Program-made: the position numbers and the translations under genes
The notes under the pieces: generated by a model
Databases searched by the model: none
Seen by the model: the letters and a program-made list of their open reading frames with translations, nothing else
What the model was told of the DNA's origin: nothing
Shown: piece by piece, positions 1 to 64,000 of the stretch
How positions within the stretch are numbered: the first letter of the stretch is position 1
Layout: each line of letters starts with the position of its first letter
Assembly (NCBI RefSeq): GCF_000695095.2
Contig: NZ_CP011454.1
Span: forward strand, 992,001-1,056,000
From: Gemmatimonas phototrophica
GTDB taxonomy: Bacteria > Gemmatimonadota > Gemmatimonadetes > Gemmatimonadales > Gemmatimonadaceae
Reading direction: 5' to 3'
DNA: 64,000 bases

Positions 1-223
1 CACGCTCGGCCTCCCGAATGGCGTTCTCGATCTGCTGGTCAGCGGCAATACGGGCTTGCTCTGCCGTGGCACGTGCCTGTTCGCCGGCCACGCGCGCCTG
101 TTCGCCGGCCACGCGCGCCTGTTCCGCGTTGCGCACGGCCTGATCGGCATTGGTGCCGGCGGACCTGCCGGTCGACCCGAGGGAGAGACCAAAGCGCATG
201 GTCACGGTGAGCTGCGGGGTCAT
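1..223 (-). CDS. Partial protein with Ala/Glu/Gln-rich heptad-like repeats (3' end outside window)
   Basis: The first 74 codons of a minus-strand gene that runs off the left edge. Its ATG overlaps the TGA of the upstream gene in an ATGA junction at 220-223, so it is probably translationally coupled to the membrane protein and kinase above it. After about 25 residues the translation becomes a charged helix with repeated EQARVAG / EQARATA / EQARIAA units, which looks like a coiled coil or stalk. I do not recognise a family. The partner at 222-693 also ends in a predicted coiled coil, so the two could interact (inference). Confidence 0.6.
   Translation of the reverse strand, partial: MTPQLTVTMRFGLSLGSTGRSAGTNADQAVRNAEQARVAGEQARVAGEQARATAEQARIAADQQIENAIREAER
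75..124. repeat. 21-bp in-frame tandem repeat inside the truncated gene
   Basis: A 21-bp unit containing cctgttcgccggccacgcg starts at 77 and again at 98, and a diverging third copy begins at 119. It encodes the seven-residue repeat EQARVAG on the minus strand. The period is a multiple of three, so copy-number change would keep the frame. Confidence 0.7.
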
Positions 224-693
224 CGGATGCGTTCCATATCGGCCGGCGCGCGGTCGGCCAGCAGTTTCGAGGTAAACCGTTGTCCTTCACTGATGCGTTC
301 GACTTCCACGGCGACGGAATCGATGGCCTGTTCAATGGAGGCCAACCGATCTTCAATCGCCCGGTGCTGCTTGATGTCGTCGCGCTTCTCTATTCGCCGG
401 CCGAACGCTTTGGCGATTGGCGTACCGATGGAGGTAATGGCGACCATGGCACTGATGGCGATCATGATGTCCACGACGCCCTCGGGCAGCGCTTTGCGGC
501 GTGGCTCGCTGGGGGCGGCGGGCGCCGTGGTCGCCTGACCGGGGGCGGCGTCGGCACTGGAGATACTTCCGTCCTCACCAATCTTGATGCGCTGGACCTT
601 GCCGTCGGCCTGCTGGATGCTGATGACCTGGCCACTGCCTGTTTTGAGCACTTCAACCACTGCTGGATCTTGCTGCATCACGTCTCCCGTCAT
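220..693 (-). CDS. Single-pass membrane protein with C-terminal coiled coil, unknown function
   Basis: A 157-aa protein. A soluble N-terminal part of about 65 residues contains a small beta-rich stretch (VISIQQADGKVQRIKIGEDG). One hydrophobic segment follows (DIMIAISAMVAITSIGTP, roughly residues 75-92), and the C-terminal helix (IEDRLASIEQAIDSVAVEVERI) has coiled-coil spacing. Its ATG at 693 overlaps the stop of the histidine kinase gene in an ATGA junction, and its own stop overlaps the next start the same way, so the three genes form a tight operon. No family recognised. A role in signalling with the kinase is only suggested by the coupling. Confidence 0.75.
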   Translation of the reverse strand: MTGDVMQQDPAVVEVLKTGSGQVISIQQADGKVQRIKIGEDGSISSADAAPGQATTAPAAPSEPRRKALPEGVVDIMIAISAMVAITSIGTPIAKAFGRRIEKRDDIKQHRAIEDRLASIEQAIDSVAVEVERISEGQRFTSKLLADRAPADMERIR

Positions 694-1997
694 GACGCCG
701 TCACCGGCAGTCGCATCGTCATCGTGGTCCCTTGCCCGAGAGTGCTCTCCGCCTGGATGGTCCCCTGATGCGCCTGCACGGTTTGCAGGGCAATCGCGAG
801 TCCGAGCCCGGTGCCGCCAGGCTTCGTTGTCACGTAGGGATCAAAAATGCGGGCCAGCGTGTCCGGGGCGATACCACACCCGCTGTCCCTTACGGCAATG
901 ACCACCCAATTGGTGTCAGCCGGGGACGAGGAATTTTCCGCCGCCACCGTAATGGCGACCGTTCCGCCGGCCGCGGTGGCGTCAACAGCGTTGAGCAGCA
1001 CGTTGGTCACCGCCCGGACCAACGGTTCGAAATAGGCCGTCACCAACGGGAGCCCCGGCGCAATCTGCAGGTCGAGCGTCAGCCAGTCGGGAACGATGGT
1101 CTCCGCCACCCGGCTCACCAGTTCGGCCAGGTCCACCTCGGCCGCCGGGCCGTCGGGGAGGCGGCCAAACTGCGCGAAGCTCTTGGCCATGACCTCGAGG
1201 CGGGTGGCCTCTTCGGCCAGCACATCCACGGTATCGCGGAGGTCGTCGGGGACCCCGCGACGCAGCCGGTCCACCGCAAATCGAATGGGGGTGAGGGGAT
1301 TCTTGAGCTCGTGAGCAAACCGCCGCGCCGATTCGCGGAACGCTTCGGCGCGCTCGGCCTCAAGCGCCCGTTTGCGTCCCGACTCCAGCTCCGTGGCCAT
1401 GGTCCGCATCCCGGTGCGGAGCACTTCGAATTCCGGCGCACCGCGGCGGTCGGTGTGGGGTGGTATGGCGCGGCCGCTGCGAATGAGCCCCGTCCAGCCA
1501 ACCAGTTCGTCGAGTGGCCGACTGAGCTGTCGGCTGAGATGACCGGCCACCCGCGACGCGCCCAGTGCAATCAGCACGACCACCAGGACGGCGCCGACCA
1601 ACACCAACCGCATGGAGCGTTCGGTGACAAAATCAAAACGGCGCGCCAGCTGGACCGACTCGCGGAGCTCCGCCTGATGGCGTTCCAGCGCGGCGCGCTG
1701 GGCGGGGGTGAGCGGGGCTGTTTCAACCACGCGGAACGCCTCGTCGCCGCTGACGGCAATGCGTTCCCAGGCGGAACGGGCCGAGAAGAGCGAGAGGGTA
1801 CGGGAGGCGGCACCGGCCCAGACCAGCGTGACCGCCACCGTGGGGACCACGGCAAAGAGCAGCAGCATGGCGAAGAGCCGTGTGCGGAACGGCGCCCGGG
1901 ATGACTCCCGGGCCGCGGTCGAAGAGGTGGGACGGGCCCCGGTGGCAGAGAAATCCTCGTCCGGTTTCGTGGCGGTCAACTTCCGCATCTCGTTCAT
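690..1997 (-). CDS. Membrane sensor histidine kinase, NtrY-like
   Basis: A two-component sensor kinase of 435 aa from the ATG at 1997; the reading frame stays open further upstream but that part looks non-coding. Order: transmembrane segment about 41-62, a short extracytoplasmic region of about 65 residues, second transmembrane segment about 129-149, HAMP-like linker, then the phospho-acceptor H-box (FAHELKNPLTPIRF, His about 229). The N-box is NVLLNAVDA (about 332-340) and the ATP-binding G boxes are DSGCGIA and GGTGLGLA. The HELKNPLTPI form of the H-box is typical of NtrY-type kinases that pair with NtrC-family regulators. No response regulator lies beside it in the window, so it appears orphan or is paired beyond the left edge. 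It is divergent from the ligase gene at 2053. Confidence 0.9.
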   Translation of the reverse strand: MNEMRKLTATKPDEDFSATGARPTSSTAARESSRAPFRTRLFAMLLLFAVVPTVAVTLVWAGAASRTLSLFSARSAWERIAVSGDEAFRVVETAPLTPAQRAALERHQAELRESVQLARRFDFVTERSMRLVLVGAVLVVVLIALGASRVAGHLSRQLSRPLDELVGWTGLIRSGRAIPPHTDRRGAPEFEVLRTGMRTMATELESGRKRALEAERAEAFRESARRFAHELKNPLTPIRFAVDRLRRGVPDDLRDTVDVLAEEATRLEVMAKSFAQFGRLPDGPAAEVDLAELVSRVAETIVPDWLTLDLQIAPGLPLVTAYFEPLVRAVTNVLLNAVDATAAGGTVAITVAAENSSSPADTNWVVIAVRDSGCGIAPDTLARIFDPYVTTKPGGTGLGLAIALQTVQAHQGTIQAESTLGQGTTMTMRLPVTAS

Positions 1998-2052
1998 AGT
2001 CCATAATTTACGGTGTTGTACCGGATAACGCGTCCCGATAGTACGGAGTGAG

Positions 2053-3681
2053 ATGGCAGCCTCGTGGTCCCTCGCCCCTCTAATTGCCCAGCGTGCGCAG
2101 GAGCATCCTGATCGCCCGCTGGCCACAACTGGGGAACGGACATGGACATACCAGCAGGTGGACGCCGACGCGTCCTCCCTGGCGGCAGCCTTCTCTGAAC
2201 TGGGACTTGGCGCAGGCGACCGCATTGCGGTGAACCTGCCCAACGGTGTGGAGTGGATCATCACCACGTTGGCGGCGGCCAAACTGGGAGCGGTGCTCGT
2301 GCCGGTCAGTCCGTTTCTGGGCGTGCACGATCTGCGTTACCAGTTGCGACATGCCGAGGCGAGTGCGGTCGTCACCATCGAGCGATGGAACGGCGTGGAC
2401 TTTCTGCAGCGGTTCGAAGAACTGCTGGGCGATCTGCCCGACCTGCAGTATGTCGTCACGGTGGGCGACGAAGACCTCTGGTACGACGACCGGATTTTTC
2501 AGTTTGAAGATCTGGTGTCGAGCGGGGCGGCCAAAACGGTGCCCTTGTTCGATGACAGCGACGACACGCGGGATCTGGCGGTCGTCTACACGTCAGGCAC
2601 GATGGGCAAACCGAAAGGGGTGCAGCTCTCGCACCGGGCCCTCGTGGAGAACGCCGTCCGCACCGCGCAGGCCCTCGAGTTGTCTCCCGAGGATCGCGTG
2701 CTGGCGGCGGTGCCGTTTTGTGCCGTGTTCGGCCTGAGCGCCATGCTCGGAGCCATGGCCAGCGGGGCCACGCTGGTCACGCAGCCGACGTTTGAACCGG
2801 CGGGGGCGTTGGCGCTCATTGCCAGTGCCCAGGTCACCGTGTTGCACGGAGTCCCCACGCAGTACCACCTCCTCATGCGTGAGGAAGGGTTCGACCCGTC
2901 GCGTCTCCGCTCGCTGCGCACTGGCCTGATGGCCGGCAGTTCGGTGGGCGAAGCGCTCGTGCGCAAGGTGCGTCGCTGGTGCGACGTGCTGGTGGCGTAC
3001 GGCCTCACGGAAACGGGTGCCGTCGTCACGATTACCCGCTTCAGCGATAGCGAAGCAACCCGGCGCGATTCCGTGGGCACACCAATGCCTGGCATTGATG
3101 TGATGGCCATGGACGTCCTGTCGGGCGAGTTGCACGGACCCGAAGCGGTCGGCGAAATCGCCGTGCGCGGGTCCAACCTCATGCGGGGCTATCTCCGCAT
3201 GCCGGCGGAGACTGCCAAGGTCCATACGCCGGACGGGTTTTTTCTCACCGGTGATCTCGGGATCATCGATGAGGACGGAACCGTGAGGATCCTCGGACGT
3301 CGCCAGGAAACGATCTCCCGTGGAGGCACGCAGCTGTATCCGCGTGAACTCGAAGATCGCCTGCGCGCACATCCCGCGGTGGACGATGTCTGCGTGATCG
3401 GGGTTCCCCATGATGTCATGGGCGAACTGGTCTGCGCGTGCATCGTGGCAGTGGAAGGGGCCGTTATCACCGGTGACGAAATCAAACGATTCGCCCGGGA
3501 CATGATGGCGGCCGACAAGGTTCCCGACCTCGTCCGCTTCTTCGATACGTTCCCCATGACGGGGAGCGGCAAGGTGCGACGGCGAGAGCTCGCGCGGTCT
3601 ATCGCGCTGAGTGCGAACACCATGAGCGCATCGGCGCTCCACGCGAACGCGCTCGATCACCCAGTTCCGTACCCAGGTTAG
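2053..3681 (+). CDS. AMP-dependent acyl-CoA synthetase/ligase (ANL superfamily)
   Basis: A 542-aa adenylate-forming enzyme, which would activate a carboxylic acid with ATP to an acyl-AMP and pass it to CoA. Visible motifs are the AMP-binding P-loop YTSGTMGKPKG (about 179-189), YGLTETG (about 315), LTGDLGIID (about 398-406) and the C-terminal GSGKVRRREL with the catalytic lysine (about 506). Length and motif spacing fit fatty-acyl or aryl-CoA ligases; the substrate cannot be read from sequence. A GGAG motif 5 nt before the ATG supports the start. It is followed after 7 bp by the NYN gene. The N terminus fits the family, so no signal or fusion is evident. Confidence 0.9.
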   Translation: MAASWSLAPLIAQRAQEHPDRPLATTGERTWTYQQVDADASSLAAAFSELGLGAGDRIAVNLPNGVEWIITTLAAAKLGAVLVPVSPFLGVHDLRYQLRHAEASAVVTIERWNGVDFLQRFEELLGDLPDLQYVVTVGDEDLWYDDRIFQFEDLVSSGAAKTVPLFDDSDDTRDLAVVYTSGTMGKPKGVQLSHRALVENAVRTAQALELSPEDRVLAAVPFCAVFGLSAMLGAMASGATLVTQPTFEPAGALALIASAQVTVLHGVPTQYHLLMREEGFDPSRLRSLRTGLMAGSSVGEALVRKVRRWCDVLVAYGLTETGAVVTITRFSDSEATRRDSVGTPMPGIDVMAMDVLSGELHGPEAVGEIAVRGSNLMRGYLRMPAETAKVHTPDGFFLTGDLGIIDEDGTVRILGRRQETISRGGTQLYPRELEDRLRAHPAVDDVCVIGVPHDVMGELVCACIVAVEGAVITGDEIKRFARDMMAADKVPDLVRFFDTFPMTGSGKVRRRELARSIALSANTMSASALHANALDHPVPYPG

Positions 3682-3688
3682 TGCTTAC

Positions 3689-5869
3689 ATGAGTCGTCAT
3701 CCGTCCCGGTCAGGCGCATCGTCGCCGGCCCGCATCATTGCGCCGTTCCACCGCGGCCCGTCATCGGTCGCCCCCATGGCCCCGATGTCCCAACCCAATG
3801 TCGCGCCGCCGGCGCACGCGCCCAATGCGGCGCTGCTCATCGACTTCGATAACGTCACGATGGGCATTCGTTCCGACCTGCAGGAGGAGCTCAAGAATCT
3901 CCTCTCGTCGGACATCGTGAAAGGCAAAGTGGCGGTGCGTCGCGCCTACGCCGACTGGCGCCGCTACCCGCAGTACATCGTCCCGCTCACCGAAGCGTCC
4001 ATCGATCTCATCTTCGCGCCGGCCTACGGTTCGTCCAAGAAAAACGCGACGGACATTCGTCTCGCGATCGATGCGCTCGAGCTGGTGTTCACGCGCCCCG
4101 AGATCGGCACCTTCGTGCTGCTCAGCGGCGACTCCGACTTCTCGAGCATGGTCATCAAGCTCAAGGAGTACGGCAAGTACGTGATTGGCGTGGGCATCCG
4201 CGAGTCGTCGAGCGATCTGCTCGTGATGAACTGCGATGAGTACTACTCGTACAACGCACTGGCCGGCCTGACCAAGAACGGCGAAGACGAAACCACGCGC
4301 TGGGATCCGTGGGAGCTGGTCACCGAGTCGGTGTCGCGCATGAAGCGCAACGGCGACGTGATGCGCTCCGATCGCCTCAAGCAGGTGATGCAGGAAATCG
4401 ACGCGTCGTTCGACGAGAAGAATCTTGGCCACCCCAAGTTCTCGCGCTTCGTGCACGAAGCGCAGCAGCGTGGTCTGCTCAAGGTCACGAAGCTCGAGAG
4501 CGGCCAGCTCGAAGTGGATATGCCGGAAGGCGTGCCGGTCGCGGCCGTCGCATCGTCCGCCGCCCCTGCGGAAGGCGAAACGCGCGAAGCGCGGGAAGAT
4601 CGCGAGCGTCGTGGTCGCCGGGGCCGTCGCGGCCGTGGCCGTGACCGGTTTGATCGCGATCGGGAGCCGCGCGACGGTGAACCGCAGGAAACCGAGGCGG
4701 TGGATGGCGAGCCGGCCGATGGCGCGGTCGATCCGGCGCTCGAGGTGACGGCCGAAATCCCGATGCCAACCGGCGAGCCAGTGGATCCGCTGGCCATCAT
4801 TCAGGCGGTGGGCATTCGTCCGCTCCCCACCGATCTGGTGCCCGATGCGGCCTCTGCCAATGCGGCCCCCGAGGCTGGTGCGGCTGATGGCGCCGAGTCG
4901 CGTGGCGAGCGTGATCGCGGTCGTCGCGGGCGTGGTCGTGGCCGTGACCGGTTCCGCGACCGTCGGGAGGAGCGCGCCGTTGAAGGTGAGGTGGCGCGGG
5001 CGCCGGAAGCGGCGCGTCCCGAGGTCTCGCCGGCCTTCCAGAGCACGGATGTGTCCGATACCATTGGCCGCAGCGGTGAACGGCTCACGCGCAGCGATGC
5101 GTTTGATCTCGTGCGTCGGTCGGTGGAGTCGCTGGTGCAGGGCGATCAGGTCACCACGGCGAGTGCGACCCGTCAGCGGGCGTTTGAACTGCTGGGCCGT
5201 GACAGCGAGTCGCTGGCGACGCGCATGTTCGAGCGCATCCTGCAGGACTCGCACGATGCCAACATGATCGACCTGCGTCGTCGGGGCGATGACTGGGAAG
5301 TGGCGCGGGCGGCCGACGCGGCGAGCATTGTGGAGCAGCTCAAGGCGGTGGACGACCAGCAGAAGGCGGAGGCCAAGGCGGCGCAGGCGCTGTTGCCCGC
5401 GGCTCCGCGTGGTATGGGCGCCCGTGGCATTGGCGGTCGCGGCAAGGGCCCCGGTGCGCCGCCCCCAGACCTGCTGATGTTCGGTGTGGTGGGCGCTCGT
5501 CCGGCCGCCCCGGCCAGCAACGGTGCCACCCCGGCTCCGGCTCCGGTCGCTGAGGTTGCGGCTGCCCCGGCGGCGGAAGCGCCGACGGTGGTGATGGACG
5601 CCGCGCCGGAAGCCCCGGCGGCGGCCAAGGCGGCCCCCGCCAAGGGCAAGAAGCCCGCGGCCAAGGCTCCGGCCAAGGCTCCGGCGAAAAAGGCCGCCAA
5701 GGTGGCTGACAAGCCTGTCGCCAAGCCGGCCGCCAAGCCGGCTCCCAAGCCCGCGGCCAAGGCTCCCGCGAAGGCGGCCAAGGCATCGGCCAAGGCACCG
5801 GCCAAGGCGCCAGCGGCCAAGAAGGCCGTCGCCAAGGCGCCGGCCAAGAAGGCGGCCAAGAAGCGCTAA
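3689..5869 (+). CDS. NYN-domain putative RNase with two LOTUS-like domains and histone H1-like tail
   Basis: A 726-aa multidomain protein. Residues about 45-190 form a NYN/LabA-type PIN-fold nuclease domain, with the acidic residues of ALLIDFDNV, NATDIRLAIDAL and LLSGDSDFSSM. Residues about 203-276 resemble an OST-HTH/LOTUS domain, and a second, more divergent copy appears at about 468-545. The two are separated by acidic/proline-rich linkers and two Arg-Gly-rich boxes (GRRGRGRDRF type). The last ~75 residues are Lys/Ala/Pro repeats (PAKAPAKKAAK) like bacterial H1-like proteins. NYN and LOTUS domains are linked to RNA processing and RNA binding; the RG boxes and basic tail suggest nucleic-acid binding. 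The fusion of all parts is unusual. Start at 3689 is the longest ATG; 3776 is an alternative. Confidence 0.85.
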   Translation: MSRHPSRSGASSPARIIAPFHRGPSSVAPMAPMSQPNVAPPAHAPNAALLIDFDNVTMGIRSDLQEELKNLLSSDIVKGKVAVRRAYADWRRYPQYIVPLTEASIDLIFAPAYGSSKKNATDIRLAIDALELVFTRPEIGTFVLLSGDSDFSSMVIKLKEYGKYVIGVGIRESSSDLLVMNCDEYYSYNALAGLTKNGEDETTRWDPWELVTESVSRMKRNGDVMRSDRLKQVMQEIDASFDEKNLGHPKFSRFVHEAQQRGLLKVTKLESGQLEVDMPEGVPVAAVASSAAPAEGETREAREDRERRGRRGRRGRGRDRFDRDREPRDGEPQETEAVDGEPADGAVDPALEVTAEIPMPTGEPVDPLAIIQAVGIRPLPTDLVPDAASANAAPEAGAADGAESRGERDRGRRGRGRGRDRFRDRREERAVEGEVARAPEAARPEVSPAFQSTDVSDTIGRSGERLTRSDAFDLVRRSVESLVQGDQVTTASATRQRAFELLGRDSESLATRMFERILQDSHDANMIDLRRRGDDWEVARAADAASIVEQLKAVDDQQKAEAKAAQALLPAAPRGMGARGIGGRGKGPGAPPPDLLMFGVVGARPAAPASNGATPAPAPVAEVAAAPAAEAPTVVMDAAPEAPAAAKAAPAKGKKPAAKAPAKAPAKKAAKVADKPVAKPAAKPAPKPAAKAPAKAAKASAKAPAKAPAAKKAVAKAPAKKAAKKR

Positions 5870-5874
5870 GGCCT

Positions 5875-6471
5875 ATGCATCCCGGTGCTCCCCTGCCGCC
5901 CGCGTTCTATGATCGCGACGCGGCAGTGGTGGCCCGGGCGCTGCTGGGCACGGTGCTTCGGCACGAAACATCCGAAGGGGTGGTCAGTGGCCGGATCGTG
6001 GAGACCGAGGCATACCTCGGTCCTCACGATCCGGCTTCGCATTCGGCGGTTGGCCGCACGGCGCGCACCTGGCACATGTTCGGCCCGCCCGGCACGGCCT
6101 ATGTGTATTTCGTGTACGGCATGCACTGGTGCGTGAATGCAGTGACCGGCGCTGATGGGTATGGCGCCGCGGTGCTCATCCGGGCCGTGGAGCCACTGGA
6201 AGGGATTGGTCGCATGCGCGCGCGGAGACCGCGGGCTCGCCGCGACCAGGACCTCGTCAACGGACCCGGCAAAGTGTGCGCGGCGTTTGGTATTGATCGT
6301 ACGCTCGACGGCACGTCGCTCACCGGCGCGGGCGCGCTGACCATTGTGGCCGGTGATGACGTGCCGGATGAGCACGTGCTGGTCACACCGCGCATTGGCA
6401 TAACCAAGGCGGCGGACTGGGCGCTGCGCTTTGTGCTTAGAGCAGCCCCGCCACTTTTCCCGCGTCCTTGA
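5875..6471 (+). CDS. 3-methyladenine DNA glycosylase, AAG/MPG family
   Basis: A 198-aa base-excision repair enzyme that would remove alkylated purines from DNA. The family core is intact: FYDRDAAVVARALLGT at the N terminus, the catalytic VETEAYLGPHDPASH (Glu and Tyr as in human AAG), FGPPGTAYVYFVYGMHWCVN, AAVLIRAVEP and NGPGKVCAAFGI. Length matches bacterial members. It begins 5 bp after the NYN gene, so it is probably co-transcribed with it. Its 3' end overlaps the convergent kbl gene by 35 bp. Confidence 0.93.
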   Translation: MHPGAPLPPAFYDRDAAVVARALLGTVLRHETSEGVVSGRIVETEAYLGPHDPASHSAVGRTARTWHMFGPPGTAYVYFVYGMHWCVNAVTGADGYGAAVLIRAVEPLEGIGRMRARRPRARRDQDLVNGPGKVCAAFGIDRTLDGTSLTGAGALTIVAGDDVPDEHVLVTPRIGITKAADWALRFVLRAAPPLFPRP

Positions 6472-7630
6472 ACGCGGCCACCACCGCGTCGAGATCGTCG
6501 CGCGTGTGCGCCGCCGACACCTGACAGCGTACCCGCGCTTCTCCTTTGGGCACCACCGGGAAGCCGAACCCCGTCACAAACACGCCGCGCTCGAGCATCA
6601 AGTCGCTCATGCGAATCGCCAACGCCGTTTCGCCCACAATAATGGGCACGATGGGCGTTTCGCCCGGCAACGGGTTGAACCCCGCCTCCTGAATAGCGGC
6701 GCGGAAGTAGCGCGAGTTCTCGTGCAGGCGCGTGACGAGCTCCGGGTGGGACTCCGTGAATTCCACCGCGGCCAGTGCGCTCGCCGCCACCGTAGGCGGC
6801 AACGCATTGGAGAACAGCTGCGGACGCGAGCGCTGCGTCATGGTGTCGCACAGGGCGGCCGACCCGGCAATGAAACCACCCGCCGCGCCACCCAGCGCCT
6901 TGCCCAACGTGGAGGTAATGATGTCCACCTCACCCATTACGCCAAAATGCTCGGCGGTGCCGCGCCCCGTTTTGCCCAAAACACCCGTGGCATGGGAGTC
7001 ATCCATGACCACGATCGCCCCTTCCTCGCGGGCGATCTGCAGAATATCCGGAAGCTTCGCAATGGCACCTTCCATGGAGAAGACGCCGTCGGTCCAGATG
7101 ATCTTGCGCTTGGCGTCCTTGTTCGCGCGCAGCTTCTCGCGCAGGTCGTCCATGTCGGCGTGCTTGTACACCGCCGTCGTGCACTTCGTCATGGCCTTGG
7201 CCAACCGCACCGAGTCAATGATGGACGCGTGGTTGAGCGCGTCGGAGATGACGAAATCCCCTTCGCGCGCGATGGTCGGCGTGAGCGCTTCGTTGGCGTT
7301 CCACGCCGACACATAGCTCATGCTGGCCTCGGTCCCCACGAAGCGGGCAATGGCGGCCTCGAGGTCACGGTGCACGGTGAAGGTGCCGCAGATGAAGCGC
7401 ACGCTGGCCGTGCCCGCCCCGAACTGATGCAGCGCCCGGACCCCCGCTTCCACCACGCTGGGTTCGTTGGCGAGGCCGAGGTAGTTGTTGGAGGAGAGCA
7501 CGATGACTTCGCCGCGCCCTTCCATATGCACGCGTGCCCCCTGCGGCCCTTCGATGTAGTTGAGGCGCTTGTACGTGCCGGCGGCCTTGAGGGCGTCGAG
7601 CTCGGCCTGCAGTTCCTGAGTCAGTGACAT
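6437..7630 (-). CDS. kbl: Glycine C-acetyltransferase (2-amino-3-ketobutyrate CoA ligase)
   Basis: A 397-aa PLP enzyme of the alpha-oxoamine synthase family that cleaves 2-amino-3-ketobutyrate with CoA to glycine and acetyl-CoA. Motifs: SSNNYLGLANEP, GTASVRFICGT, DALNHASIID, DGVFSMEGAIA, VVMDDSHATGVLG and the PLP-lysine region STLGKALGGA. The start MSLTQEL at 7630 gives the length typical of Kbl, while the frame upstream of it lies inside tdh. Its start is 13 bp after the tdh stop, the classic tdh-kbl threonine degradation pair. The 3' end overlaps the AAG gene by 35 bp on the opposite strand. Confidence 0.95.
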   Translation of the reverse strand: MSLTQELQAELDALKAAGTYKRLNYIEGPQGARVHMEGRGEVIVLSSNNYLGLANEPSVVEAGVRALHQFGAGTASVRFICGTFTVHRDLEAAIARFVGTEASMSYVSAWNANEALTPTIAREGDFVISDALNHASIIDSVRLAKAMTKCTTAVYKHADMDDLREKLRANKDAKRKIIWTDGVFSMEGAIAKLPDILQIAREEGAIVVMDDSHATGVLGKTGRGTAEHFGVMGEVDIITSTLGKALGGAAGGFIAGSAALCDTMTQRSRPQLFSNALPPTVAASALAAVEFTESHPELVTRLHENSRYFRAAIQEAGFNPLPGETPIVPIIVGETALAIRMSDLMLERGVFVTGFGFPVVPKGEARVRCQVSAAHTRDDLDAVVAAFKDAGKVAGLL

Positions 7631-7643
7631 GAGGTGGGGTGGC

Positions 7644-8669
7644 TCAGCCGATCGTGAAGATGATTTTGCCCGCGTCGCCGGACTTGATGAGGTGCATGGC
7701 CTCGTCCACCGCTTCGAGCGGCAGGCGGTGCGTAATGACCGGCGTGGGGTCGAAGGCACCGGAGCGCACAAAGCGCGACATCTGGTGCCAGGTGTCGTAC
7801 ATGCGACGGCCAACCACGCCGTAGATGGTGAGCCCCTTGAAGATGATCTCGGTGGCGAAATCGATGTCGATGGTGCGCGACGGAATGCCGAGCATGTTCA
7901 CGCGGCCGGCCGGGCGGGCGAGCGCAAACGCCTGGTGCACGGCGCTCGGGACGCCCGACATTTCGAGCACGACATCGGCGCCGTGTCCGTCGCTGGCCGC
8001 CATGACGGCGGCGTGGGCCTGGTCGGGGTGCACCGCGTCATGGGCGCCCATGGTGCGCGCCAGTTCGAGACGCTTGGGGTTGATGTCGGTGGCAATGATG
8101 CGGGCCGCCCCCGCCGCCTTGCAGATGCCCACCGCAAAGGCGCCAATGGGGCCGCAGCCGGTGATGAGCACGACGCTGCCGGGAATGTCGGCGGTGAGGG
8201 CGGTGTGGAAGGCGTTGCCCATGGGGTCGTGGATGCCGCCAATGTCATAGCTGATGGCGTCATCGAGGTGCCACACATTGGTGGCCGGCATGGCGATATA
8301 CTCGGCGAAGCAGCCGTCCCGATCCACGCCAATGATCTTGGTGGAGGGGTCCACGTGGGCGTTGCCCGTGCGGCTGAAGAGCGAACGGTCGTCCACGATA
8401 TGCCCTTCGGCGGTCACGCGGTCGCCGATTTTGACGCTTTCAACGAGGTTGCCCACCGCGACGACATCGCCGGCAAATTCATGGCCGCAGATGAACGGCG
8501 GCGTGCACCGGCCGGACGCCCAGGCATCCCACTCGTAGATGTGCACATCGGTGCCGCAGACGCCAGCGCTGCGCACGCGGATGAGCACTTCGTCGTCGCG
8601 GATGGTGGGCTCCGGAACTTCCGTGAGGGTGAGGCCGCGTCCGGCGGTCTGCTTCACCAACGCTTTCAT
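7644..8669 (-). CDS. tdh: L-threonine 3-dehydrogenase lacking the structural-zinc cysteines
   Basis: A 341-aa medium-chain zinc dehydrogenase, the same length as E. coli Tdh. It oxidises threonine to 2-amino-3-ketobutyrate with NAD and feeds Kbl just downstream. The catalytic zinc ligands are present (Cys38 in GVCGTDVH, His63-Glu64 in CGHEF), as are EGHI, GCFAEYIAM and the nucleotide-binding GCGPIGAFAVGI. The lobe that normally carries four structural-zinc cysteines (93, 96, 99 and 107 in E. coli) reads IVDDRSLFSRTGNAHVD here and contains no cysteine. The start MKALVKQ at 8669 matches the family. Another related polyol or amino-alcohol dehydrogenase is possible, but the kbl partnership favours threonine. 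Confidence 0.9.
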   Translation of the reverse strand: MKALVKQTAGRGLTLTEVPEPTIRDDEVLIRVRSAGVCGTDVHIYEWDAWASGRCTPPFICGHEFAGDVVAVGNLVESVKIGDRVTAEGHIVDDRSLFSRTGNAHVDPSTKIIGVDRDGCFAEYIAMPATNVWHLDDAISYDIGGIHDPMGNAFHTALTADIPGSVVLITGCGPIGAFAVGICKAAGAARIIATDINPKRLELARTMGAHDAVHPDQAHAAVMAASDGHGADVVLEMSGVPSAVHQAFALARPAGRVNMLGIPSRTIDIDFATEIIFKGLTIYGVVGRRMYDTWHQMSRFVRSGAFDPTPVITHRLPLEAVDEAMHLIKSGDAGKIIFTIG

Positions 8670-9402
8670 GACGCTCCAAGGCTGAACCGGAGACGTGCTC
8701 CGGAGAGAGAGGCAACGGGAGGAACGACTAAACTCGCACGGGAGCGGGGGGCGTGGAAGCGGTGCGCGCACGGAATTCGGGCGTCGCTGCGGCGTCGCGG
8801 TGATGTAATCGCGCGCGTTCTTTATACGCACTATTGCGCGTTTGAATTATCCACGCGTATATTCGCGGTAATTCAACGACTTGCGCGAACTGTCCACATC
8901 CGACTTCCCCAAGCTTCTGATTCACGTCGCATTGGGGCGCGCAGTCCTTATCGGCAACGCGTGGCGATAAAACGGCACGAGTTCCACCCGAAGTTGTGCG
9001 TCGCAAGTGCGACTCCCTTGTTTGAAGCTGACCGCTTTGCGTCGGCTTCCGCTTCGCCGTCGTTGCTCGCGCCTCTGCGCGGAACGGTGGCGTGCTCCGC
9101 TGTCCCCACCGCACAGCGTTTGAGCGCCGACACGGATTTTCCCATCGGTTTCGTTGCCTTCGGAATGGGTGCAACGTCTTCCCACAACGAGTCTTGCGTG
9201 GTCACCGCCGGAAAAATGGTTGTGACACCACGGTCCAGGTCTGCAACGCGCGCTGCAGCGCGGTCGCGGACATTCCACTACCCGCGCCTCTTCGAGGCCG
9301 TGTAGCGCAATACGACGCGGTGCATGCGCCGCCCGTGTTGTGCGCTCACCTTTCCACCGGGGGAAAGTGAGCATTTCCACCTCTCGTGAGAGGGTTGTTC
9401 AA
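8670..9402. other. 733-bp gene-free divergent region
   Basis: No convincing coding sequence is seen on either strand; the open frames here have unlikely compositions. It holds the upstream regions of tdh (-) and the H1-like gene (+). At 8844-8874 there is an AT-rich imperfect dyad (gaatta...taattc around cgcg/cgcg), the least GC-rich part of the neighbourhood and a candidate control site. Near the right end, 9345-9371 forms a hairpin (ctcacctttcc / ggaaagtgag) and 9381-9392 a second small one (ctctc/gagag) just before the H1-like start. Confidence 0.5.
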
Positions 9403-9726
9403 ATGGCTCCTGCCAAGAAGGCCGCCAAGAAGGCGGCGAAGAAGGGTGCGAAGAAGGTCGCGAAGAAGGCCGCCCGCAAGCCGGTGAAGAAGGCTGCGAA
9501 GAAGGCTGCGAAGAAGGGCGCCAAGAAGGTTGCCAAGAAGGCCGCCAAGAAGGGCGCGAAGAAAGTCGCCAAGAAGGCCGTAAAGAAGGCGGCGAAGAAG
9601 GGCGCGAAGAAGGTAGCCAAGAAGGCGGCCAAGAAGGGCGCCAAGAAGGCGGCCAAGAAGACCCGTAAGCCTGCGAAGCGCGCCAAGAAGGCGCCTGCTG
9701 CTGCCCCGGCTCCTGCCGCGGCGTAA
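9403..9726 (+). CDS. Histone H1-like Lys/Ala-rich DNA-binding protein
   Basis: A 107-aa protein made almost entirely of AAKKGAKKVAKKA-type units, ending in an Ala/Pro-rich tail (APAAAPAPAAA). Such proteins resemble the C-terminal domain of eukaryotic H1 and bacterial Hc1/H1-like nucleoid proteins, which bind and compact DNA non-specifically. The ATG at 9403 follows gagaggg by 8 nt; an upstream in-frame extension is less likely because it would place that site inside the gene. A strong rho-independent terminator follows at 9763-9794. The near-identical repeated codons make the gene prone to unequal recombination. The NYN protein at 3689 ends in a related tail. Confidence 0.9.
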   Translation: MAPAKKAAKKAAKKGAKKVAKKAARKPVKKAAKKAAKKGAKKVAKKAAKKGAKKVAKKAVKKAAKKGAKKVAKKAAKKGAKKAAKKTRKPAKRAKKAPAAAPAPAAA

Positions 9727-9762
9727 TTCGCTCGTTAGCGATCTCGCAGTACCCATACACGC

Positions 9763-9794
9763 GAAAGGCGCCGGCTTGTCTGCCGGCGCCTTTC
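9763..9794 (+). terminator. Strong intrinsic terminator after the H1-like gene
   Basis: Perfect 13-bp inverted repeat (gaaaggcgccggc / gccggcgcctttc) with a 6-nt loop ttgtct. The T residues of the descending arm and the following sequence give a short U-tract. Confidence 0.85.
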
Positions 9795-9868
9795 ACGTTT
9801 CTGTCAACTGTTCTCAGCCCTGCGTGAGGCGGCTTGCCTTACGCCATGCTGGCTGACGGCAGGTGAGC

Positions 9869-10045
9869 TCAGGCGTGGGCGGCGACCAGTTGGGTGGATT
9901 CGTCTTGCACGTCGCTTTCGTCCGGTACCGGACCCCAGACAAACGCCGAGAAGCGCGTGGCGCGCTCGCCACGACCGCCGTCCGCGATGACGATGCCAAT
10001 GGGTTCCTGACTTTCCGTTGGGGGCAGCAGATGCTTGAGTCGCAT
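9869..10045 (-). CDS. Putative 58-aa small protein
   Basis: A short frame starting MRLKHLLPPTESQEP and ending TQLVAAHA. Support: a good ribosome site (ggtggagga, about 10 nt before the ATG at 10045), GC-rich third codon positions like its neighbours, and a sigma-54-like promoter about 80 nt upstream. It has a short hydrophobic patch (IGIVIADGG), then a charged C-terminal half (RGERATRFSAFVWGP, DESDVQDES). No family recognised. A GG pair at about residues 23-24 could be read as a double-glycine leader site of a processed peptide, but there are no maturation or transport genes beside it. A GTG at 10108 is an alternative start. Confidence 0.5.
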   Translation of the reverse strand: MRLKHLLPPTESQEPIGIVIADGGRGERATRFSAFVWGPVPDESDVQDESTQLVAAHA

Positions 10046-10137
10046 AATGGGTGATCCTCCACCCGAGGTGTGAAGCGCGCAGAAGCCGTGGGCGCCGTTC
10101 GGTGTCACCGTAGACGCACGTTGACGCTGATTCTAAT

Positions 10138-10154
10138 AGCAGGGTTGGTGCCAA
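10138..10154 (-). promoter_or_regulatory. Candidate sigma-54 (-24/-12) promoter
   Basis: On the minus strand the sequence reads ttggcaccaaccctgct. It matches the consensus TTGGCAC-N5-TTGC(A/T) except at one T of the -12 element and the less conserved position after CAC. The invariant GG and GC are at the required spacing. The predicted start of transcription is near 10127, about 82 nt before the ATG of the 58-aa gene. The intervening leader also carries the GGAGG ribosome site. Confidence 0.5.
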
Positions 10155-10209
10155 TTGCCAGAAGTTTTCTATCTCGTTCATTGACAATGGCTTAATGGCA
10201 CTCTGCGTC

Positions 10210-10223
10210 CCGTCCCGGGACGG
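10210..10223. repeat. 14-bp perfect palindrome
   Basis: ccgtcccgggacgg is a perfect palindrome without a loop, upstream of the sigma-54-like promoter. It lies about 56-69 bp before it, a distance at which an activator might bind, but GC-rich palindromes arise easily by chance here. Confidence 0.25.
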
Positions 10224-10254
10224 CTCGTGTCCTCTTGACACGTCACAAAAACGA

Positions 10255-10283
10255 CAAGGCGTGTCGTTTCGCGACACGCCTTG
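10255..10283 (-). terminator. Intrinsic terminator of the minus-strand methyltransferase-fold gene
   Basis: Perfect 12-bp arms (caaggcgtgtcg / cgacacgccttg) around a 5-nt loop. Read on the minus strand, the stem is followed by tcgttttt, a good U-tract, 24 bp after the stop codon of the gene ending at 10307. Confidence 0.85.
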
Positions 10284-10306
10284 AAAAGATCCCCGCCAGC
10301 CAGTGG

Positions 10307-11158
10307 TTACGCGACGGCGGCTTCCTTCCGCGCCATGAACGTTTCGCGGCGGTTGGCGCTGCGCTCCACGCTGATGGTCCAGCCGCTGTAGCGCGACGTG
10401 AGCTCTTCAATGGGAAAGGCCTCGTCGACCGTGCTGTCCGTGCCGGCGACGATGGTTTCCACCAGGTGCACACCGCCGTCTACGGTGGCGCTCTGCAGCA
10501 CCTCAATGACCCGCGCCCGATCCTGCGCGGAGAGCCCGGTAAACGCACTGGGCGTGCAGACTACGGCGTGCAGCGCCACGTCAGGGGCCCAGGCCCCCAG
10601 GTCGGCGCAGTAGCCACGAACGCGCTCGGTGAGCCCTGCGGCCTCGGCAGCCCGCACCACGCGCTCCACGGCGTCTTCTGCCGGCTCCACGGCCGTTACG
10701 GCGGCGCCCCGGGCGGCGAGATAGAGGGCCGGGCCTTCGCGCTCCGCACCGGCCACCAGCACATGACGGTCACTCGTGTCGGCCAGCTCGCGCACGAGCA
10801 TGGCGTTCGGATCGAGCCCCCAGTGCTCCGGCTTGCGGTACTCCTCAAGCATCTTGAGGCGTCGGCGCTTCCAGGTGGCATACGCGGGGAGCCGCAGGCG
10901 CCGCGAAATGATGCGGTCCACTTCCTGCCACACCAGAATCTCGGTGAGCGCGATCTGGTCCGCCTTACGGAGGGCCTCAACCGCTTCATCACCGATTTTC
11001 AGCAACGAGCCGCGCGAGACCGAGTCTTTGTAGTCCTCGATTTCGCGCTCGACGTACAGCTCGTACTCGTACTTGAGTGACCGGGGAGAACTGATAGCGC
11101 TACCCCTCGGGGCGTGGAAGGAATGTGGATAACTTATGTCCGATCGGGAAAACCGCAA
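10307..11158 (-). CDS. SAM-dependent methyltransferase-fold protein, unknown substrate
   Basis: About 283 aa if the TTG at 11158 is used. The N-terminal ~120 residues are charged and helical (YEYELYVEREIEDYKDS, then RRLRLPAYATWKRRRLKML). The C-terminal part has a class I methyltransferase-like Rossmann pattern: HVLVAGAEREGPALYLAARGA, AVEPAEDAVERVV, an acidic RGYCADLGAW and the beta-4-like ALHAVVCTPS. The start is uncertain. No ATG or GTG lies in frame between the upstream control region and the clearly coding YEYELYV stretch, so a rare start (TTG 11158 or an ATC/CTC nearer the YEYE motif) must be used. It is divergent from fpg, and the shared AT-rich region 11160-11210 probably holds both promoters. 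Confidence 0.75.
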   Translation of the reverse strand: MRFSRSDISYPHSFHAPRGSAISSPRSLKYEYELYVEREIEDYKDSVSRGSLLKIGDEAVEALRKADQIALTEILVWQEVDRIISRRLRLPAYATWKRRRLKMLEEYRKPEHWGLDPNAMLVRELADTSDRHVLVAGAEREGPALYLAARGAAVTAVEPAEDAVERVVRAAEAAGLTERVRGYCADLGAWAPDVALHAVVCTPSAFTGLSAQDRARVIEVLQSATVDGGVHLVETIVAGTDSTVDEAFPIEELTSRYSGWTISVERSANRRETFMARKEAAVA

Positions 11159-11257
11159 GGGGCACTTTTGTGATTCCTTGCACGCTAAGTATGTAAAATC
11201 ACAAGCGTTTGCCCGTCGACCCGTCGGAAACTGCCCGTTGCCCCCATCTCTTGAGCT

Positions 11258-12046
11258 ATGCCGGAACTTCCAGAAGTTGAGCACGCCGCGAGCCGCCTGC
11301 GCGAGGCGGTTCTGGGGCACACGATTGCCCGGGCTGCCGCGCTGCACCCCAGCCAGCAGCGATGCTTTCCGGAAGCCGCCCAACAGGCCGTGGTGGGGCT
11401 CCGTATTGACCGGATCGAACGCCGGGCCAAGGTCCAACTGCTGCGCCTTTCCAATGGGGCCGTACTGGAGGTGCACTTCCGCATGACCGGCGACTGGGAG
11501 TTCACCGCGCTGGCTGACGCCCCTCCGCGTCTTGAGCGCGTGCGCTTCGAAACCCTGGAAGGCACGCGGGTCAGCCTGGTGGATGGGCGCGCATTCTGCG
11601 TGGTGACGCTGCACGCGCCCGGCCAGTTCGTGCCCATTGCGGCCGGTCCGGAACCGCTCACCGACGACTTTACGGTCGACGGTTTTCTGGCATCGCTTGC
11701 CAAGCGGCGCGCCCCTATCAAGCCTGCACTGCTTGATCAGCAGCTGGTGGCTGGGGTGGGCAACATCTACGCGAGTGAAGCGTGCTGGGAAGCGCGCATT
11801 CATCCGGCCACCGCGGCGAATACGCTCTCACGTGCACGCGTGACCCGGTTGCGTGATGCCATTCAGCTGGTACTCCACACCGCACCCACCGGACGGTACT
11901 ACGCGCGTGATGACGTGAATGAGCGAGAGATCTGGCGCGTGTATGGAAAGGATGGTGACCCGTGTCGTCGCTGCGGCTCACGCATCTCACGATTGGTGCA
12001 AGCGGGGCGCAGGACCTTCTATTGCGGGCGATGCCAGCGGCGATAG
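11258..12046 (+). CDS. mutM: Formamidopyrimidine-DNA glycosylase / Nei family
   Basis: A 262-aa bifunctional DNA glycosylase/AP lyase for oxidised bases. It has the mature N-terminal catalytic Pro-Glu (MPELPEVE), the lysine region (RRAKVQLLRL), the helix-two-turn-helix (LLDQQLVAGVGNIYASEACW) and a C-terminal zinc finger (CRRC ... CGRC). The spacing fits Fpg/MutM, though substrate preference (8-oxoguanine versus oxidised pyrimidines) cannot be read with certainty. It is alone on its strand. Its last 60 bp overlap the 3' end of the convergent glycosyltransferase gene. Confidence 0.9.
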   Translation: MPELPEVEHAASRLREAVLGHTIARAAALHPSQQRCFPEAAQQAVVGLRIDRIERRAKVQLLRLSNGAVLEVHFRMTGDWEFTALADAPPRLERVRFETLEGTRVSLVDGRAFCVVTLHAPGQFVPIAAGPEPLTDDFTVDGFLASLAKRRAPIKPALLDQQLVAGVGNIYASEACWEARIHPATAANTLSRARVTRLRDAIQLVLHTAPTGRYYARDDVNEREIWRVYGKDGDPCRRCGSRISRLVQAGRRTFYCGRCQRR

Positions 12047-13228
12047 CAGCTCCGGGAGCGGCGGGGGCACTACCGGAGCCAACCGCGGTTCCACGAACGG
12101 ACTGCGCTTTCGTGAAGACGAAAATCCCACCACGCCGCGCGCGTGGACCGCACGTTCAAACGCCACGAGTGTATCGCGCGCGGTGGCGGCCCACGTAAAC
12201 AGCGCGGCGCGGTGCCGTCCGGCGTCGCGCAACGACGCCCGCAGTTCGGCATTCTCTGCCAGTTGCTGCATCACCTGCGCCATCCCCGTGGCATCGTCCC
12301 ATGGCACGTAGCGCGCCGCACTGCCGGCGACCTCCGGGAGCGAGCTTTCGTGCGAACAGATCACGGGCGCGCCGGCCCGCATGGCCTCCACGACCGGTAG
12401 TCCAAACCCTTCGTACCGCGAGGGAAACACCAGGGCGATGCAGCGCCGATAGAGCGTCGTCAGCTGCTGATCACTGACGTATCCTACATGCGTCAACCAG
12501 GGCGCCCGCCCCAGCAGCCCCCGCGTTTCCCGCGCCGGTGATGGGCCGCATTGTACGAGTGGGATACGCACACCACGGGCCCACAACGCGTCCATGGCTT
12601 TGTACAACGTAGGCAGGTTTTTGCGCGCGTCCTGTCCGCCTACCGTCAGAAAGAACGGGCCGGTCAGCTGTGCCGCGTCGAGTGGCGTGCTGTCGTCGGC
12701 GAGATGCAGCGGGAGATCGTCGGCCGCCAGCAACGTGACGCTGATGCGCGAGGCATCCGCCCCCACCTTGCTCACCAGTTCGTCGCGTGAAAACGAGGAG
12801 TCGGTCACGATGGAGTGGCTCAGCTGCGCGGTGCGGACATAGCGACGCTTGTACTTGGCGCGCTTGAGCACCTTCCACCACCGGTGGTCCAGCTGCAGCA
12901 TGGGTGAGATGTCGTGCACCGTGACCACCATCGTGGCCTCGTGCGCTGGTGCTGTGACGAAGTTCCACGGATACCACACCACATCAGCCGTGGTGTGCGG
13001 TAGTCGATCCACCGTCTCCACCCACGTGCGCGCATTCAAGGCAGGATGCAAGGTCTGCAGCAACGTGCGCATGGCCTCCGTATCGCCAGCCCTGTCCACG
13101 TACATGGTGAAGTGCAGGTCAGGGCGTTGCTCGCTGAACTCGCGCAGCAGGTTGTGCACATATCGGCCAATACCCCGCTGCTCCTGCAACAGTCGGCTGG
13201 CCTCCACCGCGAGGTGACGCACCGCCAT
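11987..13228 (-). CDS. Glycosyltransferase family 4/group 1
   Basis: A 413-aa GT-B fold glycosyltransferase. The N-terminal domain begins [14 protein letters not shown] and contains the partner-typical HDISPML. The C-terminal donor-binding half shows [31 protein letters not shown] (the EX7E-type motif) and [15 protein letters not shown]. This pattern is common in mannosyl- or rhamnosyltransferases for O-antigen or exopolysaccharide; the sugar is unknown. I chose MAVRHLAV at 13228 because homologous enzymes start there; in-frame starts at 13255 and 13282 would add 9-18 residues. The 3' end overlaps mutM by 60 bp. Confidence 0.88.
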
Positions 13229-13300
13229 GGGGTGGGCATTTCCGCGAGCGGGCATTCGGCAACCGGGTGAGGGACACAGCACGACACTCGTTACTGCAAC

Positions 13301-13342
13301 AACTGGCAGCCTCTGTACCCTACGTACACGCCACTGCCAGTT
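13301..13342. repeat. Inverted repeat between the glycosyltransferase and RlmI-like genes
   Basis: Nine-base arms aactggcag / ctgccagtt enclose 24 bp that itself contains gtac-rich dyads. On the minus strand it follows the RlmI-like stop and precedes the glycosyltransferase start by about 75 bp, so it could be a weak terminator or an operator. Confidence 0.35.
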
Positions 13343-13365
13343 CTGTACTGGCCGTCACAACCGCA

Positions 13366-14538
13366 TCAGCCCATCGCCTCCAGCAGCGCCCCTTTCAGAT
13401 ATCCGGTTTCCGGCACATTGATGAGTTCGGGGTGATCCAAAGGCTGCCCCGTGAAGGCCCGCAGCGCAAACCGCCGTCCGCTGTCGGCCACCGCCTCACT
13501 CAACATCTCGAAGAACAATCCGCGCGACAGATGAAAGCTGCAGCTGGCGGTGAACAGCAGTCCGCCCGGTGCCAGCAGCTTCATGGCCTGCAGATTGATG
13601 TCTTTGTATCCACGCAATGCGCCATCCAGCGCCCCGCGCGTTTTGGCAAACGCCGGCGGGTCCACCACAATGGTGTCAAACGTGCGCCCTTCCTTGTGCC
13701 ACGCCCGCAGCACGTCAAACGCATCGCCTTCCACCGGTTCAATATTCGTCAACCCGTTACGCTCGGCGTGCTCATGCACACGCGCCAGCGCCGGAGCCGA
13801 GACGTCCAACGCGCACACATGATCGGCGCGCTTGGCGAGGTGCAAGGCAAAGCTGCCGTGGTACGCAAAACAGTCCAATGCCTTGCCGCGAGCCAGCCCA
13901 CCAATGAGCACGCGATTTTCCCGCTGATCGAGAAACGCGCCTGTTTTCTGCCCATCCCACGGCGCCGCGATGTAGCGCACCCCGTGCTCCAGCACTTCCA
14001 CCGTCCGGGGCACGTCGCCGAACAGCAGCTTCACTTCCCGCGGGAGTCCTTCGCGATCACGCGCGGCCGGGTCGTTGCGCGCCAGAATACCCGTGCATCC
14101 CGTCAACTCCCGCAGCGCCCGCACAATGGTCTCGGTCCACACATCCACGCCCGCCGACAGCAGCTGCACCACCAGCGCGTCGCCGTACTTGTCTACCACC
14201 AGACTGGGGAGCCCGTCCCCTTCTCCGTGCACCAGTCGATAGGCGTTCGCCTCCGCCGCCAGTGGTGCCCGACGGGCAATGGCGGTGCGCAGGGTGTCGT
14301 ACCACCACCCCTCGTCAATCACCCGCTCCGGGTTGGCCTCCATCCGGCGCAGCGAAATTTCCGAACGCGGACTCCAAAGCGCCCAGCCCAATGGCGCACC
14401 ATTGGCCGCCTCCACACGCACCACGCCGGCGGGCAATTCCGGCACCCGTTCCACATCACTGCGAAACACCCACGGGTGCCCGCCACGCAACCGTTCCGCC
14501 CCACGTCGCGACACCACGGCCACCTCTCCACCCACCAT
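13366..14538 (-). CDS. RlmI-like class I rRNA cytosine methyltransferase
   Basis: About 390 aa, close to E. coli RlmI, which makes m5C1962 in 23S rRNA. An N-terminal PUA-type domain (RRGAERLRGGHPWVF) is followed by a bridging domain (RLVHGEGDGLPSLVVDKYGD) and a SAM-binding domain (ALDCFAYHGSFALHLA, ALDVSAPALA, VVDPPAFAKTR). The catalytic cysteine is expected in FTASCSFHLS. I prefer the ATG at 14538 because MVGGEVAVVSRRG aligns with family N termini. A GTG at 14637 would add 33 basic, low-complexity residues and lies 51 bp from the upstream glycosyltransferase stop. Exact rRNA target not provable from sequence. Confidence 0.85.
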   Translation of the reverse strand: MVGGEVAVVSRRGAERLRGGHPWVFRSDVERVPELPAGVVRVEAANGAPLGWALWSPRSEISLRRMEANPERVIDEGWWYDTLRTAIARRAPLAAEANAYRLVHGEGDGLPSLVVDKYGDALVVQLLSAGVDVWTETIVRALRELTGCTGILARNDPAARDREGLPREVKLLFGDVPRTVEVLEHGVRYIAAPWDGQKTGAFLDQRENRVLIGGLARGKALDCFAYHGSFALHLAKRADHVCALDVSAPALARVHEHAERNGLTNIEPVEGDAFDVLRAWHKEGRTFDTIVVDPPAFAKTRGALDGALRGYKDINLQAMKLLAPGGLLFTASCSFHLSRGLFFEMLSEAVADSGRRFALRAFTGQPLDHPELINVPETGYLKGALLEAMG

Positions 14539-14688
14539 CGGCGCTGTGGCATTGCGTCGCGGCACCGTGCCGCGGGGCTCGCCCGCCGACTGACGCGAAC
14601 GGTTTCGTTGGGAATGACGGCGGTCGGGGCGATTCACAGGGAAGTCTCGGCGAAATACAGGAAGGGTCGGCGCACGGCGCCTCGGCGG

Positions 14689-15513
14689 TCAGGCAACGCG
14701 CGCTGTACTGGGCACATACTGGTCAAGGCCGCGTTCACAGCGTGTCAGACGTTCCTGTACCGTGCGCAGGAAACGCTCATGATTACGCTCGACGGCATCG
14801 TTGCTGGCCTGCTTGTGCCACAGATGATAGCAAACCGCGGCGAACTTGAGATTGCGGCGCTCAAGTCCGGCATTGCAGAGGCGGGTGGCAAGTTCACTGT
14901 CTTCGCGCCCCCACCCCTCTATGGCTTCATCATACCCGTTGACCTGGATCAGGTCATCGCGCCAGAACGCCATGTGACAGCCGCGCACTCGGCGAAGCCC
15001 TCGCCGCTCTCCGCGAACAAAGCGCGCCAGCCAGGGCAGGTGGAACGCGTTGACGCGGTTCTCTATGCCTGCCGTGAACGGACCCAGCGCCGTGGACTGG
15101 CCACTCAGCAGTCGCTCGGTGAGCGTAGGGGTGAGCAGCGCACGTGATCCCTGCACCCACGAGCCACGCTGAGCGAACTGGACGTGCGCCGCAATGAATC
15201 CCGGATGCAGCACGATGTCGCCGTCAATTTGCACGACGTAGTCACCGCGCGCGGCGGCGATGGCCTTGTTGCGAATGGCGGCCAACCGAAAGCCGGTATC
15301 CTCGTGCCACACGTGCACGAGAGGCACTGGCAAGCGCTTCACCTCGCGTTCGACCAAGGCCCGTGTCTCACTGCCGGAGCCATCGTCGGCAATGAGCACT
15401 TCGTACGGCATGACCTGCTGATTCCGCACACTGGCCAGCACCAATTCCAGTGCCCGTGGCCAATTGTACGTGGCCACCACCAGGGAAATGGTGGGGGCTG
15501 GCACTCCACTCAC
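14689..15513 (-). CDS. Glycosyltransferase family 2
   Basis: A 274-aa GT-A enzyme. It has SLVVATYNWPRALELVL, IADDGSGSET, the DxD-like QIDGDIVLHP, and a C-terminal galactosyltransferase-like region (GCHMAFWRDDLIQVNGYDEAIEGWGREDSELATRL). The GWGxEDxE signature is typical of family-2 transferases with a GT7-like C-terminal domain. The start is a GTG at 15513 overlapping the MltG stop by 4 bp (GTGA), so translation is likely coupled. A full-length paralogue lies at 53340-54137. The donor and acceptor are unknown; lipopolysaccharide or exopolysaccharide assembly is probable. Confidence 0.88.
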   Translation of the reverse strand: MSGVPAPTISLVVATYNWPRALELVLASVRNQQVMPYEVLIADDGSGSETRALVEREVKRLPVPLVHVWHEDTGFRLAAIRNKAIAAARGDYVVQIDGDIVLHPGFIAAHVQFAQRGSWVQGSRALLTPTLTERLLSGQSTALGPFTAGIENRVNAFHLPWLARFVRGERRGLRRVRGCHMAFWRDDLIQVNGYDEAIEGWGREDSELATRLCNAGLERRNLKFAAVCYHLWHKQASNDAVERNHERFLRTVQERLTRCERGLDQYVPSTARVA

Positions 15514-16553
15514 CGCGACCGACCGCTGGCCACCGCCGCCGCGGCGCGCTTGGCGGCCTTGATCTGCGCAATGGCTTTGGTGTGCTGCGCAAACGTTTCG
15601 GTGAACTCGTGCCCACCATCAGCGCGCGCCACAAAAAACAGATACGGCACATCGGCCGGTGCGAGCGCGGCGGCAATGCTGGCTTCGCCCGGGTTGGCAA
15701 TGGGGCCCGGGGGCAGGCCGGGATACTTGTACGTGTTGTACTTCGACTCGACTTCGAGATCCTTGTAGAGCACGCGCCCGACGTGCTGCGGCAGCGCGTA
15801 CTGCACCGTGGGATCGGCCTGCAACAGCATGCGCTTCTTCACGCGATTCCAGTACACCGCGCTGATGAGCGGCCGCTCTTCAGGCTTCCGCGCCTCTTTC
15901 TCAATGATGCTCGCCATGGCCATCGCGTCGTGCCGCGAGATGGCCATGACCTTGAGGCGTGCGTCCCATTCGGGCTTCCACACGTCGAGGAAACGCTCGA
16001 TCATGGCATTCACCGCTTCGCGCGCGCTGGTGCCATCGGCAAAGCTGTAGGTGGCCGGGAAGAGATACCCTTCCAGTGAGGGCACCGGCACGTTCAGTTC
16101 GCGCAGCCACGCGGAATCGGTTACCGCCGCACGAACCGAGTCTTCCGGCACGCGCAGGGCTTTCGCCAGAACCGGCGTGATGTCGCGCAGGTCGAACCCC
16201 TCGGGAATGACGACCGTGCGCACGAGGCCGCGCCCGGTGACGAGCGCGTTCAGCACGTCGCGGTACCCGGCGTCCGACGCAAAGCGGTAGGTGCCCGGCT
16301 TGATGTCCGTGGCGCTCCCCGTGAGCCGCGCAAACAGCCGGAACAGGACAGGGGAGCCAATGACGCCTTGGGCCTCGAGTGAGTCGGCAGCCACCCGCAC
16401 GCTGGCGCCCTTGGGCACCACGACGCGTGCCACCGCCCCGGACGGACTCGCACCGCCGCCAATTTCACGCCACACCCACGCGCCCATCACAATCGCTGCC
16501 GCGAGCACGGCAAGGCGAATGACACGCGAGTTTTTGGATTTCTTACGAGGCAT
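15510..16553 (-). CDS. mltG: Endolytic murein transglycosylase MltG
   Basis: A 347-aa inner-membrane anchored lytic transglycosylase that cleaves nascent peptidoglycan strands. One N-terminal transmembrane segment (VIRLAVLAAAIVMGAWVW, about 11-28) is followed by a LysM-like region (VVVPKGASVRVAADSL) and the YceG/MltG catalytic domain: TVVIPEGFDLRDI, LEGYLFPATY, MASIIEKEA (catalytic Glu about 217), QADPTVQYAL, YNTYKYPGLPPGPIANPG. It lies downstream of rho-ruvX, separated from ruvX by an inverted-repeat element, and is coupled to the GT2 gene. Confidence 0.95.
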   Translation of the reverse strand: MPRKKSKNSRVIRLAVLAAAIVMGAWVWREIGGGASPSGAVARVVVPKGASVRVAADSLEAQGVIGSPVLFRLFARLTGSATDIKPGTYRFASDAGYRDVLNALVTGRGLVRTVVIPEGFDLRDITPVLAKALRVPEDSVRAAVTDSAWLRELNVPVPSLEGYLFPATYSFADGTSAREAVNAMIERFLDVWKPEWDARLKVMAISRHDAMAMASIIEKEARKPEERPLISAVYWNRVKKRMLLQADPTVQYALPQHVGRVLYKDLEVESKYNTYKYPGLPPGPIANPGEASIAAALAPADVPYLFFVARADGGHEFTETFAQHTKAIAQIKAAKRAAAAVASGRSR

Positions 16554-16612
16554 GGTTGAGTGCGTGGGCTCTGGTGTCCCTGTAGGGCCGAGTGGGATTG
16601 GACCTGAACGAA

Positions 16613-16685
16613 GGAGGTGAAGAGGTGAGGAGTTGGGGAGAAAAACGCTTAAAGGCTCTCCTCAGCTTTTCACCTCTGCACCTCC
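16613..16685. repeat. Intergenic inverted repeat, GGAGGTG type, copy 1
   Basis: A 73-bp imperfect palindrome. The left arm begins ggaggtgaagaggtgagg; the right arm ends cacctctgcacctcc. The ~30-nt arms pair at about 24 positions around a short aacgctt loop. It sits between ruvX and mltG. A second copy with the same 15-bp core (ggaggtgaagaggtg) lies at 27466-27524, so this looks like a dispersed palindromic element rather than a simple terminator. Confidence 0.7.
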
Positions 16686-16738
16686 GTCCATCAGGCACTA
16701 CAACACCTGCAGGCACGACAACACCTGCCCAGCACGAA

Positions 16739-17224
16739 TTACACGTCATCTGCCGACAGATCGCCGCTGGCCACCACCATTTCCCCGAGCTCCACTCCCT
16801 GCGACGCGGCGCGGAGCACACTCTCCAGCAGCACACACGCCGCCATGGCGTCGACGTCCCCTTTGCGGCCACGCGTGGATCCACCCTGCTCGCGGATACT
16901 GCGCAACGCCGACGACGTGGTGAACCGCTCGTCCACCAGTCGAATGGGGAGCGACTGGCGCGACGCCAGCTTGGCGGCAATCTCACGCACTTCGCGCGTG
17001 CGATCGGTCTCGGCGCCGGCCGGGTCGAACGGCAGCCCGAACACATAGCCCGTGGCCCCCAGCTCCTCGGCCTGCCGCATCAGCTCGGCCAGCGGTGGGC
17101 GTTTGCCGGCGCGGCGCGTGAGGACGCCAACCGGCGAGGCCAGCATGCCCAGCTCGTCGCTCACGGCGAGCCCGATCCGCTTATCGCCCCAGTCTACGGC
17201 GAAGAGCCGACCCACCTGCGACAT
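16739..17224 (-). CDS. ruvX: Holliday junction resolvase RuvX / YqgF family
   Basis: A 161-aa RNase H-fold nuclease. The family motifs are visible: FAVDWGDKRIGLAVSDE (first catalytic Asp), YVFGLPFDPAG, IRLVDERFTT (Glu) and GDVDAMAACVLLES (last Asp). YqgF proteins act on Holliday junctions or in 16S rRNA 5' end processing, depending on species. The start overlaps the rho stop by one base (TGATG), so it is co-translated with rho. Length is slightly above the usual ~140 aa because of the C-terminal tail. Confidence 0.93.
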   Translation of the reverse strand: MSQVGRLFAVDWGDKRIGLAVSDELGMLASPVGVLTRRAGKRPPLAELMRQAEELGATGYVFGLPFDPAGAETDRTREVREIAAKLASRQSLPIRLVDERFTTSSALRSIREQGGSTRGRKGDVDAMAACVLLESVLRAASQGVELGEMVVASGDLSADDV

Positions 17225-18477
17225 CAGGCTTCCGCCATCTGTTCAAAGAACTCCTGATTGCTCTGCGCGCGCTCCATGCGCTTGAGCAAAAAGAGCATCG
17301 CTTCGTCGCTCGGCATGTCCGCCAGGAACGTGCGCAGCAGGAACGTGCGCTGCTGCTCCTTGGCGGTCAGCAGCAGCTCTTCACGCCGCGTTCCCGACTT
17401 GTTGATGTCGATGGCGGGGAAGATGCGCTTTTCGGCCAGTTTGCGATCGAGCACCAGCTCCATGTTGCCCGTGCCCTTGAACTCCTCGAAGATCAGCTCG
17501 TCCATGCGCGAGTTGGTCTCGATGAGCGCGGTGGCCACAATGGTGAGCGAGCCGCCCTCGGTGAGGTTGCGGGCGGCACCAAAGAACGCCTTGGGCTTCT
17601 GCATGGCCGTGGCTTCCATGCCTCCCGACATCAGCTTGCCACCCTGCGGGGCCACCGCGTTATGAGCGCGGGCGAGGCGGGTGATGGAGTCGAGCAGAAT
17701 AACGACATCCTTGCCGCTCTCCACGAGCCGCTTGGCCTTTTCGAGCACCATGCCGGCCACCTGCACGTGCCGTTCCGCCGTTTCGTCGAAGGTGGAGCAG
17801 ATCACTTCGGCGCTGGGGCAGTTGGCCTGCATATCGGTGACCTCCTCGGGGCGCTCATCAATGAGCAGCACGATGAGCGTCACCTCCGGATGGTTCTCGG
17901 CAATTGCGTTGGCGAGCTGCTGGAGAAGGATGGTTTTGCCGCCCTTGGGGGGCGCCACGATAAGGGCGCGCTGGCCCTTGCCGAGGGGGGCGATGATGTC
18001 GCAGATGCGGGTCGCCACTTCGCCGTTCTTCCGTTCGAGGTTGAGTCGCTCGTCGGGGTACTTGGCCGTCAGGTTATCGAAAGCGCTGCGCAATTTGGAC
18101 TGCTCGGGGTCACCACCGTTGATGCGCTCCACCTTGAGGAGCGCGAGGTACCGTTCCCATTCCTTGGGCGGGCGCACTTCCCCCATGACCGTGTCACCGG
18201 TTCGGAGGTCGAAACGCTTTACCTGGGAGGGGGAGACGTAGATGTCGTCGGGGCCGTGCAGGTAGTTGAAGTCCTGGGCCCGCAGAAAGCCGTAGCCTTC
18301 GGGGAGGACTTCGAGCACCCCTTCACCGTAGAGCGTCGTTTCGGTTTCGAGCAGGGCTTGCTCGATGCGGAAAATGAGTTCCTGCTTACGGAGCCCCGTG
18401 ACGCTGGTGAGTTGCAATGACTCAGCCAGGGCCAGGAGTTCAGGAACCGATTTCCGCTTCAGCTCGGCGACGTGCAC
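17224..18477 (-). CDS. rho: Transcription termination factor Rho
   Basis: A 417-aa hexameric RNA helicase that terminates transcription. Order: N-terminal helical Rho_N domain ([16 protein letters not shown]), cold-shock-like RNA-binding domain ([27 protein letters not shown]), then the RecA-like ATPase. The ATPase shows Walker A APPKGGKT (about 178-185), [29 protein letters not shown] and the Q-loop KLMSGGM. The start is GTG at 18477. No Arg/Asp-rich insertion like that of many high-GC actinobacterial Rho proteins is present. tRNA-Arg lies just upstream on the same strand. Confidence 0.97.
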
Positions 18478-18528
18478 TAGGCAAAGAAAACGAGGGGAGC
18501 GCGGGGCTTGCCCTGAAAGGCGAAGCCA

Positions 18529-18602
18529 TGCGCGCGGCAGGACTCGAACCTGCGACCTTCTGCTCCGGAGGCAGACGCTCTATCCAACTGAGCTACGCGC
18601 GC
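18529..18602 (-). tRNA. tRNA-Arg (CCG)
   Basis: A 74-nt cloverleaf on the minus strand: acceptor gcgcgcg/cgcgcgc with discriminator A, D-arm with agctcagttggatagagc, anticodon stem tctgc/gcaga with loop ctccgga (anticodon CCG) and T-arm ggttcgaatcc. CCA is not encoded. It reads Arg codon CGG. Confidence 0.95.
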
Positions 18603-18808
18603 AATACGGCATTCAGCGCTGGCAACGAACTGCCCGCGGGGATCCGCCTGGCGAGCCGGACCCCGGAGGCCCAGGCTCGCAATCAGACAGGGGAACCTAA
18701 CCGGGCGGGGGGGATAGGGGCAAGGAAGGGGCGCGGTCTGTGGCCAATGCGGTCCGGCGCCTAGCTTTGCACCAGCGGCCCCACAGGCCACACCTCATTG
18801 GAGCACCA

Positions 18809-19906
18809 ATGCGCGCGTATCTCGTGCTCGCAACATTCGTGGCCCTCGCCGGTCGTCTCCCCGCCCAAGGCGCCGTCGACACCCTCGCCGCCGTGCGCGT
18901 GGTGGCACCGCGCATGGTCACGCCGCGGGTGATTGCGTCGGTCACGATGGACCGGTTTGAGGGGGGTGCCCCCGTCGAGGGCGTGCGCGATGCGGTGCTT
19001 CTGGGGAAGGAGCAGATCGCCATTGTGGATTGGCGGCATCCGCGGGTGCAGCTGTTCAGTTATACCGGCGAGTTCAAGGGGCGCATGGGACTGAAGGGAG
19101 ATGAGCCCGGGCAGTTTGCGCTACCGTACCGCATGGTGTCGTGTGGCAATGGCAACATCACGGTGCTCGACATTGGCAACCGACTGGTGAACGAGTTCTA
19201 TCAGGATGGCACGCTCCGCTATACGGTGCCGCTGGCGGCGCCGCCGCAATCGTTGGCCTGCTGGCCCAACGGCGAGGCGGTCGGTGTGTTTGTGCGTGCG
19301 GACTCTACGGGGATGCTGCGCGCCAATGTGCGACCGCTCGATACGTTGGACGTGCCGCGGGCGCCACTGCTGAGCGTGCCCGCCGGTGAGGTGCTGCTCA
19401 TGGGCGCGGCCCTGCAACTGGGTGCCTCTCGCTATGGAGTGTGGCACGGTACCGGCGACACCAACACCATCACGTTTCGTTCGTGGCCCACGCTGATTCC
19501 GCGCGAAGACTCGGTTGGCACCAGCGGGCGCCCCACGACCCAACTGCTGAAGCGCGCCGCCATTGAGCAGCTGGCCCGGGAAGCCGATATCCCCACGCGA
19601 GCGCGTGTACAGCTGATGCTCGATCTGCAGAAGGTGCCGACTCGCACAACGCTGCCCGCCTATCGTACGGTTCTGGTGGACAGTGAAAGCCATGACGCGT
19701 GGGTTGTGACCTCGCCGGTGGGCAACCGGCGGCTGGACATCACCATCCTGTCAATCGATGGCCAAAGCCGTCGCACCATTCGCCTCAATGGCTTTGAGCT
19801 GCTGTCGGTGCGCGGCGATGAGGCGCTGGTGGTCGGTGAACGTCTGGCGGATGGTAGCGCGGAGTTGGTGGTGTATTCGGTTGCCCTCCCGTCTCCACCT
19901 CGCTGA
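18809..19906 (+). CDS. Secreted propeller-like protein, function unknown
   Basis: A 365-aa protein with a signal peptide (MRAYLVLATFVALAGRLPAQG, cleavage near AQG). The ATG at 18809 is preceded by ggag at 5-nt spacing. The mature part has repeated beta-strand pairs of the type VQLFSYTGEFKGRMGLKGDEPGQFALPYRM and ITVLDIGNRLVNEFYQDG. These resemble NHL/6-bladed propeller blades as found in many Gemmatimonadota and Bacteroidota secreted proteins. No catalytic motif seen. It stands alone between tRNA-Arg and the RND operon. Confidence 0.8.
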   Translation: MRAYLVLATFVALAGRLPAQGAVDTLAAVRVVAPRMVTPRVIASVTMDRFEGGAPVEGVRDAVLLGKEQIAIVDWRHPRVQLFSYTGEFKGRMGLKGDEPGQFALPYRMVSCGNGNITVLDIGNRLVNEFYQDGTLRYTVPLAAPPQSLACWPNGEAVGVFVRADSTGMLRANVRPLDTLDVPRAPLLSVPAGEVLLMGAALQLGASRYGVWHGTGDTNTITFRSWPTLIPREDSVGTSGRPTTQLLKRAAIEQLAREADIPTRARVQLMLDLQKVPTRTTLPAYRTVLVDSESHDAWVVTSPVGNRRLDITILSIDGQSRRTIRLNGFELLSVRGDEALVVGERLADGSAELVVYSVALPSPPR

Positions 19907-20077
19907 TGGGCTGGATACCCCCCGGGGGAGATGGGCAACAATTGGCATGCGTTCAAATGCATCCCCGTGCCGTTTTCGGGTGACAGAGAAATGACGTTCG
20001 AGGGCTAGTGTAGCGCGGAGTCTGTTCGTGTCTCTCACCCTCTGAAGCAACGGCGGGCCAGTGCCTCCCATTTCGTC

Positions 20078-21250
20078 ATGTCAATGCTGAACACACGGGG
20101 CGTTTCGGCGGCTGGCACACCGGTTTCAGTCGTTGCGCTCATTGCCATGCTGGCGTGCACCGGGGCGGAAAACACTCCAGTTGATTCGTCCTCCAGCCTC
20201 GAACTTGCCGCCGGCGACCACGTCGATTCCGGTGCCACGGGAACCGTCTTCCTGCCCGTCTCCGCCTTGGAGGCCCGCGATGGCGACCTCATCCTTCGCG
20301 TCAGCACCACCGGCCAGGTACGCTCCGAAGCGGTCGTGCCACTACGCGCTGAGGTGGCGGGTACAGTGGCGCAACTAATCATGCGCGCCGGCGACCAAGT
20401 GGCGGCCAGAACGCCACTCGTGAAGCTCGACCCGTATCCGTTCGATCTCGCGGTACGCGAGGCACAGGCCCGCGCCGACGAAGCGGAGCAGCGCTTTCTC
20501 GAAAGCTATGTGCCGGAGTCTCTGGTCACGGGGCGCGGGCCCACCCCCGAGCAGCGCAAGGCGCTCATGAACAAGTCGGGGCTCACCGGTGGGCGGTTAC
20601 TCCTGGAACGGGCTCGCTACGAACAGGCCCGCGCCGTGGTCACCAGCCCGGTGGCGGGGGTGGTGCAAAGCATTGATGTGGCGGTGGCTGAAAAACTGTC
20701 TGCCGGTCAACCCATTGCCACCGTGGTGGACACGCGCAGACTGCGCGTGGAAGCACAGGTACTGGAGCACGACCTGTCGCTCATACGTGTGGGCGGCGAG
20801 GCCATTGTCACCAGCGCCGGCGCCCCCGACCGGCCGCTGCGTGGACGCGTGGATGCGTTGCTGCCACTGGTGGACAGTGTGGCGCGCTCGGGACGCGCCA
20901 TTGTGCGCCTCACCGGCGATGGCACGCTGCGCCCGGGCATGTACGCCGATGTGCAGCTCGAAGCCACACGCCTGCGCAATCGGCGCCTCGTACCCACACG
21001 GGCGGTCATCGAGCGCGATGGACGCCCGTTGGTCTTCGTGGTGAAGGACGGGCGCGCGCAGTGGACGTACATCGTGCCCGGGCGCAGCAATGGCGTGGAC
21101 ACCGAAGTGCTCCCCGATAGCAGCACCGGCGAAATTCCCGTGAAGGCCGGTGACCCGGTAATTGTGGAAGGGCATCTCACGCTCACCCACGATGCGCCGG
21201 TCAAACTGTTGCCCAAGCCCGACTCACGACCGCGCACGCCTACGCCATAG
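20078..21250 (+). CDS. RND efflux periplasmic adaptor lipoprotein
   Basis: A 390-aa membrane-fusion protein linking an RND pump to an outer-membrane channel. A lipobox-like LIAMLACTG near residue 27 suggests a lipid-anchored N terminus. The family layout is visible: a barrel-sandwich/lipoyl half (VPLRAEVAGTVAQLIMRAGDQV ... YPFDLAVREAQARADEAEQRF), the second lipoyl half (VVTSPVAGVVQSIDVAVAEKLSAGQPIATVVD), a beta-barrel (LRPGMYADVQLEA) and a membrane-proximal domain. The hairpin helix is short. It is followed after 15 bp by the first permease. No TolC-type gene lies nearby, so the outer-membrane partner must be encoded elsewhere. Confidence 0.9.
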   Translation: MSMLNTRGVSAAGTPVSVVALIAMLACTGAENTPVDSSSSLELAAGDHVDSGATGTVFLPVSALEARDGDLILRVSTTGQVRSEAVVPLRAEVAGTVAQLIMRAGDQVAARTPLVKLDPYPFDLAVREAQARADEAEQRFLESYVPESLVTGRGPTPEQRKALMNKSGLTGGRLLLERARYEQARAVVTSPVAGVVQSIDVAVAEKLSAGQPIATVVDTRRLRVEAQVLEHDLSLIRVGGEAIVTSAGAPDRPLRGRVDALLPLVDSVARSGRAIVRLTGDGTLRPGMYADVQLEATRLRNRRLVPTRAVIERDGRPLVFVVKDGRAQWTYIVPGRSNGVDTEVLPDSSTGEIPVKAGDPVIVEGHLTLTHDAPVKLLPKPDSRPRTPTP

Positions 21251-21265
21251 CGCGGGAGACCACGC

Positions 21266-24200
21266 ATGAGTCTCGCCGCCGCTGCTGTTCACCGCCCGGT
21301 TGCTACTGTCGCCGCCATTCTTGCCGTGCTCCTGCTGGGCGCGGTGTCACTCACGCGGCTGCCCGTCTCGCTGCTCCCTGATGTCGCGCTGCCGGTGCTC
21401 ACCGTGCGCACAGTGTACCCCGGCGCCGCGGCCCCCGAAGTGTCGCGATTCGTGGCCGAACCCATCGAGCAGGCCATTGGCGCCACGCCGGGGTTGGTGG
21501 AGCTGCGCAGCGTGAGCCGCAACGGCGAGGCCACCACCACAGCGCGCTTTGCCTGGGGCACCGATATGCGAGCCACCGTGCTGTCGGTGCGAGAACGGCT
21601 CGATGCGTCGCGGGGCGCCCTTCCACAGAAAGCAGAACGCCCCACGCTGCTTACCAGCGACCCCGGTGAGCGCCCCATTGCCGTGCTGGCCATGACATCG
21701 CGCCCCAGCACGGGGCAGGGGCAGGGGGGCGCCGACCTGCGCACACTCGCACGCACCGCCGCCGAGGTACACGCACGACGCCTCGAGCAAATTGAAGGCG
21801 TCGCCAGCGTGGCCGTGGCCGGCGCACCGCGCGACGAGATTCGCGTGAGCGTCGATCCCGATCGACTCCGAGCACTCGGCGTCACCACCGACGACGTCGC
21901 CGAAGCGATCAAGCGGCAGAATGTCACCGGCGCCGGTGGCACCATTCGTCGCGGACAGTTTCGCTTCGCCGTGCGCGCACTCACAGAGTTCCGCAGCGCC
22001 GACGAGCTGCTCGTCACCCCCTTTGGTCCACCACAACGCGGGTTGCTGCTGCGCGATGTGGGTACGGTGCAGCTTGCCCTGGCCGAGCCAGATACACGCA
22101 CACGCCTCGATGGCACCGATGCCGTTGGACTCGTGGTGTACAAGGATGCCGGCGCCAACACGGTGGCGGTCACCTCGCGGCTCATGGCGCAGGTGGCGCA
22201 ACTCGAGCAGGAGTATCCGGGGCTCGCACTCACCGTGGTGGCCGCACAGGCTGATTTCGTCGTCGACGCGCTCTCCAACCTCGGACAGGAAATCGTCGCC
22301 GGCGGACTTCTTTCGCTGCTCGTCATACTGCTCTTCCTGCGCGACTGGCGTTTGTCGCTCGCTATTGGCCTCACGGTGCCGCTGTCGGTGCTCATGGCAC
22401 TCGTCGCGCTGCAGGCGCTTGGCGTGAGCATCAATGTGCTTTCCCTTGGCGGTCTCGCCCTCGGCACTGGCTTGTTGGTGGATACGGCTATTGTGGTGGC
22501 CGAAGCGGTAGGGCGGCGGCGCGACGAAGGCATGCCGCTGCGCGAGGCGGCCGTTACCGGTACCAATGACGTGGCGGCGCCGCTCTTTGCCGGTACGCTC
22601 ACCACGGTGCTGGTGTTTGGGCCCATTGTGTTTGTGCAGGGGCTGGCCGCAGCGCTCTTTCGCGACCTGTCGCTGAGTGTCGTGACCACCGTGGCGGCCA
22701 GCCTGTTGCTCGCGCTCACGCTCATGCCGGTCATGATTGTTGGGCGACGGCGCCGGGAGCCAATGGAGCACCCGGCGCCACACGCTCCACAACCTGCGCG
22801 CAATGGGCGTCTCGACAAACTGGGTGCACGGCTCGCCGCCTCTTATGAGCATGGCATGCGCTGGTCGTTGGCGCATCCGGCGGCGGTGTTGGCCATGGCC
22901 GGTGCGCTGCTCGCGGTCACGGTCGTACTGGTGGCGCGTCTCCCCAAGGAAATTCTTCCCCGCGTGGACGAAGGCGTACTGGTGGCGCAGCTATCGCTGC
23001 CGCAGGGCACCGCGCTCGACGCCACCACTGCACAGGTCGCGCGGCTGGAACGCGCCGCCCGCGCACTCGGCGCGCGCGACGTCTACGCCCGAGTGGGCAA
23101 AGCCACTGACGAAGAAGTTCTCGCCGGCGCCGACCCGGGGTCGAGTGCGTCGGCGCAGCTCATCATTGCCGTACCGGAGAACCGCGACGCGGCGCGCCTC
23201 GCACAGCAGCTCCGTGCCGCGGTTCCTGATCTGACGCAGGGCTCGTTGGCCATTGACCTCGCGGGGCAGTCGGAGTTTGGCGCGCTCATTGGCCGCGAAG
23301 GGAGCCTCGTGCGTGTGGAGCTGTCGGCCGCATCGGCTGCGCTATCGCAACAGTGGAGCGACTCGGTGCGCCAGGCACTGCAGGCGTTGCCCGAGTTGGC
23401 CGATGTGCGAGATGCCTACGCCAGCACCCAGCCGCTGGTGGAGCTGTCGCTGCAACGCGACCGGTTGGCCGAGCGTAACATTGCCCCGCAACAAGTGGTG
23501 AGCGCGCTGGCGGGCGCGCTGGGTGGTGTGCCGGCCAGCGAACTGAGGGAGACAGACCGGCGCACCCCCATTGCCGTGCGCTACGCCGGTGTGGCCAACG
23601 AGAGTCTCGACGCCGCGCTGCGCACGCCGCTCAACGGCGTGCCGCTGTCGCAACTGGTGCAGGTGCGTGAAACGCGTGCGCCACTGGAGGTGGTGCGCGT
23701 GAATCAGCGCCCCGTCAGCCTGGTGGAAGCGCTGGTGGAAAGCGGCGGCACCGCGCGCGCCAATAACGAAGTACAGCGGGTCCTGGGCGCCATGACCTTT
23801 CCACCCGGTATCAGCAGGCAGGTGGGCGGTGCCGACGCCGAACGCGAACGCACCAGCAACGAACTCGTGCTGGTGGCGGTGCTCGCGGCGGCACTGGTGT
23901 TTCTGGTAATCGCCGCCGAGTTCGCAAGCTTTACCATTCCACTGGTGGTGATGCTTACGGTGCCGCTGGCTGGTGCAGGTGCGGTCATTCTGTTGTGGCT
24001 CACGGGACAATCGCTCAACGCGGTGAGTCTCATTGGCATTGTGGTGATGATCGGCATGGCCGATAACGAAGCGGTGGTCAAGCTGGATGCCATACGAGCG
24101 CTGCGGGAGCAGGGCGTACCGCTGCACGACGCCATTCTGCAGGGTGGCGCCAGGCGGCTGCGCGCCATTGCCATGACGAGTATTACCACCATCACAGGCG

Positions 24201-24352
24201 TGTTGCCGCTGGTCTTAGGTTGGGGGAGCGGCGGATCGCTGTATCAGCCGTTGGCAGCTGGTATCATTGGCGGCAGCATTACCGCCTTGCTTGTCACCTT
24301 CTTCCTGCTCCCCACCGCGTATGCGGTGCTGGAGAAGAAGCGCGGTGCATAA
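21266..24352 (+). CDS. RND permease 1 (AcrB/MdtBC-like) with altered proton-relay residues
   Basis: A 1028-aa inner-membrane RND transporter: TM1 near the N terminus, two large periplasmic loops, and TM2-6 and TM8-12 clusters (LLSLLVILLFLRDWRLSLAI, IVVMIGMADNEAVVKL, and others). In AcrB, TM4 holds Asp407-Asp408 and TM10 Lys940. Here the TM4 motif is GLLVDTAIVVAEA (Asp406-Thr407), and the TM10 position equivalent to Lys940 is Asp933 (GMADNEAV). One Asp is therefore retained and the Lys is replaced. The Thr region after TM10 (AMTSITTITGVLPLV) is kept. It is the middle gene of an adaptor-permease-permease operon, a layout like mdtABC. Substrate unknown. Confidence 0.9.
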   Translation: MSLAAAAVHRPVATVAAILAVLLLGAVSLTRLPVSLLPDVALPVLTVRTVYPGAAAPEVSRFVAEPIEQAIGATPGLVELRSVSRNGEATTTARFAWGTDMRATVLSVRERLDASRGALPQKAERPTLLTSDPGERPIAVLAMTSRPSTGQGQGGADLRTLARTAAEVHARRLEQIEGVASVAVAGAPRDEIRVSVDPDRLRALGVTTDDVAEAIKRQNVTGAGGTIRRGQFRFAVRALTEFRSADELLVTPFGPPQRGLLLRDVGTVQLALAEPDTRTRLDGTDAVGLVVYKDAGANTVAVTSRLMAQVAQLEQEYPGLALTVVAAQADFVVDALSNLGQEIVAGGLLSLLVILLFLRDWRLSLAIGLTVPLSVLMALVALQALGVSINVLSLGGLALGTGLLVDTAIVVAEAVGRRRDEGMPLREAAVTGTNDVAAPLFAGTLTTVLVFGPIVFVQGLAAALFRDLSLSVVTTVAASLLLALTLMPVMIVGRRRREPMEHPAPHAPQPARNGRLDKLGARLAASYEHGMRWSLAHPAAVLAMAGALLAVTVVLVARLPKEILPRVDEGVLVAQLSLPQGTALDATTAQVARLERAARALGARDVYARVGKATDEEVLAGADPGSSASAQLIIAVPENRDAARLAQQLRAAVPDLTQGSLAIDLAGQSEFGALIGREGSLVRVELSAASAALSQQWSDSVRQALQALPELADVRDAYASTQPLVELSLQRDRLAERNIAPQQVVSALAGALGGVPASELRETDRRTPIAVRYAGVANESLDAALRTPLNGVPLSQLVQVRETRAPLEVVRVNQRPVSLVEALVESGGTARANNEVQRVLGAMTFPPGISRQVGGADAERERTSNELVLVAVLAAALVFLVIAAEFASFTIPLVVMLTVPLAGAGAVILLWLTGQSLNAVSLIGIVVMIGMADNEAVVKLDAIRALREQGVPLHDAILQGGARRLRAIAMTSITTITGVLPLVLGWGSGGSLYQPLAAGIIGGSITALLVTFFLLPTAYAVLEKKRGA

Positions 24353-24381
24353 GTGCGCGCGATAAACCGGTTGAAGCAGCG

Positions 24382-27300
24382 ATGCGCGCGCTCATAAACG
24401 CCGCCACGCGGCGCCCCGCCGTCATGTGGGCGCTGGCGGTGGCGTTGCTCATGGCCGGCGGCATCGCGTTCACGCGACTGCCGCTGGCCACGCGCACGTC
24501 GGTGGAGCTGCCTCGACTCATGGTCAGCAGTTACTGGCCTGGTGCGTCGCCGGAAGTCATCGAGACATACCTCACGTCGCCCATTGAAGCGGCGGTGCAG
24601 GGAGTGCGCGGCGTGAAGCGCGTGAACAGTACCAGCCGCGACGATGCGTGCATGCTCACGGTGGAACTCGAACCGCGCGCCGATGTGCCGCTCACGCGAC
24701 TCGCCATTCTCGAACGGCTCGAACTGCTGCGGCGAGAACTGCCCCCCGGGGCCTACCAGCCGCAGGTCAGCAACTACGTGCCTGAAGGGCTCGAAGAAGC
24801 GCCGCTGCTCTCGCTCACCATTGGCGGGCCGTACACGCCGGGCACACTGCAGCGGGTGCTCGAGGAACGGGTGCAGCCGCGCCTCGCGAGTGTGCCGGGA
24901 GTGGCCGGTGTGTTTGCGCGCGGAGGTACACAACGCGGTGTATCGGTGAGCTACGACGCAGCGCGTTTACGCCAACTCGGCATTCCCCCCGAACGACTCG
25001 CGCAGGTCGTGGGAGCATCTCGGGTGGTGCAATCGCTCGGCACGCTCAGCCAAGGTGGACGGGTCCGTGCGGTGGTCCTGCACGATGCGCCGGCGGCCAT
25101 TGCCTCGCTCGACTCGCTGCCGGTGGTTGGCGCGGGGGGGCGACGCTTCCGCCTGAGCGAACTGGCGGTGGTACGCGCTGACGAGGATGCGCGTGGCCAG
25201 TTTTTTCGTATTGACGGCCAACCCGCCGTGGCGCTCGACATCACGCGGCATCCGGGAGCCGATGCCATTGCCACCGCCGCAGCGCTGCGCACGGAGATTG
25301 CGGCGGTGCAGGGTACGCTCCCTACCGGAGTACGCCTGGTCATTGCTGTCGACGAAAGCGAAGGGCTCGCGCGTGAACTGAACGATCTCGCCAAACGTGG
25401 GGCGATTGCCACGGTGGCGGTGTTGCTCGTACTCCTGCTGTTTATGCGCCGCGTGCGTGCGGTAGCGGTGGTCATGGGTACGACGTTGGTGGCCATTGGA
25501 GGCACGGCGCTCACGCTCTACCTGTTCGACATTCCGGCCAATCTGCTCACGCTCGCCGGTCTGGGGATGGGCGTGGGTATTCTCGTGCAGAACGCCATAG
25601 TGGTGGTGCAGCGGCTGCTGCGCGAACCCGAGGGCGCGGCGTCCCGCGCCGAGGTGACGTATCGCATGGCGCCGGCGGTGTTGGGAGGTTCGCTCACGAC
25701 GGCGGTGGTCTTGGCACCGTTTCTCTATTTGCAGGGAGATGCTCGCGCCGCGTTTGCACCGTTCGCGCTGGCGTTTGTGATTGCGCTGGGGTGGAGTGTA
25801 TTCACGGCGCTGGTCATGGTGCCGGCGGTGGCCCGTGGGCTGGGCACGATGGCACGTGAAGCGGAGCAGGAGGTACAGGCTTCGCCCACATGGCCACGTA
25901 CCGCGCGCGTGTACGAGCGGGTCATGCTGTTCACCGTGCGCTTTCGCTGGACGACGCGACTCGTTGCCGTGGCGTTGCTCGGAGTGATGACGTGGGGCTT
26001 CGTGGCCAAGGTGCCCAAGTCGAGCTTCGGAAACTGGGGTGAACGGCGCAGCACGCTGTCGGTAGGCGTCACGTTCCCGCGTAGCTCCGACCTGGCCACG
26101 CTCGACGCCGCCCTGCGCGACTTTGAGCAGCTCGTGAGCAATCGCCCGCAGGTGGAGCAAGTGCGGACCAGTGGCGGTGGCGCGAGCGCACAAATGGTGG
26201 TGCGCTTTACGCGCGATGGCGGCATGAGCGCGGAGCCACTCGAACTGCAGGAACTGCTCACGCAGCGCGCGGTGCTGGTGGGTGGCGCGAGCATCTACGT
26301 ATCGGGCGAGGGCCCCGCGTTTTCGAACGGCGGCGGTGGTGGCACCATGTCGAGCTTTCGCGTACAGGTCAAAGGCTTCTCCTACGAGGGCGTCGATAAA
26401 CTCGCCGGTGACCTCAAGTCACGGCTCGAACGCATTACGCGGGTGCGCGACGTGCGTGTCACGAGTGGTGGCTGGTTTGGCGGCGAGCGTGGCTCCCAGG
26501 TGACGCTCGAACCAGACCGCGTGGCGCTCGCGCGATTCGGGCTTACGGCCGAGAGCTTTGTGGCCGCTGTGTCGCGCGAAGTGCGAGGGCCCGTGGGGCA
26601 GCAGCGGCTCGAAATTGGCGGCGAAGAAATGCCGGTAACGGTCAAGGCGAGCGGTGCGCGCGATCGCCCACTTGCCGAACTCGAACGCGCGCTGCTGCCA
26701 TCCATGTCGGGCACGCCGGTGCGCATCAGCGATGTATCGCGCGTGGCCGAACGGGAAGCGCTGGGCAGTGTGGTGCGCGAAGACCAGCAGTACATCCGTC
26801 AGGTAAGCTACGATTTCCGCGGCCCCAACAGGCTCGCGCAGCGCACGCACAAAGCGTTTGTGAAATCGTTGTCGGCACCGGCCGGTTACACCTTCACCGA
26901 TCGCACTGAGGGTGGTTTCGGCATGGACGACGGCAGCCAGCGGGGGCTCTGGCTCGTTTTCGCACTCGGTGTCGTGCTCGTGGTGCTGAGCGTGGCACTG
27001 GTATTCGACAGCATCTGGGGCGCGGCCATGGTGCTGCTCTCGTTGCCGCTCGCGCTGTGCGGCGTGGTGGCCGCCTTCTGGTTCACCGGCGCCGCCTTCA
27101 CTCGCGAGGCGGCCGTGGGCGTCATTCTCGTGGTAGGGCTCTCAGTCAATCAAACCATTCTGCTGGTGGACGCCGCACTCGCTACGCGCAAACGCACCGG
27201 CCCCCTCAGCGCTGAGCAGGTAGTGCACGCCGCGCTCGATCGCGCCGGCATGATTGTGCTGGTCACCTGCACGGCATTGGCGTCGCTGGCACCGCTCAGC

Positions 27301-27465
27301 ATTGGCACCGCTACCAACACGCTCTTTGGCGCCATCGCCCTCGCCACCGCCGGCGGCACAGTGGCCGGCACACTCGGCGTGCTCTTTTTTATGCCGGCGC
27401 TGCTTGTTGGCCGCACCGCGTCGACGCGAACGACGGGGGGAGCTGTGCCTGATCGAGAGAGCTGA
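24382..27465 (+). CDS. RND permease 2, lacking the canonical proton-relay residues
   Basis: A 1027-aa RND transporter starting MRALINAATRRPAV, 29 bp after permease 1. Its overall topology is like permease 1 (VAVLLVLLLFMRRVRAVAVVM, FALGVVLVVLSVALVFDSI). The TM4 motif that is normally VDDAIVVVEN reads ILVQNAIVVVQR (Gln403-Asn404), and the TM10 lysine equivalent is Asn923 (GLSVNQTILLVD). All three charged proton-relay positions are neutral, so this subunit probably cannot translocate protons alone and would need to work with permease 1 as a heteromer (inference). The frame upstream of 24382 overlaps permease 1 and lacks family similarity. An inverted-repeat element starts at its stop codon. Confidence 0.9.
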   Translation: MRALINAATRRPAVMWALAVALLMAGGIAFTRLPLATRTSVELPRLMVSSYWPGASPEVIETYLTSPIEAAVQGVRGVKRVNSTSRDDACMLTVELEPRADVPLTRLAILERLELLRRELPPGAYQPQVSNYVPEGLEEAPLLSLTIGGPYTPGTLQRVLEERVQPRLASVPGVAGVFARGGTQRGVSVSYDAARLRQLGIPPERLAQVVGASRVVQSLGTLSQGGRVRAVVLHDAPAAIASLDSLPVVGAGGRRFRLSELAVVRADEDARGQFFRIDGQPAVALDITRHPGADAIATAAALRTEIAAVQGTLPTGVRLVIAVDESEGLARELNDLAKRGAIATVAVLLVLLLFMRRVRAVAVVMGTTLVAIGGTALTLYLFDIPANLLTLAGLGMGVGILVQNAIVVVQRLLREPEGAASRAEVTYRMAPAVLGGSLTTAVVLAPFLYLQGDARAAFAPFALAFVIALGWSVFTALVMVPAVARGLGTMAREAEQEVQASPTWPRTARVYERVMLFTVRFRWTTRLVAVALLGVMTWGFVAKVPKSSFGNWGERRSTLSVGVTFPRSSDLATLDAALRDFEQLVSNRPQVEQVRTSGGGASAQMVVRFTRDGGMSAEPLELQELLTQRAVLVGGASIYVSGEGPAFSNGGGGGTMSSFRVQVKGFSYEGVDKLAGDLKSRLERITRVRDVRVTSGGWFGGERGSQVTLEPDRVALARFGLTAESFVAAVSREVRGPVGQQRLEIGGEEMPVTVKASGARDRPLAELERALLPSMSGTPVRISDVSRVAEREALGSVVREDQQYIRQVSYDFRGPNRLAQRTHKAFVKSLSAPAGYTFTDRTEGGFGMDDGSQRGLWLVFALGVVLVVLSVALVFDSIWGAAMVLLSLPLALCGVVAAFWFTGAAFTREAAVGVILVVGLSVNQTILLVDAALATRKRTGPLSAEQVVHAALDRAGMIVLVTCTALASLAPLSIGTATNTLFGAIALATAGGTVAGTLGVLFFMPALLVGRTASTRTTGGAVPDRES

Positions 27466-27524
27466 GGAGGTGAAGAGGTGTGGAGAACGTCCTTAACGGT
27501 TGTTCTCCTCAACTCCGCACCTCC
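27466..27524. repeat. Intergenic inverted repeat, GGAGGTG type, copy 2
   Basis: A 59-bp imperfect palindrome beginning immediately after the stop of permease 2. The left arm ggaggtgaagaggtgtggag pairs with the right arm ending ctcctcaactccgcacctcc around cgtccttaacggttg. It shares the 15-bp ggaggtgaagaggtg core and the ttaa-centred loop with the copy at 16613-16685. It may also act as a transcription end. Confidence 0.7.
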
Positions 27525-27587
27525 CCACCTGCTTCGCTCGGGCACAACCCACGTTCCCGAACAACCAATCTCAGCCCAAACGCACCA

Positions 27588-28001
27588 CTACTTATGCGAC
27601 AACGTCCACACGTACGCCGAGACGGCGGTGATTTGCGTGTCATTGAGGTTCATGCGTCCGCCACGGGCGGGCATGGCGTTGGGCCGGCTCGCCACCTTGA
27701 ATTTGTCCTTCGGCACACCGCTTACGATGATTGCCCGAATTTCTTCAAAACTGCCAGTGGTGAGCTGATCCCACTGCGTGTCGGCGAGCACCGGGCCGTT
27801 CGCGGCACCAACGCCCTTGGCGCCGTGGCAGCGCATGCAGCCGCCGTTGTTGAAGAGCGAATCACCCAGCGCGACAGCGGCCGGCGTGACCTCGGGCGGC
27901 GTAACGATTTTGGCGGCCGTGCCAGCGCCGGTCGCACCAGCACCACCCGAGCGGCAGGCGGCAAACACCAGCAAAAGCGAGAGTGCAGCAAGTGAGCGCA
28001 T
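27588..28001 (-). CDS. Small mono-haem cytochrome c lipoprotein
   Basis: A 137-aa class I cytochrome c: one CMRCH haem-binding site, a downstream Met ligand candidate in NAMPARGGRMNL, and helix 5-like ITAVSAYVWTLS. The N terminus MRSLAALSLLLVFAACRSG carries a lipobox (FAAC), so the protein is probably anchored to a membrane on its periplasmic face. It would shuttle electrons, but no oxidase or dehydrogenase partner adjoins it. The start at 28001 is chosen for the signal peptide; the 40 upstream in-frame residues look non-coding. It is divergent from the gene at 28106. Confidence 0.9.
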   Translation of the reverse strand: MRSLAALSLLLVFAACRSGGAGATGAGTAAKIVTPPEVTPAAVALGDSLFNNGGCMRCHGAKGVGAANGPVLADTQWDQLTTGSFEEIRAIIVSGVPKDKFKVASRPNAMPARGGRMNLNDTQITAVSAYVWTLSHK

Positions 28002-28105
28002 GAGAAAACGGCTGATGGTGGGTAAAGGGGTGCAGCCGAACCGGACCGCAATGTCCGTCAGCGGTAAACGTGCATCCACTTGGCCGACATCGCTATTTTT
28101 CAACC

Positions 28106-28969
28106 ATGACAGCCATTGCATATCTCGGAACGGGGCTGCTGGGTAGCGGCTTCGTGGAGGCCGCGCTCGGTCGCGGCGACAGCGTCACGGTCTGGAACCG
28201 CACTCGTGAGAAAGCCGAGGCGCTCGCCGCCCTTGGCGCCACCGTGGCAGACACCCCGGCAAATGCCGTACGCGGCGCCGAACGGGTACACCTCGTACTC
28301 AAGGACGACGAGGTGGTGGAAGAGATCGTGGCCGCCCTGCGCCCCGGACTCGGCGCCAACGCCATCATCTGCGACCACACCACCACGCAGCCGGCGCTGA
28401 CGGCCGAACGGGCCCAGCGGCTCAATGCCCAAGGGGTGCACTATCTGCACTGCCCTGTGTTCATTGGCCCCGCCGCAGCGCGTCTGGCGCAGGGGATCAT
28501 CATGGCCAGCGGCCCCGAGGCGCTCTTTGCCCAGGTCAAGCCGGCGCTGGAGCAGCAGGCCCAGAAGGTGGTGTACTGGGGCGAGCGTTCCGATCTCGCG
28601 GCGGCCTACAAGCTGATGGGCAACGCCTTCATCATTGGCCTGGGCGCGCTGGTGAGCGATGTGTTTACGCTCGCGGCCGGCAGCGACGTGTCGCCAGCCG
28701 ACTCCCTCAAGCTGCTGGAATTTTTCAACCCCGGCACCATGCTGCAGAACCGGGGCAAAAAGATGAGCGAAGGCGATTTTGCGGCGAGCTTCGAGCTCAC
28801 CATGGCCCGCAAGGACTTACGACTGATGCTCGAAACCGCCGGTGCTCGGCCCCTTGCGGCACTGCCCAGCATTGCCGCGCGCATGGACGAAGTGATTGCG
28901 CAGGGGCACGGGGCCGAGGATTTCGGCGTAATTGCGCGCGATGCCGTTACGGCCGCGCGGGTCCCATGA
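28106..28969 (+). CDS. NAD(P)-dependent beta-hydroxyacid dehydrogenase family protein
   Basis: A 287-aa protein of the 3-hydroxyisobutyrate/6-phosphogluconate dehydrogenase-like family. It has an N-terminal Rossmann fingerprint (IAYLGTGLLGSGFVEAAL), VWNRTREKAEAL (Asn-Arg-Thr after the second strand suggests NADPH), LKDDEVVEEI, CDHTTTQPALT, CPVFIGPAAARLAQGIIMASG and the catalytic lysine helix AAYKLMGNAFI. The usual DAPVSGG substrate motif is replaced by CPVFIGP, so the substrate may differ from hydroxyisobutyrate (imine or aldehyde reductases are possible). Start at 28106 by family alignment. Confidence 0.88.
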   Translation: MTAIAYLGTGLLGSGFVEAALGRGDSVTVWNRTREKAEALAALGATVADTPANAVRGAERVHLVLKDDEVVEEIVAALRPGLGANAIICDHTTTQPALTAERAQRLNAQGVHYLHCPVFIGPAAARLAQGIIMASGPEALFAQVKPALEQQAQKVVYWGERSDLAAAYKLMGNAFIIGLGALVSDVFTLAAGSDVSPADSLKLLEFFNPGTMLQNRGKKMSEGDFAASFELTMARKDLRLMLETAGARPLAALPSIAARMDEVIAQGHGAEDFGVIARDAVTAARVP

Positions 28970-29129
28970 TGTTCTTCGTGAAGAGCGCGATGGCAACGGC
29001 GATAATCGCGATCTGACCAATCGGACCGACGGCAAGCACCACCTGGAAGATCGACGAGATCAGGAGGAGCGGAAGCTTGATGATCGGCAGCAGGAAGTCG
29101 GCGTTGGCCGGATGATCGAAGAACGGCAT
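28947..29129 (-). CDS. Small membrane protein, two predicted helices
   Basis: A 60-aa frame: a short polar N terminus (MPFFDHPANAD), then two hydrophobic segments (FLLPIIKLPLLLISSIFQVV and IGQIAIIAVAIALFTKNIM). It is not a mirror image of a neighbouring gene except for 23 bp of 3' overlap with the dehydrogenase. The clean two-helix pattern supports it; no ribosome site is evident. No family recognised. Confidence 0.6.
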   Translation of the reverse strand: MPFFDHPANADFLLPIIKLPLLLISSIFQVVLAVGPIGQIAIIAVAIALFTKNIMGPARP

Positions 29130-29283
29130 TGGCGGGGGCTGGTTAAGGGTCCGGGGCGAAAGCTACAAGCCACAGGGGGCAAACTGCAGCCCCGGGCCGG
29201 GGGTTCCGTATCGCCGGTCGGCCGGCCCGATATTCGAACGAATTCCCCTCTTCCGGTGTCCAAGGGATAGTGTCCTACATCAC

Positions 29284-30837
29284 GTGCCAGCCCTAGCCGA
29301 CATCCAGCGTCATCTTGGTGACGATTTCACCCTTGAGCGGGAGCTTGGGGGTGGGGGCATGTCACGGGTCTACGTGGCACACGACAAGCGGTTGGACCGT
29401 CGGGTGGCCATCAAGGTCTTGCGCCCCGAGCTGGCGGCCGGGGTGAGTCTGGAGCGGTTCCGGCGGGAAATCCGCCTGGCGGCGTCACTCCAGCACCCGC
29501 TCATCGTGCCAGTGCTGGACACGGGAGAGATTGACGGCCTGCCGTACTTCCTCATGCCGTTTGTGGAGGGGGAGTCGCTGCGCACCCGGCTGTCGCGTGG
29601 GCGGCTGTCGGTGGTGGACACGGTGCGTATCCTGCGCGACGTGGCCCGGGCTCTGGCGGTTGCGCACAGCCGCGGGGTGGTGCACCGCGACATCAAGCCG
29701 GACAATGTGCTGCTGGCCAACGATGCGGCGGTGGTGGCGGATTTTGGCGTGGCCAAGGCCTTTGCCAACGCCCGTCACGGGGGGAGCGGTGAGTACCCAA
29801 CGGGTATCGCGCACACCACGGAAGGGGTGTCGCTGGGCACCCCCGCCTACATGGCGCCGGAGCAGGTGGCCGCCGATCCGCAGGCATCGTTCCCCATTGA
29901 TCTGTACGCCGTGGGGGTGCTGGCGTACGAGATGCTCACCGGGGCGCCGCCGTTCACGGGGCGCCCGCCGCAGCAGATTATGGCGGCGCACATCGCCGAG
30001 AAGCCGGTACCGGTGCAACAGCAGCGCGCCGATATCCCGCCGGCTCTCGCCGGCCTCATCATGCATTGCCTGGCGAAGGATCCGGCCCAACGCCCGGTGA
30101 ATGCGGCGGCGCTGGTGGAAGCGCTCGAGGACCCGCAAATGATGAGCGGCAGCTTTACCCCCATCGCTGATGATGGCAGTGGAAGCGAAGCGTTGCGCGT
30201 GCTCACCGGTGGTCAGCCGCGGATGCCGGCGCGCACGGGGGCGGGAAAGGTGCGGGCGTGGATGGCTGTGGTGGGGGCCTGTCTGGTGGCCGCTATCGGG
30301 TGGTGGGCGGGGCTTCGTGAGGGAGAGGCCATTGTCAGCGGTGCCGCCGACAGCACCACGTTGGCGGGAGTCGCTGCTCCCGACACGATGCCCAGCGTGG
30401 CGGTGTTGCCGTTTGTCTATCTCAGTGCGGATACGTCGCAGGCCTTTGCCGCACAGGCCATCACCGAGGCCATCACCGATGCGCTCACCCGCGAGCGCGG
30501 GCTGCGTGTGCATTCGCGCGCGGCCTCAGAGGCACTGCAGCGGCGGCTGGCGGCGGGCGATACCGCGCGGGTTCCGGTGCGCACCCTGGTGGAAGGGGTG
30601 GTGGAAGTGCAGGGCGAGCGCGTGCGGCTCACGGTGCGATTGGTGGACGCGCGTGATGGCTTTACGCTGTTCGCCGACCGGCTGGAGGGAACCCGGGACA
30701 ACTTGTTCGCCATGGAAGACGATGTGGCGACCGCGATGCGCGACCTGCTGCGCTCGCATTTTCAGCTCCCGGCGGCGGCCGACGGTGACAGTCGAACGAG
30801 CAGCGCGCAGGATTCCTCGGGGAATCGGTTCCAATAG
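29284..30837 (+). CDS. Membrane Ser/Thr protein kinase with periplasmic TolB-like domain
   Basis: A 517-aa Hanks-type kinase starting at GTG 29284. Cytoplasmic kinase domain: Gly loop GGGGMSRVYVA, catalytic lysine VAIKVL (about 44), HRDIKPDN (about 133-140), ADFGVAKA, and GTPAYMAPEQ with the DLYAVGVLAYEM helix. A single transmembrane segment follows (AWMAVVGACLVAAIGWWAGL, about 324-343). Outside is a ~150-aa domain (PSVAVLPFVYLSADTSQAFAA, then EGVVEVQGERVRLTVRLVDARDG). That pattern is known from adenylate-cyclase-associated/TolB-N-like domains in Gemmatimonadota and Acidobacteriota kinases. It probably links an envelope signal to phosphorylation. No phosphatase lies nearby. Confidence 0.93.
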   Translation: MPALADIQRHLGDDFTLERELGGGGMSRVYVAHDKRLDRRVAIKVLRPELAAGVSLERFRREIRLAASLQHPLIVPVLDTGEIDGLPYFLMPFVEGESLRTRLSRGRLSVVDTVRILRDVARALAVAHSRGVVHRDIKPDNVLLANDAAVVADFGVAKAFANARHGGSGEYPTGIAHTTEGVSLGTPAYMAPEQVAADPQASFPIDLYAVGVLAYEMLTGAPPFTGRPPQQIMAAHIAEKPVPVQQQRADIPPALAGLIMHCLAKDPAQRPVNAAALVEALEDPQMMSGSFTPIADDGSGSEALRVLTGGQPRMPARTGAGKVRAWMAVVGACLVAAIGWWAGLREGEAIVSGAADSTTLAGVAAPDTMPSVAVLPFVYLSADTSQAFAAQAITEAITDALTRERGLRVHSRAASEALQRRLAAGDTARVPVRTLVEGVVEVQGERVRLTVRLVDARDGFTLFADRLEGTRDNLFAMEDDVATAMRDLLRSHFQLPAAADGDSRTSSAQDSSGNRFQ

Positions 30838-30981
30838 TCCAACAGCACTGGACTGGACAGTCCGAAAATGAGGGTGTTCCCCTCTCGGAATTTCGGTCCA
30901 GACTCATGTGGAACGCCTTGCCAATTGCGGTGGACAATGCATTAGGATGTAGAGATCGGACCTCCCCAGCCGAATCACCCG

Positions 30982-31476
30982 ATGTTTGTCCGTGCGTCGA
31001 GCGACGCACGTCTTTCACCCACCGGAGCCCATTTGCCAACCCAGGATGACATAGGATTGAACGCGTCAGCAGCAGGCGCGTTCGTTACCCCGGACGCAGA
31101 CGAACTTCTGACGGAATCGCGTGAACTGTTGCGCGAGGTGTTGCCCCCACTGGTACGCCGCGAACATGAGTGGGCCGGCGCTCTTGTGCATGTCCGGACA
31201 CACATGGCCAGAGTCATGCAGGCGCTGCGGCTGCACGCCGGGGTGCCTTCGGCGTATGCTGGCGACGAAGACATCCGGGTATTGGTCCACGAGGTGTATC
31301 TGAGCGTGGCCGGCGTGGTGGGGCTGCTTGATGATGGCGCCCAGTCGGTGGGCCGGCATCCGTTGCACACGGGTCGCTATGTGCGCGTCACGGTGGCCAA
31401 CGCCATGCAGACGCTGGCCACCATGTGGCTCCCTGCGGTACCGGTATTCCGCGTGTCGCCCCGCCTCATGATGTAA
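30982..31476 (+). CDS. Hypothetical protein, helical
   Basis: A 164-aa soluble protein with helices around TESRELLREVLPPLVRREHEW and VHVRTHMARVMQALRLHAG, no signal peptide and no transmembrane segment. No family recognised. It follows the kinase by 144 bp on the same strand and converges with the S9 peptidase gene. A relation to the kinase, for example as a substrate, is only positional. The gap before it contains loose dyads around ggactggacagtcc. The first ~45 residues are low-complexity and the true start could be further in. Confidence 0.6.
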   Translation: MFVRASSDARLSPTGAHLPTQDDIGLNASAAGAFVTPDADELLTESRELLREVLPPLVRREHEWAGALVHVRTHMARVMQALRLHAGVPSAYAGDEDIRVLVHEVYLSVAGVVGLLDDGAQSVGRHPLHTGRYVRVTVANAMQTLATMWLPAVPVFRVSPRLMM

Positions 31477-31501
31477 CGTGGGGAATGACCACCCCGCGGT
31501 C

Positions 31502-33769
31502 TTACGGCGTGGTCTTCTTGAGATGTTGCGCGTACCACCCCAGCAGGCGGGTATGGAAATCCGTCCAGTCATCCATCGATGACAACGGCACACCATGCCC
31601 GCCATTTGTATAGGTCACCCACGTGACCTCTTTCCCCAGCCGTCGCAGCGCGTAATACATCTCGCGGGTGTTGATGGCCGGGACGTTGTGATCCTGCTCG
31701 CCGGTCATGAGCAGCAGCGGTGTGGTAATGCGATCGGCAAACATCACGGCCGAATGCGCGATGTACTTCTGGGGCTGCTGCCAGAGCGTGGCGCCCAGAC
31801 GATCCTGGCTCTTTTCGGCGGCGTGCGTATTCCGTACCCCCAGGCGCGGTGAGTCGGTATAGAAACTCACCATATCCACCTTGCCGCTGATGTTGATGGC
31901 GGCCTTGAAGCGTGCGGTTTGCGTGATGAGCAGATTGGTGGCGTAGCCACCGTAACTCGTGCCGTGCACTCCCAATCGGGTGCTGTCGGCAATGCCCAGC
32001 TCAATCACCTTGTTGGCGGCGGCCGTCACGCTTTTCACCCACGCTTCGCCCGGAAACCCCACGTCAAAACGCACGCTGGGCTTGACCACCACATAGCCGT
32101 TGGCGTTGAGCAGATTGGCGGTGGCGTCCCAGCTGTCATTGAAAAAGTCTTCGTAGATCAACATGACCGTGGGGTAGCGCTGCCCTTTCACGTAATTGGC
32201 CGGGTAATGCACGACGCCAAACTCACGTGCGCCATCCGCGTCGAGCCATTGCAGCAGTTCCGTTTGCCCCAGGGAGGTCTGCGCGAGCGAAGGATTGGCG
32301 TTCGTGAGCGGTTGCCAGCTGGTCAAGGCGCCCCGCAGCGCAAACAAGTCGGCGGGACGATTCCCGGCGCCGGCGCTCACCACCAGCGTACTGCCATCGG
32401 CAGACACCGTGCTGGCGCCAATGATGCGGGAATCGGTGGGCACCGTATCCAGCCGCCGCGCGGCAATGTCGTAGCGCAGCATGGCGCGCTCCCACGCCGT
32501 ACGCGACTCCATGGTCATGAGCAGCTGCTGATCGTTCTGCATGGCCCCGACATATCGCACCCGCGGTGTGGTCAGCACCGAGTCGCTGCTGGCTACGATC
32601 ATGGTACGCTCACGCGACGCGGTGTTGAGCAGCCACACGCCATCACGATTGGTCGCCACCAGCGCGGACGTGCCAACCCACGCGACGGGCGTGAATCGTT
32701 CGCGCGCCCGCCGTGTACGTGCGGTGCTGGAGGTATCGCTGCGCGGTGTGGTGTCCCCCGCAAGGCGGGTCCGGGACGTATCCCCAAGGATGCCCACGAA
32801 CAACTGATCGTCGCGCGTAAACGCGTAGCGCCGGCCGTCCCGGTCCCACACCGGGCGAATGGTGCGCAGGGAGGGGAAGAGTTGCGTGGGGGCGCCACCA
32901 GCGGTCGGGCGCACCCACAATTGCTGCTCGGTCCCACCAATCACGTCGTAGTCGGTCTTTTTGGTGATGTCCTCCGAATACACCACCAACTGCCCGTCGC
33001 GCGTGAGCTGCCACTGCTGGCGCATCCCTTCCGGCAGAACTTCAGTCAATGCACCACTTCGGCGATCGATTTGCACGACCGATTCCACCGCGCCCAGCCG
33101 CTGCAGCCCATTCCAGGCGAGAAATGGTTCCGTACTCGACTGTACAATGCGCGGCCCCGTCGTGAGTCGGGCAAACTCGGCCGTCGCCTTTGTACGCCAC
33201 GCCTCGCTGCGCACGGCCAGCACGAGGCTGGTGCCGTCAGAATTCCACCGCATATCCGAACCGGCAAAAGCGTAGCGCCCCCCTGGGATGGTCAGCGAGC
33301 GCGTCCGCCGCGTGGCGCGGTCCCACAGCAGTACGTCAAAGCGGTCGTCCTGCCGTTGTACCAACACCGCCAACACGCCCGCGTCCGGGCTCCACGCCGT
33401 CCCGCCTATGACACGGGGCTCGGTGAAGAGCGGGATCCGCTCACCGCTCCGCGTATCAATCACCCACGCCTCCCGTCGCTGTGGTGCGGCGTAGGTGGGA
33501 TCGCCAAAGTTGCGGTTGTAATCAATCCCCATGCTGCTGCGTGGGCGCGCCATGAGCGCCACGGCAAACCGGCCGTCATCGCTCAGCGCACTCAGCGTCG
33601 TGGTGCGGATATCCAGCAGATCATCCAGCCCCAACGTGCGGGGAGCGCCCGATTGTCCAGTACTCGCGGCTGTCGCCGCAGGTTGCGCGCGAAGTGCACC
33701 GGTCACAGGGAAGATGAGGGTGACGGCAACAAGCAGCGCGTGGCGGGTAGAACGCGAAGGACGTGGCAC
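31502..33769 (-). CDS. Secreted S9 family (prolyl oligopeptidase-like) peptidase
   Basis: A 755-aa secreted peptidase from the GTG at 33769, chosen because it gives a normal signal peptide (HALLVAVTLIFPVTGALRAQP). An N-terminal beta-propeller of repeated WSPDAGVLAV / WNSDGTSLVLAV-type blades is followed by the alpha/beta hydrolase domain. Its nucleophile is in GTSYGGYATN (about 605), the Asp in GEQDHNVP (about 690) and the His in NGGHGVP (about 724). The triad is complete, so it should be active on short peptides in the periplasm or outside. The same family is highly amplified in Gemmatimonadota. It stands alone and is divergent from the DUF3108 gene. Confidence 0.93.
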   Translation of the reverse strand: MPRPSRSTRHALLVAVTLIFPVTGALRAQPAATAASTGQSGAPRTLGLDDLLDIRTTTLSALSDDGRFAVALMARPRSSMGIDYNRNFGDPTYAAPQRREAWVIDTRSGERIPLFTEPRVIGGTAWSPDAGVLAVLVQRQDDRFDVLLWDRATRRTRSLTIPGGRYAFAGSDMRWNSDGTSLVLAVRSEAWRTKATAEFARLTTGPRIVQSSTEPFLAWNGLQRLGAVESVVQIDRRSGALTEVLPEGMRQQWQLTRDGQLVVYSEDITKKTDYDVIGGTEQQLWVRPTAGGAPTQLFPSLRTIRPVWDRDGRRYAFTRDDQLFVGILGDTSRTRLAGDTTPRSDTSSTARTRRARERFTPVAWVGTSALVATNRDGVWLLNTASRERTMIVASSDSVLTTPRVRYVGAMQNDQQLLMTMESRTAWERAMLRYDIAARRLDTVPTDSRIIGASTVSADGSTLVVSAGAGNRPADLFALRGALTSWQPLTNANPSLAQTSLGQTELLQWLDADGAREFGVVHYPANYVKGQRYPTVMLIYEDFFNDSWDATANLLNANGYVVVKPSVRFDVGFPGEAWVKSVTAAANKVIELGIADSTRLGVHGTSYGGYATNLLITQTARFKAAINISGKVDMVSFYTDSPRLGVRNTHAAEKSQDRLGATLWQQPQKYIAHSAVMFADRITTPLLLMTGEQDHNVPAINTREMYYALRRLGKEVTWVTYTNGGHGVPLSSMDDWTDFHTRLLGWYAQHLKKTTP

Positions 33770-33949
33770 GGGAGAGCACCCCGGATGAAGACGTGAGCGT
33801 ACGGAATCCGGACAAATTGGTGCCCCAACAGGGCTGAGCGTAAGGAAACGCCACCTCCCCAGTACGCCGCCTGTCGGGTGAATCCTCACGGACAAGGGGG
33901 TTTTCACCCGCTGATGCCCAAGGCACCGTCACGGCAGACTACGAGGTAC

Positions 33950-34744
33950 ATGCCGTCGCTCATTCGTTTCTCCGTTGCTCAGCTGTGCGGAACGCTCTGT
34001 CTTGCGTTGCCCGCATCCGTGTTGGCCCAGCCGGCCGCTCCGCGCGATTCCGCGCATGGGGCCCGCCTGCCGTTCGGCACCGGCGAGGTGCTCGACTACA
34101 AGGTGAACGTGTCCTTCGGCGGCAACATTGGCCACGGGCAGATGCGAGTGGAGGGCCCCGTGGCCGAGCGTGGTGTCACCACATGGCGCCTGGTCTCGGA
34201 AATGAAGGCCAAGCGGGCCTTCGTGAAAGCCACCGACAAGACGACCTCGTGGATTGACCCGCTCCGCTTTGCCACCACCCGTTTTGAAAAGGTGGAGCGG
34301 CATCCGCTCTCCAACTCCAGCGAAACCGTGGAGATGGATCTCGTCGCCGGGACGTGGCGTGAGGCCAAGGGGGAGCCCCAGGCGCTCGCCTCTCAGTTCC
34401 CGCTGGATGAGCTCTCCTTCCTGTACTTCCTGCGCACGCTGCCGCTGGACAAGGAAGGGTCGCACCACTTCAACCGCCACTTCGATGACACGCGCAACCC
34501 AACCATGGTCACGGTGGGCGCGGAGGAAGCGGTGGACACACCGCTCGGTACGTTTCCGACCCGCGTGGTCATCATGCACGTGCGCGACCCGAAGCACTAC
34601 AAAGGGGTTGGGCTCATCAAGATCAACATTGATCTGTCGGCATGCCGGCTCCCGGTACGCATCGTGAGTCGCATGCCCATTGTGGGCACCACCACCCTCA
34701 CGCTGGTGGGACGAACGGACTCGCCAAATCACTGCGAGTCGTAA
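33950..34744 (+). CDS. Secreted DUF3108 family protein
   Basis: A 264-aa protein with a signal peptide (MPSLIRFSVAQLCGTLCLALPASVLAQP). The mature part fits DUF3108 proteins: PFGTGEVLDYKVNVSFGG near the start, SWIDPLRFATTRFEKV, and the C-terminal GTFPTRVVIMHVRD and RLPVRIVSRMPIVGTTTLTL. Members are periplasmic beta-rich proteins of unknown function. The start is at 33950, with gagg a few nt upstream; longer in-frame starts at 33914 and 33878 would hide the signal peptide. Confidence 0.85.
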   Translation: MPSLIRFSVAQLCGTLCLALPASVLAQPAAPRDSAHGARLPFGTGEVLDYKVNVSFGGNIGHGQMRVEGPVAERGVTTWRLVSEMKAKRAFVKATDKTTSWIDPLRFATTRFEKVERHPLSNSSETVEMDLVAGTWREAKGEPQALASQFPLDELSFLYFLRTLPLDKEGSHHFNRHFDDTRNPTMVTVGAEEAVDTPLGTFPTRVVIMHVRDPKHYKGVGLIKINIDLSACRLPVRIVSRMPIVGTTTLTLVGRTDSPNHCES

Positions 34745-34921
34745 CGCCCCTGCCTCGCACCATGGGCCGGTAGTCGGATAACCCCCTACAGGTGCGAGAT
34801 GAGACCCTCACCAAAGATACGGACAGCCCCGACCGCGCGCCTGCGGTCCCGAAGCGAATCTCATCCACACAGGTGATACGCTAGTCGGACCAAACACTTC
34901 TGCTGCACTGAGGACAACACG

Positions 34922-35539
34922 ATGCGCTCCCTGATTTCGCATCTCTCCATATCCGCCGCCGCGCTGCTGCTCATCGCCGCCACCCCGAGCAGCATTCCCG
35001 GTGCACTGACGCTGGGCGAAGGGAGCCGCCTCTGGTTTGACGGAACATCCACTCTCCGCAGCTGGAGCTGCAGCGCCGACAAGATCGACGCCACGCTCAA
35101 CTCGCCGGTGGATGACGTCATCGACCACACCCTTGATGGCAAGAAAGTGGCAGGCACCGTGCAGGTGGATTTCCCCGTGAGCAAGCTCGAGTGCAAGAAC
35201 GGCACGATGAACGAGCACATGGGCAAGGCGCTCAAGACCAAGGAATTCACGAACATCCGCTTCACGATGACGAGCTACGATGTGGCCAAGGGCAGTGCCG
35301 TAACCGGCACGCTTCAGGGCACGCTGCAGCTGGCCGGCAAGACGATGCCGATTTCGGTGCCGGTCACCTTTGGCACGGCGGCCGACGGCGCGATGCGCGT
35401 CACCGGCAAGGTGCCCGTGAAAATGACCGACTGGGAAGTCAAGCCGCCCACGCTCATGCTCGGCTCCATCAAGGTCGGGCCCGTGGTCACCGTGAACTTC
35501 GATCTCCAGCTGCAAAAGGGCACCACCGTTACGCAGTAA
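34922..35539 (+). CDS. YceI-like periplasmic lipid-binding protein
   Basis: A 205-aa protein with a signal peptide (MRSLISHLSISAAALLLIAATPSS). The mature part fits the YceI lipocalin-like barrel: STLRSWSCSADKID, GTVQVDFPVSKLECKNGTMNEHM, ALKTKEFTNIRFTM, GTLQLAGKTMPISVPV and a closing DWEVKPPTLMLGSIKVG. YceI barrels bind polyisoprenoids or other long amphipathic molecules. The ATG follows gaggacaacacg. It is followed after 60 bp by an outer-membrane barrel gene, an arrangement seen in other phyla for YceI, suggesting a shared envelope role (inference). Confidence 0.9.
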   Translation: MRSLISHLSISAAALLLIAATPSSIPGALTLGEGSRLWFDGTSTLRSWSCSADKIDATLNSPVDDVIDHTLDGKKVAGTVQVDFPVSKLECKNGTMNEHMGKALKTKEFTNIRFTMTSYDVAKGSAVTGTLQGTLQLAGKTMPISVPVTFGTAADGAMRVTGKVPVKMTDWEVKPPTLMLGSIKVGPVVTVNFDLQLQKGTTVTQ

Positions 35540-35599
35540 GTATGACGTCAGTACGCAGTACCAACACTCCCCTCTCATTCAATTCCGAGACACGATTTT

Positions 35600-36964
35600 A
35601 TGACTCGCACTCGTCTCCTGGTTGCCGCCACCGGTCTGCTGGCCGCCCTCAATCCCCTTGGCGCGCAGTCTACCACGGATAGCGCTGGCGTTTCGCAGCG
35701 CACGCTCGATATCCAGTATCTCCGCCCGCAGGATCAGCGCGGCATCAACATGTTCGAAACGCCGAAGGTGGCGGGTGCCGCCTACAATGGCTTCAAGGTG
35801 CAGTGGGGCGCGGCCTTCGCGCAGCAGTTCCAGGGGCTGACCCACAAGAACACGGCCGACTCGGTGTTCCAGGGCGCCACGGCAGCCGTTCCGGGCAATG
35901 CTGGCGCCGCTGCTGTCGCCAATCGCAATCGCTTGCAGCGCATCGGCAACGGCTTCAACAACGCCGTTGCCAACGCCTACATGCACGCGCAGCTCGCCAA
36001 GGGTATCCGTATTCAGCTCACCAGCTATCTCTCGGCGCGCCACCATAACGAAACGTGGGTGAAGGACGGCTTCATTCAGATTGACGACACGCCCATCGAT
36101 CTGCCGATCCTCAACTCCATCATGAAGTACACGACCATCAAGATCGGCCACTTCGAAGTGAATTACGGTGATTTCCACTTCAAGCGCTCGGACAACGGTC
36201 AGGTGCTGTACAACCCGCTCGTCGGCAACGCCATCATGGATGCCTTCACGACCGAAGTGGGTGCCGAAGCGATCTTCCAGAAGAGTGGCTTCCTCGCCGT
36301 GGCCGCACTGACTAACGGTGAAGTGCGCGGACAGATTCTCCGTGCCTCCGATCGCTCGCCCGCCTTCATGGGCAAGCTGGGCTTCGACAAGCAGTTGAAC
36401 GCCGATGTGCGCACACGGCTGACGGCGTCGTATCGCAACCAGGGATCGGCCGCCAACAACACGCTCTACAGCGGTGACCGCGCCGGCTCGCGCTACTACT
36501 ACGTGCTCGAAAACTACGTCTCCACGGAAGCGGCCAACTTCACCTCGGGCAACATCAACCCGGCCTTCACCGACAAGGGCAACAGCGTCATGGTGAACCC
36601 GTTCCTCAAGGTGAAGGGCGCCGAGTTCTTCGGCATGTACGAAGTGGCCAAGGGTCGTGCGGCGCCGAATACGAACCCGACGCGTGAAGTGAAGCAGTAC
36701 ATGGCGGAAGGCACGTATCGCTTCCTCAAGGGCGACAAGCTCTTCCTGGCGGCCCGTTGGAATCAGGTAACCGGCGACCTGGGTGGCCTGAACAACAACA
36801 TCACCGTGACCCGGGCGAACGCGGGTGGTGGCTGGTTCATTCTGCCCACGCTGCTGCTCAAGGGCGAACTGGTGACCCAGAAGTACGAAGGCTTTGCCCG
36901 CACGGACATCCGGAACGGTGGCCAGTTCCGTGGCTTCATGCTCGAAGCGGCCACCAGCTTCTAA
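35600..36964 (+). CDS. Outer-membrane beta-barrel protein
   Basis: A 454-aa protein with a signal peptide (MTRTRLLVAATGLLAALNPLGAQS). The mature chain shows alternating amphipathic strands of barrel type (KGIRIQLTSYLSARHH, IKIGHFEVNYGDFHF, DVRTRLTASYRNQG, KLFLAARWNQVTG, LLLKGELVTQKYEGF) and ends with an aromatic residue in EAATSF, as outer-membrane proteins do for BamA recognition. It resembles porin-type barrels but the family is not named with certainty. Codon choice is strongly biased to C/G in the third position with few rare codons, which suggests high expression. Confidence 0.85.
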   Translation: MTRTRLLVAATGLLAALNPLGAQSTTDSAGVSQRTLDIQYLRPQDQRGINMFETPKVAGAAYNGFKVQWGAAFAQQFQGLTHKNTADSVFQGATAAVPGNAGAAAVANRNRLQRIGNGFNNAVANAYMHAQLAKGIRIQLTSYLSARHHNETWVKDGFIQIDDTPIDLPILNSIMKYTTIKIGHFEVNYGDFHFKRSDNGQVLYNPLVGNAIMDAFTTEVGAEAIFQKSGFLAVAALTNGEVRGQILRASDRSPAFMGKLGFDKQLNADVRTRLTASYRNQGSAANNTLYSGDRAGSRYYYVLENYVSTEAANFTSGNINPAFTDKGNSVMVNPFLKVKGAEFFGMYEVAKGRAAPNTNPTREVKQYMAEGTYRFLKGDKLFLAARWNQVTGDLGGLNNNITVTRANAGGGWFILPTLLLKGELVTQKYEGFARTDIRNGGQFRGFMLEAATSF

Positions 36965-37005
36965 GGCGGGACGTCACACCACGAAGCGTCAGCGCCACGA
37001 TCAGC

Positions 37006-37035
37006 GGGCCTCCGTTCCCTCGGGAACGGGGGCCC
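37006..37035 (+). terminator. Hairpin after the outer-membrane barrel gene
   Basis: Arms gggcctccgttcc / ggaacgggggccc pair with one G-T wobble around a 4-nt loop, 41 bp after the stop. Only a weak T-rich tail (cccgtttcg) follows, so termination strength is uncertain. Confidence 0.55.
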
Positions 37036-37089
37036 CTGCCCGTTTCGCCCTTCCATTGCCGATGCGCGCCCGAAGGGTAGCTTCGCGTC

Positions 37090-38409
37090 ATGGCTCTCTT
37101 CCTCGCTCTCCGACGCGGCGTGGTTTGGTCCGCCGCCTTCGTCTTCAGCGCGTCCTGCACCAGCCTGCTGGACGCTCAGCCAGCTTCGGCGGCCGGTCGA
37201 TCGTCGCGTCCCCAGCCCGCGCTTCGGCACGGATTTGCTCCCGAACGGCTGGCGCGCATTGACACCATGCTCAACGAAGCGGTGCGACGTGAGGAGGTGG
37301 GAGGGCTCGTGGCCTATGTGCTGCGTGACGATCAGGTGGTGTACGAACGCGCCGTCGGGTGGAGCAATCGGGAGCAGCGCATTCCCATGGCCCCCAATGC
37401 CCTGTTTCGCATTGCTTCGCAAACCAAGGCGCTCACCAGTGCAGCGGTGCTGATGCTCATGGAAGAGGGAAGATTGTCGCTGGGCACACCCGCCAGCCGG
37501 TTCATGCCGACCTTTGCGCGCACCACGGTCGCGGAACGGACGGATACCGGCGTGACCATCGTGCCGGCGCGGCGCCCCATCACCATCAAGGATCTGCTCA
37601 CCCATACCGCCGGCATTTCGTACGGCGTGGATGCGACGGTGGCCGAGAAGTATCGGGCCAAGGGGCTAGGGCCGGCAGCAGGCTATGGCTGGTATACCGC
37701 CGACAAGAGCGTGCCCATTTGCACCACCATGGATACGCTCGGGACATTGCCGTTTGTGGCCCAACCCGGCCAGCGTTTCGTGTACGGCTACAACACCGAT
37801 GTGCTGGGGTGCATTGTGGAGCGGGCGTCGGGGAAGCCACTCGATGTGTTTTTGCGCGAACGGCTCACGCAACCGCTGGGCATGATGGATACCCACTTCT
37901 TCGTGCCGGAAGCCAAGCGCGCGCGCCTGGTCACGGTGTACAGCAGTAGCGCGCAAGGCACCACGCGGGCCGAAGACGGTGCGAAGGGTCAGGGGCACTA
38001 TGTAGACGGACCACGCATGAGCTTTGCCGGTGGTGCCGGGCTGGTCTCCACGGCGCAGGACTATGCGCGCTTTTTGCAAATGATCGCGCACCGAGGCAGC
38101 TGGCGTGGCACGCACTATCTCGCGCCGCACACCGTGGGGCTCATGACCTCACACCAGATTGGAGCGCTCTACGGGCCCGGCCTCGGGTTTGGGCTGGGCT
38201 TTGAGACGGTGGAAGCATATGGCGCCTCCAACCTGGCCTCCCGGGGAACGTTCGGCTGGGGCGGCGCCTACGGATCCAATTACAAGGTTGATCCCGCTGA
38301 GGGATTGGTCATTGTCGTGATGATGAACCAGCTCCCCAACACCAGTGACGTGGTGGCACGCTTCCAAACCATGCTGTATGCGGCATTGATGGAGAGCCGG
38401 GCGCGGTAG
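37090..38409 (+). CDS. Secreted serine hydrolase, class C beta-lactamase / family VIII esterase fold
   Basis: A 439-aa exported hydrolase. The N terminus has a signal-like stretch with a possible lipobox (FSASCTS). The catalytic Ser-x-x-Lys is IASQTKA (Ser110, Lys113). The tyrosine motif lies in FVYGYNTDVLG (Tyr232 and Tyr234), the form seen in EstB-type esterases rather than the YxN of AmpC. The third motif region is WGGAYGSNY. This points to an esterase or D-aminopeptidase-like enzyme more than to a true beta-lactamase. It sits among other exported proteins on the same strand. Confidence 0.88.
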   Translation: MALFLALRRGVVWSAAFVFSASCTSLLDAQPASAAGRSSRPQPALRHGFAPERLARIDTMLNEAVRREEVGGLVAYVLRDDQVVYERAVGWSNREQRIPMAPNALFRIASQTKALTSAAVLMLMEEGRLSLGTPASRFMPTFARTTVAERTDTGVTIVPARRPITIKDLLTHTAGISYGVDATVAEKYRAKGLGPAAGYGWYTADKSVPICTTMDTLGTLPFVAQPGQRFVYGYNTDVLGCIVERASGKPLDVFLRERLTQPLGMMDTHFFVPEAKRARLVTVYSSSAQGTTRAEDGAKGQGHYVDGPRMSFAGGAGLVSTAQDYARFLQMIAHRGSWRGTHYLAPHTVGLMTSHQIGALYGPGLGFGLGFETVEAYGASNLASRGTFGWGGAYGSNYKVDPAEGLVIVVMMNQLPNTSDVVARFQTMLYAALMESRAR

Positions 38410-38448
38410 TTGGCCGTTGGTCTTCACCACCCTTTCCAGAGAATCCCT

Positions 38449-39309
38449 ATGCCTCGCGCAGTGCCTCGGCTCGTTTCACATCTGACGCTCTTGGTGGCGC
38501 TGATCATCGCGCTGCCACGTGCGGCCCACGCCACCTGGTCGGTGATCGCCGTGGACAAAGCCACCGGACGGGTGGTCATCGCGTCAGCCACGTGCGTGAA
38601 CAACACCGACAGCTTTCTGATGGGCGTGCAAGCCGTCATCGTCCCCGGCAAAGGCGTCGCCGCCTGTCAGGCCGGTGTCGATCGCACCAAGGCCAATCAG
38701 ATGCTGGTGTATCGCGAGTTGCAGAAGGGCACCGACCCGGCGCGCATCATCGAGATGCTCTCGGAAGACCCGGCCTTCCAGTCACGGCAGTTTGGCATTG
38801 TGGACCTGCAGGGCCGCCACGCGGGGCACTCCGGACTCGCCAACGGCTATGTCACGCAGGACATGCAAGGGCAGGTGCCGGGCACGGAGATCTACTACTC
38901 CATTCAAGGCAATATTCTTCGGCCGGGTGACGTGGTCCCCAACGCCGTGCGAGCGTTTGTACAGACCCAGGGCTCGCTCACCGATCGGGTCATGGCGGCC
39001 CTCGAAACCGCGGACCGCTTTGGAGGGGACAGTCGATGTGACTGCCCACCGTTGCCGGCTGGCGGGAGTGCGGCGCTGATCGCCTGTGAAGGGCGGACAT
39101 CGTACATCGCCTACATCCTCATGGCCAATGCCACCGACACCAGCGGCGATTCTCACAACAATGGCACGTACGCCATGTATCTCACGGTGACGCAGCCCGA
39201 TCAGGGTGGCCCCAACGCCATCAAGCCCGGGGAGAATCTCAATCCGGTCAAAACCCTGCGCCTGCGCTACGATACGTGGCGCAAGACGCAGCCGAGGAGC
39301 TTCAAATGA
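38449..39309 (+). CDS. Secreted DUF1028 family protein
   Basis: A 286-aa exported protein (signal RLVSHLTLLVALIIALPRAAHA). The DUF1028 domain is clear: TWSVIAVDKATGRVVIAS at the mature N terminus, GKGVAACQAGVD, EMLSEDPAFQSRQFGIVDLQG and the RPGDVVPNAVRAF region. DUF1028 has an Ntn-hydrolase-like fold, but its biochemical function is unknown. The ATG at 38449 is preceded by agagaa. Its stop overlaps the next start (ATGA), so it is coupled to the PEBP gene. Confidence 0.88.
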   Translation: MPRAVPRLVSHLTLLVALIIALPRAAHATWSVIAVDKATGRVVIASATCVNNTDSFLMGVQAVIVPGKGVAACQAGVDRTKANQMLVYRELQKGTDPARIIEMLSEDPAFQSRQFGIVDLQGRHAGHSGLANGYVTQDMQGQVPGTEIYYSIQGNILRPGDVVPNAVRAFVQTQGSLTDRVMAALETADRFGGDSRCDCPPLPAGGSAALIACEGRTSYIAYILMANATDTSGDSHNNGTYAMYLTVTQPDQGGPNAIKPGENLNPVKTLRLRYDTWRKTQPRSFK

Positions 39310-39902
39310 CCCGCCGTGCCACACGATGGATTGCTCTCGCAGGAGGGCTGGCCGTTGCCCTGAGCACCGCACCGGGGCTGCTGTCGGCGCAGCCCCGCGC
39401 TCCCATGCGGGTGCTGTCGCTCACATCAAGTGCGTTTGACGATGGGGCGCTGATCCCCGCGCGCCATGCGCAAACCGGGCGCGATGTGTCGCCGCCACTG
39501 GCGTGGCGTGGCGCGCCCGATTCCACGCGGAGCTTTGTGCTGGTGGTACACGATGCGGACGCCGCTGCCGGCGATGGCACCGACGATCTGCTGCATTGGC
39601 TGGTTTGGAATATTCCCGGCACCGCGAACTCGCTGCCGGAAGGGATGGCGGCCGGCGCACAGCTCCCCAACGGCGTGCGCCAGATCAGTGCGAGTGGCCC
39701 CTACTATCGCGGACCGGCGGCGCCGGCCTCGGGTCCGGCTCATCACTATGTCTTTGAGCTTTACGCACTGGATATCGCCGTCAGTCAGGCACCGGCGGCC
39801 CTGCCGCCAGCGCTCACTCGCGCGACCATCATGCGGGCCATCAGCGGGCATGTGCTCGCGAAAGGTGTGCTGGTGGGGCGGTACCAGCGACCGGCACCAT
39901 AG
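39306..39902 (+). CDS. Secreted YbhB/YbcL-type phosphatidylethanolamine-binding-like protein
   Basis: A 198-aa exported PEBP-fold protein (signal WIALAGGLAVALSTAPGLLSAQP). Family motifs: LTSSAFDDGALIPARHA, DVSPPLAWRGAPDSTRSFVLVVHDADA, DLLHWLVWNIPGTANSLPEG, and YYRGPAAPASGPAHHYVFELYALD with the conserved HHY. Bacterial members are of uncertain function. The start overlaps the DUF1028 stop by 4 bp. Confidence 0.92.
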   Translation: MTRRATRWIALAGGLAVALSTAPGLLSAQPRAPMRVLSLTSSAFDDGALIPARHAQTGRDVSPPLAWRGAPDSTRSFVLVVHDADAAAGDGTDDLLHWLVWNIPGTANSLPEGMAAGAQLPNGVRQISASGPYYRGPAAPASGPAHHYVFELYALDIAVSQAPAALPPALTRATIMRAISGHVLAKGVLVGRYQRPAP

Positions 39903-39972
39903 CGGGACTAGTTGTTACCAGCTTGACACACGGGGAAGGTGAGGTGGTGACGAAGGCAGGAGAGAATCGACC

Positions 39973-41181
39973 ATGCGCATTCTCTTCTGCACCGACACCT
40001 ATCCACCACAGCTCAATGGCGTGAGCGTCGTGACGGCCGCGATGGTGGCGGGGCTGCACCGTCGGGGATGGGAGTGTGCGGTGATTGCGCCTACGTACCC
40101 ACCGGGAACGCGGGACGTGCTGCCTGTTCCGGTGGCGGTCGCACAGCATGCCGTCCCGGCGTTCTCGTGGCCTCCGTATCCTGACGTTCGGCTTGCCCTG
40201 AATGCGCGCGGTCGGGTACGCGACATCATTCGGGACTTTGCGCCCACGGTGGTGCACTGCGCATCCGAGCTCGCGATCGGGCGCGCCGGATTGCTTGAGG
40301 CGCGGGCCCACGGCATTCCCGTCTGCACCACCTACCACACGGATTTTTCGCGCTACTGTGACGCGTACGGTGTGCCCTGGCTGCGACCGGCGGTGACCCG
40401 TTGGATTGCCCGGTTTCACCGGCGGGCAGATCTCACCCTGACGCCGTCCCGCGCGGCACGCCAGTCACTGCACGATCTCAACGTTCGTCATGTCCGCGTC
40501 TGGAGCGGCGGCATCGACGCCGATCAATTTCATCCCCGACACTTCTCCCTCCTCACGCGCCATCGCCTGGCCATGGGCCAGGCGTTCACGTTCCTGTACG
40601 TCGGGCGACTGGCGCCGGAGAAGAGCGTGGAGGTGGTGCTGAGCGCGTTCGCGCGGCTCGCTGCCCAGTGCCCGGCGGGCAGCGTCCGGCTGCTGGTGGC
40701 CGGGACCGGCCCCAGCGAGGCGGCGCTGCGCAATCAGGCCCCGCCAGGCGTGACATTTTTGGGAGCGGTGAACCGCGCGACGGAACTCCCGGCGCTGTAC
40801 GCGAGCGCCGACGCGTTCGTGTATGCCTCAACCACCGAAACGTTGGGGCTGGTCGTTCTGGAGGCGATGGCGTCCGGGCTGCCGGTCGTGGCCACCCCGG
40901 CGTTGGGGGTGGGTGACTTCCTCGAAGATGGACGCAACGGGCTCGCGTTTCCCGCCTATAACGTAGACGCCTGTGCGCAGGCCATGCGGCAGTTGTGCAC
41001 TGGGGAGTCGCTGCATGAGCGACTGCGATCGGGGGCCCGCCAGACGGCGGAGCGCTTCGCCGATGGTGCCGAAATGGATCGGCTTGATGGGGTACTGCAG
41101 GATCTCGCCCACACGCCCCTGCCCGAAGCGCCAGCCCATCGCCTCTTCAACGCGGCGCGTGCACTGCCAGATAGTCGCTGA
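39973..41181 (+). CDS. GT4 glycosyltransferase A (alpha-mannosyltransferase-like)
   Basis: A 402-aa GT-B enzyme: MRILFCTDTYPPQLNGVSVV, TTYHTDFSRYCDAYG, FLYVGRLAPEKSVEVV, LLVAGTGPSEAALR and the donor-site EX7E motif YASTTETLGLVVLEAMASG. This set is typical of GDP-mannose or UDP-glucose-dependent transferases that glycosylate diacylglycerol or phosphatidylinositol. It has an upstream aggag at wider than usual spacing (11 nt). It converges with glycosyltransferase B, overlapping it by 35 bp. The two share the order and type of motifs and are probably paralogues. Confidence 0.9.
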   Translation: MRILFCTDTYPPQLNGVSVVTAAMVAGLHRRGWECAVIAPTYPPGTRDVLPVPVAVAQHAVPAFSWPPYPDVRLALNARGRVRDIIRDFAPTVVHCASELAIGRAGLLEARAHGIPVCTTYHTDFSRYCDAYGVPWLRPAVTRWIARFHRRADLTLTPSRAARQSLHDLNVRHVRVWSGGIDADQFHPRHFSLLTRHRLAMGQAFTFLYVGRLAPEKSVEVVLSAFARLAAQCPAGSVRLLVAGTGPSEAALRNQAPPGVTFLGAVNRATELPALYASADAFVYASTTETLGLVVLEAMASGLPVVATPALGVGDFLEDGRNGLAFPAYNVDACAQAMRQLCTGESLHERLRSGARQTAERFADGAEMDRLDGVLQDLAHTPLPEAPAHRLFNAARALPDSR

Positions 41182-42298
41182 ACAGGGCATCCCAGATCGC
41201 GCCCCACGAACGCGCGAGCGCCACTTCCCGCGCTCGGAGCCCACGACGAACCACGTCGGGGCGATCTTGCACTGTTTCGTGCAGCACCTGGGCAAACGCA
41301 TCCGCTTCACCAGGCGTGGCCAACCACCCGGTGTCGGGCGGTACCACTTCGCGTGAGGGGCCGACATTGGCGGCCAGCACCGGCACACCAGACGCCATGG
41401 CCTCCAGCATCACGTTGCCAAAGGTGTCGGTGGTACTCGGAAAAATGAGCACGTCACTGCTGGCGTAGGCCTCGCTCAAGGCGGGGCCTTCCAGTTTCCC
41501 CGTGAAGGTACTCCCTCGAGGGGCTGCGTTCCTAGCGGTGTGCTCGTAAGGGCCATCACCCACAAACAGGCAGCGAATTTTCCCCGGGTGCGCGTCGGCG
41601 ACCTGATGCAGGGCGGAGATGGCCACGTCGATCCCCTTTTCGGCGGCGAGCCGGCCGACATAACTCACCACCAAAGTGCCGGCATCGGCTCCCAGCCGCT
41701 CGCGAAAGGCCTCACTGCGATACGACGGCGAAAAACGCTCGCTGTCTACGCCACGGGACCACACAGAACACCCGGTAAAGCCTTGTGCCGTCACTTCGTT
41801 CACAATGGACTGTGTCGGGCAATACGTACGCTGTCCGCCGTTGTGGAACCAGCGCAGGTAGGCCCACCCTGGCGTTGCCAGCAGCCCAAGGCCGTAGTGT
41901 CCGGCGTACGCCGTAAAGCTGGTGTGGTAGGAGGAGACGAAGGGCACCCCCAACTGCAGCGCCGCCCGCCGCCCGGCCAGCCCAACTCCAAACTCCGTGG
42001 CCGCATGTACCAGCGTCGGGTTGAAATCACGCAGCGCCGCGATCACCGCCGTCGAGGACGGCCAGGCGAGTTGCAACTCGGGATACGCCCAGAACGCCCG
42101 GCTCGGGAAGCGCACGGTGTCCGGGTGCGGCTGCGCGTGGGCATCGGTAGTGGTAAACACTCGTACCTGCCCACCACGGGCGCGTACCGCCTCGCACAAC
42201 CGCGCAAGCGTGCGCGCCACGCCGTTGACCTGCGGATGAAAGGTATCGGTGAACAGGGCGAGTCGCAGCCCCGTCAGATCACTCACGGATGTCGACAC
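41147..42298 (-). CDS. GT4 glycosyltransferase B (MgtA-like)
   Basis: A 383-aa GT-B enzyme starting at GTG 42298, 6 bp after the stop of glycosyltransferase C. Motifs: LALFTDTFHPQVNGVARTL, SSYHTSFTAYAGHYG, VSYVGRLAAEKGIDVAI, LFVGDGPYEHTAR and FPSTTDTFGNVMLEAMASG. The pattern matches glycolipid alpha-glycosyl/mannosyltransferases such as MgtA. It is the last gene of a PAP2-GT-GT operon, suggesting glycolipid or lipid-linked glycan synthesis. Confidence 0.9.
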   Translation of the reverse strand: MSTSVSDLTGLRLALFTDTFHPQVNGVARTLARLCEAVRARGGQVRVFTTTDAHAQPHPDTVRFPSRAFWAYPELQLAWPSSTAVIAALRDFNPTLVHAATEFGVGLAGRRAALQLGVPFVSSYHTSFTAYAGHYGLGLLATPGWAYLRWFHNGGQRTYCPTQSIVNEVTAQGFTGCSVWSRGVDSERFSPSYRSEAFRERLGADAGTLVVSYVGRLAAEKGIDVAISALHQVADAHPGKIRCLFVGDGPYEHTARNAAPRGSTFTGKLEGPALSEAYASSDVLIFPSTTDTFGNVMLEAMASGVPVLAANVGPSREVVPPDTGWLATPGEADAFAQVLHETVQDRPDVVRRGLRAREVALARSWGAIWDALFSDYLAVHAPR

Positions 42299-42304
42299 GG
42301 CGCG

Positions 42305-43507
42305 TCAGGACTCCCGACCGTCAACAACACGTTGATAGACCGCGAAGAGTTGATTCAACACCGTGGGCCAGCCGTGTTCGGCCGTCGCGAAGCCCTCGGC
42401 GCGCTCGCCCAGTTGGGTGAGATCCGCATCAAAGATGCGCACCCCCTGTGCTGCCACGGCACTCGCATTCCCCGCTTCGTACGTGAGACCACCACCACTG
42501 CGCAGGACGTGCTCCGCCACGGCGCCACGGTGTGCACTGAGCACCGGCGTGCCACAGGCCATGGCCTCGACGGCCGAGAGCCCGAAGGTTTCCGCCGGCC
42601 CGGGCGCGACATACACATCAAGAGCGGCCAGCAGGTCGGCGAGGGCGTCGCGTTCCTGCAGGTACGGGACAAAGAGCACGCGCGGGCCGTAGGGATGCGC
42701 GCGGAGTCTGGCCTCTTCCGGGCCCGCGCCTACCAGGACCAGACGGGCACCAGTGGTGCGCTCGACGTGTGCCCATCCATCGAGTACCACGTGGAGTTCC
42801 TTTTCGCGCGCAAAGCGCCCCACGTAGCCCGCCAGAGGCCCTTCGGGCAAGCCGTGCGCGTGGCGGGTTGCTTCGCGGTCTTGTCGTCGTGCCGACGTGA
42901 AGGTGGTCAGATCGACCCCGAGCGGTACATGCTCCACCCGCTCGATCCCCTCCCGACGCAATTCATCTGCACCGCCGCGTGTGGCAACAATCGTGGCACT
43001 GAACAGGCGATCGAGCTGACGCAGGTACGCCCAGGTTGCCTTGGTCAGGCGCCGTTGTGTGGTGGCACTGCCACCCACGACGCGCGAGAGCACCCCGGCG
43101 ACATCGGTGTGATGAAAGCTGACCATGGGAATCCCCTGTCGTTTCGCTTCCGGCGACAGGAGCCAGGGGACCATGAACGGGCTGCCGACCTCGATGATGT
43201 GGGGACGTTCGTGGCGCACGATACGCGCCAGCGAGCGCCACGAGAGCATGACGCGATACGGCTTGTGACGCGGGATTGCCGGACCACGCAAGCGGAACAG
43301 GCGCACGCCGCTCTCGTCGCTGATGGCGTCCTGATCACCGGGCACGACAATGGACTGTCGGAGGTGCGGACGCGCGGCAACGAAGCGTGACTTTTCCCGG
43401 AGATAGGTCCGTATCCCGCCCGATGTTTCCCCAAACCATTCCGTGGCATCCAGAACCCCCAGCGACGCCTGTGGCCGCAGGGGTGGAGCAGACGACGTAT
43501 CGATCAA
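42305..43507 (-). CDS. GT4 glycosyltransferase C
   Basis: A 400-aa GT-B enzyme. The likely start is the TTG at 43507, which overlaps the PAP2 stop in a TTGA junction; no ATG or GTG precedes the first conserved region (VLDATEWFGETSGGIRTYL). Other motifs: VSFHHTDVAGVLSR, GYVGRFAREKELHVVLDG, LVLVGAGPEEARLR and APGPAETFGLSAVEAMACG. The acceptor is unknown. Coupled to PAP2 upstream and glycosyltransferase B downstream. Confidence 0.88.
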   Translation of the reverse strand: MIDTSSAPPLRPQASLGVLDATEWFGETSGGIRTYLREKSRFVAARPHLRQSIVVPGDQDAISDESGVRLFRLRGPAIPRHKPYRVMLSWRSLARIVRHERPHIIEVGSPFMVPWLLSPEAKRQGIPMVSFHHTDVAGVLSRVVGGSATTQRRLTKATWAYLRQLDRLFSATIVATRGGADELRREGIERVEHVPLGVDLTTFTSARRQDREATRHAHGLPEGPLAGYVGRFAREKELHVVLDGWAHVERTTGARLVLVGAGPEEARLRAHPYGPRVLFVPYLQERDALADLLAALDVYVAPGPAETFGLSAVEAMACGTPVLSAHRGAVAEHVLRSGGGLTYEAGNASAVAAQGVRIFDADLTQLGERAEGFATAEHGWPTVLNQLFAVYQRVVDGRES

Positions 43508-44019
43508 CGCAGGAGTGGGTACGCCGTAAGCAGGGCAATAGCCTGGCCAACCAGCACGTCACCCGGGTAATGCACCCCGAGCATCACGCGCGAAAAACCG
43601 ACCAGCAGCGCGAGAATGAGCAGCGGTACGGCAAGGGCCGGAAAGGCGGCGGCAAAGCCGACCGCGACGGCCATGGCGGCACAGGCATGACCGCTGGGAA
43701 ACGAGAACCGATCAGGGACATCCACGAGTGACGCCACCGACCCATGCAACCGTGGGCGCGGACGTCCAACCGTGCGTTTGATGCACTGGACGGCCAGGTG
43801 CGACCATCCCAGCAGGAGCAGGGTGCGCCAGCAGACTTGCCACATGACCATCGGATGGATGAGGGCCAGCAGCGTCAGTCCAATGCTGGCGACGGCGCCC
43901 CCCAAATGGGTGATGGCCGACCAGAAATGGCGTTGCAGGGCGGCACACGATGGCGTAAGCGCCAGTCGGGCGAAGACGGCACGATCCCGTGCGTCGAGTC
44001 GCTGAATCCATGGGGTCAT
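43504..44019 (-). CDS. PAP2-family membrane phosphatase
   Basis: A 171-aa membrane protein with the complete acid phosphatase signature: KRTVGRPRP (KX6RP), FPSGHACAA (PSGH) and SRVMLGVHYPGDV (SRX5HX3D). It has about four to five hydrophobic segments. Such enzymes dephosphorylate phosphatidate, undecaprenyl diphosphate or similar lipids. As first gene of an operon with two glycosyltransferases it may supply diacylglycerol or recycle a lipid carrier (inference). Confidence 0.92.
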   Translation of the reverse strand: MTPWIQRLDARDRAVFARLALTPSCAALQRHFWSAITHLGGAVASIGLTLLALIHPMVMWQVCWRTLLLLGWSHLAVQCIKRTVGRPRPRLHGSVASLVDVPDRFSFPSGHACAAMAVAVGFAAAFPALAVPLLILALLVGFSRVMLGVHYPGDVLVGQAIALLTAYPLLR

Positions 44020-44078
44020 GGCCTAACATGATGAGATCGTTCGGCGACGATCTCATGGGCATCGTGCAACGCACGAGT

Positions 44079-44117
44079 AACGCCCCGGCCCCGGAATGAT
44101 CACGAAGCCGGGGCGTT
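44079..44117 (-). terminator. Hairpin between the ankyrin gene and the PAP2 operon
   Basis: Arms aacgccccggc / gccggggcgtt (11 bp) with a 17-nt loop, 34 bp beyond the ankyrin stop on the minus strand. T residues lie on both sides, so it may work in either direction. Confidence 0.6.
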
Positions 44118-44151
44118 TGGTGTGCCCGGAAGGTCGATGGCGCGCGTTACG

Positions 44152-46032
44152 TCAGCAGCTGACGCACCGGTGGTTGTTTTTCGCGCCCATCCCTTCGAGC
44201 AGCTTGATGGTGTCGAGGTAGGGGGAGGTGCGCTGAATGGGGCCGTTGGCCATGTCCACCGTGGTCTGGCCCGTGCGGGCCACGAGCGTGGGAGTGGCGC
44301 CCTTGGACACGAGGTACTTGATCATCTCGTTGTCACCGCGCGCGGCGGCATGATGCAACGGCGTGTAGCCGGCAAAGTCACGAGCATTCACATCGGCGCC
44401 CAGCTCTTCCACCAGCATCTTTACCGTGGGGAGCCAGCCGTCGTTCACGTGACGGTGATCGTTGCCCGCGAACCCGGTGCCGTAGCCCACCCCGGCCGCC
44501 GCGTGAATGGCCAGGATACCAAGCCCCCCTGGTGGCACAGGCGGCAGGCCGGAGGGATCAGCCGCAGGGGCTGCCGCACCCGGACGCCGCGCCCGTGGCG
44601 CCGGCTTGATGGTGCCAATGGCGGGGTCGGCGCCGGCCTTGAGCAGAAGGCGCATGGCGGTGGTGTCCGTGGCGTACGCCGCGCGCAGGAAGGGCGTGGC
44701 GCCGTTGAAGTCCACCCCGAGATTGTCGCGGTTGTACGTGGTATACCAGAGGGAGCGTGAGAGGCGCGCGTTGGGGTTGGCCTTGGCCGTCAGCAGCGCC
44801 TGCATGACCTCGATGTACGTGGCCTGCTGCTGCAGCTGAAACGCTGGCTGCGGGGTGCGGGTACTGGGGGCCCATTCCTTGTTCAGCACGGCAAAGAGGG
44901 GCGCCGCACCGGCATCACTGGCCAGGTTCGGATTCGCTCCGCGCGCAATGAGTACCATGGCCAGATCGTAGTGGCCATTGATGGTGGCCATGAGCAAGGG
45001 GCTGGTATGGTCGCCGGCGCTCACCTGATTGATGTCCGCCCCGCCGTCGAGCAGCGCGACGGTGGTTTCCACTTCCCCTTCGCGTACGGCCAGCAACAGG
45101 GCCGTGAGGCCGCCCTGGACGCCCAGCAGCTCGTTGTAGGCCGGATTGTCGTCGTCCAGCCCCCGACCGCCCTGCGCGGCCAATCGGGCCTCCTCGGCGG
45201 CGGTGGCCGCCCGCACGCCGGCAATCGCCTGCGCCGACGCAGCAGCCTGCTCCACTTCACGCGATGCCTTTACGGCGGCCTGCACCTGCGCGGGGCTGGG
45301 CATCCAGTTGGGATTGTTGGCCTGCCCCTGCTGTTCGCGCAGCTGTTGCAAGAGCGCGTCGCGACGGTTCTTGGCCTGCCGGTCCTGCGCGGCGCTGGCC
45401 ATGATGTCCATGGTGCGCGCCGCCAGGGTGTGATTGGCTCCCGCCTTCAACAGCAGTTGTACGGCCGCGGTGCGCCCTTTGCCGGCCGCGATCATGAGCG
45501 GGGACTGGTTCCAACCCGGCTCAATGGCATTCACATCGGCGCCAGCCTTGAGCAGGGCAACAATGGCCTCGGGCACGCCGGATAACGCGGCCAGATGGAG
45601 TGGGGTCACCCCTTCGGCGGTGGTGGCACGGGCATTGGCGCGCGCCGAGAGCAGCTGGCGTACCACGGCGGCGCTTCCCGCCTCGCTGGCCACGTGGAGC
45701 GGCTGGTATGCCCCCACGCGCGTCGTCGTTGACAGGCTGGCCTTGGACCGCAGCAGGAGCGCCGTCATGGCGGAGTCCCCGCGCTGGGCTGCCCAGTGCA
45801 AGGCCGTCATGCCATCGCCTTGGGCGACATTCACGTCCGCCCCCTTGGCCACCAGCGTACGCAGCGTGGCCAGATCGCCCTGCATGGCCGCGTCTGCAAC
45901 TGGTGCAGTGCCGGGCCCAATGGGGAGCCGTGGCACCCACCCTGGCAGCAGCGCCATGGGGAACACCATGGCGGCGCCCCCAACCAGCTGGCGCGCCATG
46001 CGCGGCAGCACGCGCGAAACTCGAGTCAGCAT
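44152..46032 (-). CDS. Exported ankyrin-repeat protein
   Basis: A 626-aa protein with an N-terminal hydrophobic segment (LVGGAAMVFPMALLPGWV) that is probably a signal or anchor. At least eight ankyrin units are visible: ADAAMQGDLATLRTLVAKGADVN, GMTALHWAAQRGDSAMTALLL, GVTPLHLAALSGVPEAIVALLKAGADVN and others. A central charged helical insertion (RDALLQQLREQQGQ to AAEEARLAAQGG) splits them into two blocks (about 45-225 and 305-620). It is the last gene after the DUF1592 and DUF1552 genes (28-bp gap). Periplasmic ankyrin proteins usually serve as scaffolds, so it may hold the two partners together (inference). Confidence 0.88.
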   Translation of the reverse strand: MLTRVSRVLPRMARQLVGGAAMVFPMALLPGWVPRLPIGPGTAPVADAAMQGDLATLRTLVAKGADVNVAQGDGMTALHWAAQRGDSAMTALLLRSKASLSTTTRVGAYQPLHVASEAGSAAVVRQLLSARANARATTAEGVTPLHLAALSGVPEAIVALLKAGADVNAIEPGWNQSPLMIAAGKGRTAAVQLLLKAGANHTLAARTMDIMASAAQDRQAKNRRDALLQQLREQQGQANNPNWMPSPAQVQAAVKASREVEQAAASAQAIAGVRAATAAEEARLAAQGGRGLDDDNPAYNELLGVQGGLTALLLAVREGEVETTVALLDGGADINQVSAGDHTSPLLMATINGHYDLAMVLIARGANPNLASDAGAAPLFAVLNKEWAPSTRTPQPAFQLQQQATYIEVMQALLTAKANPNARLSRSLWYTTYNRDNLGVDFNGATPFLRAAYATDTTAMRLLLKAGADPAIGTIKPAPRARRPGAAAPAADPSGLPPVPPGGLGILAIHAAAGVGYGTGFAGNDHRHVNDGWLPTVKMLVEELGADVNARDFAGYTPLHHAAARGDNEMIKYLVSKGATPTLVARTGQTTVDMANGPIQRTSPYLDTIKLLEGMGAKNNHRCVSC

Positions 46033-46059
46033 GTGTGGATCTCCAAGGTCAGCACGCGT

Positions 46060-47439
46060 TCAGAAGGTGAACTCGCCATTGCTGTCACCAAAGGTGTTCA
46101 GGTCGTCCATGCCGATCTTGTGCAACAGGCTGAGCATCGCGTTGGCCATGGGGGTCCCGTCGGGGGCGCGCAGATGCTGATTGCCGGCGTCCTTGCCATG
46201 GCCACCGCCCAGCACGATGAGCGGACAGCGCCGGTGATTGTGCGTGTTGCTGTCCGACATGGGCGACCCGTAGATGATGGTCGTCCTGTCGAGCAGCGGC
46301 GTATCCCCGTCCATCGTGGTCTTGAGCTTGTCCAGCAGATACGGCAGCAGGCTCACGTGATACTTGTTGATTTCGGCGAACTCCTTCACCCGTGCCGGAT
46401 TGTTGCCGTGGTGCGAGGCGGGGTGGAAGCCGGTCATGACCCCGCTGTCCGGGTAGACGCGTGCCGAGGCGTCGCGCCCCATCTTGAACGAGAACACGCG
46501 CGTCATGTCACTCTGCAGGGCGAGCACCTGCAGGTCGAACATGATCTTCACGTGGTCGCCGAAGTTGTCGGGCACGCCGGCCGGCGCGCCGGCCAGTTCG
46601 CGCTCTTCCCCTGACGTGTTGCGCGCCTCCACCTGCTGAATGCGCCGCTCGATTTCACGGATGTGATCGAGATACTGCTCCATGCGACGCCGGTCGCCGG
46701 CGCCCAATTCGCGGTTGAGCTGCGCTACACGACCCGTGATCCAGTCGAGAATGCTGCCGGTGCTCTTGTTGCGCGCGGCGCGTTCCTCCGGGGTGCCGCC
46801 GGCCCCGAACAGCTGCTCAAACGCCACCCGCGGGTCGCGAATCATGGGCAGTGGATCGGTGGGCGAGCTCCAGCTGATCGAGTCGGTGTACATGCACGAA
46901 TAGCCGTACGCGCACCCACCCGCGCGGTCCAGCGGTTCAATGCACAGCTGCATGCTGGGAATGGGCGTGGCCTGTCCGAAGCGCTTGGCGTACAGCTGGT
47001 CCAACGACGTGCCGGCGAAGATGTCGGAGCCTTCCGTCTGTGTCGGATGCGATTGCGTCAGAAACACCGCGCTCGAGCGGAAATGGTCGCCGCCGATTTC
47101 TTCCGGCTTGTACGCCTCCGCCATTCGCACGTCGGTGTTGCTGATGATCGTGAGATACTGCCGCCACGACTCCAAGGGCGACAGCGACGTTTTGGAGAGA
47201 TCGAAGGCGCGTCCGGTCGTGGGCGGCGCCCAGAGGTTCTCGGTCAGTCCGAACGGTGCACAGCCGGCGGCGCCGTGCACCATTTCGAGCGCGAGCAACC
47301 GGGTGGGATTGGCCGCGTGCCCGAGGCGACCCAGCACGTTGGCGGGTGTCATGGCGTCGAGGTACGGCAGCGCCACCATGGTGCCCATCCCCTTGAGAAA
47401 CGTGCGGCGCGGCATGGGCTGCCGGATGATATTGGCCAT
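46060..47439 (-). CDS. Tat-exported DUF1552 family protein
   Basis: A 459-aa protein starting MANIIRQPMPRRTFLKGMGT; the RRTFLKG sequence is a twin-arginine signal followed by a hydrophobic stretch. The rest matches DUF1552: LTIISNTDVRMAEAYKPEEIGGDHFRSSAVFL, GTSLDQLYAKRFG, SILDWITGRVAQLNRELGAGDRRRMEQYLDHIREIERRI, VYPDSGVMTGFHPASHHG and IIYGSPMSDSNTHNHRRCPLIVLGGG. It appears related to the sulfatase-like DUF1501 family. It lies 8 bp after the DUF1592 gene, the standard pair in Planctomycetes, Verrucomicrobia and Acidobacteria. Function unknown. Tat export implies folding or cofactor loading in the cytoplasm. Confidence 0.92.
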   Translation of the reverse strand: MANIIRQPMPRRTFLKGMGTMVALPYLDAMTPANVLGRLGHAANPTRLLALEMVHGAAGCAPFGLTENLWAPPTTGRAFDLSKTSLSPLESWRQYLTIISNTDVRMAEAYKPEEIGGDHFRSSAVFLTQSHPTQTEGSDIFAGTSLDQLYAKRFGQATPIPSMQLCIEPLDRAGGCAYGYSCMYTDSISWSSPTDPLPMIRDPRVAFEQLFGAGGTPEERAARNKSTGSILDWITGRVAQLNRELGAGDRRRMEQYLDHIREIERRIQQVEARNTSGEERELAGAPAGVPDNFGDHVKIMFDLQVLALQSDMTRVFSFKMGRDASARVYPDSGVMTGFHPASHHGNNPARVKEFAEINKYHVSLLPYLLDKLKTTMDGDTPLLDRTTIIYGSPMSDSNTHNHRRCPLIVLGGGHGKDAGNQHLRAPDGTPMANAMLSLLHKIGMDDLNTFGDSNGEFTF

Positions 47440-47447
47440 GACTGTGC

Positions 47448-49970
47448 TCAGTGAAAACGCGAGGACGCGCCCGACGGGCCGCTCTCGACAGTGGTGGACG
47501 ATTCGAGCTTCTGCATACGGAACGCGGGGCTGCGGACCACCCCCATGATGTACGCTGACATCCGGTGCTGCTGGCCACCGGCGTCGCGGACAATGCGGCG
47601 CACGCTGGGCATATCGTGGGCTTCGATGCGACGGCCCACGGCATAAGCCATCAGATTGCGCGTGAACGTGCGCAACAGCGCATCCTGGCGGCGCAGCAAT
47701 GCCGCTTGCAGTTCGCCGGCGTTGTTGGCGGTCGTGCCATCCCACAGGTCGCCGCGCGAGTCGATGGGCATGCCGTTGTCGCGCCGCCGCAGTTTCCCCG
47801 TGACATCGTACTGTTCGAGCGCGAGGCCAATGGGGTCCATCATCTTGTGGCAGCTGCTACACGCGGGATTCTTGCGGTGCTGCTCCATGCGCTCCCGCAC
47901 CGTCAGCGGACGCGCCCCATCGCTGCCCGGAGTGGCTTCCAGATCGGGCACGCCGGGCGGCGGCGGTGGCGGCGGGCTGTTGAGCAGCACTTCCATGACC
48001 CACTTGCCGCGCTCCACCGCCGAGGTGCGTGTGGCATGCGACGTGAGCGTGAGGACACTCGCGTGCGACAGCAAGCCACGTCGCGTGGCGTCGGGATACT
48101 TCACCCGGCGGAACGCCGGCCCCACCACGTTCTTCATCCCGTAGTGTCGCGCCAGCTGTTCATTCACGAAGGTGTAATCGGCCCGGTACAGATCGAGCAC
48201 CGGGCGGTCGCGCTTCACCAGATCGTCAAAGAACATCTCGGTTTCGCGACGCATGCCGTTCTTGAGCTGCTCATCGAAATCGGGATACTGGCGGATATCC
48301 GGGGTCACCACATCGAGATCCGGCAGGCGCAGCCACTGCGCGGCAAAGCGCGTGGACAATGCCTGCGCGCGCGGATCGGCGAGCATGCGTTTCACTTCGC
48401 GCTCAAGGCCACCGGGCTGCGACAGTGTGCCGCGCGACGCGGCCGAAATGAGCGCGGGGTCGGGCGGCGCCGACCAGAGGAAGAAGCTCAGTCGTGAGGC
48501 CAGATCGATGTCACGCAGCGCGTACGGCGTGTTGAGTGTGGCCGAGCTGGGCGCCCGCTCAAAGCGGAACACGAAATCAGGGCTGGCCAGCATCCCCTCG
48601 AGCGCGAGGCGAACGCCCTGCTCGAAGCTGCCACCGGTGGTGCGCCCCGCGTCGTACAGCGACATGAGCCCCTGCCGATCATCGTCCGTAAGCGGACGAC
48701 GGTAGGCCTGGGTCCCCAGCCGGTTCACAATGGACAGCGCACAGGGGCGTTCGCTGGCCGCTGACGTTGGGCGGCAGGAAAAGAGCTGGCGCCGCACCGG
48801 CGAGTCGCTCACGCCCGTGGGTGCATAGGGACCGGTCACCGTGAGTTCCCGCAAGTGCGGCAACAGCGTGAAGCCGTAGGCTACCGCGTTCGACGTGCTG
48901 TTCAGCGAATACTTGAGCGGCGAAATGAGATCCTGCACCACGCCCTGGAAACGCGGCGGAATGAACGCCGCGGAAATCTTGTGCGGTCCGGCCGTGACTT
49001 TGACCGGCAGCGCACCCTGCGCCACGCCGTTGGGGTCGGACGCGTGCATGAAGCGGTCCACTTCAATCAGCGCAACGCGTTCGCCATCCACGGCGATCTC
49101 CAGCGCTTCTCCACGGGCCAGTCCACCGGCAAACGCGCCGGTCGTTTCGTGGAAGAAGTTCACCCCGAACCGGTATTCCCCGTCGGCGGGGAACGTATGC
49201 GTCACCACCATACCACCGCGCGTGCCGTAGGGCGCGCCCTCCACGTGCGTCGTCTGCGACGCCATCTTGGGCATCGTGTACGTGGTGGCGCCGGCGCTGG
49301 CTTTGGCGTTCCCAACGGCGAGCCAGCTGATGTCACCCGCAGCACGCAGGTACGCGCCCAGCAACGTCGGGGAGAGCGCCTGCACGTCCGCAATGTTGTC
49401 GAAGTTGTCGCTCTTGGTATCGGGCGGCAGATAATTGGCCGCGTCAACCTCGAGCCCGAGCAGCTGCTTGACCGCGGCCTGATATTCGGCGCGATTCAGT
49501 CGCTGAAAGGTACGGCGCCCCGGATCCGGGTTGAGGACGGCCATCGAATCCAGGCGCGTCTCCAGTTCCAGGACGAGTGCGTCGAGCGTGTCCCCCTTGG
49601 GGCGCGCCGAACCCACTGGCGGCATCATCCCCGCGCGCAACTTGGCAACCATGCCTTCGGCCACGTCCATCTGACCAAAGGGGGTGGCGACATCAAAGCG
49701 CGACAAGGTGAGGTTGCCACGCTTCATGGTGTCGTTGTGGCACTTGCCACAGTACTGCTTGACCACCCCGTTCAGCGCGGCGGGTGCCATGCGGGCCGGG
49801 ACGGCGGCGCGCCGCGGCAACACGGGATGCGACACGGCAGGGAAGGGGCGGGATACAACGGCCGGGCGGGCGGGCGGTACTGCAGCGCGAGGCGAGGGAC
49901 GAGCGTTGCCGGAGGAGGGAGACAGCAGGGCAACAGACAGCGTCACAGCCAGCGCGGAACTCGTCTTCAT
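47448..49970 (-). CDS. Exported DUF1592/DUF1588 cytochrome-like protein
   Basis: An 840-aa secreted protein (signal MKTSSALAVTLSVALLSPSSGNA). Domain order: a cytochrome-like segment with CGKCH (about residue 71), DUF1587 (FQRLNRAEYQAAVKQLLGLE), a carbohydrate-binding-like beta region, DUF1595 (LGTQAYRRPLTDDD), DUF1592 (LASRLSFFLWSAPPDP), DUF1588 (HASVLTLTSHATRTSAVERG, a proline run, then CSSCHKMMDPIG at about 700) and DUF1585 at the end. This is the standard Planctomycete-type arrangement with c-type haem motifs. First gene of the three-gene operon. Upstream lies a large inverted repeat. Confidence 0.92.
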   Translation of the reverse strand: MKTSSALAVTLSVALLSPSSGNARPSPRAAVPPARPAVVSRPFPAVSHPVLPRRAAVPARMAPAALNGVVKQYCGKCHNDTMKRGNLTLSRFDVATPFGQMDVAEGMVAKLRAGMMPPVGSARPKGDTLDALVLELETRLDSMAVLNPDPGRRTFQRLNRAEYQAAVKQLLGLEVDAANYLPPDTKSDNFDNIADVQALSPTLLGAYLRAAGDISWLAVGNAKASAGATTYTMPKMASQTTHVEGAPYGTRGGMVVTHTFPADGEYRFGVNFFHETTGAFAGGLARGEALEIAVDGERVALIEVDRFMHASDPNGVAQGALPVKVTAGPHKISAAFIPPRFQGVVQDLISPLKYSLNSTSNAVAYGFTLLPHLRELTVTGPYAPTGVSDSPVRRQLFSCRPTSAASERPCALSIVNRLGTQAYRRPLTDDDRQGLMSLYDAGRTTGGSFEQGVRLALEGMLASPDFVFRFERAPSSATLNTPYALRDIDLASRLSFFLWSAPPDPALISAASRGTLSQPGGLEREVKRMLADPRAQALSTRFAAQWLRLPDLDVVTPDIRQYPDFDEQLKNGMRRETEMFFDDLVKRDRPVLDLYRADYTFVNEQLARHYGMKNVVGPAFRRVKYPDATRRGLLSHASVLTLTSHATRTSAVERGKWVMEVLLNSPPPPPPPGVPDLEATPGSDGARPLTVRERMEQHRKNPACSSCHKMMDPIGLALEQYDVTGKLRRRDNGMPIDSRGDLWDGTTANNAGELQAALLRRQDALLRTFTRNLMAYAVGRRIEAHDMPSVRRIVRDAGGQQHRMSAYIMGVVRSPAFRMQKLESSTTVESGPSGASSRFH

Positions 49971-50084
49971 GCCGTACCCCTGGTACGAGGCGGGAAACTG
50001 CGACGAAACGCGCGACAACACTGTAAGCTGCGGATAGTCCCGTAGGGACGCAAGGAACGGGGGGAAACCGAACGTAACCGCGTC

Positions 50085-50186
50085 ATGGGTTATGGGTTAT
50101 CGGGTTACCGTGTAACAGCGGTAACAGCTGGAACCGCGGGTACCGATGCACGCGGTTATCCGGTCACCCGATAACCCATAACCCAT
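50085..50186. repeat. Long intergenic inverted repeat, GGGTTATGGGTTA type
   Basis: 26-bp arms starting atgggttatgggttatcggg match their inverted partner (cggtcacccgataacccataacccat) with one mismatch. The 50-bp centre contains further gtaac/gttac and accgcggg dyads. Each arm is itself a tandem of atgggtt. It lies between the divergent DUF1592 operon and the small secreted protein gene at 50261, so it covers both upstream regions. A related gggttgtgggt hairpin is at 63382-63455. Confidence 0.8.
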
Positions 50187-50260
50187 AACGCCTTTGCAGA
50201 ATCGCCCTTACAAACCGCCGTTTCCGCGGTACCTTCGCCCCTGTCCTTTCCTTCGAGACT

Positions 50261-50632
50261 ATGACGCTCCCGTTCGCCGCCGCTCTGGTGGCCGTTCTCG
50301 TGTTCGCGCCGGCGTCCGCGCCCGCCCAAAAGCCAGCGGCTCCTCCGTCGGCCACTGTTCAAGCCGACTCCGCCGTCGAAGCGCATGCGCGCCTTCATCT
50401 GGCGCTCAATGGCCTGCGTGATCGAGAGCAGGTAGAACTCGCCGAGCCCAAAAACAAAAAGCCCGATCTGCAGGCGGACATTCGCCAGCGGTATCGGGCT
50501 TTGCGGGCAGACTCCCTCAAAGCACACGGCGCCACGGCCGCGCAGTTTGCGGCCATGACCCAGCGCATCAGTGGGGATGATGCGTTACGGACGGTGTTTG
50601 AAGCGGCCTTGGAGCGGCTCAGCAAGAAATAG
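50261..50632 (+). CDS. Small secreted helical protein, DUF4168-like
   Basis: A 123-aa protein with a signal peptide (MTLPFAAALVAVLVFAPASAPAQ) and a helical mature domain (AVEAHARLHLALNGLRDREQVEL, RALRADSLKAHG, RISGDDALRTVFEAALERL). The pattern of a final LR..FE..L helix preceded by a short QFAAMTQ motif recalls DUF4168 periplasmic proteins, but this is a weak resemblance. It is isolated on its strand, between the large inverted repeat and a hairpin at 50611-50644. Confidence 0.7.
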   Translation: MTLPFAAALVAVLVFAPASAPAQKPAAPPSATVQADSAVEAHARLHLALNGLRDREQVELAEPKNKKPDLQADIRQRYRALRADSLKAHGATAAQFAAMTQRISGDDALRTVFEAALERLSKK

Positions 50633-50644
50633 CGGAGCCGCTCC
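50611..50644. terminator. Hairpin between convergent genes
   Basis: Arms ggagcggctc / gagccgctcc (10 bp) with a 14-nt loop. It spans the stop codon of the small secreted protein gene and precedes the end of the convergent metalloprotease gene, so it could serve both. No T-tract. Confidence 0.45.
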
Positions 50645-50664
50645 AGGGGGCCGCGTCGTGGCGC

Positions 50665-53187
50665 CTATTTCCGCGCCTCCAAAATGGCAGTGGCCCGCTC
50701 TGCCAGATCGGCCCAGTGGGCCTTGTGTACCGCACCCGCCGCGGTGGTCGATAACGTCCGGGCGTCGCGCTGGAGTGCGCGCAACTGCGCCCGGGCCAGC
50801 GCCGGCAGGTCACTCTGCGGGACGTTCGGCGCCGTGACAAACGGCGTGAAGCGTGGCGCCTGACCGCCAAATCCGCCGGGGCCCTGACCGCCGACGGGTG
50901 CCGCGGGAGGTGCAATCAGCGCCTCAAGGCGCTGCACATACACCCGCTGCAGCGTCCGCCGGTGAGCGTCCGGCGCCGCGCCGTTGAACAGCGCGCCCCT
51001 CACATCGCCCATGAACTCCGCCAGCGGATACGCGGCGGCCGCATCATAGTGCTCGGCCTCGGCCAACCGGCCCAGGCGCGCCGGTGACAAAAGAGAGGTG
51101 AGCACTCCGGCCGACCGCGCGCCGACCACCGTGTTGGGGCCAATCCGCGTCGTGATGCTGGCCGGCATCAGCCACTCCGGCGCGCTGAAGATGTTGCTGC
51201 TGATGAACGCCAGCGCCGCCTTTTGGCGTGTCTTGGGTACCACGCGATACACGGCCCCCGTCTGCTCACCGACTTTGAGGTCCACTTCCACGCCACCCAC
51301 CACCGTCGCCACGTGGTTCACGTTGCCGAACCACCGGCCCACCGTCTCCTCGTAGAGTTCGCGCAGCTCGCCGAAGTCTTCCCCTGGCTTGCTGGTCCAC
51401 GCGGCGAGATTCGGCAGGACGCGCTTGTAGTTCGCGGTTGAATACGTGGTGGCTTTCACCGGATCGTCGCCCAGATCTTCGGTCTGGTTGCGCGGATCGC
51501 CCGCCGCCAGCTGCTGCGAAGCAAAACGGTACGGAAACGGGCCGCTCTGCTGTGTGAGCCACCGGTTGAGGGTGGGGCGTTCTGCCTCTGCCGTCGGCGA
51601 CGCAATGACCCGATAGCCCCAGTTGATGGCGTAGTCATCGAACGGGCCGACCCGACGAATGAAGTCCTTGGCTTGCAAGCCGTCGCCAGGCTGCGCCACG
51701 TAATTCTGCCGCGCGTAGTCCATGATCGTGGCGCTCACCCCGAATACGCGCGTAAACGACGGGCTGCGCAGCGAGTCCACCGGAAACGAGGCCGAGGCGA
51801 TCATGTTGTGCTGCAAGCCGAGCGCGTGGCCGATTTCATGCGTGATGACCTGTCGCATCGTTTCGCCCATCAACTCCTCGGGAATATCGAGCGACCGGGC
51901 CAGCGGATTGGCGGCGCCGGTTTCCATGATGAGCCAGTTGCGATACGAGCGCATGTGGTTGTGGTACCACGTGATCTCGCTGTTGATGATTTCGCCGGAG
52001 CGCGGGTCGTGGGTGTGCGGCCCGGTCGCATTGCGCACGAGGCTCGCCGCCCATCGAACAATGCTGTAGCGCGCATCGTCCATGTCGAAATCGGGATCTT
52101 CCGTCTTGCTCGGGGCTTCCTTGGCGAGAATGGCGTTCTTGAATCCCGCTTTCTCAAACACCTGCTGCCAGTTCTCCACGCCTTCCTTCACGTACCGCTT
52201 CCAGCGCGCGGGGGTGGCGGGGTCGAGGTAGTACACGATGGGCTTGATGGGCTCCACCACCTCACCGCGCGCGTACGCCGCCGGGTCCTTGGGCTCGAGG
52301 CGCCAGCGGGTAATGAACTCCTCGCTCTCCGCCTTCTGGACATCCAAGCCGTAGTTCACGCGATTCACCGAGAAGTACCCCACCCGGGCATCGGCGTGAC
52401 GCGGGCGCATGGGCACCTTGGGGAGCAAGACGATCGACTGACGCGTCTCCATCGTCACGGTGGCCCCATCCGCATCGCGGGGCGGAGTGGCGGCGTCGAA
52501 CGTTTGCACCTGCCGCACTTCGATGTTGATGGGGAAGCTGCGCACACTGGCGATGTAGCTGCGCGCCGCATCGTAGCGGCGTACCCCATACGCCCGTCGC
52601 TGGGCCGCATCCAATCCGCTGGTAGCCGGATTGTCGTTGCCAAAGAAATCCGTCACATCAACCACGTACGACGCGCTGTCCTTGCCAAAGGCGGCAATGG
52701 GAAAGGCGCCAATAATGGCCGGATAGTTGTTCTGCGCCACGCTACGCGCAATGGGCAGCGTGTCATCGGCCACGGCACCGGTGTTGATACTCTTGAGTAC
52801 GATGCGCTCATTCACGCGTTCAAAGCGCACCAGACGCTCCGCGAGCGAGCTGCCGGCGCTCAGAAACCCACCGGCACCGGCCGGCACGCCAGAGACGCGC
52901 GTGACCATGAGAAAATCGCGCCCGGCCAGCGAGTCCGGGACTTCAAAAAAGTACCGGTCGTCCACGCGATGCACCGAAATGCCGCCCCGCTCCGTACGCG
53001 CCCGCGCCGGAATGACCTGAGCGTACGGCCGCGGTCCGCGGCGCGCTGCTGCGGCACCGTCGATGGCCGGCCCGACACCGACCGGGGGCTGCGCCCCAAC
53101 CGGCGGCGTTTGTTGGGCGCCCGTGCCGTCAACGGGTATGGCAATGCACGCAACGAGGGCGAGCGCGGGTATTCTGAAATCAGGCAT
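50665..53187 (-). CDS. Secreted zinc metalloprotease (DUF5117/DUF4953 type)
   Basis: An 840-aa exported protein (signal IPALALVACIAIPVDGTGAQQ). The N-terminal half matches DUF5118/DUF5117 (YFFEVPDSLAGRDFLMVTRVSG). The catalytic domain has the metzincin zinc motif THEIGHALGLQHN (HExxHxxGxxH, about 446-457) and a downstream Met-turn (SATIMDYARQNY). The C-terminal region includes a Gly/Pro-rich linker (GGQGPGGFGGQAP). These large metalloproteases are common in Gemmatimonadota and Bacteroidota; substrates are unknown. It stands alone and is divergent from the GT2 gene at 53340. Confidence 0.93.
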   Translation of the reverse strand: MPDFRIPALALVACIAIPVDGTGAQQTPPVGAQPPVGVGPAIDGAAAARRGPRPYAQVIPARARTERGGISVHRVDDRYFFEVPDSLAGRDFLMVTRVSGVPAGAGGFLSAGSSLAERLVRFERVNERIVLKSINTGAVADDTLPIARSVAQNNYPAIIGAFPIAAFGKDSASYVVDVTDFFGNDNPATSGLDAAQRRAYGVRRYDAARSYIASVRSFPINIEVRQVQTFDAATPPRDADGATVTMETRQSIVLLPKVPMRPRHADARVGYFSVNRVNYGLDVQKAESEEFITRWRLEPKDPAAYARGEVVEPIKPIVYYLDPATPARWKRYVKEGVENWQQVFEKAGFKNAILAKEAPSKTEDPDFDMDDARYSIVRWAASLVRNATGPHTHDPRSGEIINSEITWYHNHMRSYRNWLIMETGAANPLARSLDIPEELMGETMRQVITHEIGHALGLQHNMIASASFPVDSLRSPSFTRVFGVSATIMDYARQNYVAQPGDGLQAKDFIRRVGPFDDYAINWGYRVIASPTAEAERPTLNRWLTQQSGPFPYRFASQQLAAGDPRNQTEDLGDDPVKATTYSTANYKRVLPNLAAWTSKPGEDFGELRELYEETVGRWFGNVNHVATVVGGVEVDLKVGEQTGAVYRVVPKTRQKAALAFISSNIFSAPEWLMPASITTRIGPNTVVGARSAGVLTSLLSPARLGRLAEAEHYDAAAAYPLAEFMGDVRGALFNGAAPDAHRRTLQRVYVQRLEALIAPPAAPVGGQGPGGFGGQAPRFTPFVTAPNVPQSDLPALARAQLRALQRDARTLSTTAAGAVHKAHWADLAERATAILEARK

Positions 53188-53339
53188 GGTGGCAAAGCAG
53201 AGGGAGACTGGCGCCGAACACGAAAGCGGGACGAGATGCGCAATACTGTGTGACAGACGTCGAGAAGGCGAGGTAGAGCGACGTAGAACGGTGAAGTTCC
53301 AACTGCAGCCTCACCAGCGGTACGCCGACCTCCAGCATA

Positions 53340-54137
53340 GTGCCCACGACTTCCCTGATCATTGCTACGTACAACTGGCCGGCGGCGCTCGATATTGTGC
53401 TGCGCAGCGTGCGAAACCAGCGCTGTCTCCCTTCGGAGGTCCTGGTGGCCGATGATGGGTCGGGAGAGGCCACCCGGTTGATGGTCAAGGCGCATCAGAC
53501 CGATTTTCCGGTCCCGTTGCGGCACGTATGGCATGAAGACCGGGGGTTCCGGCTCGCCGCCATCCGCAATGAGGCCATCCGTCAAGCCACCGGCGAGTAC
53601 ATCGTCCAGGTGGATGGCGACATCGTGTTGCACCCGCGGTTCATTGCGGCCCACACGCGTTTCGCCCGCCGTGGCAGCTATGTGCAAGGCAGTCGGTGCA
53701 TGCTGGCGCCCGGGATTACCAGCGATCTGCTCCGGACGCGCCGGCATGAGGTGCGCTGGTTTGCCCGCGGCCTCGGAAATCGGCAGAACGCGTGGTACGC
53801 CCCCTGGATTTCGCGCTTCGTTGGCGGACCACGGGATGCCGACCGGCGAACCCGGGGCTGTCATATGGCGTTCTGGCGGGACGATTTACGCTCTGTCAAC
53901 GGCTACGACGAACGGTTCGTGGGATGGGGACGCGAAGACAGTGAGCTGGCGGCGCGACTTATCCACGCCGGTATCCGGCGTCGGAACTTCAAGTTCGGCG
54001 CAGTGGCCTATCACCTGTGGCACCCCGAGGCGCCACGCGATCGCTACAGCGTCAACGACGCCCACTATGAGACCACCCTGCGGGAAGGTCGCCAACGCTG
54101 CGAGACGGGGTTGGTGCACGCCCTCTCGCCACAATGA
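53340..54137 (+). CDS. Glycosyltransferase family 2, paralogue of the gene at 14689
   Basis: A 265-aa GT-A enzyme starting at GTG 53340. It matches the paralogue over its whole length: SLIIATYNWPAALDIVL, VADDGSGEATR, HVWHEDRGFRLAAIRNEAI, VQVDGDIVLHPRFIAAH, CHMAFWRDDLRSVNGYDE and GWGREDSELAARL. Both probably use the same donor. Unlike the 14689 copy it is not linked to peptidoglycan genes but to a lipoprotein gene 23 bp downstream. Confidence 0.88.
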   Translation: MPTTSLIIATYNWPAALDIVLRSVRNQRCLPSEVLVADDGSGEATRLMVKAHQTDFPVPLRHVWHEDRGFRLAAIRNEAIRQATGEYIVQVDGDIVLHPRFIAAHTRFARRGSYVQGSRCMLAPGITSDLLRTRRHEVRWFARGLGNRQNAWYAPWISRFVGGPRDADRRTRGCHMAFWRDDLRSVNGYDERFVGWGREDSELAARLIHAGIRRRNFKFGAVAYHLWHPEAPRDRYSVNDAHYETTLREGRQRCETGLVHALSPQ

Positions 54138-54160
54138 TGGCGGAGCGCTAACGTTGCGCC

Positions 54161-54661
54161 ATGTCTTCACTCCGCTCCTGTCCATCCGCGCGGCGTTCCC
54201 GCACCCACGTCCTCACCACCATGCTGGCTCCCCTGGCGGTGAGCCTGCTGGCGGGGTGCTACAGCTATCGCCCGTTGGCCAATACGTCTGTGCCGGCCCG
54301 GACCGATCTCCGGCTGTACTTCACCGCCGATGGCGCCCGCAGTTTGCGCGATGCCGCCGGCTTTGAGCTGCGGCAGCTGGACGGCGTGGCGGTGCGCACG
54401 CTGGCGGACAGTGCCGTCGTCGTGCGCCCCAGTACGGTCCTGACGGTAGACGGTAATGAATTGCCGTGGCGTCGCGGCGAACTGGTGGTCCCCTGGCGTA
54501 CGGTGGAGCGTTCCCAGCAGCGCACGATGGACAAACGTCGGACGCGCGGGTTTGCGGCGGTCATGGGCGCCGTCTTTACCGGTGTGGTGTACTTCGCGCT
54601 CAAGAGCATCAGCGGTGGCAGTGGTGCCACGCTTCAGTCAGGCGGCGGCGTTCCGGAATAG
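54161..54661 (+). CDS. Lipoprotein with C-terminal hydrophobic segment
   Basis: A 166-aa protein. The lipobox LLAGCYSY follows a signal peptide (VLTTMLAPLAVSLLAG). A small beta domain (FELRQLDGVAVRTLADSAVVVRPSTVLTV, then LVVPWRTVERSQQRTMD) precedes a hydrophobic Gly-rich segment (GFAAVMGAVFTGVVYFALKSISGG). No family recognised; the pattern lipoprotein + basic region + short membrane segment recurs in Gemmatimonadota. Ribosome site ggag is distant (~20 nt). Confidence 0.75.
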   Translation: MSSLRSCPSARRSRTHVLTTMLAPLAVSLLAGCYSYRPLANTSVPARTDLRLYFTADGARSLRDAAGFELRQLDGVAVRTLADSAVVVRPSTVLTVDGNELPWRRGELVVPWRTVERSQQRTMDKRRTRGFAAVMGAVFTGVVYFALKSISGGSGATLQSGGGVPE

Positions 54662-54681
54662 CTCGGGACAGCCTCCTCCCT

Positions 54682-55236
54682 TCAGCTCGTACCGTCTCCA
54701 CTGGCGGCCAAGGCGCCCGCCGCACGCGGTTTGCGCGACAGCAACGCTGCCGACAGGAGGATGTACACCACGCCAACCGGCAGTGGTTCGAGCATCGTGA
54801 TGGCGGCGTTGGTCAAGGGATTGTCGTATATCACCTTGAATTCGTCCATCTCGACGTTCATGGCGGCAATCTCCTGCGCCGTGGCACCGCGCGCTTCCAG
54901 CTTTTTCAGCGACGCCGCCTTGTACACGGCAAAAAAGTTGCTCTGGCCGCCAAAGTACCAGGCCTCCCACGTGGCGGTGTAGCACGCACTTGCCACGAGC
55001 ATGATGGCGCTCCCCACCAGCACACCCCGCCCGAAGGTGATCGTGCGCGCCGGCTGGCGATCGCGGTACTGACGCACCCCGAAATAGATGCAGGTGAAGG
55101 CCACGACCATCGTGGCGTACCCCACCAGCATGCCATAATCCATGCCGAGCTGTTCATGAAATGGCAGCGTGGCGGCGAACATGGCCGACAGCACCGCGCC
55201 CCCCAGGAACCCGTACTTCAGGACGACCGACTTCAT
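54682..55236 (-). CDS. DUF4199 membrane protein
   Basis: A 184-aa protein with four hydrophobic segments in the DUF4199 order: YGFLGGAVLSAMFAATL, YGMLVGYATMVVAFTCIYFGVRQYRD, ITFGRGVLVGSAIMLVASACYTATW, then NAAITMLEPLPVGVVYILLSAALL. Between TM3 and TM4 is a charged loop (KKLEARGATAQEIAAMN). The ATG at 55236 follows a strong ggagg at 5 nt. It lies 104 bp downstream of the LuxR-type gene on the same strand, with a 15-bp-stem hairpin between them. Function unknown. Confidence 0.9.
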   Translation of the reverse strand: MKSVVLKYGFLGGAVLSAMFAATLPFHEQLGMDYGMLVGYATMVVAFTCIYFGVRQYRDRQPARTITFGRGVLVGSAIMLVASACYTATWEAWYFGGQSNFFAVYKAASLKKLEARGATAQEIAAMNVEMDEFKVIYDNPLTNAAITMLEPLPVGVVYILLSAALLSRKPRAAGALAASGDGTS

Positions 55237-55280
55237 GACAACCTCCGTGGTGGTGAATGAAGCGGTATCCTGGGCAGAAC

Positions 55281-55342
55281 CAACGGGTGGCGCGTCACCC
55301 GAACGGGTGATTTTTCGCCTCCCCGCCAAAAATCACCCGTTC
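55281..55342. promoter_or_regulatory. Cluster of CGGGTGA half-sites with a 15-bp-stem hairpin
   Basis: Four copies of (G/C)AACGGGTG(A/G) or its complement lie within 62 bp: 55281-55290 direct, 55295-55304 inverted with gttcgggtga, 55301-55310 direct, and 55333-55342 inverted. The last two form a perfect inverted repeat, gaacgggtgattttt / aaaaatcacccgttc, with a 12-nt loop. It begins at the luxR stop codon and ends 45 bp before the DUF4199 start. It could be an operator array, an attenuator/terminator, or both. Confidence 0.6.
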
Positions 55343-55835
55343 AGGGGAGCAGACCAGCGTCGCGGGCCATCTGCACTGCCTGTGTCCGCCGCGTAGCCTG
55401 CAGCTTGAACAACACCCGGCTGGTGTGCGTCTTGACCGTATTCTCACTCACCGACAGCCGGGTGGCCATATCACGCGTGCTCAGCCCTTCGGCAATGAGG
55501 GTCAGCACGTCGTATTCACGCGGCGTCATCCCCAGCTGCGCCATGGCGTTTGCATTCGGTACAAAGGCCGAGCCCCCCGCGGAGGCGGGAGTGGTTGCGG
55601 TGGCGGCAGTAGGCACCGGCACCTCCACTCGTTCCAGCACCCGCTCCACCACCACCCGCTCGCGGGGCGACGTGAGCTGTCGGCCAAACCAGAGCCCCAG
55701 CCCCACGCAGACCACGGCGACCACGCCGGCGTACACGGAGGCCGTATCGGTCAGAACCAGCCACCGATACTCCGCGACTTGCAGGGCGGTGATTGCCAGT
55801 CCGGTCACCAGGCCGTACAGCAGGACCGTTTTCAT
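55341..55835 (-). CDS. Membrane-anchored LuxR-type transcription regulator
   Basis: A 164-aa protein. The N-terminal ~55 residues form two transmembrane segments (VLLYGLVTGLAITALQVAEY and ASVYAGVVAVVCVGLGLWFG). A coiled linker follows (RERVVVERVLERVEVPV), then a C-terminal LuxR helix-turn-helix: LTPREYDVLTLIAEGLSTRDMATRL in form MTPREYDV, and SVSENTVKTHTSRVLFKL. There is no receiver or PAS domain. A DNA-binding domain tethered to the membrane beside a DUF4199 gene suggests the two work together on envelope sensing (inference). Confidence 0.9.
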   Translation of the reverse strand: MKTVLLYGLVTGLAITALQVAEYRWLVLTDTASVYAGVVAVVCVGLGLWFGRQLTSPRERVVVERVLERVEVPVPTAATATTPASAGGSAFVPNANAMAQLGMTPREYDVLTLIAEGLSTRDMATRLSVSENTVKTHTSRVLFKLQATRRTQAVQMARDAGLLP

Positions 55836-55967
55836 GCGCGCCCCAACGGCTCATGGGCAGTCACCCCAATGCGGGGGCCCACCTGGCTGCTCAGCACCGG
55901 ATGTAGTTTGGAGATGGTCACCGCCAGCAATCTACTGCCGCGCTTCGCTCCTTCAACGCGACGATCC

Positions 55968-56471
55968 ATGCCTCTCCCTACCGACGCCGAGCTGAATGCC
56001 ATTGGCGTCCTCAAGCGCCGCCTCATCGAAGCGCGGGTGCTCGCCCCCATGCTGGACGCCATGAGTGCCCGGTTCGGACGCGAGGCGGTCCAGGAGATCG
56101 CCCGGTCCGTCATCATCGGCCTGGCCGAGGCCCAAGGGGCACAACTGGCCAACAGCGTGGGCGGGTGTTCACTCGCCCATTTCGAAGGCACGCTCGATCG
56201 CTGGAAAGCGGATGACGCGCTGCAAATCACCGTGCAGGAGTCCACGACTGAGCGCTTTGCGTTCGACGTCACACGGTGCCGGTACGCCGAGATGTACCGG
56301 GAGCTCGGCATCCCCGAGCTTGGTGCCATCCTGTCGTGCAATCGTGATGCCGCGCTGATGGACGGCTTCAACCCCGACGTGGCGTTCACCCGCACCCAGA
56401 CCATCATGGGCGGCGCCACGCACTGCGACTTTGTCTATACCCTCAAGCGCGCGCCCCGCGCGAGCGCATGA
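55968..56471 (+). CDS. L-2-amino-thiazoline-4-carboxylic acid hydrolase-like protein
   Basis: A 167-aa protein starting MPLPTDAELN. It fits the ATC hydrolase-type family: helical N-terminal part (LKRRLIEARVLAPMLDAM), FAFDVTRCRYAEMYRELGIPELGAILSCNRDAALMDGFNP and GGATHCDFVY near the end, with two conserved Cys. The family name comes from a Pseudomonas enzyme of cysteine-analogue metabolism, and most members have unknown substrates. Its stop overlaps the next start (ATGA), giving tight coupling to the FAD oxidase. An upstream in-frame extension antisense to luxR is not likely real. Confidence 0.82.
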   Translation: MPLPTDAELNAIGVLKRRLIEARVLAPMLDAMSARFGREAVQEIARSVIIGLAEAQGAQLANSVGGCSLAHFEGTLDRWKADDALQITVQESTTERFAFDVTRCRYAEMYRELGIPELGAILSCNRDAALMDGFNPDVAFTRTQTIMGGATHCDFVYTLKRAPRASA

Positions 56472-57544
56472 GCCACATGCCCGTGCACGCAGATGTAGTA
56501 GTCGTTGGGGGCGGTCTCGCGGGGCTGACGGCGGCCGTGCAGTTGCAGGCGCGAGGCGCACGTACGGTAGTGCTGGAAGCCGCCTCGCTCCCCGGCGGGC
56601 GCATTCAGTGTGTGCGAGATGCCGAGTCGTCGGTGCCGGTGGCCGATCTCGGTCCCACCTGGGTCTGGCCCGCGTTTCAGCCCGCCGTGACGCAGTGGAT
56701 GACCGAACTCAATGTGTCGGCTCTCGCTCAGTACCATGACGGTGATGGCATCCTTGATGGCTGGGCACCAGCGCCCGAGCGGTACCTGCTGCCGTCTCAA
56801 GAAGGGATGACACGGCTGGTGGGCGGCCCGACCGCGCTGGTTGATGCGCTACTCGCGCGATTGCCCGTCACCAGTCTCCACACCGGGGCGGCGGTGAGCC
56901 GTATCCAACAGGACGAGCCGGGGGCGCTCCGTGTGATCACTGCAGGGGGTGAGCGATATGTCGCGCCACACGTGGTGCTGGCAACGCCGCTGCGGGTTGC
57001 CGCCCACACGATCGACTTGCCGCCACTCGATCCCCTCGTCGAGGCCCTGATGCGTGACACCCCCACCTGGATGGCGCCGCAGGCCAAGGTGGTGGCGATC
57101 TACGAAACCCCCTTCTGGCGTGCGCGAGGATTATCCGGCCGCATTGCCAGTCGCGTGGGCCCGCTGGGCGAAGTGCACGACCATACACCAGCCACCGAAA
57201 CGTGCGGTGCGCTGTTCGGATTTGCCTCCTGGCCGCCCGCCCAGCGCCAACACCGTGAGCGTTTCGAGGCTGCTATTCTGGCCCAACTGCAGCGGTGCTT
57301 TGGCCCGGAGGCGGCAACACCACAGGCCCTGCACATCAGGGACTGGGCCGACGTTCCGTTCGCGGCCACACCCGCGGACCTGACGGAGCCCCCGCGGCAT
57401 CCCGACCCTGCACCGGCACTACTGCGGACGCCACACTGTGATGGACGGCTCCTGCTGGCCGTTTCGGAAACGTCGGAAACAAGCACCGGCCTCATTGAGG
57501 GGGCTCTGCTGAGCGGCGAGCGTGCCGCTCGACTGGTTGTGTAG
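56468..57544 (+). CDS. FAD-dependent amine oxidase family protein
   Basis: A 358-aa flavoprotein. FAD-binding Rossmann motif DVVVVGGGLAGLTAAVQLQARG (about 9-30) followed by VVLEAASLPGGR (the DMGGR-type signature) and DLGPTWVWPAFQPAV. The C-terminal FAD contact region is GRLLLAVSETSETSTGLIEGALLSGERAA. It resembles flavin monoamine oxidases and protoporphyrinogen-oxidase-like enzymes but is shorter than most (~450 aa). It is coupled to the ATC-hydrolase-like gene. Confidence 0.88.
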   Translation: MSHMPVHADVVVVGGGLAGLTAAVQLQARGARTVVLEAASLPGGRIQCVRDAESSVPVADLGPTWVWPAFQPAVTQWMTELNVSALAQYHDGDGILDGWAPAPERYLLPSQEGMTRLVGGPTALVDALLARLPVTSLHTGAAVSRIQQDEPGALRVITAGGERYVAPHVVLATPLRVAAHTIDLPPLDPLVEALMRDTPTWMAPQAKVVAIYETPFWRARGLSGRIASRVGPLGEVHDHTPATETCGALFGFASWPPAQRQHRERFEAAILAQLQRCFGPEAATPQALHIRDWADVPFAATPADLTEPPRHPDPAPALLRTPHCDGRLLLAVSETSETSTGLIEGALLSGERAARLVV

Positions 57545-57609
57545 CCATATTGTTAGCACTGGCCACGGCGTTTGATGCCGGTGAAGCGTCTCTCCAAACG
57601 GACGGTGTG

Positions 57610-58050
57610 ATGTACGGAACGGTGATTGCGGTGCATAACGTGTTGGCGTGGCTGGTGCTGGCCATTGGGCTGATGGTCCTCGTGCAGGCGGTCACCGCCA
57701 AGGCCACATGGGGACCGGAGCAAACATCGTGGGTGCGACGGCTCACGCTGCTGGTGCACCTGCAGTTTGTCGCCGGGCTGGTGCTCTGGTTCGTGAGTCC
57801 TACGGTCGCCGCCGCGCGCGCAGTGATGGGGACAACCATGAAGGACGCGGCGCTCCGTCGTCTGGTCGTTGAGCATCCCACCCTCATGCTGCTGGCCGTC
57901 GTGGCCGCCACCGTCACCAGCGTGATGGTACGGAAGGCGCCGAGCTCCGAGACCAAGGCCAAGAAGGCCCTCATGGGCACACTGCTCACGCTGGTCCTGG
58001 TGGCGGCCGTGATTCCGTGGCAGAACCTCATTTCGCGCTGGACCGCCTGA
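57610..58050 (+). CDS. Small integral membrane protein, unknown function
   Basis: A 146-aa protein from MYGTVIAVHNVLAW, with four hydrophobic segments (NVLAWLVLAIGLMVLVQAVTA, LTLLVHLQFVAGLVLWFVSP, LMLLAVVAATVTSVMV, LLTLVLVAAVIPW). An upstream in-frame TTG at 57550 would add 20 residues. No family recognised with certainty. It overlaps the polymerase gene by 34 bp and follows the amine oxidase by 65 bp. Confidence 0.8.
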   Translation: MYGTVIAVHNVLAWLVLAIGLMVLVQAVTAKATWGPEQTSWVRRLTLLVHLQFVAGLVLWFVSPTVAAARAVMGTTMKDAALRRLVVEHPTLMLLAVVAATVTSVMVRKAPSSETKAKKALMGTLLTLVLVAAVIPWQNLISRWTA

Positions 58051-60458
58051 CCATTCCGCGAGACGAATGGCTGTGGGGGTGGGACACCACCCCCGGCATC
58101 GTCTCGGTGTGGGCCGAGGAGTCCGGACAGGCGACCGTCTGGCGACGGCCCGACGGTGGAGCCCTCCTGACGGAGAGGGCCAAATTCCGCCCCTGGGTCC
58201 TGCTGTCGTCGGTTGACGATCTGCGGGCGGCTGGTGTGCGCTACCAGCATGATGACGGTGACGCGAACGCGCCCGGCATTCGCGTGCGAGAGCTCGCGGG
58301 GCCGGGCGCGTTGCGTGTGGCCGTGTCGGCAGAGCGCTGGAATGTGTTGGAAACGGCCATCTGTCGCGGGGCCTCCAAGCGCCTCGGGCAACGCATTACC
58401 CGTGTGCAGCAACTGCCACGACACGAGCGACACGTCCTGCCGCCGGAGGAGCAATACCTCGTGGCAACCGGTCGGACCTACTTTCGCAATCTTGCGTTCG
58501 CGCAACTGCAACGGCTGCAGTTCGATCTCGAGACCACCGGGCTTGACCCGCGTGTTCATCGCATTTTTCTCATCGCCGTTGGGACACCGCACGGCGATGT
58601 GGAGCTGCTGGAAGCGCGCGGCCAGGACGATCACGCGGAAGCCGACCTGCTCAGGCGTTTCGTGACGCGGGTGCAGCAGCTTGATCCCGATGTCATTGAG
58701 AATCACAATCTGCACGGGTTCGATCTGCCGTTTGTGCGGCAGCGTGCCAAACAGCTGCGCGTACCGTTGCCGCTTGGGCGGCTGCACCATACGGCGCTGG
58801 TGGAGCGCGCCGCCATGCGTGGCGTGTCGAGTGATCGCGATGGGGCTGATGAGCGACGGGTACGGCTCATTGTCCCTGGGCGCGAATGCATCGATACGCT
58901 CGACGCCGTCCGGCGTTACGACTTTGCGGCGCGTGAATTGCCCGGCTACGGACTCAAGGCGGTGGCACGTCACTTCGGGCTCTCCGGGCCAGCGCGCGAA
59001 CTGATCCCTGGCGATCGGATTCACGCCGTGTACGCCAGCGATCCGGATCGCGTACGGCGCTACGCCGCCGCGGACGTTACCGAAGTTGCCGGACTGGCCA
59101 GGATTCTGGGGGGCGCCGCCTTTGCGCTCGCGCGCATGGCGCCCCGGCGCTACGAGCGGCTCGCCGATGCCGGAGCAGCCACGGGAGTCATTGATCCGTT
59201 GCTCGTGCGTGCCTATCTGCGGGCGGGGCACGCGCTGCCCGCGCACGCTGATGGCGACGGCACGGTACACAGCGGGGCCGCGCTCTATCTGTTCACAGCC
59301 GGTGTGGTACAGCGGGTGGTGAAGGTGGACGTGGCCAGTCTGTATCCGTCGCTCATGCGCGCGTTTCGGATTGGCCCGGTACGTGATCCGCTGCAGGCGT
59401 TGCTGTTCCTGGTGGACCAGCTGGTGGAGCAGCGGTTGCACGCCAAGCAGCGGGCCAAAGAGGCGGCGGCCGGATCGGACGAACGTTTCACGCAGGAGGC
59501 CATGAGCGCGGCCATGAAGCTCGTGGTCAACTCGGCGTACGGGTATCTGGCCGCCGGCGACGGGCTCACGCGCTTTGCCGACGTGCACGCCGCCAACGAG
59601 GTGACGCGTCGTGGCCGGGAGACGCTGTTACTCATGTGTCGTGCACTGGCCGAGCGTGGCGCTCAGCTCATTGAAGCCGATACCGATGGGGTGTACTTCG
59701 GCGTCCCCGACCACTGGAGTGAGCACGACGAGCGCGCGATGGTGGATACTGTGGCGGCCCTGCTGCCACCGCTCGTTCGGCTGGAGTTTGAGGGGCGTTA
59801 CGCCGCCATGCTGTCGCACGAAGCCAAGAACTATGCGTTGCTGACCTTCGATGGCCGCCTGCAGCTGAAAGGCGTGGCCTTTCGGTCCAGCCGCGCAGAG
59901 CCGTACGGTGAGGCCTTCCTGCGTACCGCCATTGCCCGACTGCTGGCCGGCGATGTCATTGGGGTGCGCGCGGCCTATCTCGACACGCTGACGGCGCTGC
60001 ATGGCCGTGCCGTGCCCACGGTAGACGTGGCATCGCGCGTGCGCCTGCGGAAATCCCCCGAGGCCTACGCGCGATCACGCCAGCAGCGCCGGGAGTTCGC
60101 TTATGAAGCCCTGTGGCAGAGCGGGCGCCAGCAGTGGGCGCCGGGCGATCGTGTACGCGTCTACCGCGGCGCCAACGGCACCGGGCGCGTGATCGATGAA
60201 GTGGAAGACGAGGCACGGCTCGATCACGATGCGCGCGACTACGATGTGGCGTACTACGCGGCGTTGCTGCGCCGGACCTTTGCCGCGCGATTGGCGCGCG
60301 CGTTCCATGCCCACGACTTCGACCTGCTCTTTGCCGACGCCGAGCAGCTTCCGCTCTTTGCGCCGGCACTGGAGACCATCCGGCCAGTGGCCACCCGCGA
60401 GGATGACGTGTGGCAGCTGTTGGAACCGGAACCGCTCAGTACAACAGGCCAGACGTAG
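58017..60458 (+). CDS. Family B DNA polymerase (Pol II-like) with proofreading exonuclease
   Basis: An 813-aa DNA polymerase starting at GTG 58017. All exonuclease motifs are present: Exo I FDLETTGLDP (about 169-178), Exo II ENHNLHGFDLPF and Exo III RRYAAADVTEV. All polymerase motifs are present: A KVDVASLYPSLM (about 436-447), B AMKLVVNSAYGYL (about 499-511), C EADTDGVYF (about 552-560) and a KGVAFRSSRAEPY element. Length is near that of E. coli Pol II (783 aa). In bacteria such enzymes act in damage tolerance and replication restart. It is the last gene of the operon and overlaps the convergent cyanophycinase-like gene by 23 bp. Confidence 0.93.
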   Translation: MAEPHFALDRLTIPRDEWLWGWDTTPGIVSVWAEESGQATVWRRPDGGALLTERAKFRPWVLLSSVDDLRAAGVRYQHDDGDANAPGIRVRELAGPGALRVAVSAERWNVLETAICRGASKRLGQRITRVQQLPRHERHVLPPEEQYLVATGRTYFRNLAFAQLQRLQFDLETTGLDPRVHRIFLIAVGTPHGDVELLEARGQDDHAEADLLRRFVTRVQQLDPDVIENHNLHGFDLPFVRQRAKQLRVPLPLGRLHHTALVERAAMRGVSSDRDGADERRVRLIVPGRECIDTLDAVRRYDFAARELPGYGLKAVARHFGLSGPARELIPGDRIHAVYASDPDRVRRYAAADVTEVAGLARILGGAAFALARMAPRRYERLADAGAATGVIDPLLVRAYLRAGHALPAHADGDGTVHSGAALYLFTAGVVQRVVKVDVASLYPSLMRAFRIGPVRDPLQALLFLVDQLVEQRLHAKQRAKEAAAGSDERFTQEAMSAAMKLVVNSAYGYLAAGDGLTRFADVHAANEVTRRGRETLLLMCRALAERGAQLIEADTDGVYFGVPDHWSEHDERAMVDTVAALLPPLVRLEFEGRYAAMLSHEAKNYALLTFDGRLQLKGVAFRSSRAEPYGEAFLRTAIARLLAGDVIGVRAAYLDTLTALHGRAVPTVDVASRVRLRKSPEAYARSRQQRREFAYEALWQSGRQQWAPGDRVRVYRGANGTGRVIDEVEDEARLDHDARDYDVAYYAALLRRTFAARLARAFHAHDFDLLFADAEQLPLFAPALETIRPVATREDDVWQLLEPEPLSTTGQT

Positions 60459-61488
60459 ATACCACGCCGCTTGTAGTGGCCGACACACTGTACGGGGTGC
60501 CTGCCGCGGTCCAGCTGTTGGCGTTGAAGGTGCCGCCCGCGGGGACCCGCAATACCTGCATGGCTCCGTAGACGAGCGGGGCTGACAGGGTGGAAGCCCC
60601 GCGACTGGCGGTGGTTACCAGATACGCGCCGTTGCCCGTTCCAAAGACGGTCGCCGTGCCGGCCGCCGTAATGCCCACACCGGCGCCCTCATCGACCGCG
60701 AGCCCGCGCGGGGCACTGGCTTTCCCATCGGCCTGAAGCCGGGCGAGAAAGGTGTACAGCCGTCCCATACGATCCCGTGGCACGAAGTGCGGCTCCGCCA
60801 GCGTGTTCGTGAGCTGCGGCACGTTGAACAGATTCCGCGCAAACGTGATGGACGGGTCGTACGGGTTCGCGAGCGCCATGGCCGATGTGGTGGACACGGT
60901 TTGCGCTGAGTAGATGTGCTCGCTGAGTACATTGAGCCCCGCACTGGTGCCACCCACCGCCGCGCCCTGACCGAGCCGCGCGTTGACGGCGCTTTGCAAC
61001 GCCGTACCCGTCCAGAGATTCACATACGTGGACTGGTCCCCACCGGCAAAGAAGATGACCTCGGCTTTCCCAATGGCATTCGACACGGTGGCACTGTTGG
61101 CGCCAGCCACCGAGGTAATGACAAAGGTGGTGACCGTGTTGGCCCCCAGCTTCGCGAAGTACGTGTTGTAACCGCTGCTGCCACTCGTCCGGAGCACCAC
61201 GACGTCGCCGAAGCCCGAACCGCTGGTGCGTGTGCCGCCCTGCGCGAGCAGCCATTTCATGCCGGCGGCATCGTCGGTGCCACCGCCGGCCACGTAGACG
61301 GCCCGATTGCCCCCGTTCGTGGTGACATCCGGGCCCTTGCCGGTCACGTACATCTGAAACCCGGTGCTCGGCTGTTTGGCAAACAGAGCGTCACCGGGTG
61401 CCGTCGGCAATGCACTGTCCTGATGGCAGGCGGCGAGCAGCGCGACTGCGGCGAGGCGCGTCCCGTATGCAAAGTGTCGAGACGTCAT
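60436..61488 (-). CDS. Cyanophycinase-like (peptidase S51) lipoprotein
   Basis: A 350-aa exported protein (signal ... LAAVALLAACHQD with lipobox LLAAC). The S51 pattern is visible: AVYVAGGGTDDAAGMKWLLAQGG, VVVLRTSGSSGYNTYFAKLG, AEVIFFAGGDQSTYVNLWTGT and the nucleophile GGTSAGLNVLSE (Ser about 181). Later come NTLAEPHFVPRDRMGRLYTFLARL and LAVDEGAGVGITAAGTATVFG, which carry the expected Asp/Glu-His residues. It would cleave aspartyl-linked peptides such as cyanophycin outside the cytoplasm. No cyanophycin synthetase lies in the window. Confidence 0.9.
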   Translation of the reverse strand: MTSRHFAYGTRLAAVALLAACHQDSALPTAPGDALFAKQPSTGFQMYVTGKGPDVTTNGGNRAVYVAGGGTDDAAGMKWLLAQGGTRTSGSGFGDVVVLRTSGSSGYNTYFAKLGANTVTTFVITSVAGANSATVSNAIGKAEVIFFAGGDQSTYVNLWTGTALQSAVNARLGQGAAVGGTSAGLNVLSEHIYSAQTVSTTSAMALANPYDPSITFARNLFNVPQLTNTLAEPHFVPRDRMGRLYTFLARLQADGKASAPRGLAVDEGAGVGITAAGTATVFGTGNGAYLVTTASRGASTLSAPLVYGAMQVLRVPAGGTFNANSWTAAGTPYSVSATTSGVVSTSGLLY

Positions 61489-61561
61489 GGCAGGGCACGA
61501 AGGGATTGGGATGGACAGGCATGCCGCGACGGCATTTCGCCGGGCGCCGCGAAAGAATGCA

Positions 61562-63337
61562 CTAGCGCGTTCCCACCGGATAGAGCAGGTAGGGTTGAAT
61601 CCGCGCACGAAAGCGGGCCGCGTCTGCATTCCACCCCTCAAGAAGGGCATCAATCGTGCCTTTTTCGACTGCGTTGGCCAGCGCGTCAGTCCCCGCCAGC
61701 AGATCGATGCTGCGCCGCCGGTTGGGACCGTTCAGTGCTTGCCCTCGCCACGAGAATTCTTTGGGGTGCGCGACGTAGAACGCGCGCAACATCCGGATCC
61801 CCACTTCGACGGGGCGAACCGCATTGCGATCGGTGACCACCACCTTGATCATGGGGATGGTCGTTCCGCCAAACTTGTAGCCGGCTTCGATGGTGCGGGT
61901 GGTCGTGTCAAAACGCACGCCAGGCATCCTCAGCGCGTTGAGCGCGCTGGCTACTGCGGCATGATCGGTGAGATAATCCGCACCGATCAGCGTGAACGGG
62001 GCGTCGGTGCCGCGCCCCTCGGTGGCATTCGTCCCCTCAAAGAATACGGTGCCGGGATACAGGAGTTCGGCGTCGAGGCTCCGCAGGTTGGGCGACGGAT
62101 TGACTCGCGGCAGACCGGTTTCGTCGAACCACAGGTCCCGCGTGTACTGCTGCATGGGAATGACGGTGATGTCTGCGTTGAGCGCCTTCGTGCCCACGAG
62201 GTAGCGCATCAACTCACCAGGTGTGAGACCATAGCGAAGTGCGACCGCGTGCTGTCCGACCAGTGACCGGTAGGCGAGATCGAGGATGTTCCCCTCAACT
62301 CGGTCCGCGCGAATGGGGTTGGGGCGGTCCAGAATGATGATGGGCTTGCCGGCACTCGCGGCGGTCAGGGCCAGCGTCCACTGGTACGTGTAGACACGGG
62401 CCCCGACATCCTGGATGTCGTAGATCAGCACATCAATGTCTTTCAGCATGTCCGGCGTGGGGACCCGCACCGCACCGTACAGCGAGTGCACGGTGACGCC
62501 TGTTCTGGCATCCACCCCGCTGCCGACCTTTTCACCGGCCTTGGCTTCTCCGCGGATGCCATGCTCAGGGCCATACAGTGCCGTGAGCTTGACGCCGGGG
62601 GCGTTGAAGAGCAGGTCGACGGTGCTGGTGCCCTTCCGGTCGCGCCCCGAGTGATTGGTGAGCAAGCCGACACGCTTGCCCCTGATGAGATGCAGGGAAT
62701 CGGCCAGCAGCACTTCGATGCCCGGGATGACGTTGCCACGCTTGGCCGTCGGTTGGCCGTCCGGGAGGTCGCGCGAAGCCCCCCACGGGGCGGGTGGCGG
62801 AGGCACCGGCGTGCGGAGATCAAACTCCACACGAAAACGGCGGGAGGTCCCTTCACGCTCCAACTGATAGACGAAGGTGCTCGTGGTGACGTCCACCGTC
62901 CACACGTTGGTGCGGGCGGCCGGAATCATGGCTTTGGTGAGGCTGTCAGCGGCAAAGGCCATGCGCGCCGCCGACCCACCGGGACGGGCCTCCCCGCCAT
63001 ACTGGGTCACGGCGTCCGCCGAGCCATCCTCGTGCCGATGATCGTGCTTGAGCCGCACGCCGTCGGCCGTGCGAGTGAACACCCACGTCCGGGAACGATT
63101 GTCGCCGACATGAAAGGGGACGCGAACCGTATCGCCGCACTCCCGTACGTGCATCACCAGGCGTTGTCCCAGCATGGCACTGTCGGTTGGCTGGGGGTTG
63201 ATCAGCCGGCCTTCGAAGGCCTGGCCGCAGCGGGCCCGCAGCGCCTGCAGGAAGTCGTCGGCCGGGTCGCGGGGGCGGGCGGGTACGACGGCGGCCAGGG
63301 TCAGCAAACCGACCAGCAGGGGCAGGGGGATCGGCAT
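61562..63337 (-). CDS. Secreted NamZ-type exo-N-acetylmuramidase with N-terminal extra domain
   Basis: A 591-aa exported protein (signal MPIPLPLLVGLLTLAAVVPARP). Residues about 25-175 form a separate domain (FLQALRARCGQAFEGRL, GQRLVMHVRECGD, FHVGDNRSRTWVFTRT, LKHDHRHEDGS, FRVEFDLRT) that exists as a standalone exported protein in other bacteria, to my knowledge. Residues about 200-591 are DUF1343/NamZ: LIRGKRVGLLTNHSG, LYGPEHGIRGEAKAGEKV, DVLIYDIQDVGARVYTYQWTL, ILDRPNPI, SPNLRSLDAELLYPGTVFFEG, EGRGTDAPF. NamZ releases terminal MurNAc from peptidoglycan fragments. The fusion is a notable feature. Confidence 0.88.
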   Translation of the reverse strand: MPIPLPLLVGLLTLAAVVPARPRDPADDFLQALRARCGQAFEGRLINPQPTDSAMLGQRLVMHVRECGDTVRVPFHVGDNRSRTWVFTRTADGVRLKHDHRHEDGSADAVTQYGGEARPGGSAARMAFAADSLTKAMIPAARTNVWTVDVTTSTFVYQLEREGTSRRFRVEFDLRTPVPPPPAPWGASRDLPDGQPTAKRGNVIPGIEVLLADSLHLIRGKRVGLLTNHSGRDRKGTSTVDLLFNAPGVKLTALYGPEHGIRGEAKAGEKVGSGVDARTGVTVHSLYGAVRVPTPDMLKDIDVLIYDIQDVGARVYTYQWTLALTAASAGKPIIILDRPNPIRADRVEGNILDLAYRSLVGQHAVALRYGLTPGELMRYLVGTKALNADITVIPMQQYTRDLWFDETGLPRVNPSPNLRSLDAELLYPGTVFFEGTNATEGRGTDAPFTLIGADYLTDHAAVASALNALRMPGVRFDTTTRTIEAGYKFGGTTIPMIKVVVTDRNAVRPVEVGIRMLRAFYVAHPKEFSWRGQALNGPNRRRSIDLLAGTDALANAVEKGTIDALLEGWNADAARFRARIQPYLLYPVGTR

Positions 63338-63381
63338 GGCGGTGTGGCGGGGCAGAGGAATTGAGGGGAATCTGAAATGAA

Positions 63382-63455
63382 AACCCGGAACCCCAAACTC
63401 CAACCCACAACCCGGAACTGATCAGTTTCGGGTTGTGGGTGAGGGTTACGGGTTC
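63382..63455. repeat. Intergenic inverted repeat, GGGTTGTGGGT type
   Basis: Core arms acccacaacccggaact / agtttcgggttgtgggt (17 bp, one mismatch) around a gatc loop at 63420-63423. Outer arms (aacccggaacccc / gagggttacgggtt) extend the palindrome to about 74 bp. Its aaccc/gggtt periodicity resembles the repeat at 50085-50186. Confidence 0.75.
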
Positions 63456-63459
63456 GAGC

Positions 63460-63499
63460 AAAAAACAAAAACCCGCCAACGATGTAAATCGTTGACGGG
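63460..63499 (-). terminator. Intrinsic terminator of the tRNA cluster
   Basis: Read on the minus strand: stem cccgtcaacgat / atcgttggcggg (12 bp, one mismatch) with loop ttac, followed by a T-run (gtttttgttttttg). It lies 17 bp after the tRNA-Pro gene. Confidence 0.9.
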
Positions 63500-63515
63500 C
63501 CTCTATTTATCTCAG

Positions 63516-63589
63516 TCGGGGCGACAGGATTCGAACCTGCGACCTCGTGCTCCCGAAGCACGCGCTCTACCGGGCTAAGCTACGCCCCG
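63516..63589 (-). tRNA. tRNA-Pro (CGG)
   Basis: A 74-nt cloverleaf: acceptor cggggcg/cgccccg with discriminator A, anticodon stem cgtgc/gcacg with loop ttcggga (anticodon CGG), T-arm ggttcgaatcc. CCA is not encoded. It reads Pro codon CCG. Confidence 0.95.
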
Positions 63590-63643
63590 TTGACTGTCCA
63601 ACACCCATGATCCGGATGACGTGCCCCCATTCGGATCTCAAAA

Positions 63644-63717
63644 TGCGCCTGGAAGGACTCGAACCTCCAACCTTCTGATCCGTAGTCAGATGCTCTATCC
63701 AATTGAGCTACAGGCGC
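63644..63717 (-). tRNA. tRNA-Arg (ACG)
   Basis: A 74-nt cloverleaf: acceptor gcgcctg/caggcgc with discriminator A, anticodon stem tctga/tcaga with loop ctacgga (anticodon ACG, expected to be edited to ICG by TadA), T-arm ggttcgagtcc. It reads CGU/CGC/CGA. Confidence 0.95.
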
Positions 63718-63854
63718 AACGGATCGTGTATCACCTACTGCCAGCGTGTCCCACTCCCCTTGCCACGAGGGCAAGGGACCAGCAACCTAGTGAGTCTTTT
63801 CGGCCGTCGCTACTGCTCCGTCCGCTGATTTTCACCCGGGTACCACACCTACGA

Positions 63855-63928
63855 TGGGTCGTACAAGACTCGAACTTGTGACCTCCACGATGTCAACGTG
63901 GCGCTCTAACCAACTGAGCTAACGACCC
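63855..63928 (-). tRNA. tRNA-Val (GAC)
   Basis: A 74-nt cloverleaf: acceptor gggtcgt/acgaccc with discriminator A, anticodon stem ccacg/cgtgg with loop ttgacat (anticodon GAC), T-arm agttcgagtct. It reads GUC/GUU. Confidence 0.95.
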
Positions 63929-63946
63929 TCGACATCGGCCCTACAG

Positions 63947-64000
63947 AGCGGGAAACGGGACTCGAACCCGCGACCCCAACCTTGGCAAGGTTGTGCTCTA
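63947..64000 (-). tRNA. tRNA-Gly (GCC), 5' part outside window
   Basis: The 3' two-thirds of a tRNA: acceptor 3' strand ttcccgc with discriminator T, T-arm gggttcgagtccc, and anticodon stem caacc/ggttg with loop ttgccaa (anticodon GCC). The D-arm and 5' acceptor strand lie beyond the right edge. Confidence 0.9.

Follow-up and report, generated by a model that had tools for sequence, protein, structure and literature searches.

Two questions about RND trimers are raised by an operon of Gemmatimonas phototrophica that encodes two RND permeases, here called P1 and P2, side by side: how many of the protomers need to take up protons, and whether the handling of substrate and the conversion of energy can be shared out between subunits. 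They are jointly inherited neighbours, and one of them, P2, is without the membrane acid that harvests proton energy, whereas P1 retains it. This suggests a pump of two parts, only one of them doing the powering. As a natural pair in which one member seems to have lost its protonation site once, with the loss kept across a bacterial order, P1 and P2 make both questions testable. From the sequence evidence set out below, we consider it probable (roughly 0.6) that the two permeases make up a heteromer, with P1 taking up protons and P2 being driven passively. Such a heteromer is of interest because it conflicts with the result for the covalently linked AcrB trimer, in which a single inactive protomer is enough to stop the pump working (reviewed in PMC8277102).

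The operon and its relay positions

We analysed a window of 64,000 nucleotides (the whole stretch of DNA, to which all coordinates refer) within a complete 4.72 Mb genome (G000). The adaptor-permease-permease operon described in an earlier note on this window was recovered, in the order adaptor, P1, P2, with all three genes on the (+) strand. The adaptor (20078..21250, 390 aa) is a periplasmic protein of the RND membrane-fusion family, with matches to PF16576 (1e-22), PF13437 (1.4e-18) and TIGR01730 (137 bits against a cut-off of 94.9). In the Pfam and NCBIfam searches, P1 (21266..24352, 1028 aa) and P2 (24382..27465, 1027 aa) both matched PF00873 over their full length, with 686 and 446 bits, respectively, against a cut-off of 28 bits. 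A heavy-metal efflux (CusA/CzcA) assignment was rejected, as TIGR00914 gave 377 bits for P1 and 194 bits for P2 against a cut-off of 701. The likely start of P2 is the ATG at 24382, 29 nt past the P1 stop; a longer frame from 24220 in the mechanical ORF list begins inside P1 and starts too early. The operon contains no outer-membrane factor gene, and about 11 OEP proteins are encoded elsewhere in the genome. On the 5' side of the adaptor lies an ORF of 388 aa (18740-19906) with no Pfam or NCBIfam match, which adjoins the operon in one relative only (L077) among those searched. The genes on the 3' side (27588-30837) encode a cytochrome c, a 3-hydroxyisobutyrate-dehydrogenase-like protein and a Ser/Thr kinase; they are retained next to the operon in several genomes of the genus and not in the wider family.

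Structure prediction gave monomer models with TM-scores to AcrB/AcrD/OqxB protomers of about 0.84 for P1 and about 0.82 for P2 (pLDDT 80.7). As modelled, both are full AcrB-type protomers, and the porter domain of P2 is complete. Foldseek ranked AcrB chain-B protomers at the top for P2; this ranking was set aside, since similar chains were returned for P1 and monomer models leave the conformational state unsettled.

We then mapped the relay columns by aligning P1 and P2 with AcrB, MdtB, MdtC and CusA. Conservation of P2 refers to 69 distinct sequences of its own clade (the Q clade), of which 67 cover K940 and 66 cover TM11; a sister clade (the D clade) is described below. In TM4, P1 carries Asp406-Thr407 (22481..22486) at AcrB D407/D408, as the earlier note had read, and Asp occupies the D407 column in every covering P1 orthologue. 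The same note had placed an Asp of P1 at the Lys940 position, and here the alignment disagreed: the ungapped TM10 motifs of P1 and AcrB (GMADNEAVV and GLSAKNAIL) set Asp933-Asn934-Glu935 (24062..24070) against A939/K940/N941, so the K940 column holds Asn934 and Asp933 lies one residue off, D933 and E935 flanking it. D939 and E/D941 are present in 38/38 Q-clade P1 partners, as compared with D939 in 6/19 D-clade P1 sequences; another count of D939 in P1 (62/62) was discarded as circular, its rows having been selected by this very residue. The AcrB residue at the position of E935, N941, has been described as belonging to the proton wire (PMC5719797). P1 also keeps Thr971 (24176..24178), the counterpart of AcrB T978, which hydrogen-bonds D407 (PMC8277102), and has Arg964 at the R971 column; all P1 partners have T/S at 978 and Arg at 971.

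The corresponding sites of P2 are neutral. Gln403-Asn404 (25588..25593) stands at D407/D408, and Asn923 (27148..27150) stands at K940, both as first reported. Among the orthologues, Gln407 is invariant (69/69), position 408 is Asn in 61/69 and Asp in 8/69, and position 940 is Asn in 57/67 and His in 10/67. Mapping TM4 and TM10 against AcrB, MdtB and MdtC upheld these substitutions and revealed a further lost relay residue, T978, the hydroxyl partner of D407, which is replaced by Val961 (27262..27264; V in 60/66, I in 6/66). Arg954 (27241..27243), at the R971 column, is kept in 66/66, and M974, at the position of AcrB P974, is found in 66/66. P1 contains the TM4 GX3DX6E motif with its protonatable D407 (GLLVDTAIVVAE) whereas P2 does not (GILVQNAIVVVQ), its RND membership being assigned by homology and fold. 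A survey of the P2 TM helices found no compensating charge in the membrane core, with titratable residues near the helix ends only; P1, by contrast, bears D406 plus D933, E935, K939 and D941 in TM10. The genome encodes nine full-length RND permeases, and P2 is the only one without Asp at the D407 column. Nearby in TM4 (25609-25614), Gln stands in for AcrB E414 in this P2, whereas 55/69 orthologues have Glu/Asp there, and the next position, 415, is Arg, as in 67/69 orthologues, where the D clade has Asn.

Conservation and origin of the neutral site

By whole-genome search, close orthologues of P2 are present in 28/30 genomes of the genus and in 54/179 of the family, with an identity gap from about 55% to 28% separating them from other RND proteins. 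The earlier note had asked whether the substitutions are conserved in homologous pairs; within the clade of P2 they are, with Gln407 in 69/69 and V/I978 in 66/66. A decaying or mis-sequenced P2 might be suspected from its faster divergence relative to P1, and we give this explanation almost no weight. Gln407 is invariant across many independent assemblies, and the frames are open in nearly all of them. When the window is compared with two close relatives, dN/dS comes to about 0.08 for P2 and about 0.07 for P1, so that, by these sequence comparisons, purifying selection acts on P2 with its Gln in place. Against a more distant relative (L042) the values are 0.24 and 0.15. Sequencing error and pseudogene status were therefore rejected. 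P2 homologues with an intact acid, proposed beforehand as a sign of error or decay, were indeed found (22 D-clade sequences). They make up a sister clade of their own, however, and that argument does not apply because Gln is invariant within P2's own clade.

These relatives also bear on the origin of the site. In orthologous pairs elsewhere in Gemmatimonadota, the TM4 motif is VDN and the TM10 motif VVNN or VVND in both permeases. In our tree, all Q-type P2 sequences fall into a single clade whose sister is D-type P2, and the P1 clades mirror the split; the tree was built by a quick method and has long stem branches and an uncertain root. Because both permeases of the orthologous pairs carry D408N and K940N, these two changes are most likely ancestral to the permease pair. 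Pumps with a single Asp are also common in the AcrB-like family, where K940 loss tends to accompany D408 loss (PMC5719797). The simplest reading of the sequences is thus that D407 alone is newly lost, by one change to Gln at the base of the Q-type P2 clade, and T978 was lost in the same transition. The claim that all three relay charges are gone from P2 holds for the residues themselves and was overstated as an event in P2, since two of the charges were already absent from the wider pair. Single-Asp pumps resemble P2 in missing D408 and often the TM10 lysine, but they retain D407, the last protonation site.

The D-clade pairs (L084-L102) share with the Q clade a two-permease operon and a homologous adaptor, and in the tree their P1 groups with P1 and their P2 with P2. 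They differ in that both permeases have D407 and mostly T978, and in that a TolC-type gene lies beside the operon, usually between adaptor and P1, in 19/21 loci; none was found when 40 Q-clade loci were inspected, the adaptor being within reach in 31 of them. A scan of genome contigs with two short peptide patterns found Q-type P2 only in Gemmatimonadota or in apparently mis-binned contigs, although one scan with two short patterns does not establish its absence outside the phylum. Two contigs (L151, L160) with Gemmatimonas-type P1/P2 genes come from a MAG, HRS-HS12-bin-7, that bears the label Candidatus Kuenenia stuttgartiensis; this bin is probably mislabelled or mixed.

In several Q-type P2 sequences (L061, L067, L031/L054, L140), Asp is present at 408, having arisen in at least three separate parts of the tree, and wherever both positions are covered it occurs only with His940. 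Positions 408 and 940 therefore seem to be still functionally paired, and D408-His940 is possibly a secondary Asp-His pair. This pattern, the retention of R971 in 66/66 P2 and the report of a sodium-dependent RND pump, VexF (PMC10924465), would agree with P2 using a different relay, built on the polar Gln/Asn (at times Asp408/His940) site and Arg954, perhaps with Na+ or some other ion. We regard this as improbable, as most P2 sequences, that of the window included, combine N408 with N940 and have no titratable group there, T978 is gone in all P2, and the sequence gives no sign of a cation site. SecDF, whose relay uses a TM4 Asp and a TM11 Arg and not a TM10 Lys (PMC8277102), resembles P1 in this respect, but has another domain architecture and function, and P2 is without the Asp.

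Pairing of P1 with P2

Every locus of sufficient length has the adaptor, P1 and P2 genes next to one another, and P1 and P2 distances correlate across 38 loci (r=0.91), which would also be expected from shared vertical descent alone. The gene order recalls the MdtABC and MuxABC bicomponent pumps, and this part of the earlier comparison stood. The orthology did not: NF007798/NF007905 scores were far under the cut-offs, and MdtB and MdtC each retain D407, D408 and K940 in the alignment. Since in the tree MdtB groups with MdtC, apart from P1/P2, the P1/P2 pairing arose separately. As a precedent, MdtBC is described as a bicomponent pump assembled as a heterotrimer, and unequal permease roles are reported in MdtBC/MuxABC-type pumps, with one permease providing proton coupling (PMC4338810). 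Relay mutations are reported to disable MdtBC more when they lie in MdtB than when they lie in MdtC, the permease to which substrate binding is assigned (PMC4338810, PMC10924465).

Adjacency in all reaching loci, parallel divergence and the MdtB2C precedent together point to a heteromer. The pairing of one energised with one non-energised subunit, one of two options raised at first, is the best supported by the sequences, as P1 always has D407/R971 and P2 never has D407/T978, in genes that are adjacent and diverge together. By analogy, the division between P1 and P2 is most likely a fixed, more extreme form of the MdtB2C split of labour. We infer a physical heteromer and its stoichiometry, a P2 that takes no proton, the substrate, and an outer-membrane partner from elsewhere. 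The adaptor would serve a single RND assembly of the inner membrane, probably a heterotrimer, that contains both permeases. Its P1 protomers would bind and release protons at the lone TM4 Asp, D406, helped by Thr971/Arg964 and perhaps by the acidic TM10 residues D933/E935. The TM4/TM10 site of P2 would not be protonatable and would be held by its neutral Gln/Asn polar residues, while P1 neighbours would move P2 through its conformations. P2 may contribute mainly substrate binding or exit-channel structure, and an outer-membrane partner encoded elsewhere in the genome would be used. Given D408 in 8/69 P2, some P2s may be partly titratable.

The complete porter domain in the P2 model, set on an acid-free membrane core, could also suit a separate P2 homotrimer that is no longer proton-driven (a passive conduit, substrate acceptor or regulator), with P1 homotrimers doing the pumping. 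P2 diverges about 1.27x as much as P1 within the Q clade and 1.08x as much in the D clade, which would suit this reading. To our knowledge, passive RND conduits are not established, and strict adjacency, a phylogeny matching that of P1 and the heterotrimeric MdtBC precedent (PMC4338810) all speak against it, so we consider the homotrimer unlikely.

Returning to the heteromer, the linked-AcrB result means that a dead P2 subunit would need a different cycle. It is conceivable, and we put this forward tentatively, that the assembly is an obligate hetero-RND pump, in which the P2 subunit type has permanently lost proton coupling, the energised P1 has fixed extra TM10 acids (D939, E941), and fewer protons are used per cycle. 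If true, this pump would break the linked-AcrB rule that every protomer be active. A literature search of partial coverage turned up no earlier account of a paired operon in which an RND permease has a conserved neutral residue in place of D407. As an analogy only, the transporter class being unrelated, heterodimeric ABC exporters in which one nucleotide site is degenerate, such as TM287/288, likewise pair homologous subunits of which one has a non-canonical energy site. Variation in locus content was seen in two genomes: one (G053) has two copies of the Q-type pair (L045, L046), and in another (G206, L103:11470-15776) a second adaptor and an MdtB-like DD/K-type permease lie directly 3' of the Q-type pair.
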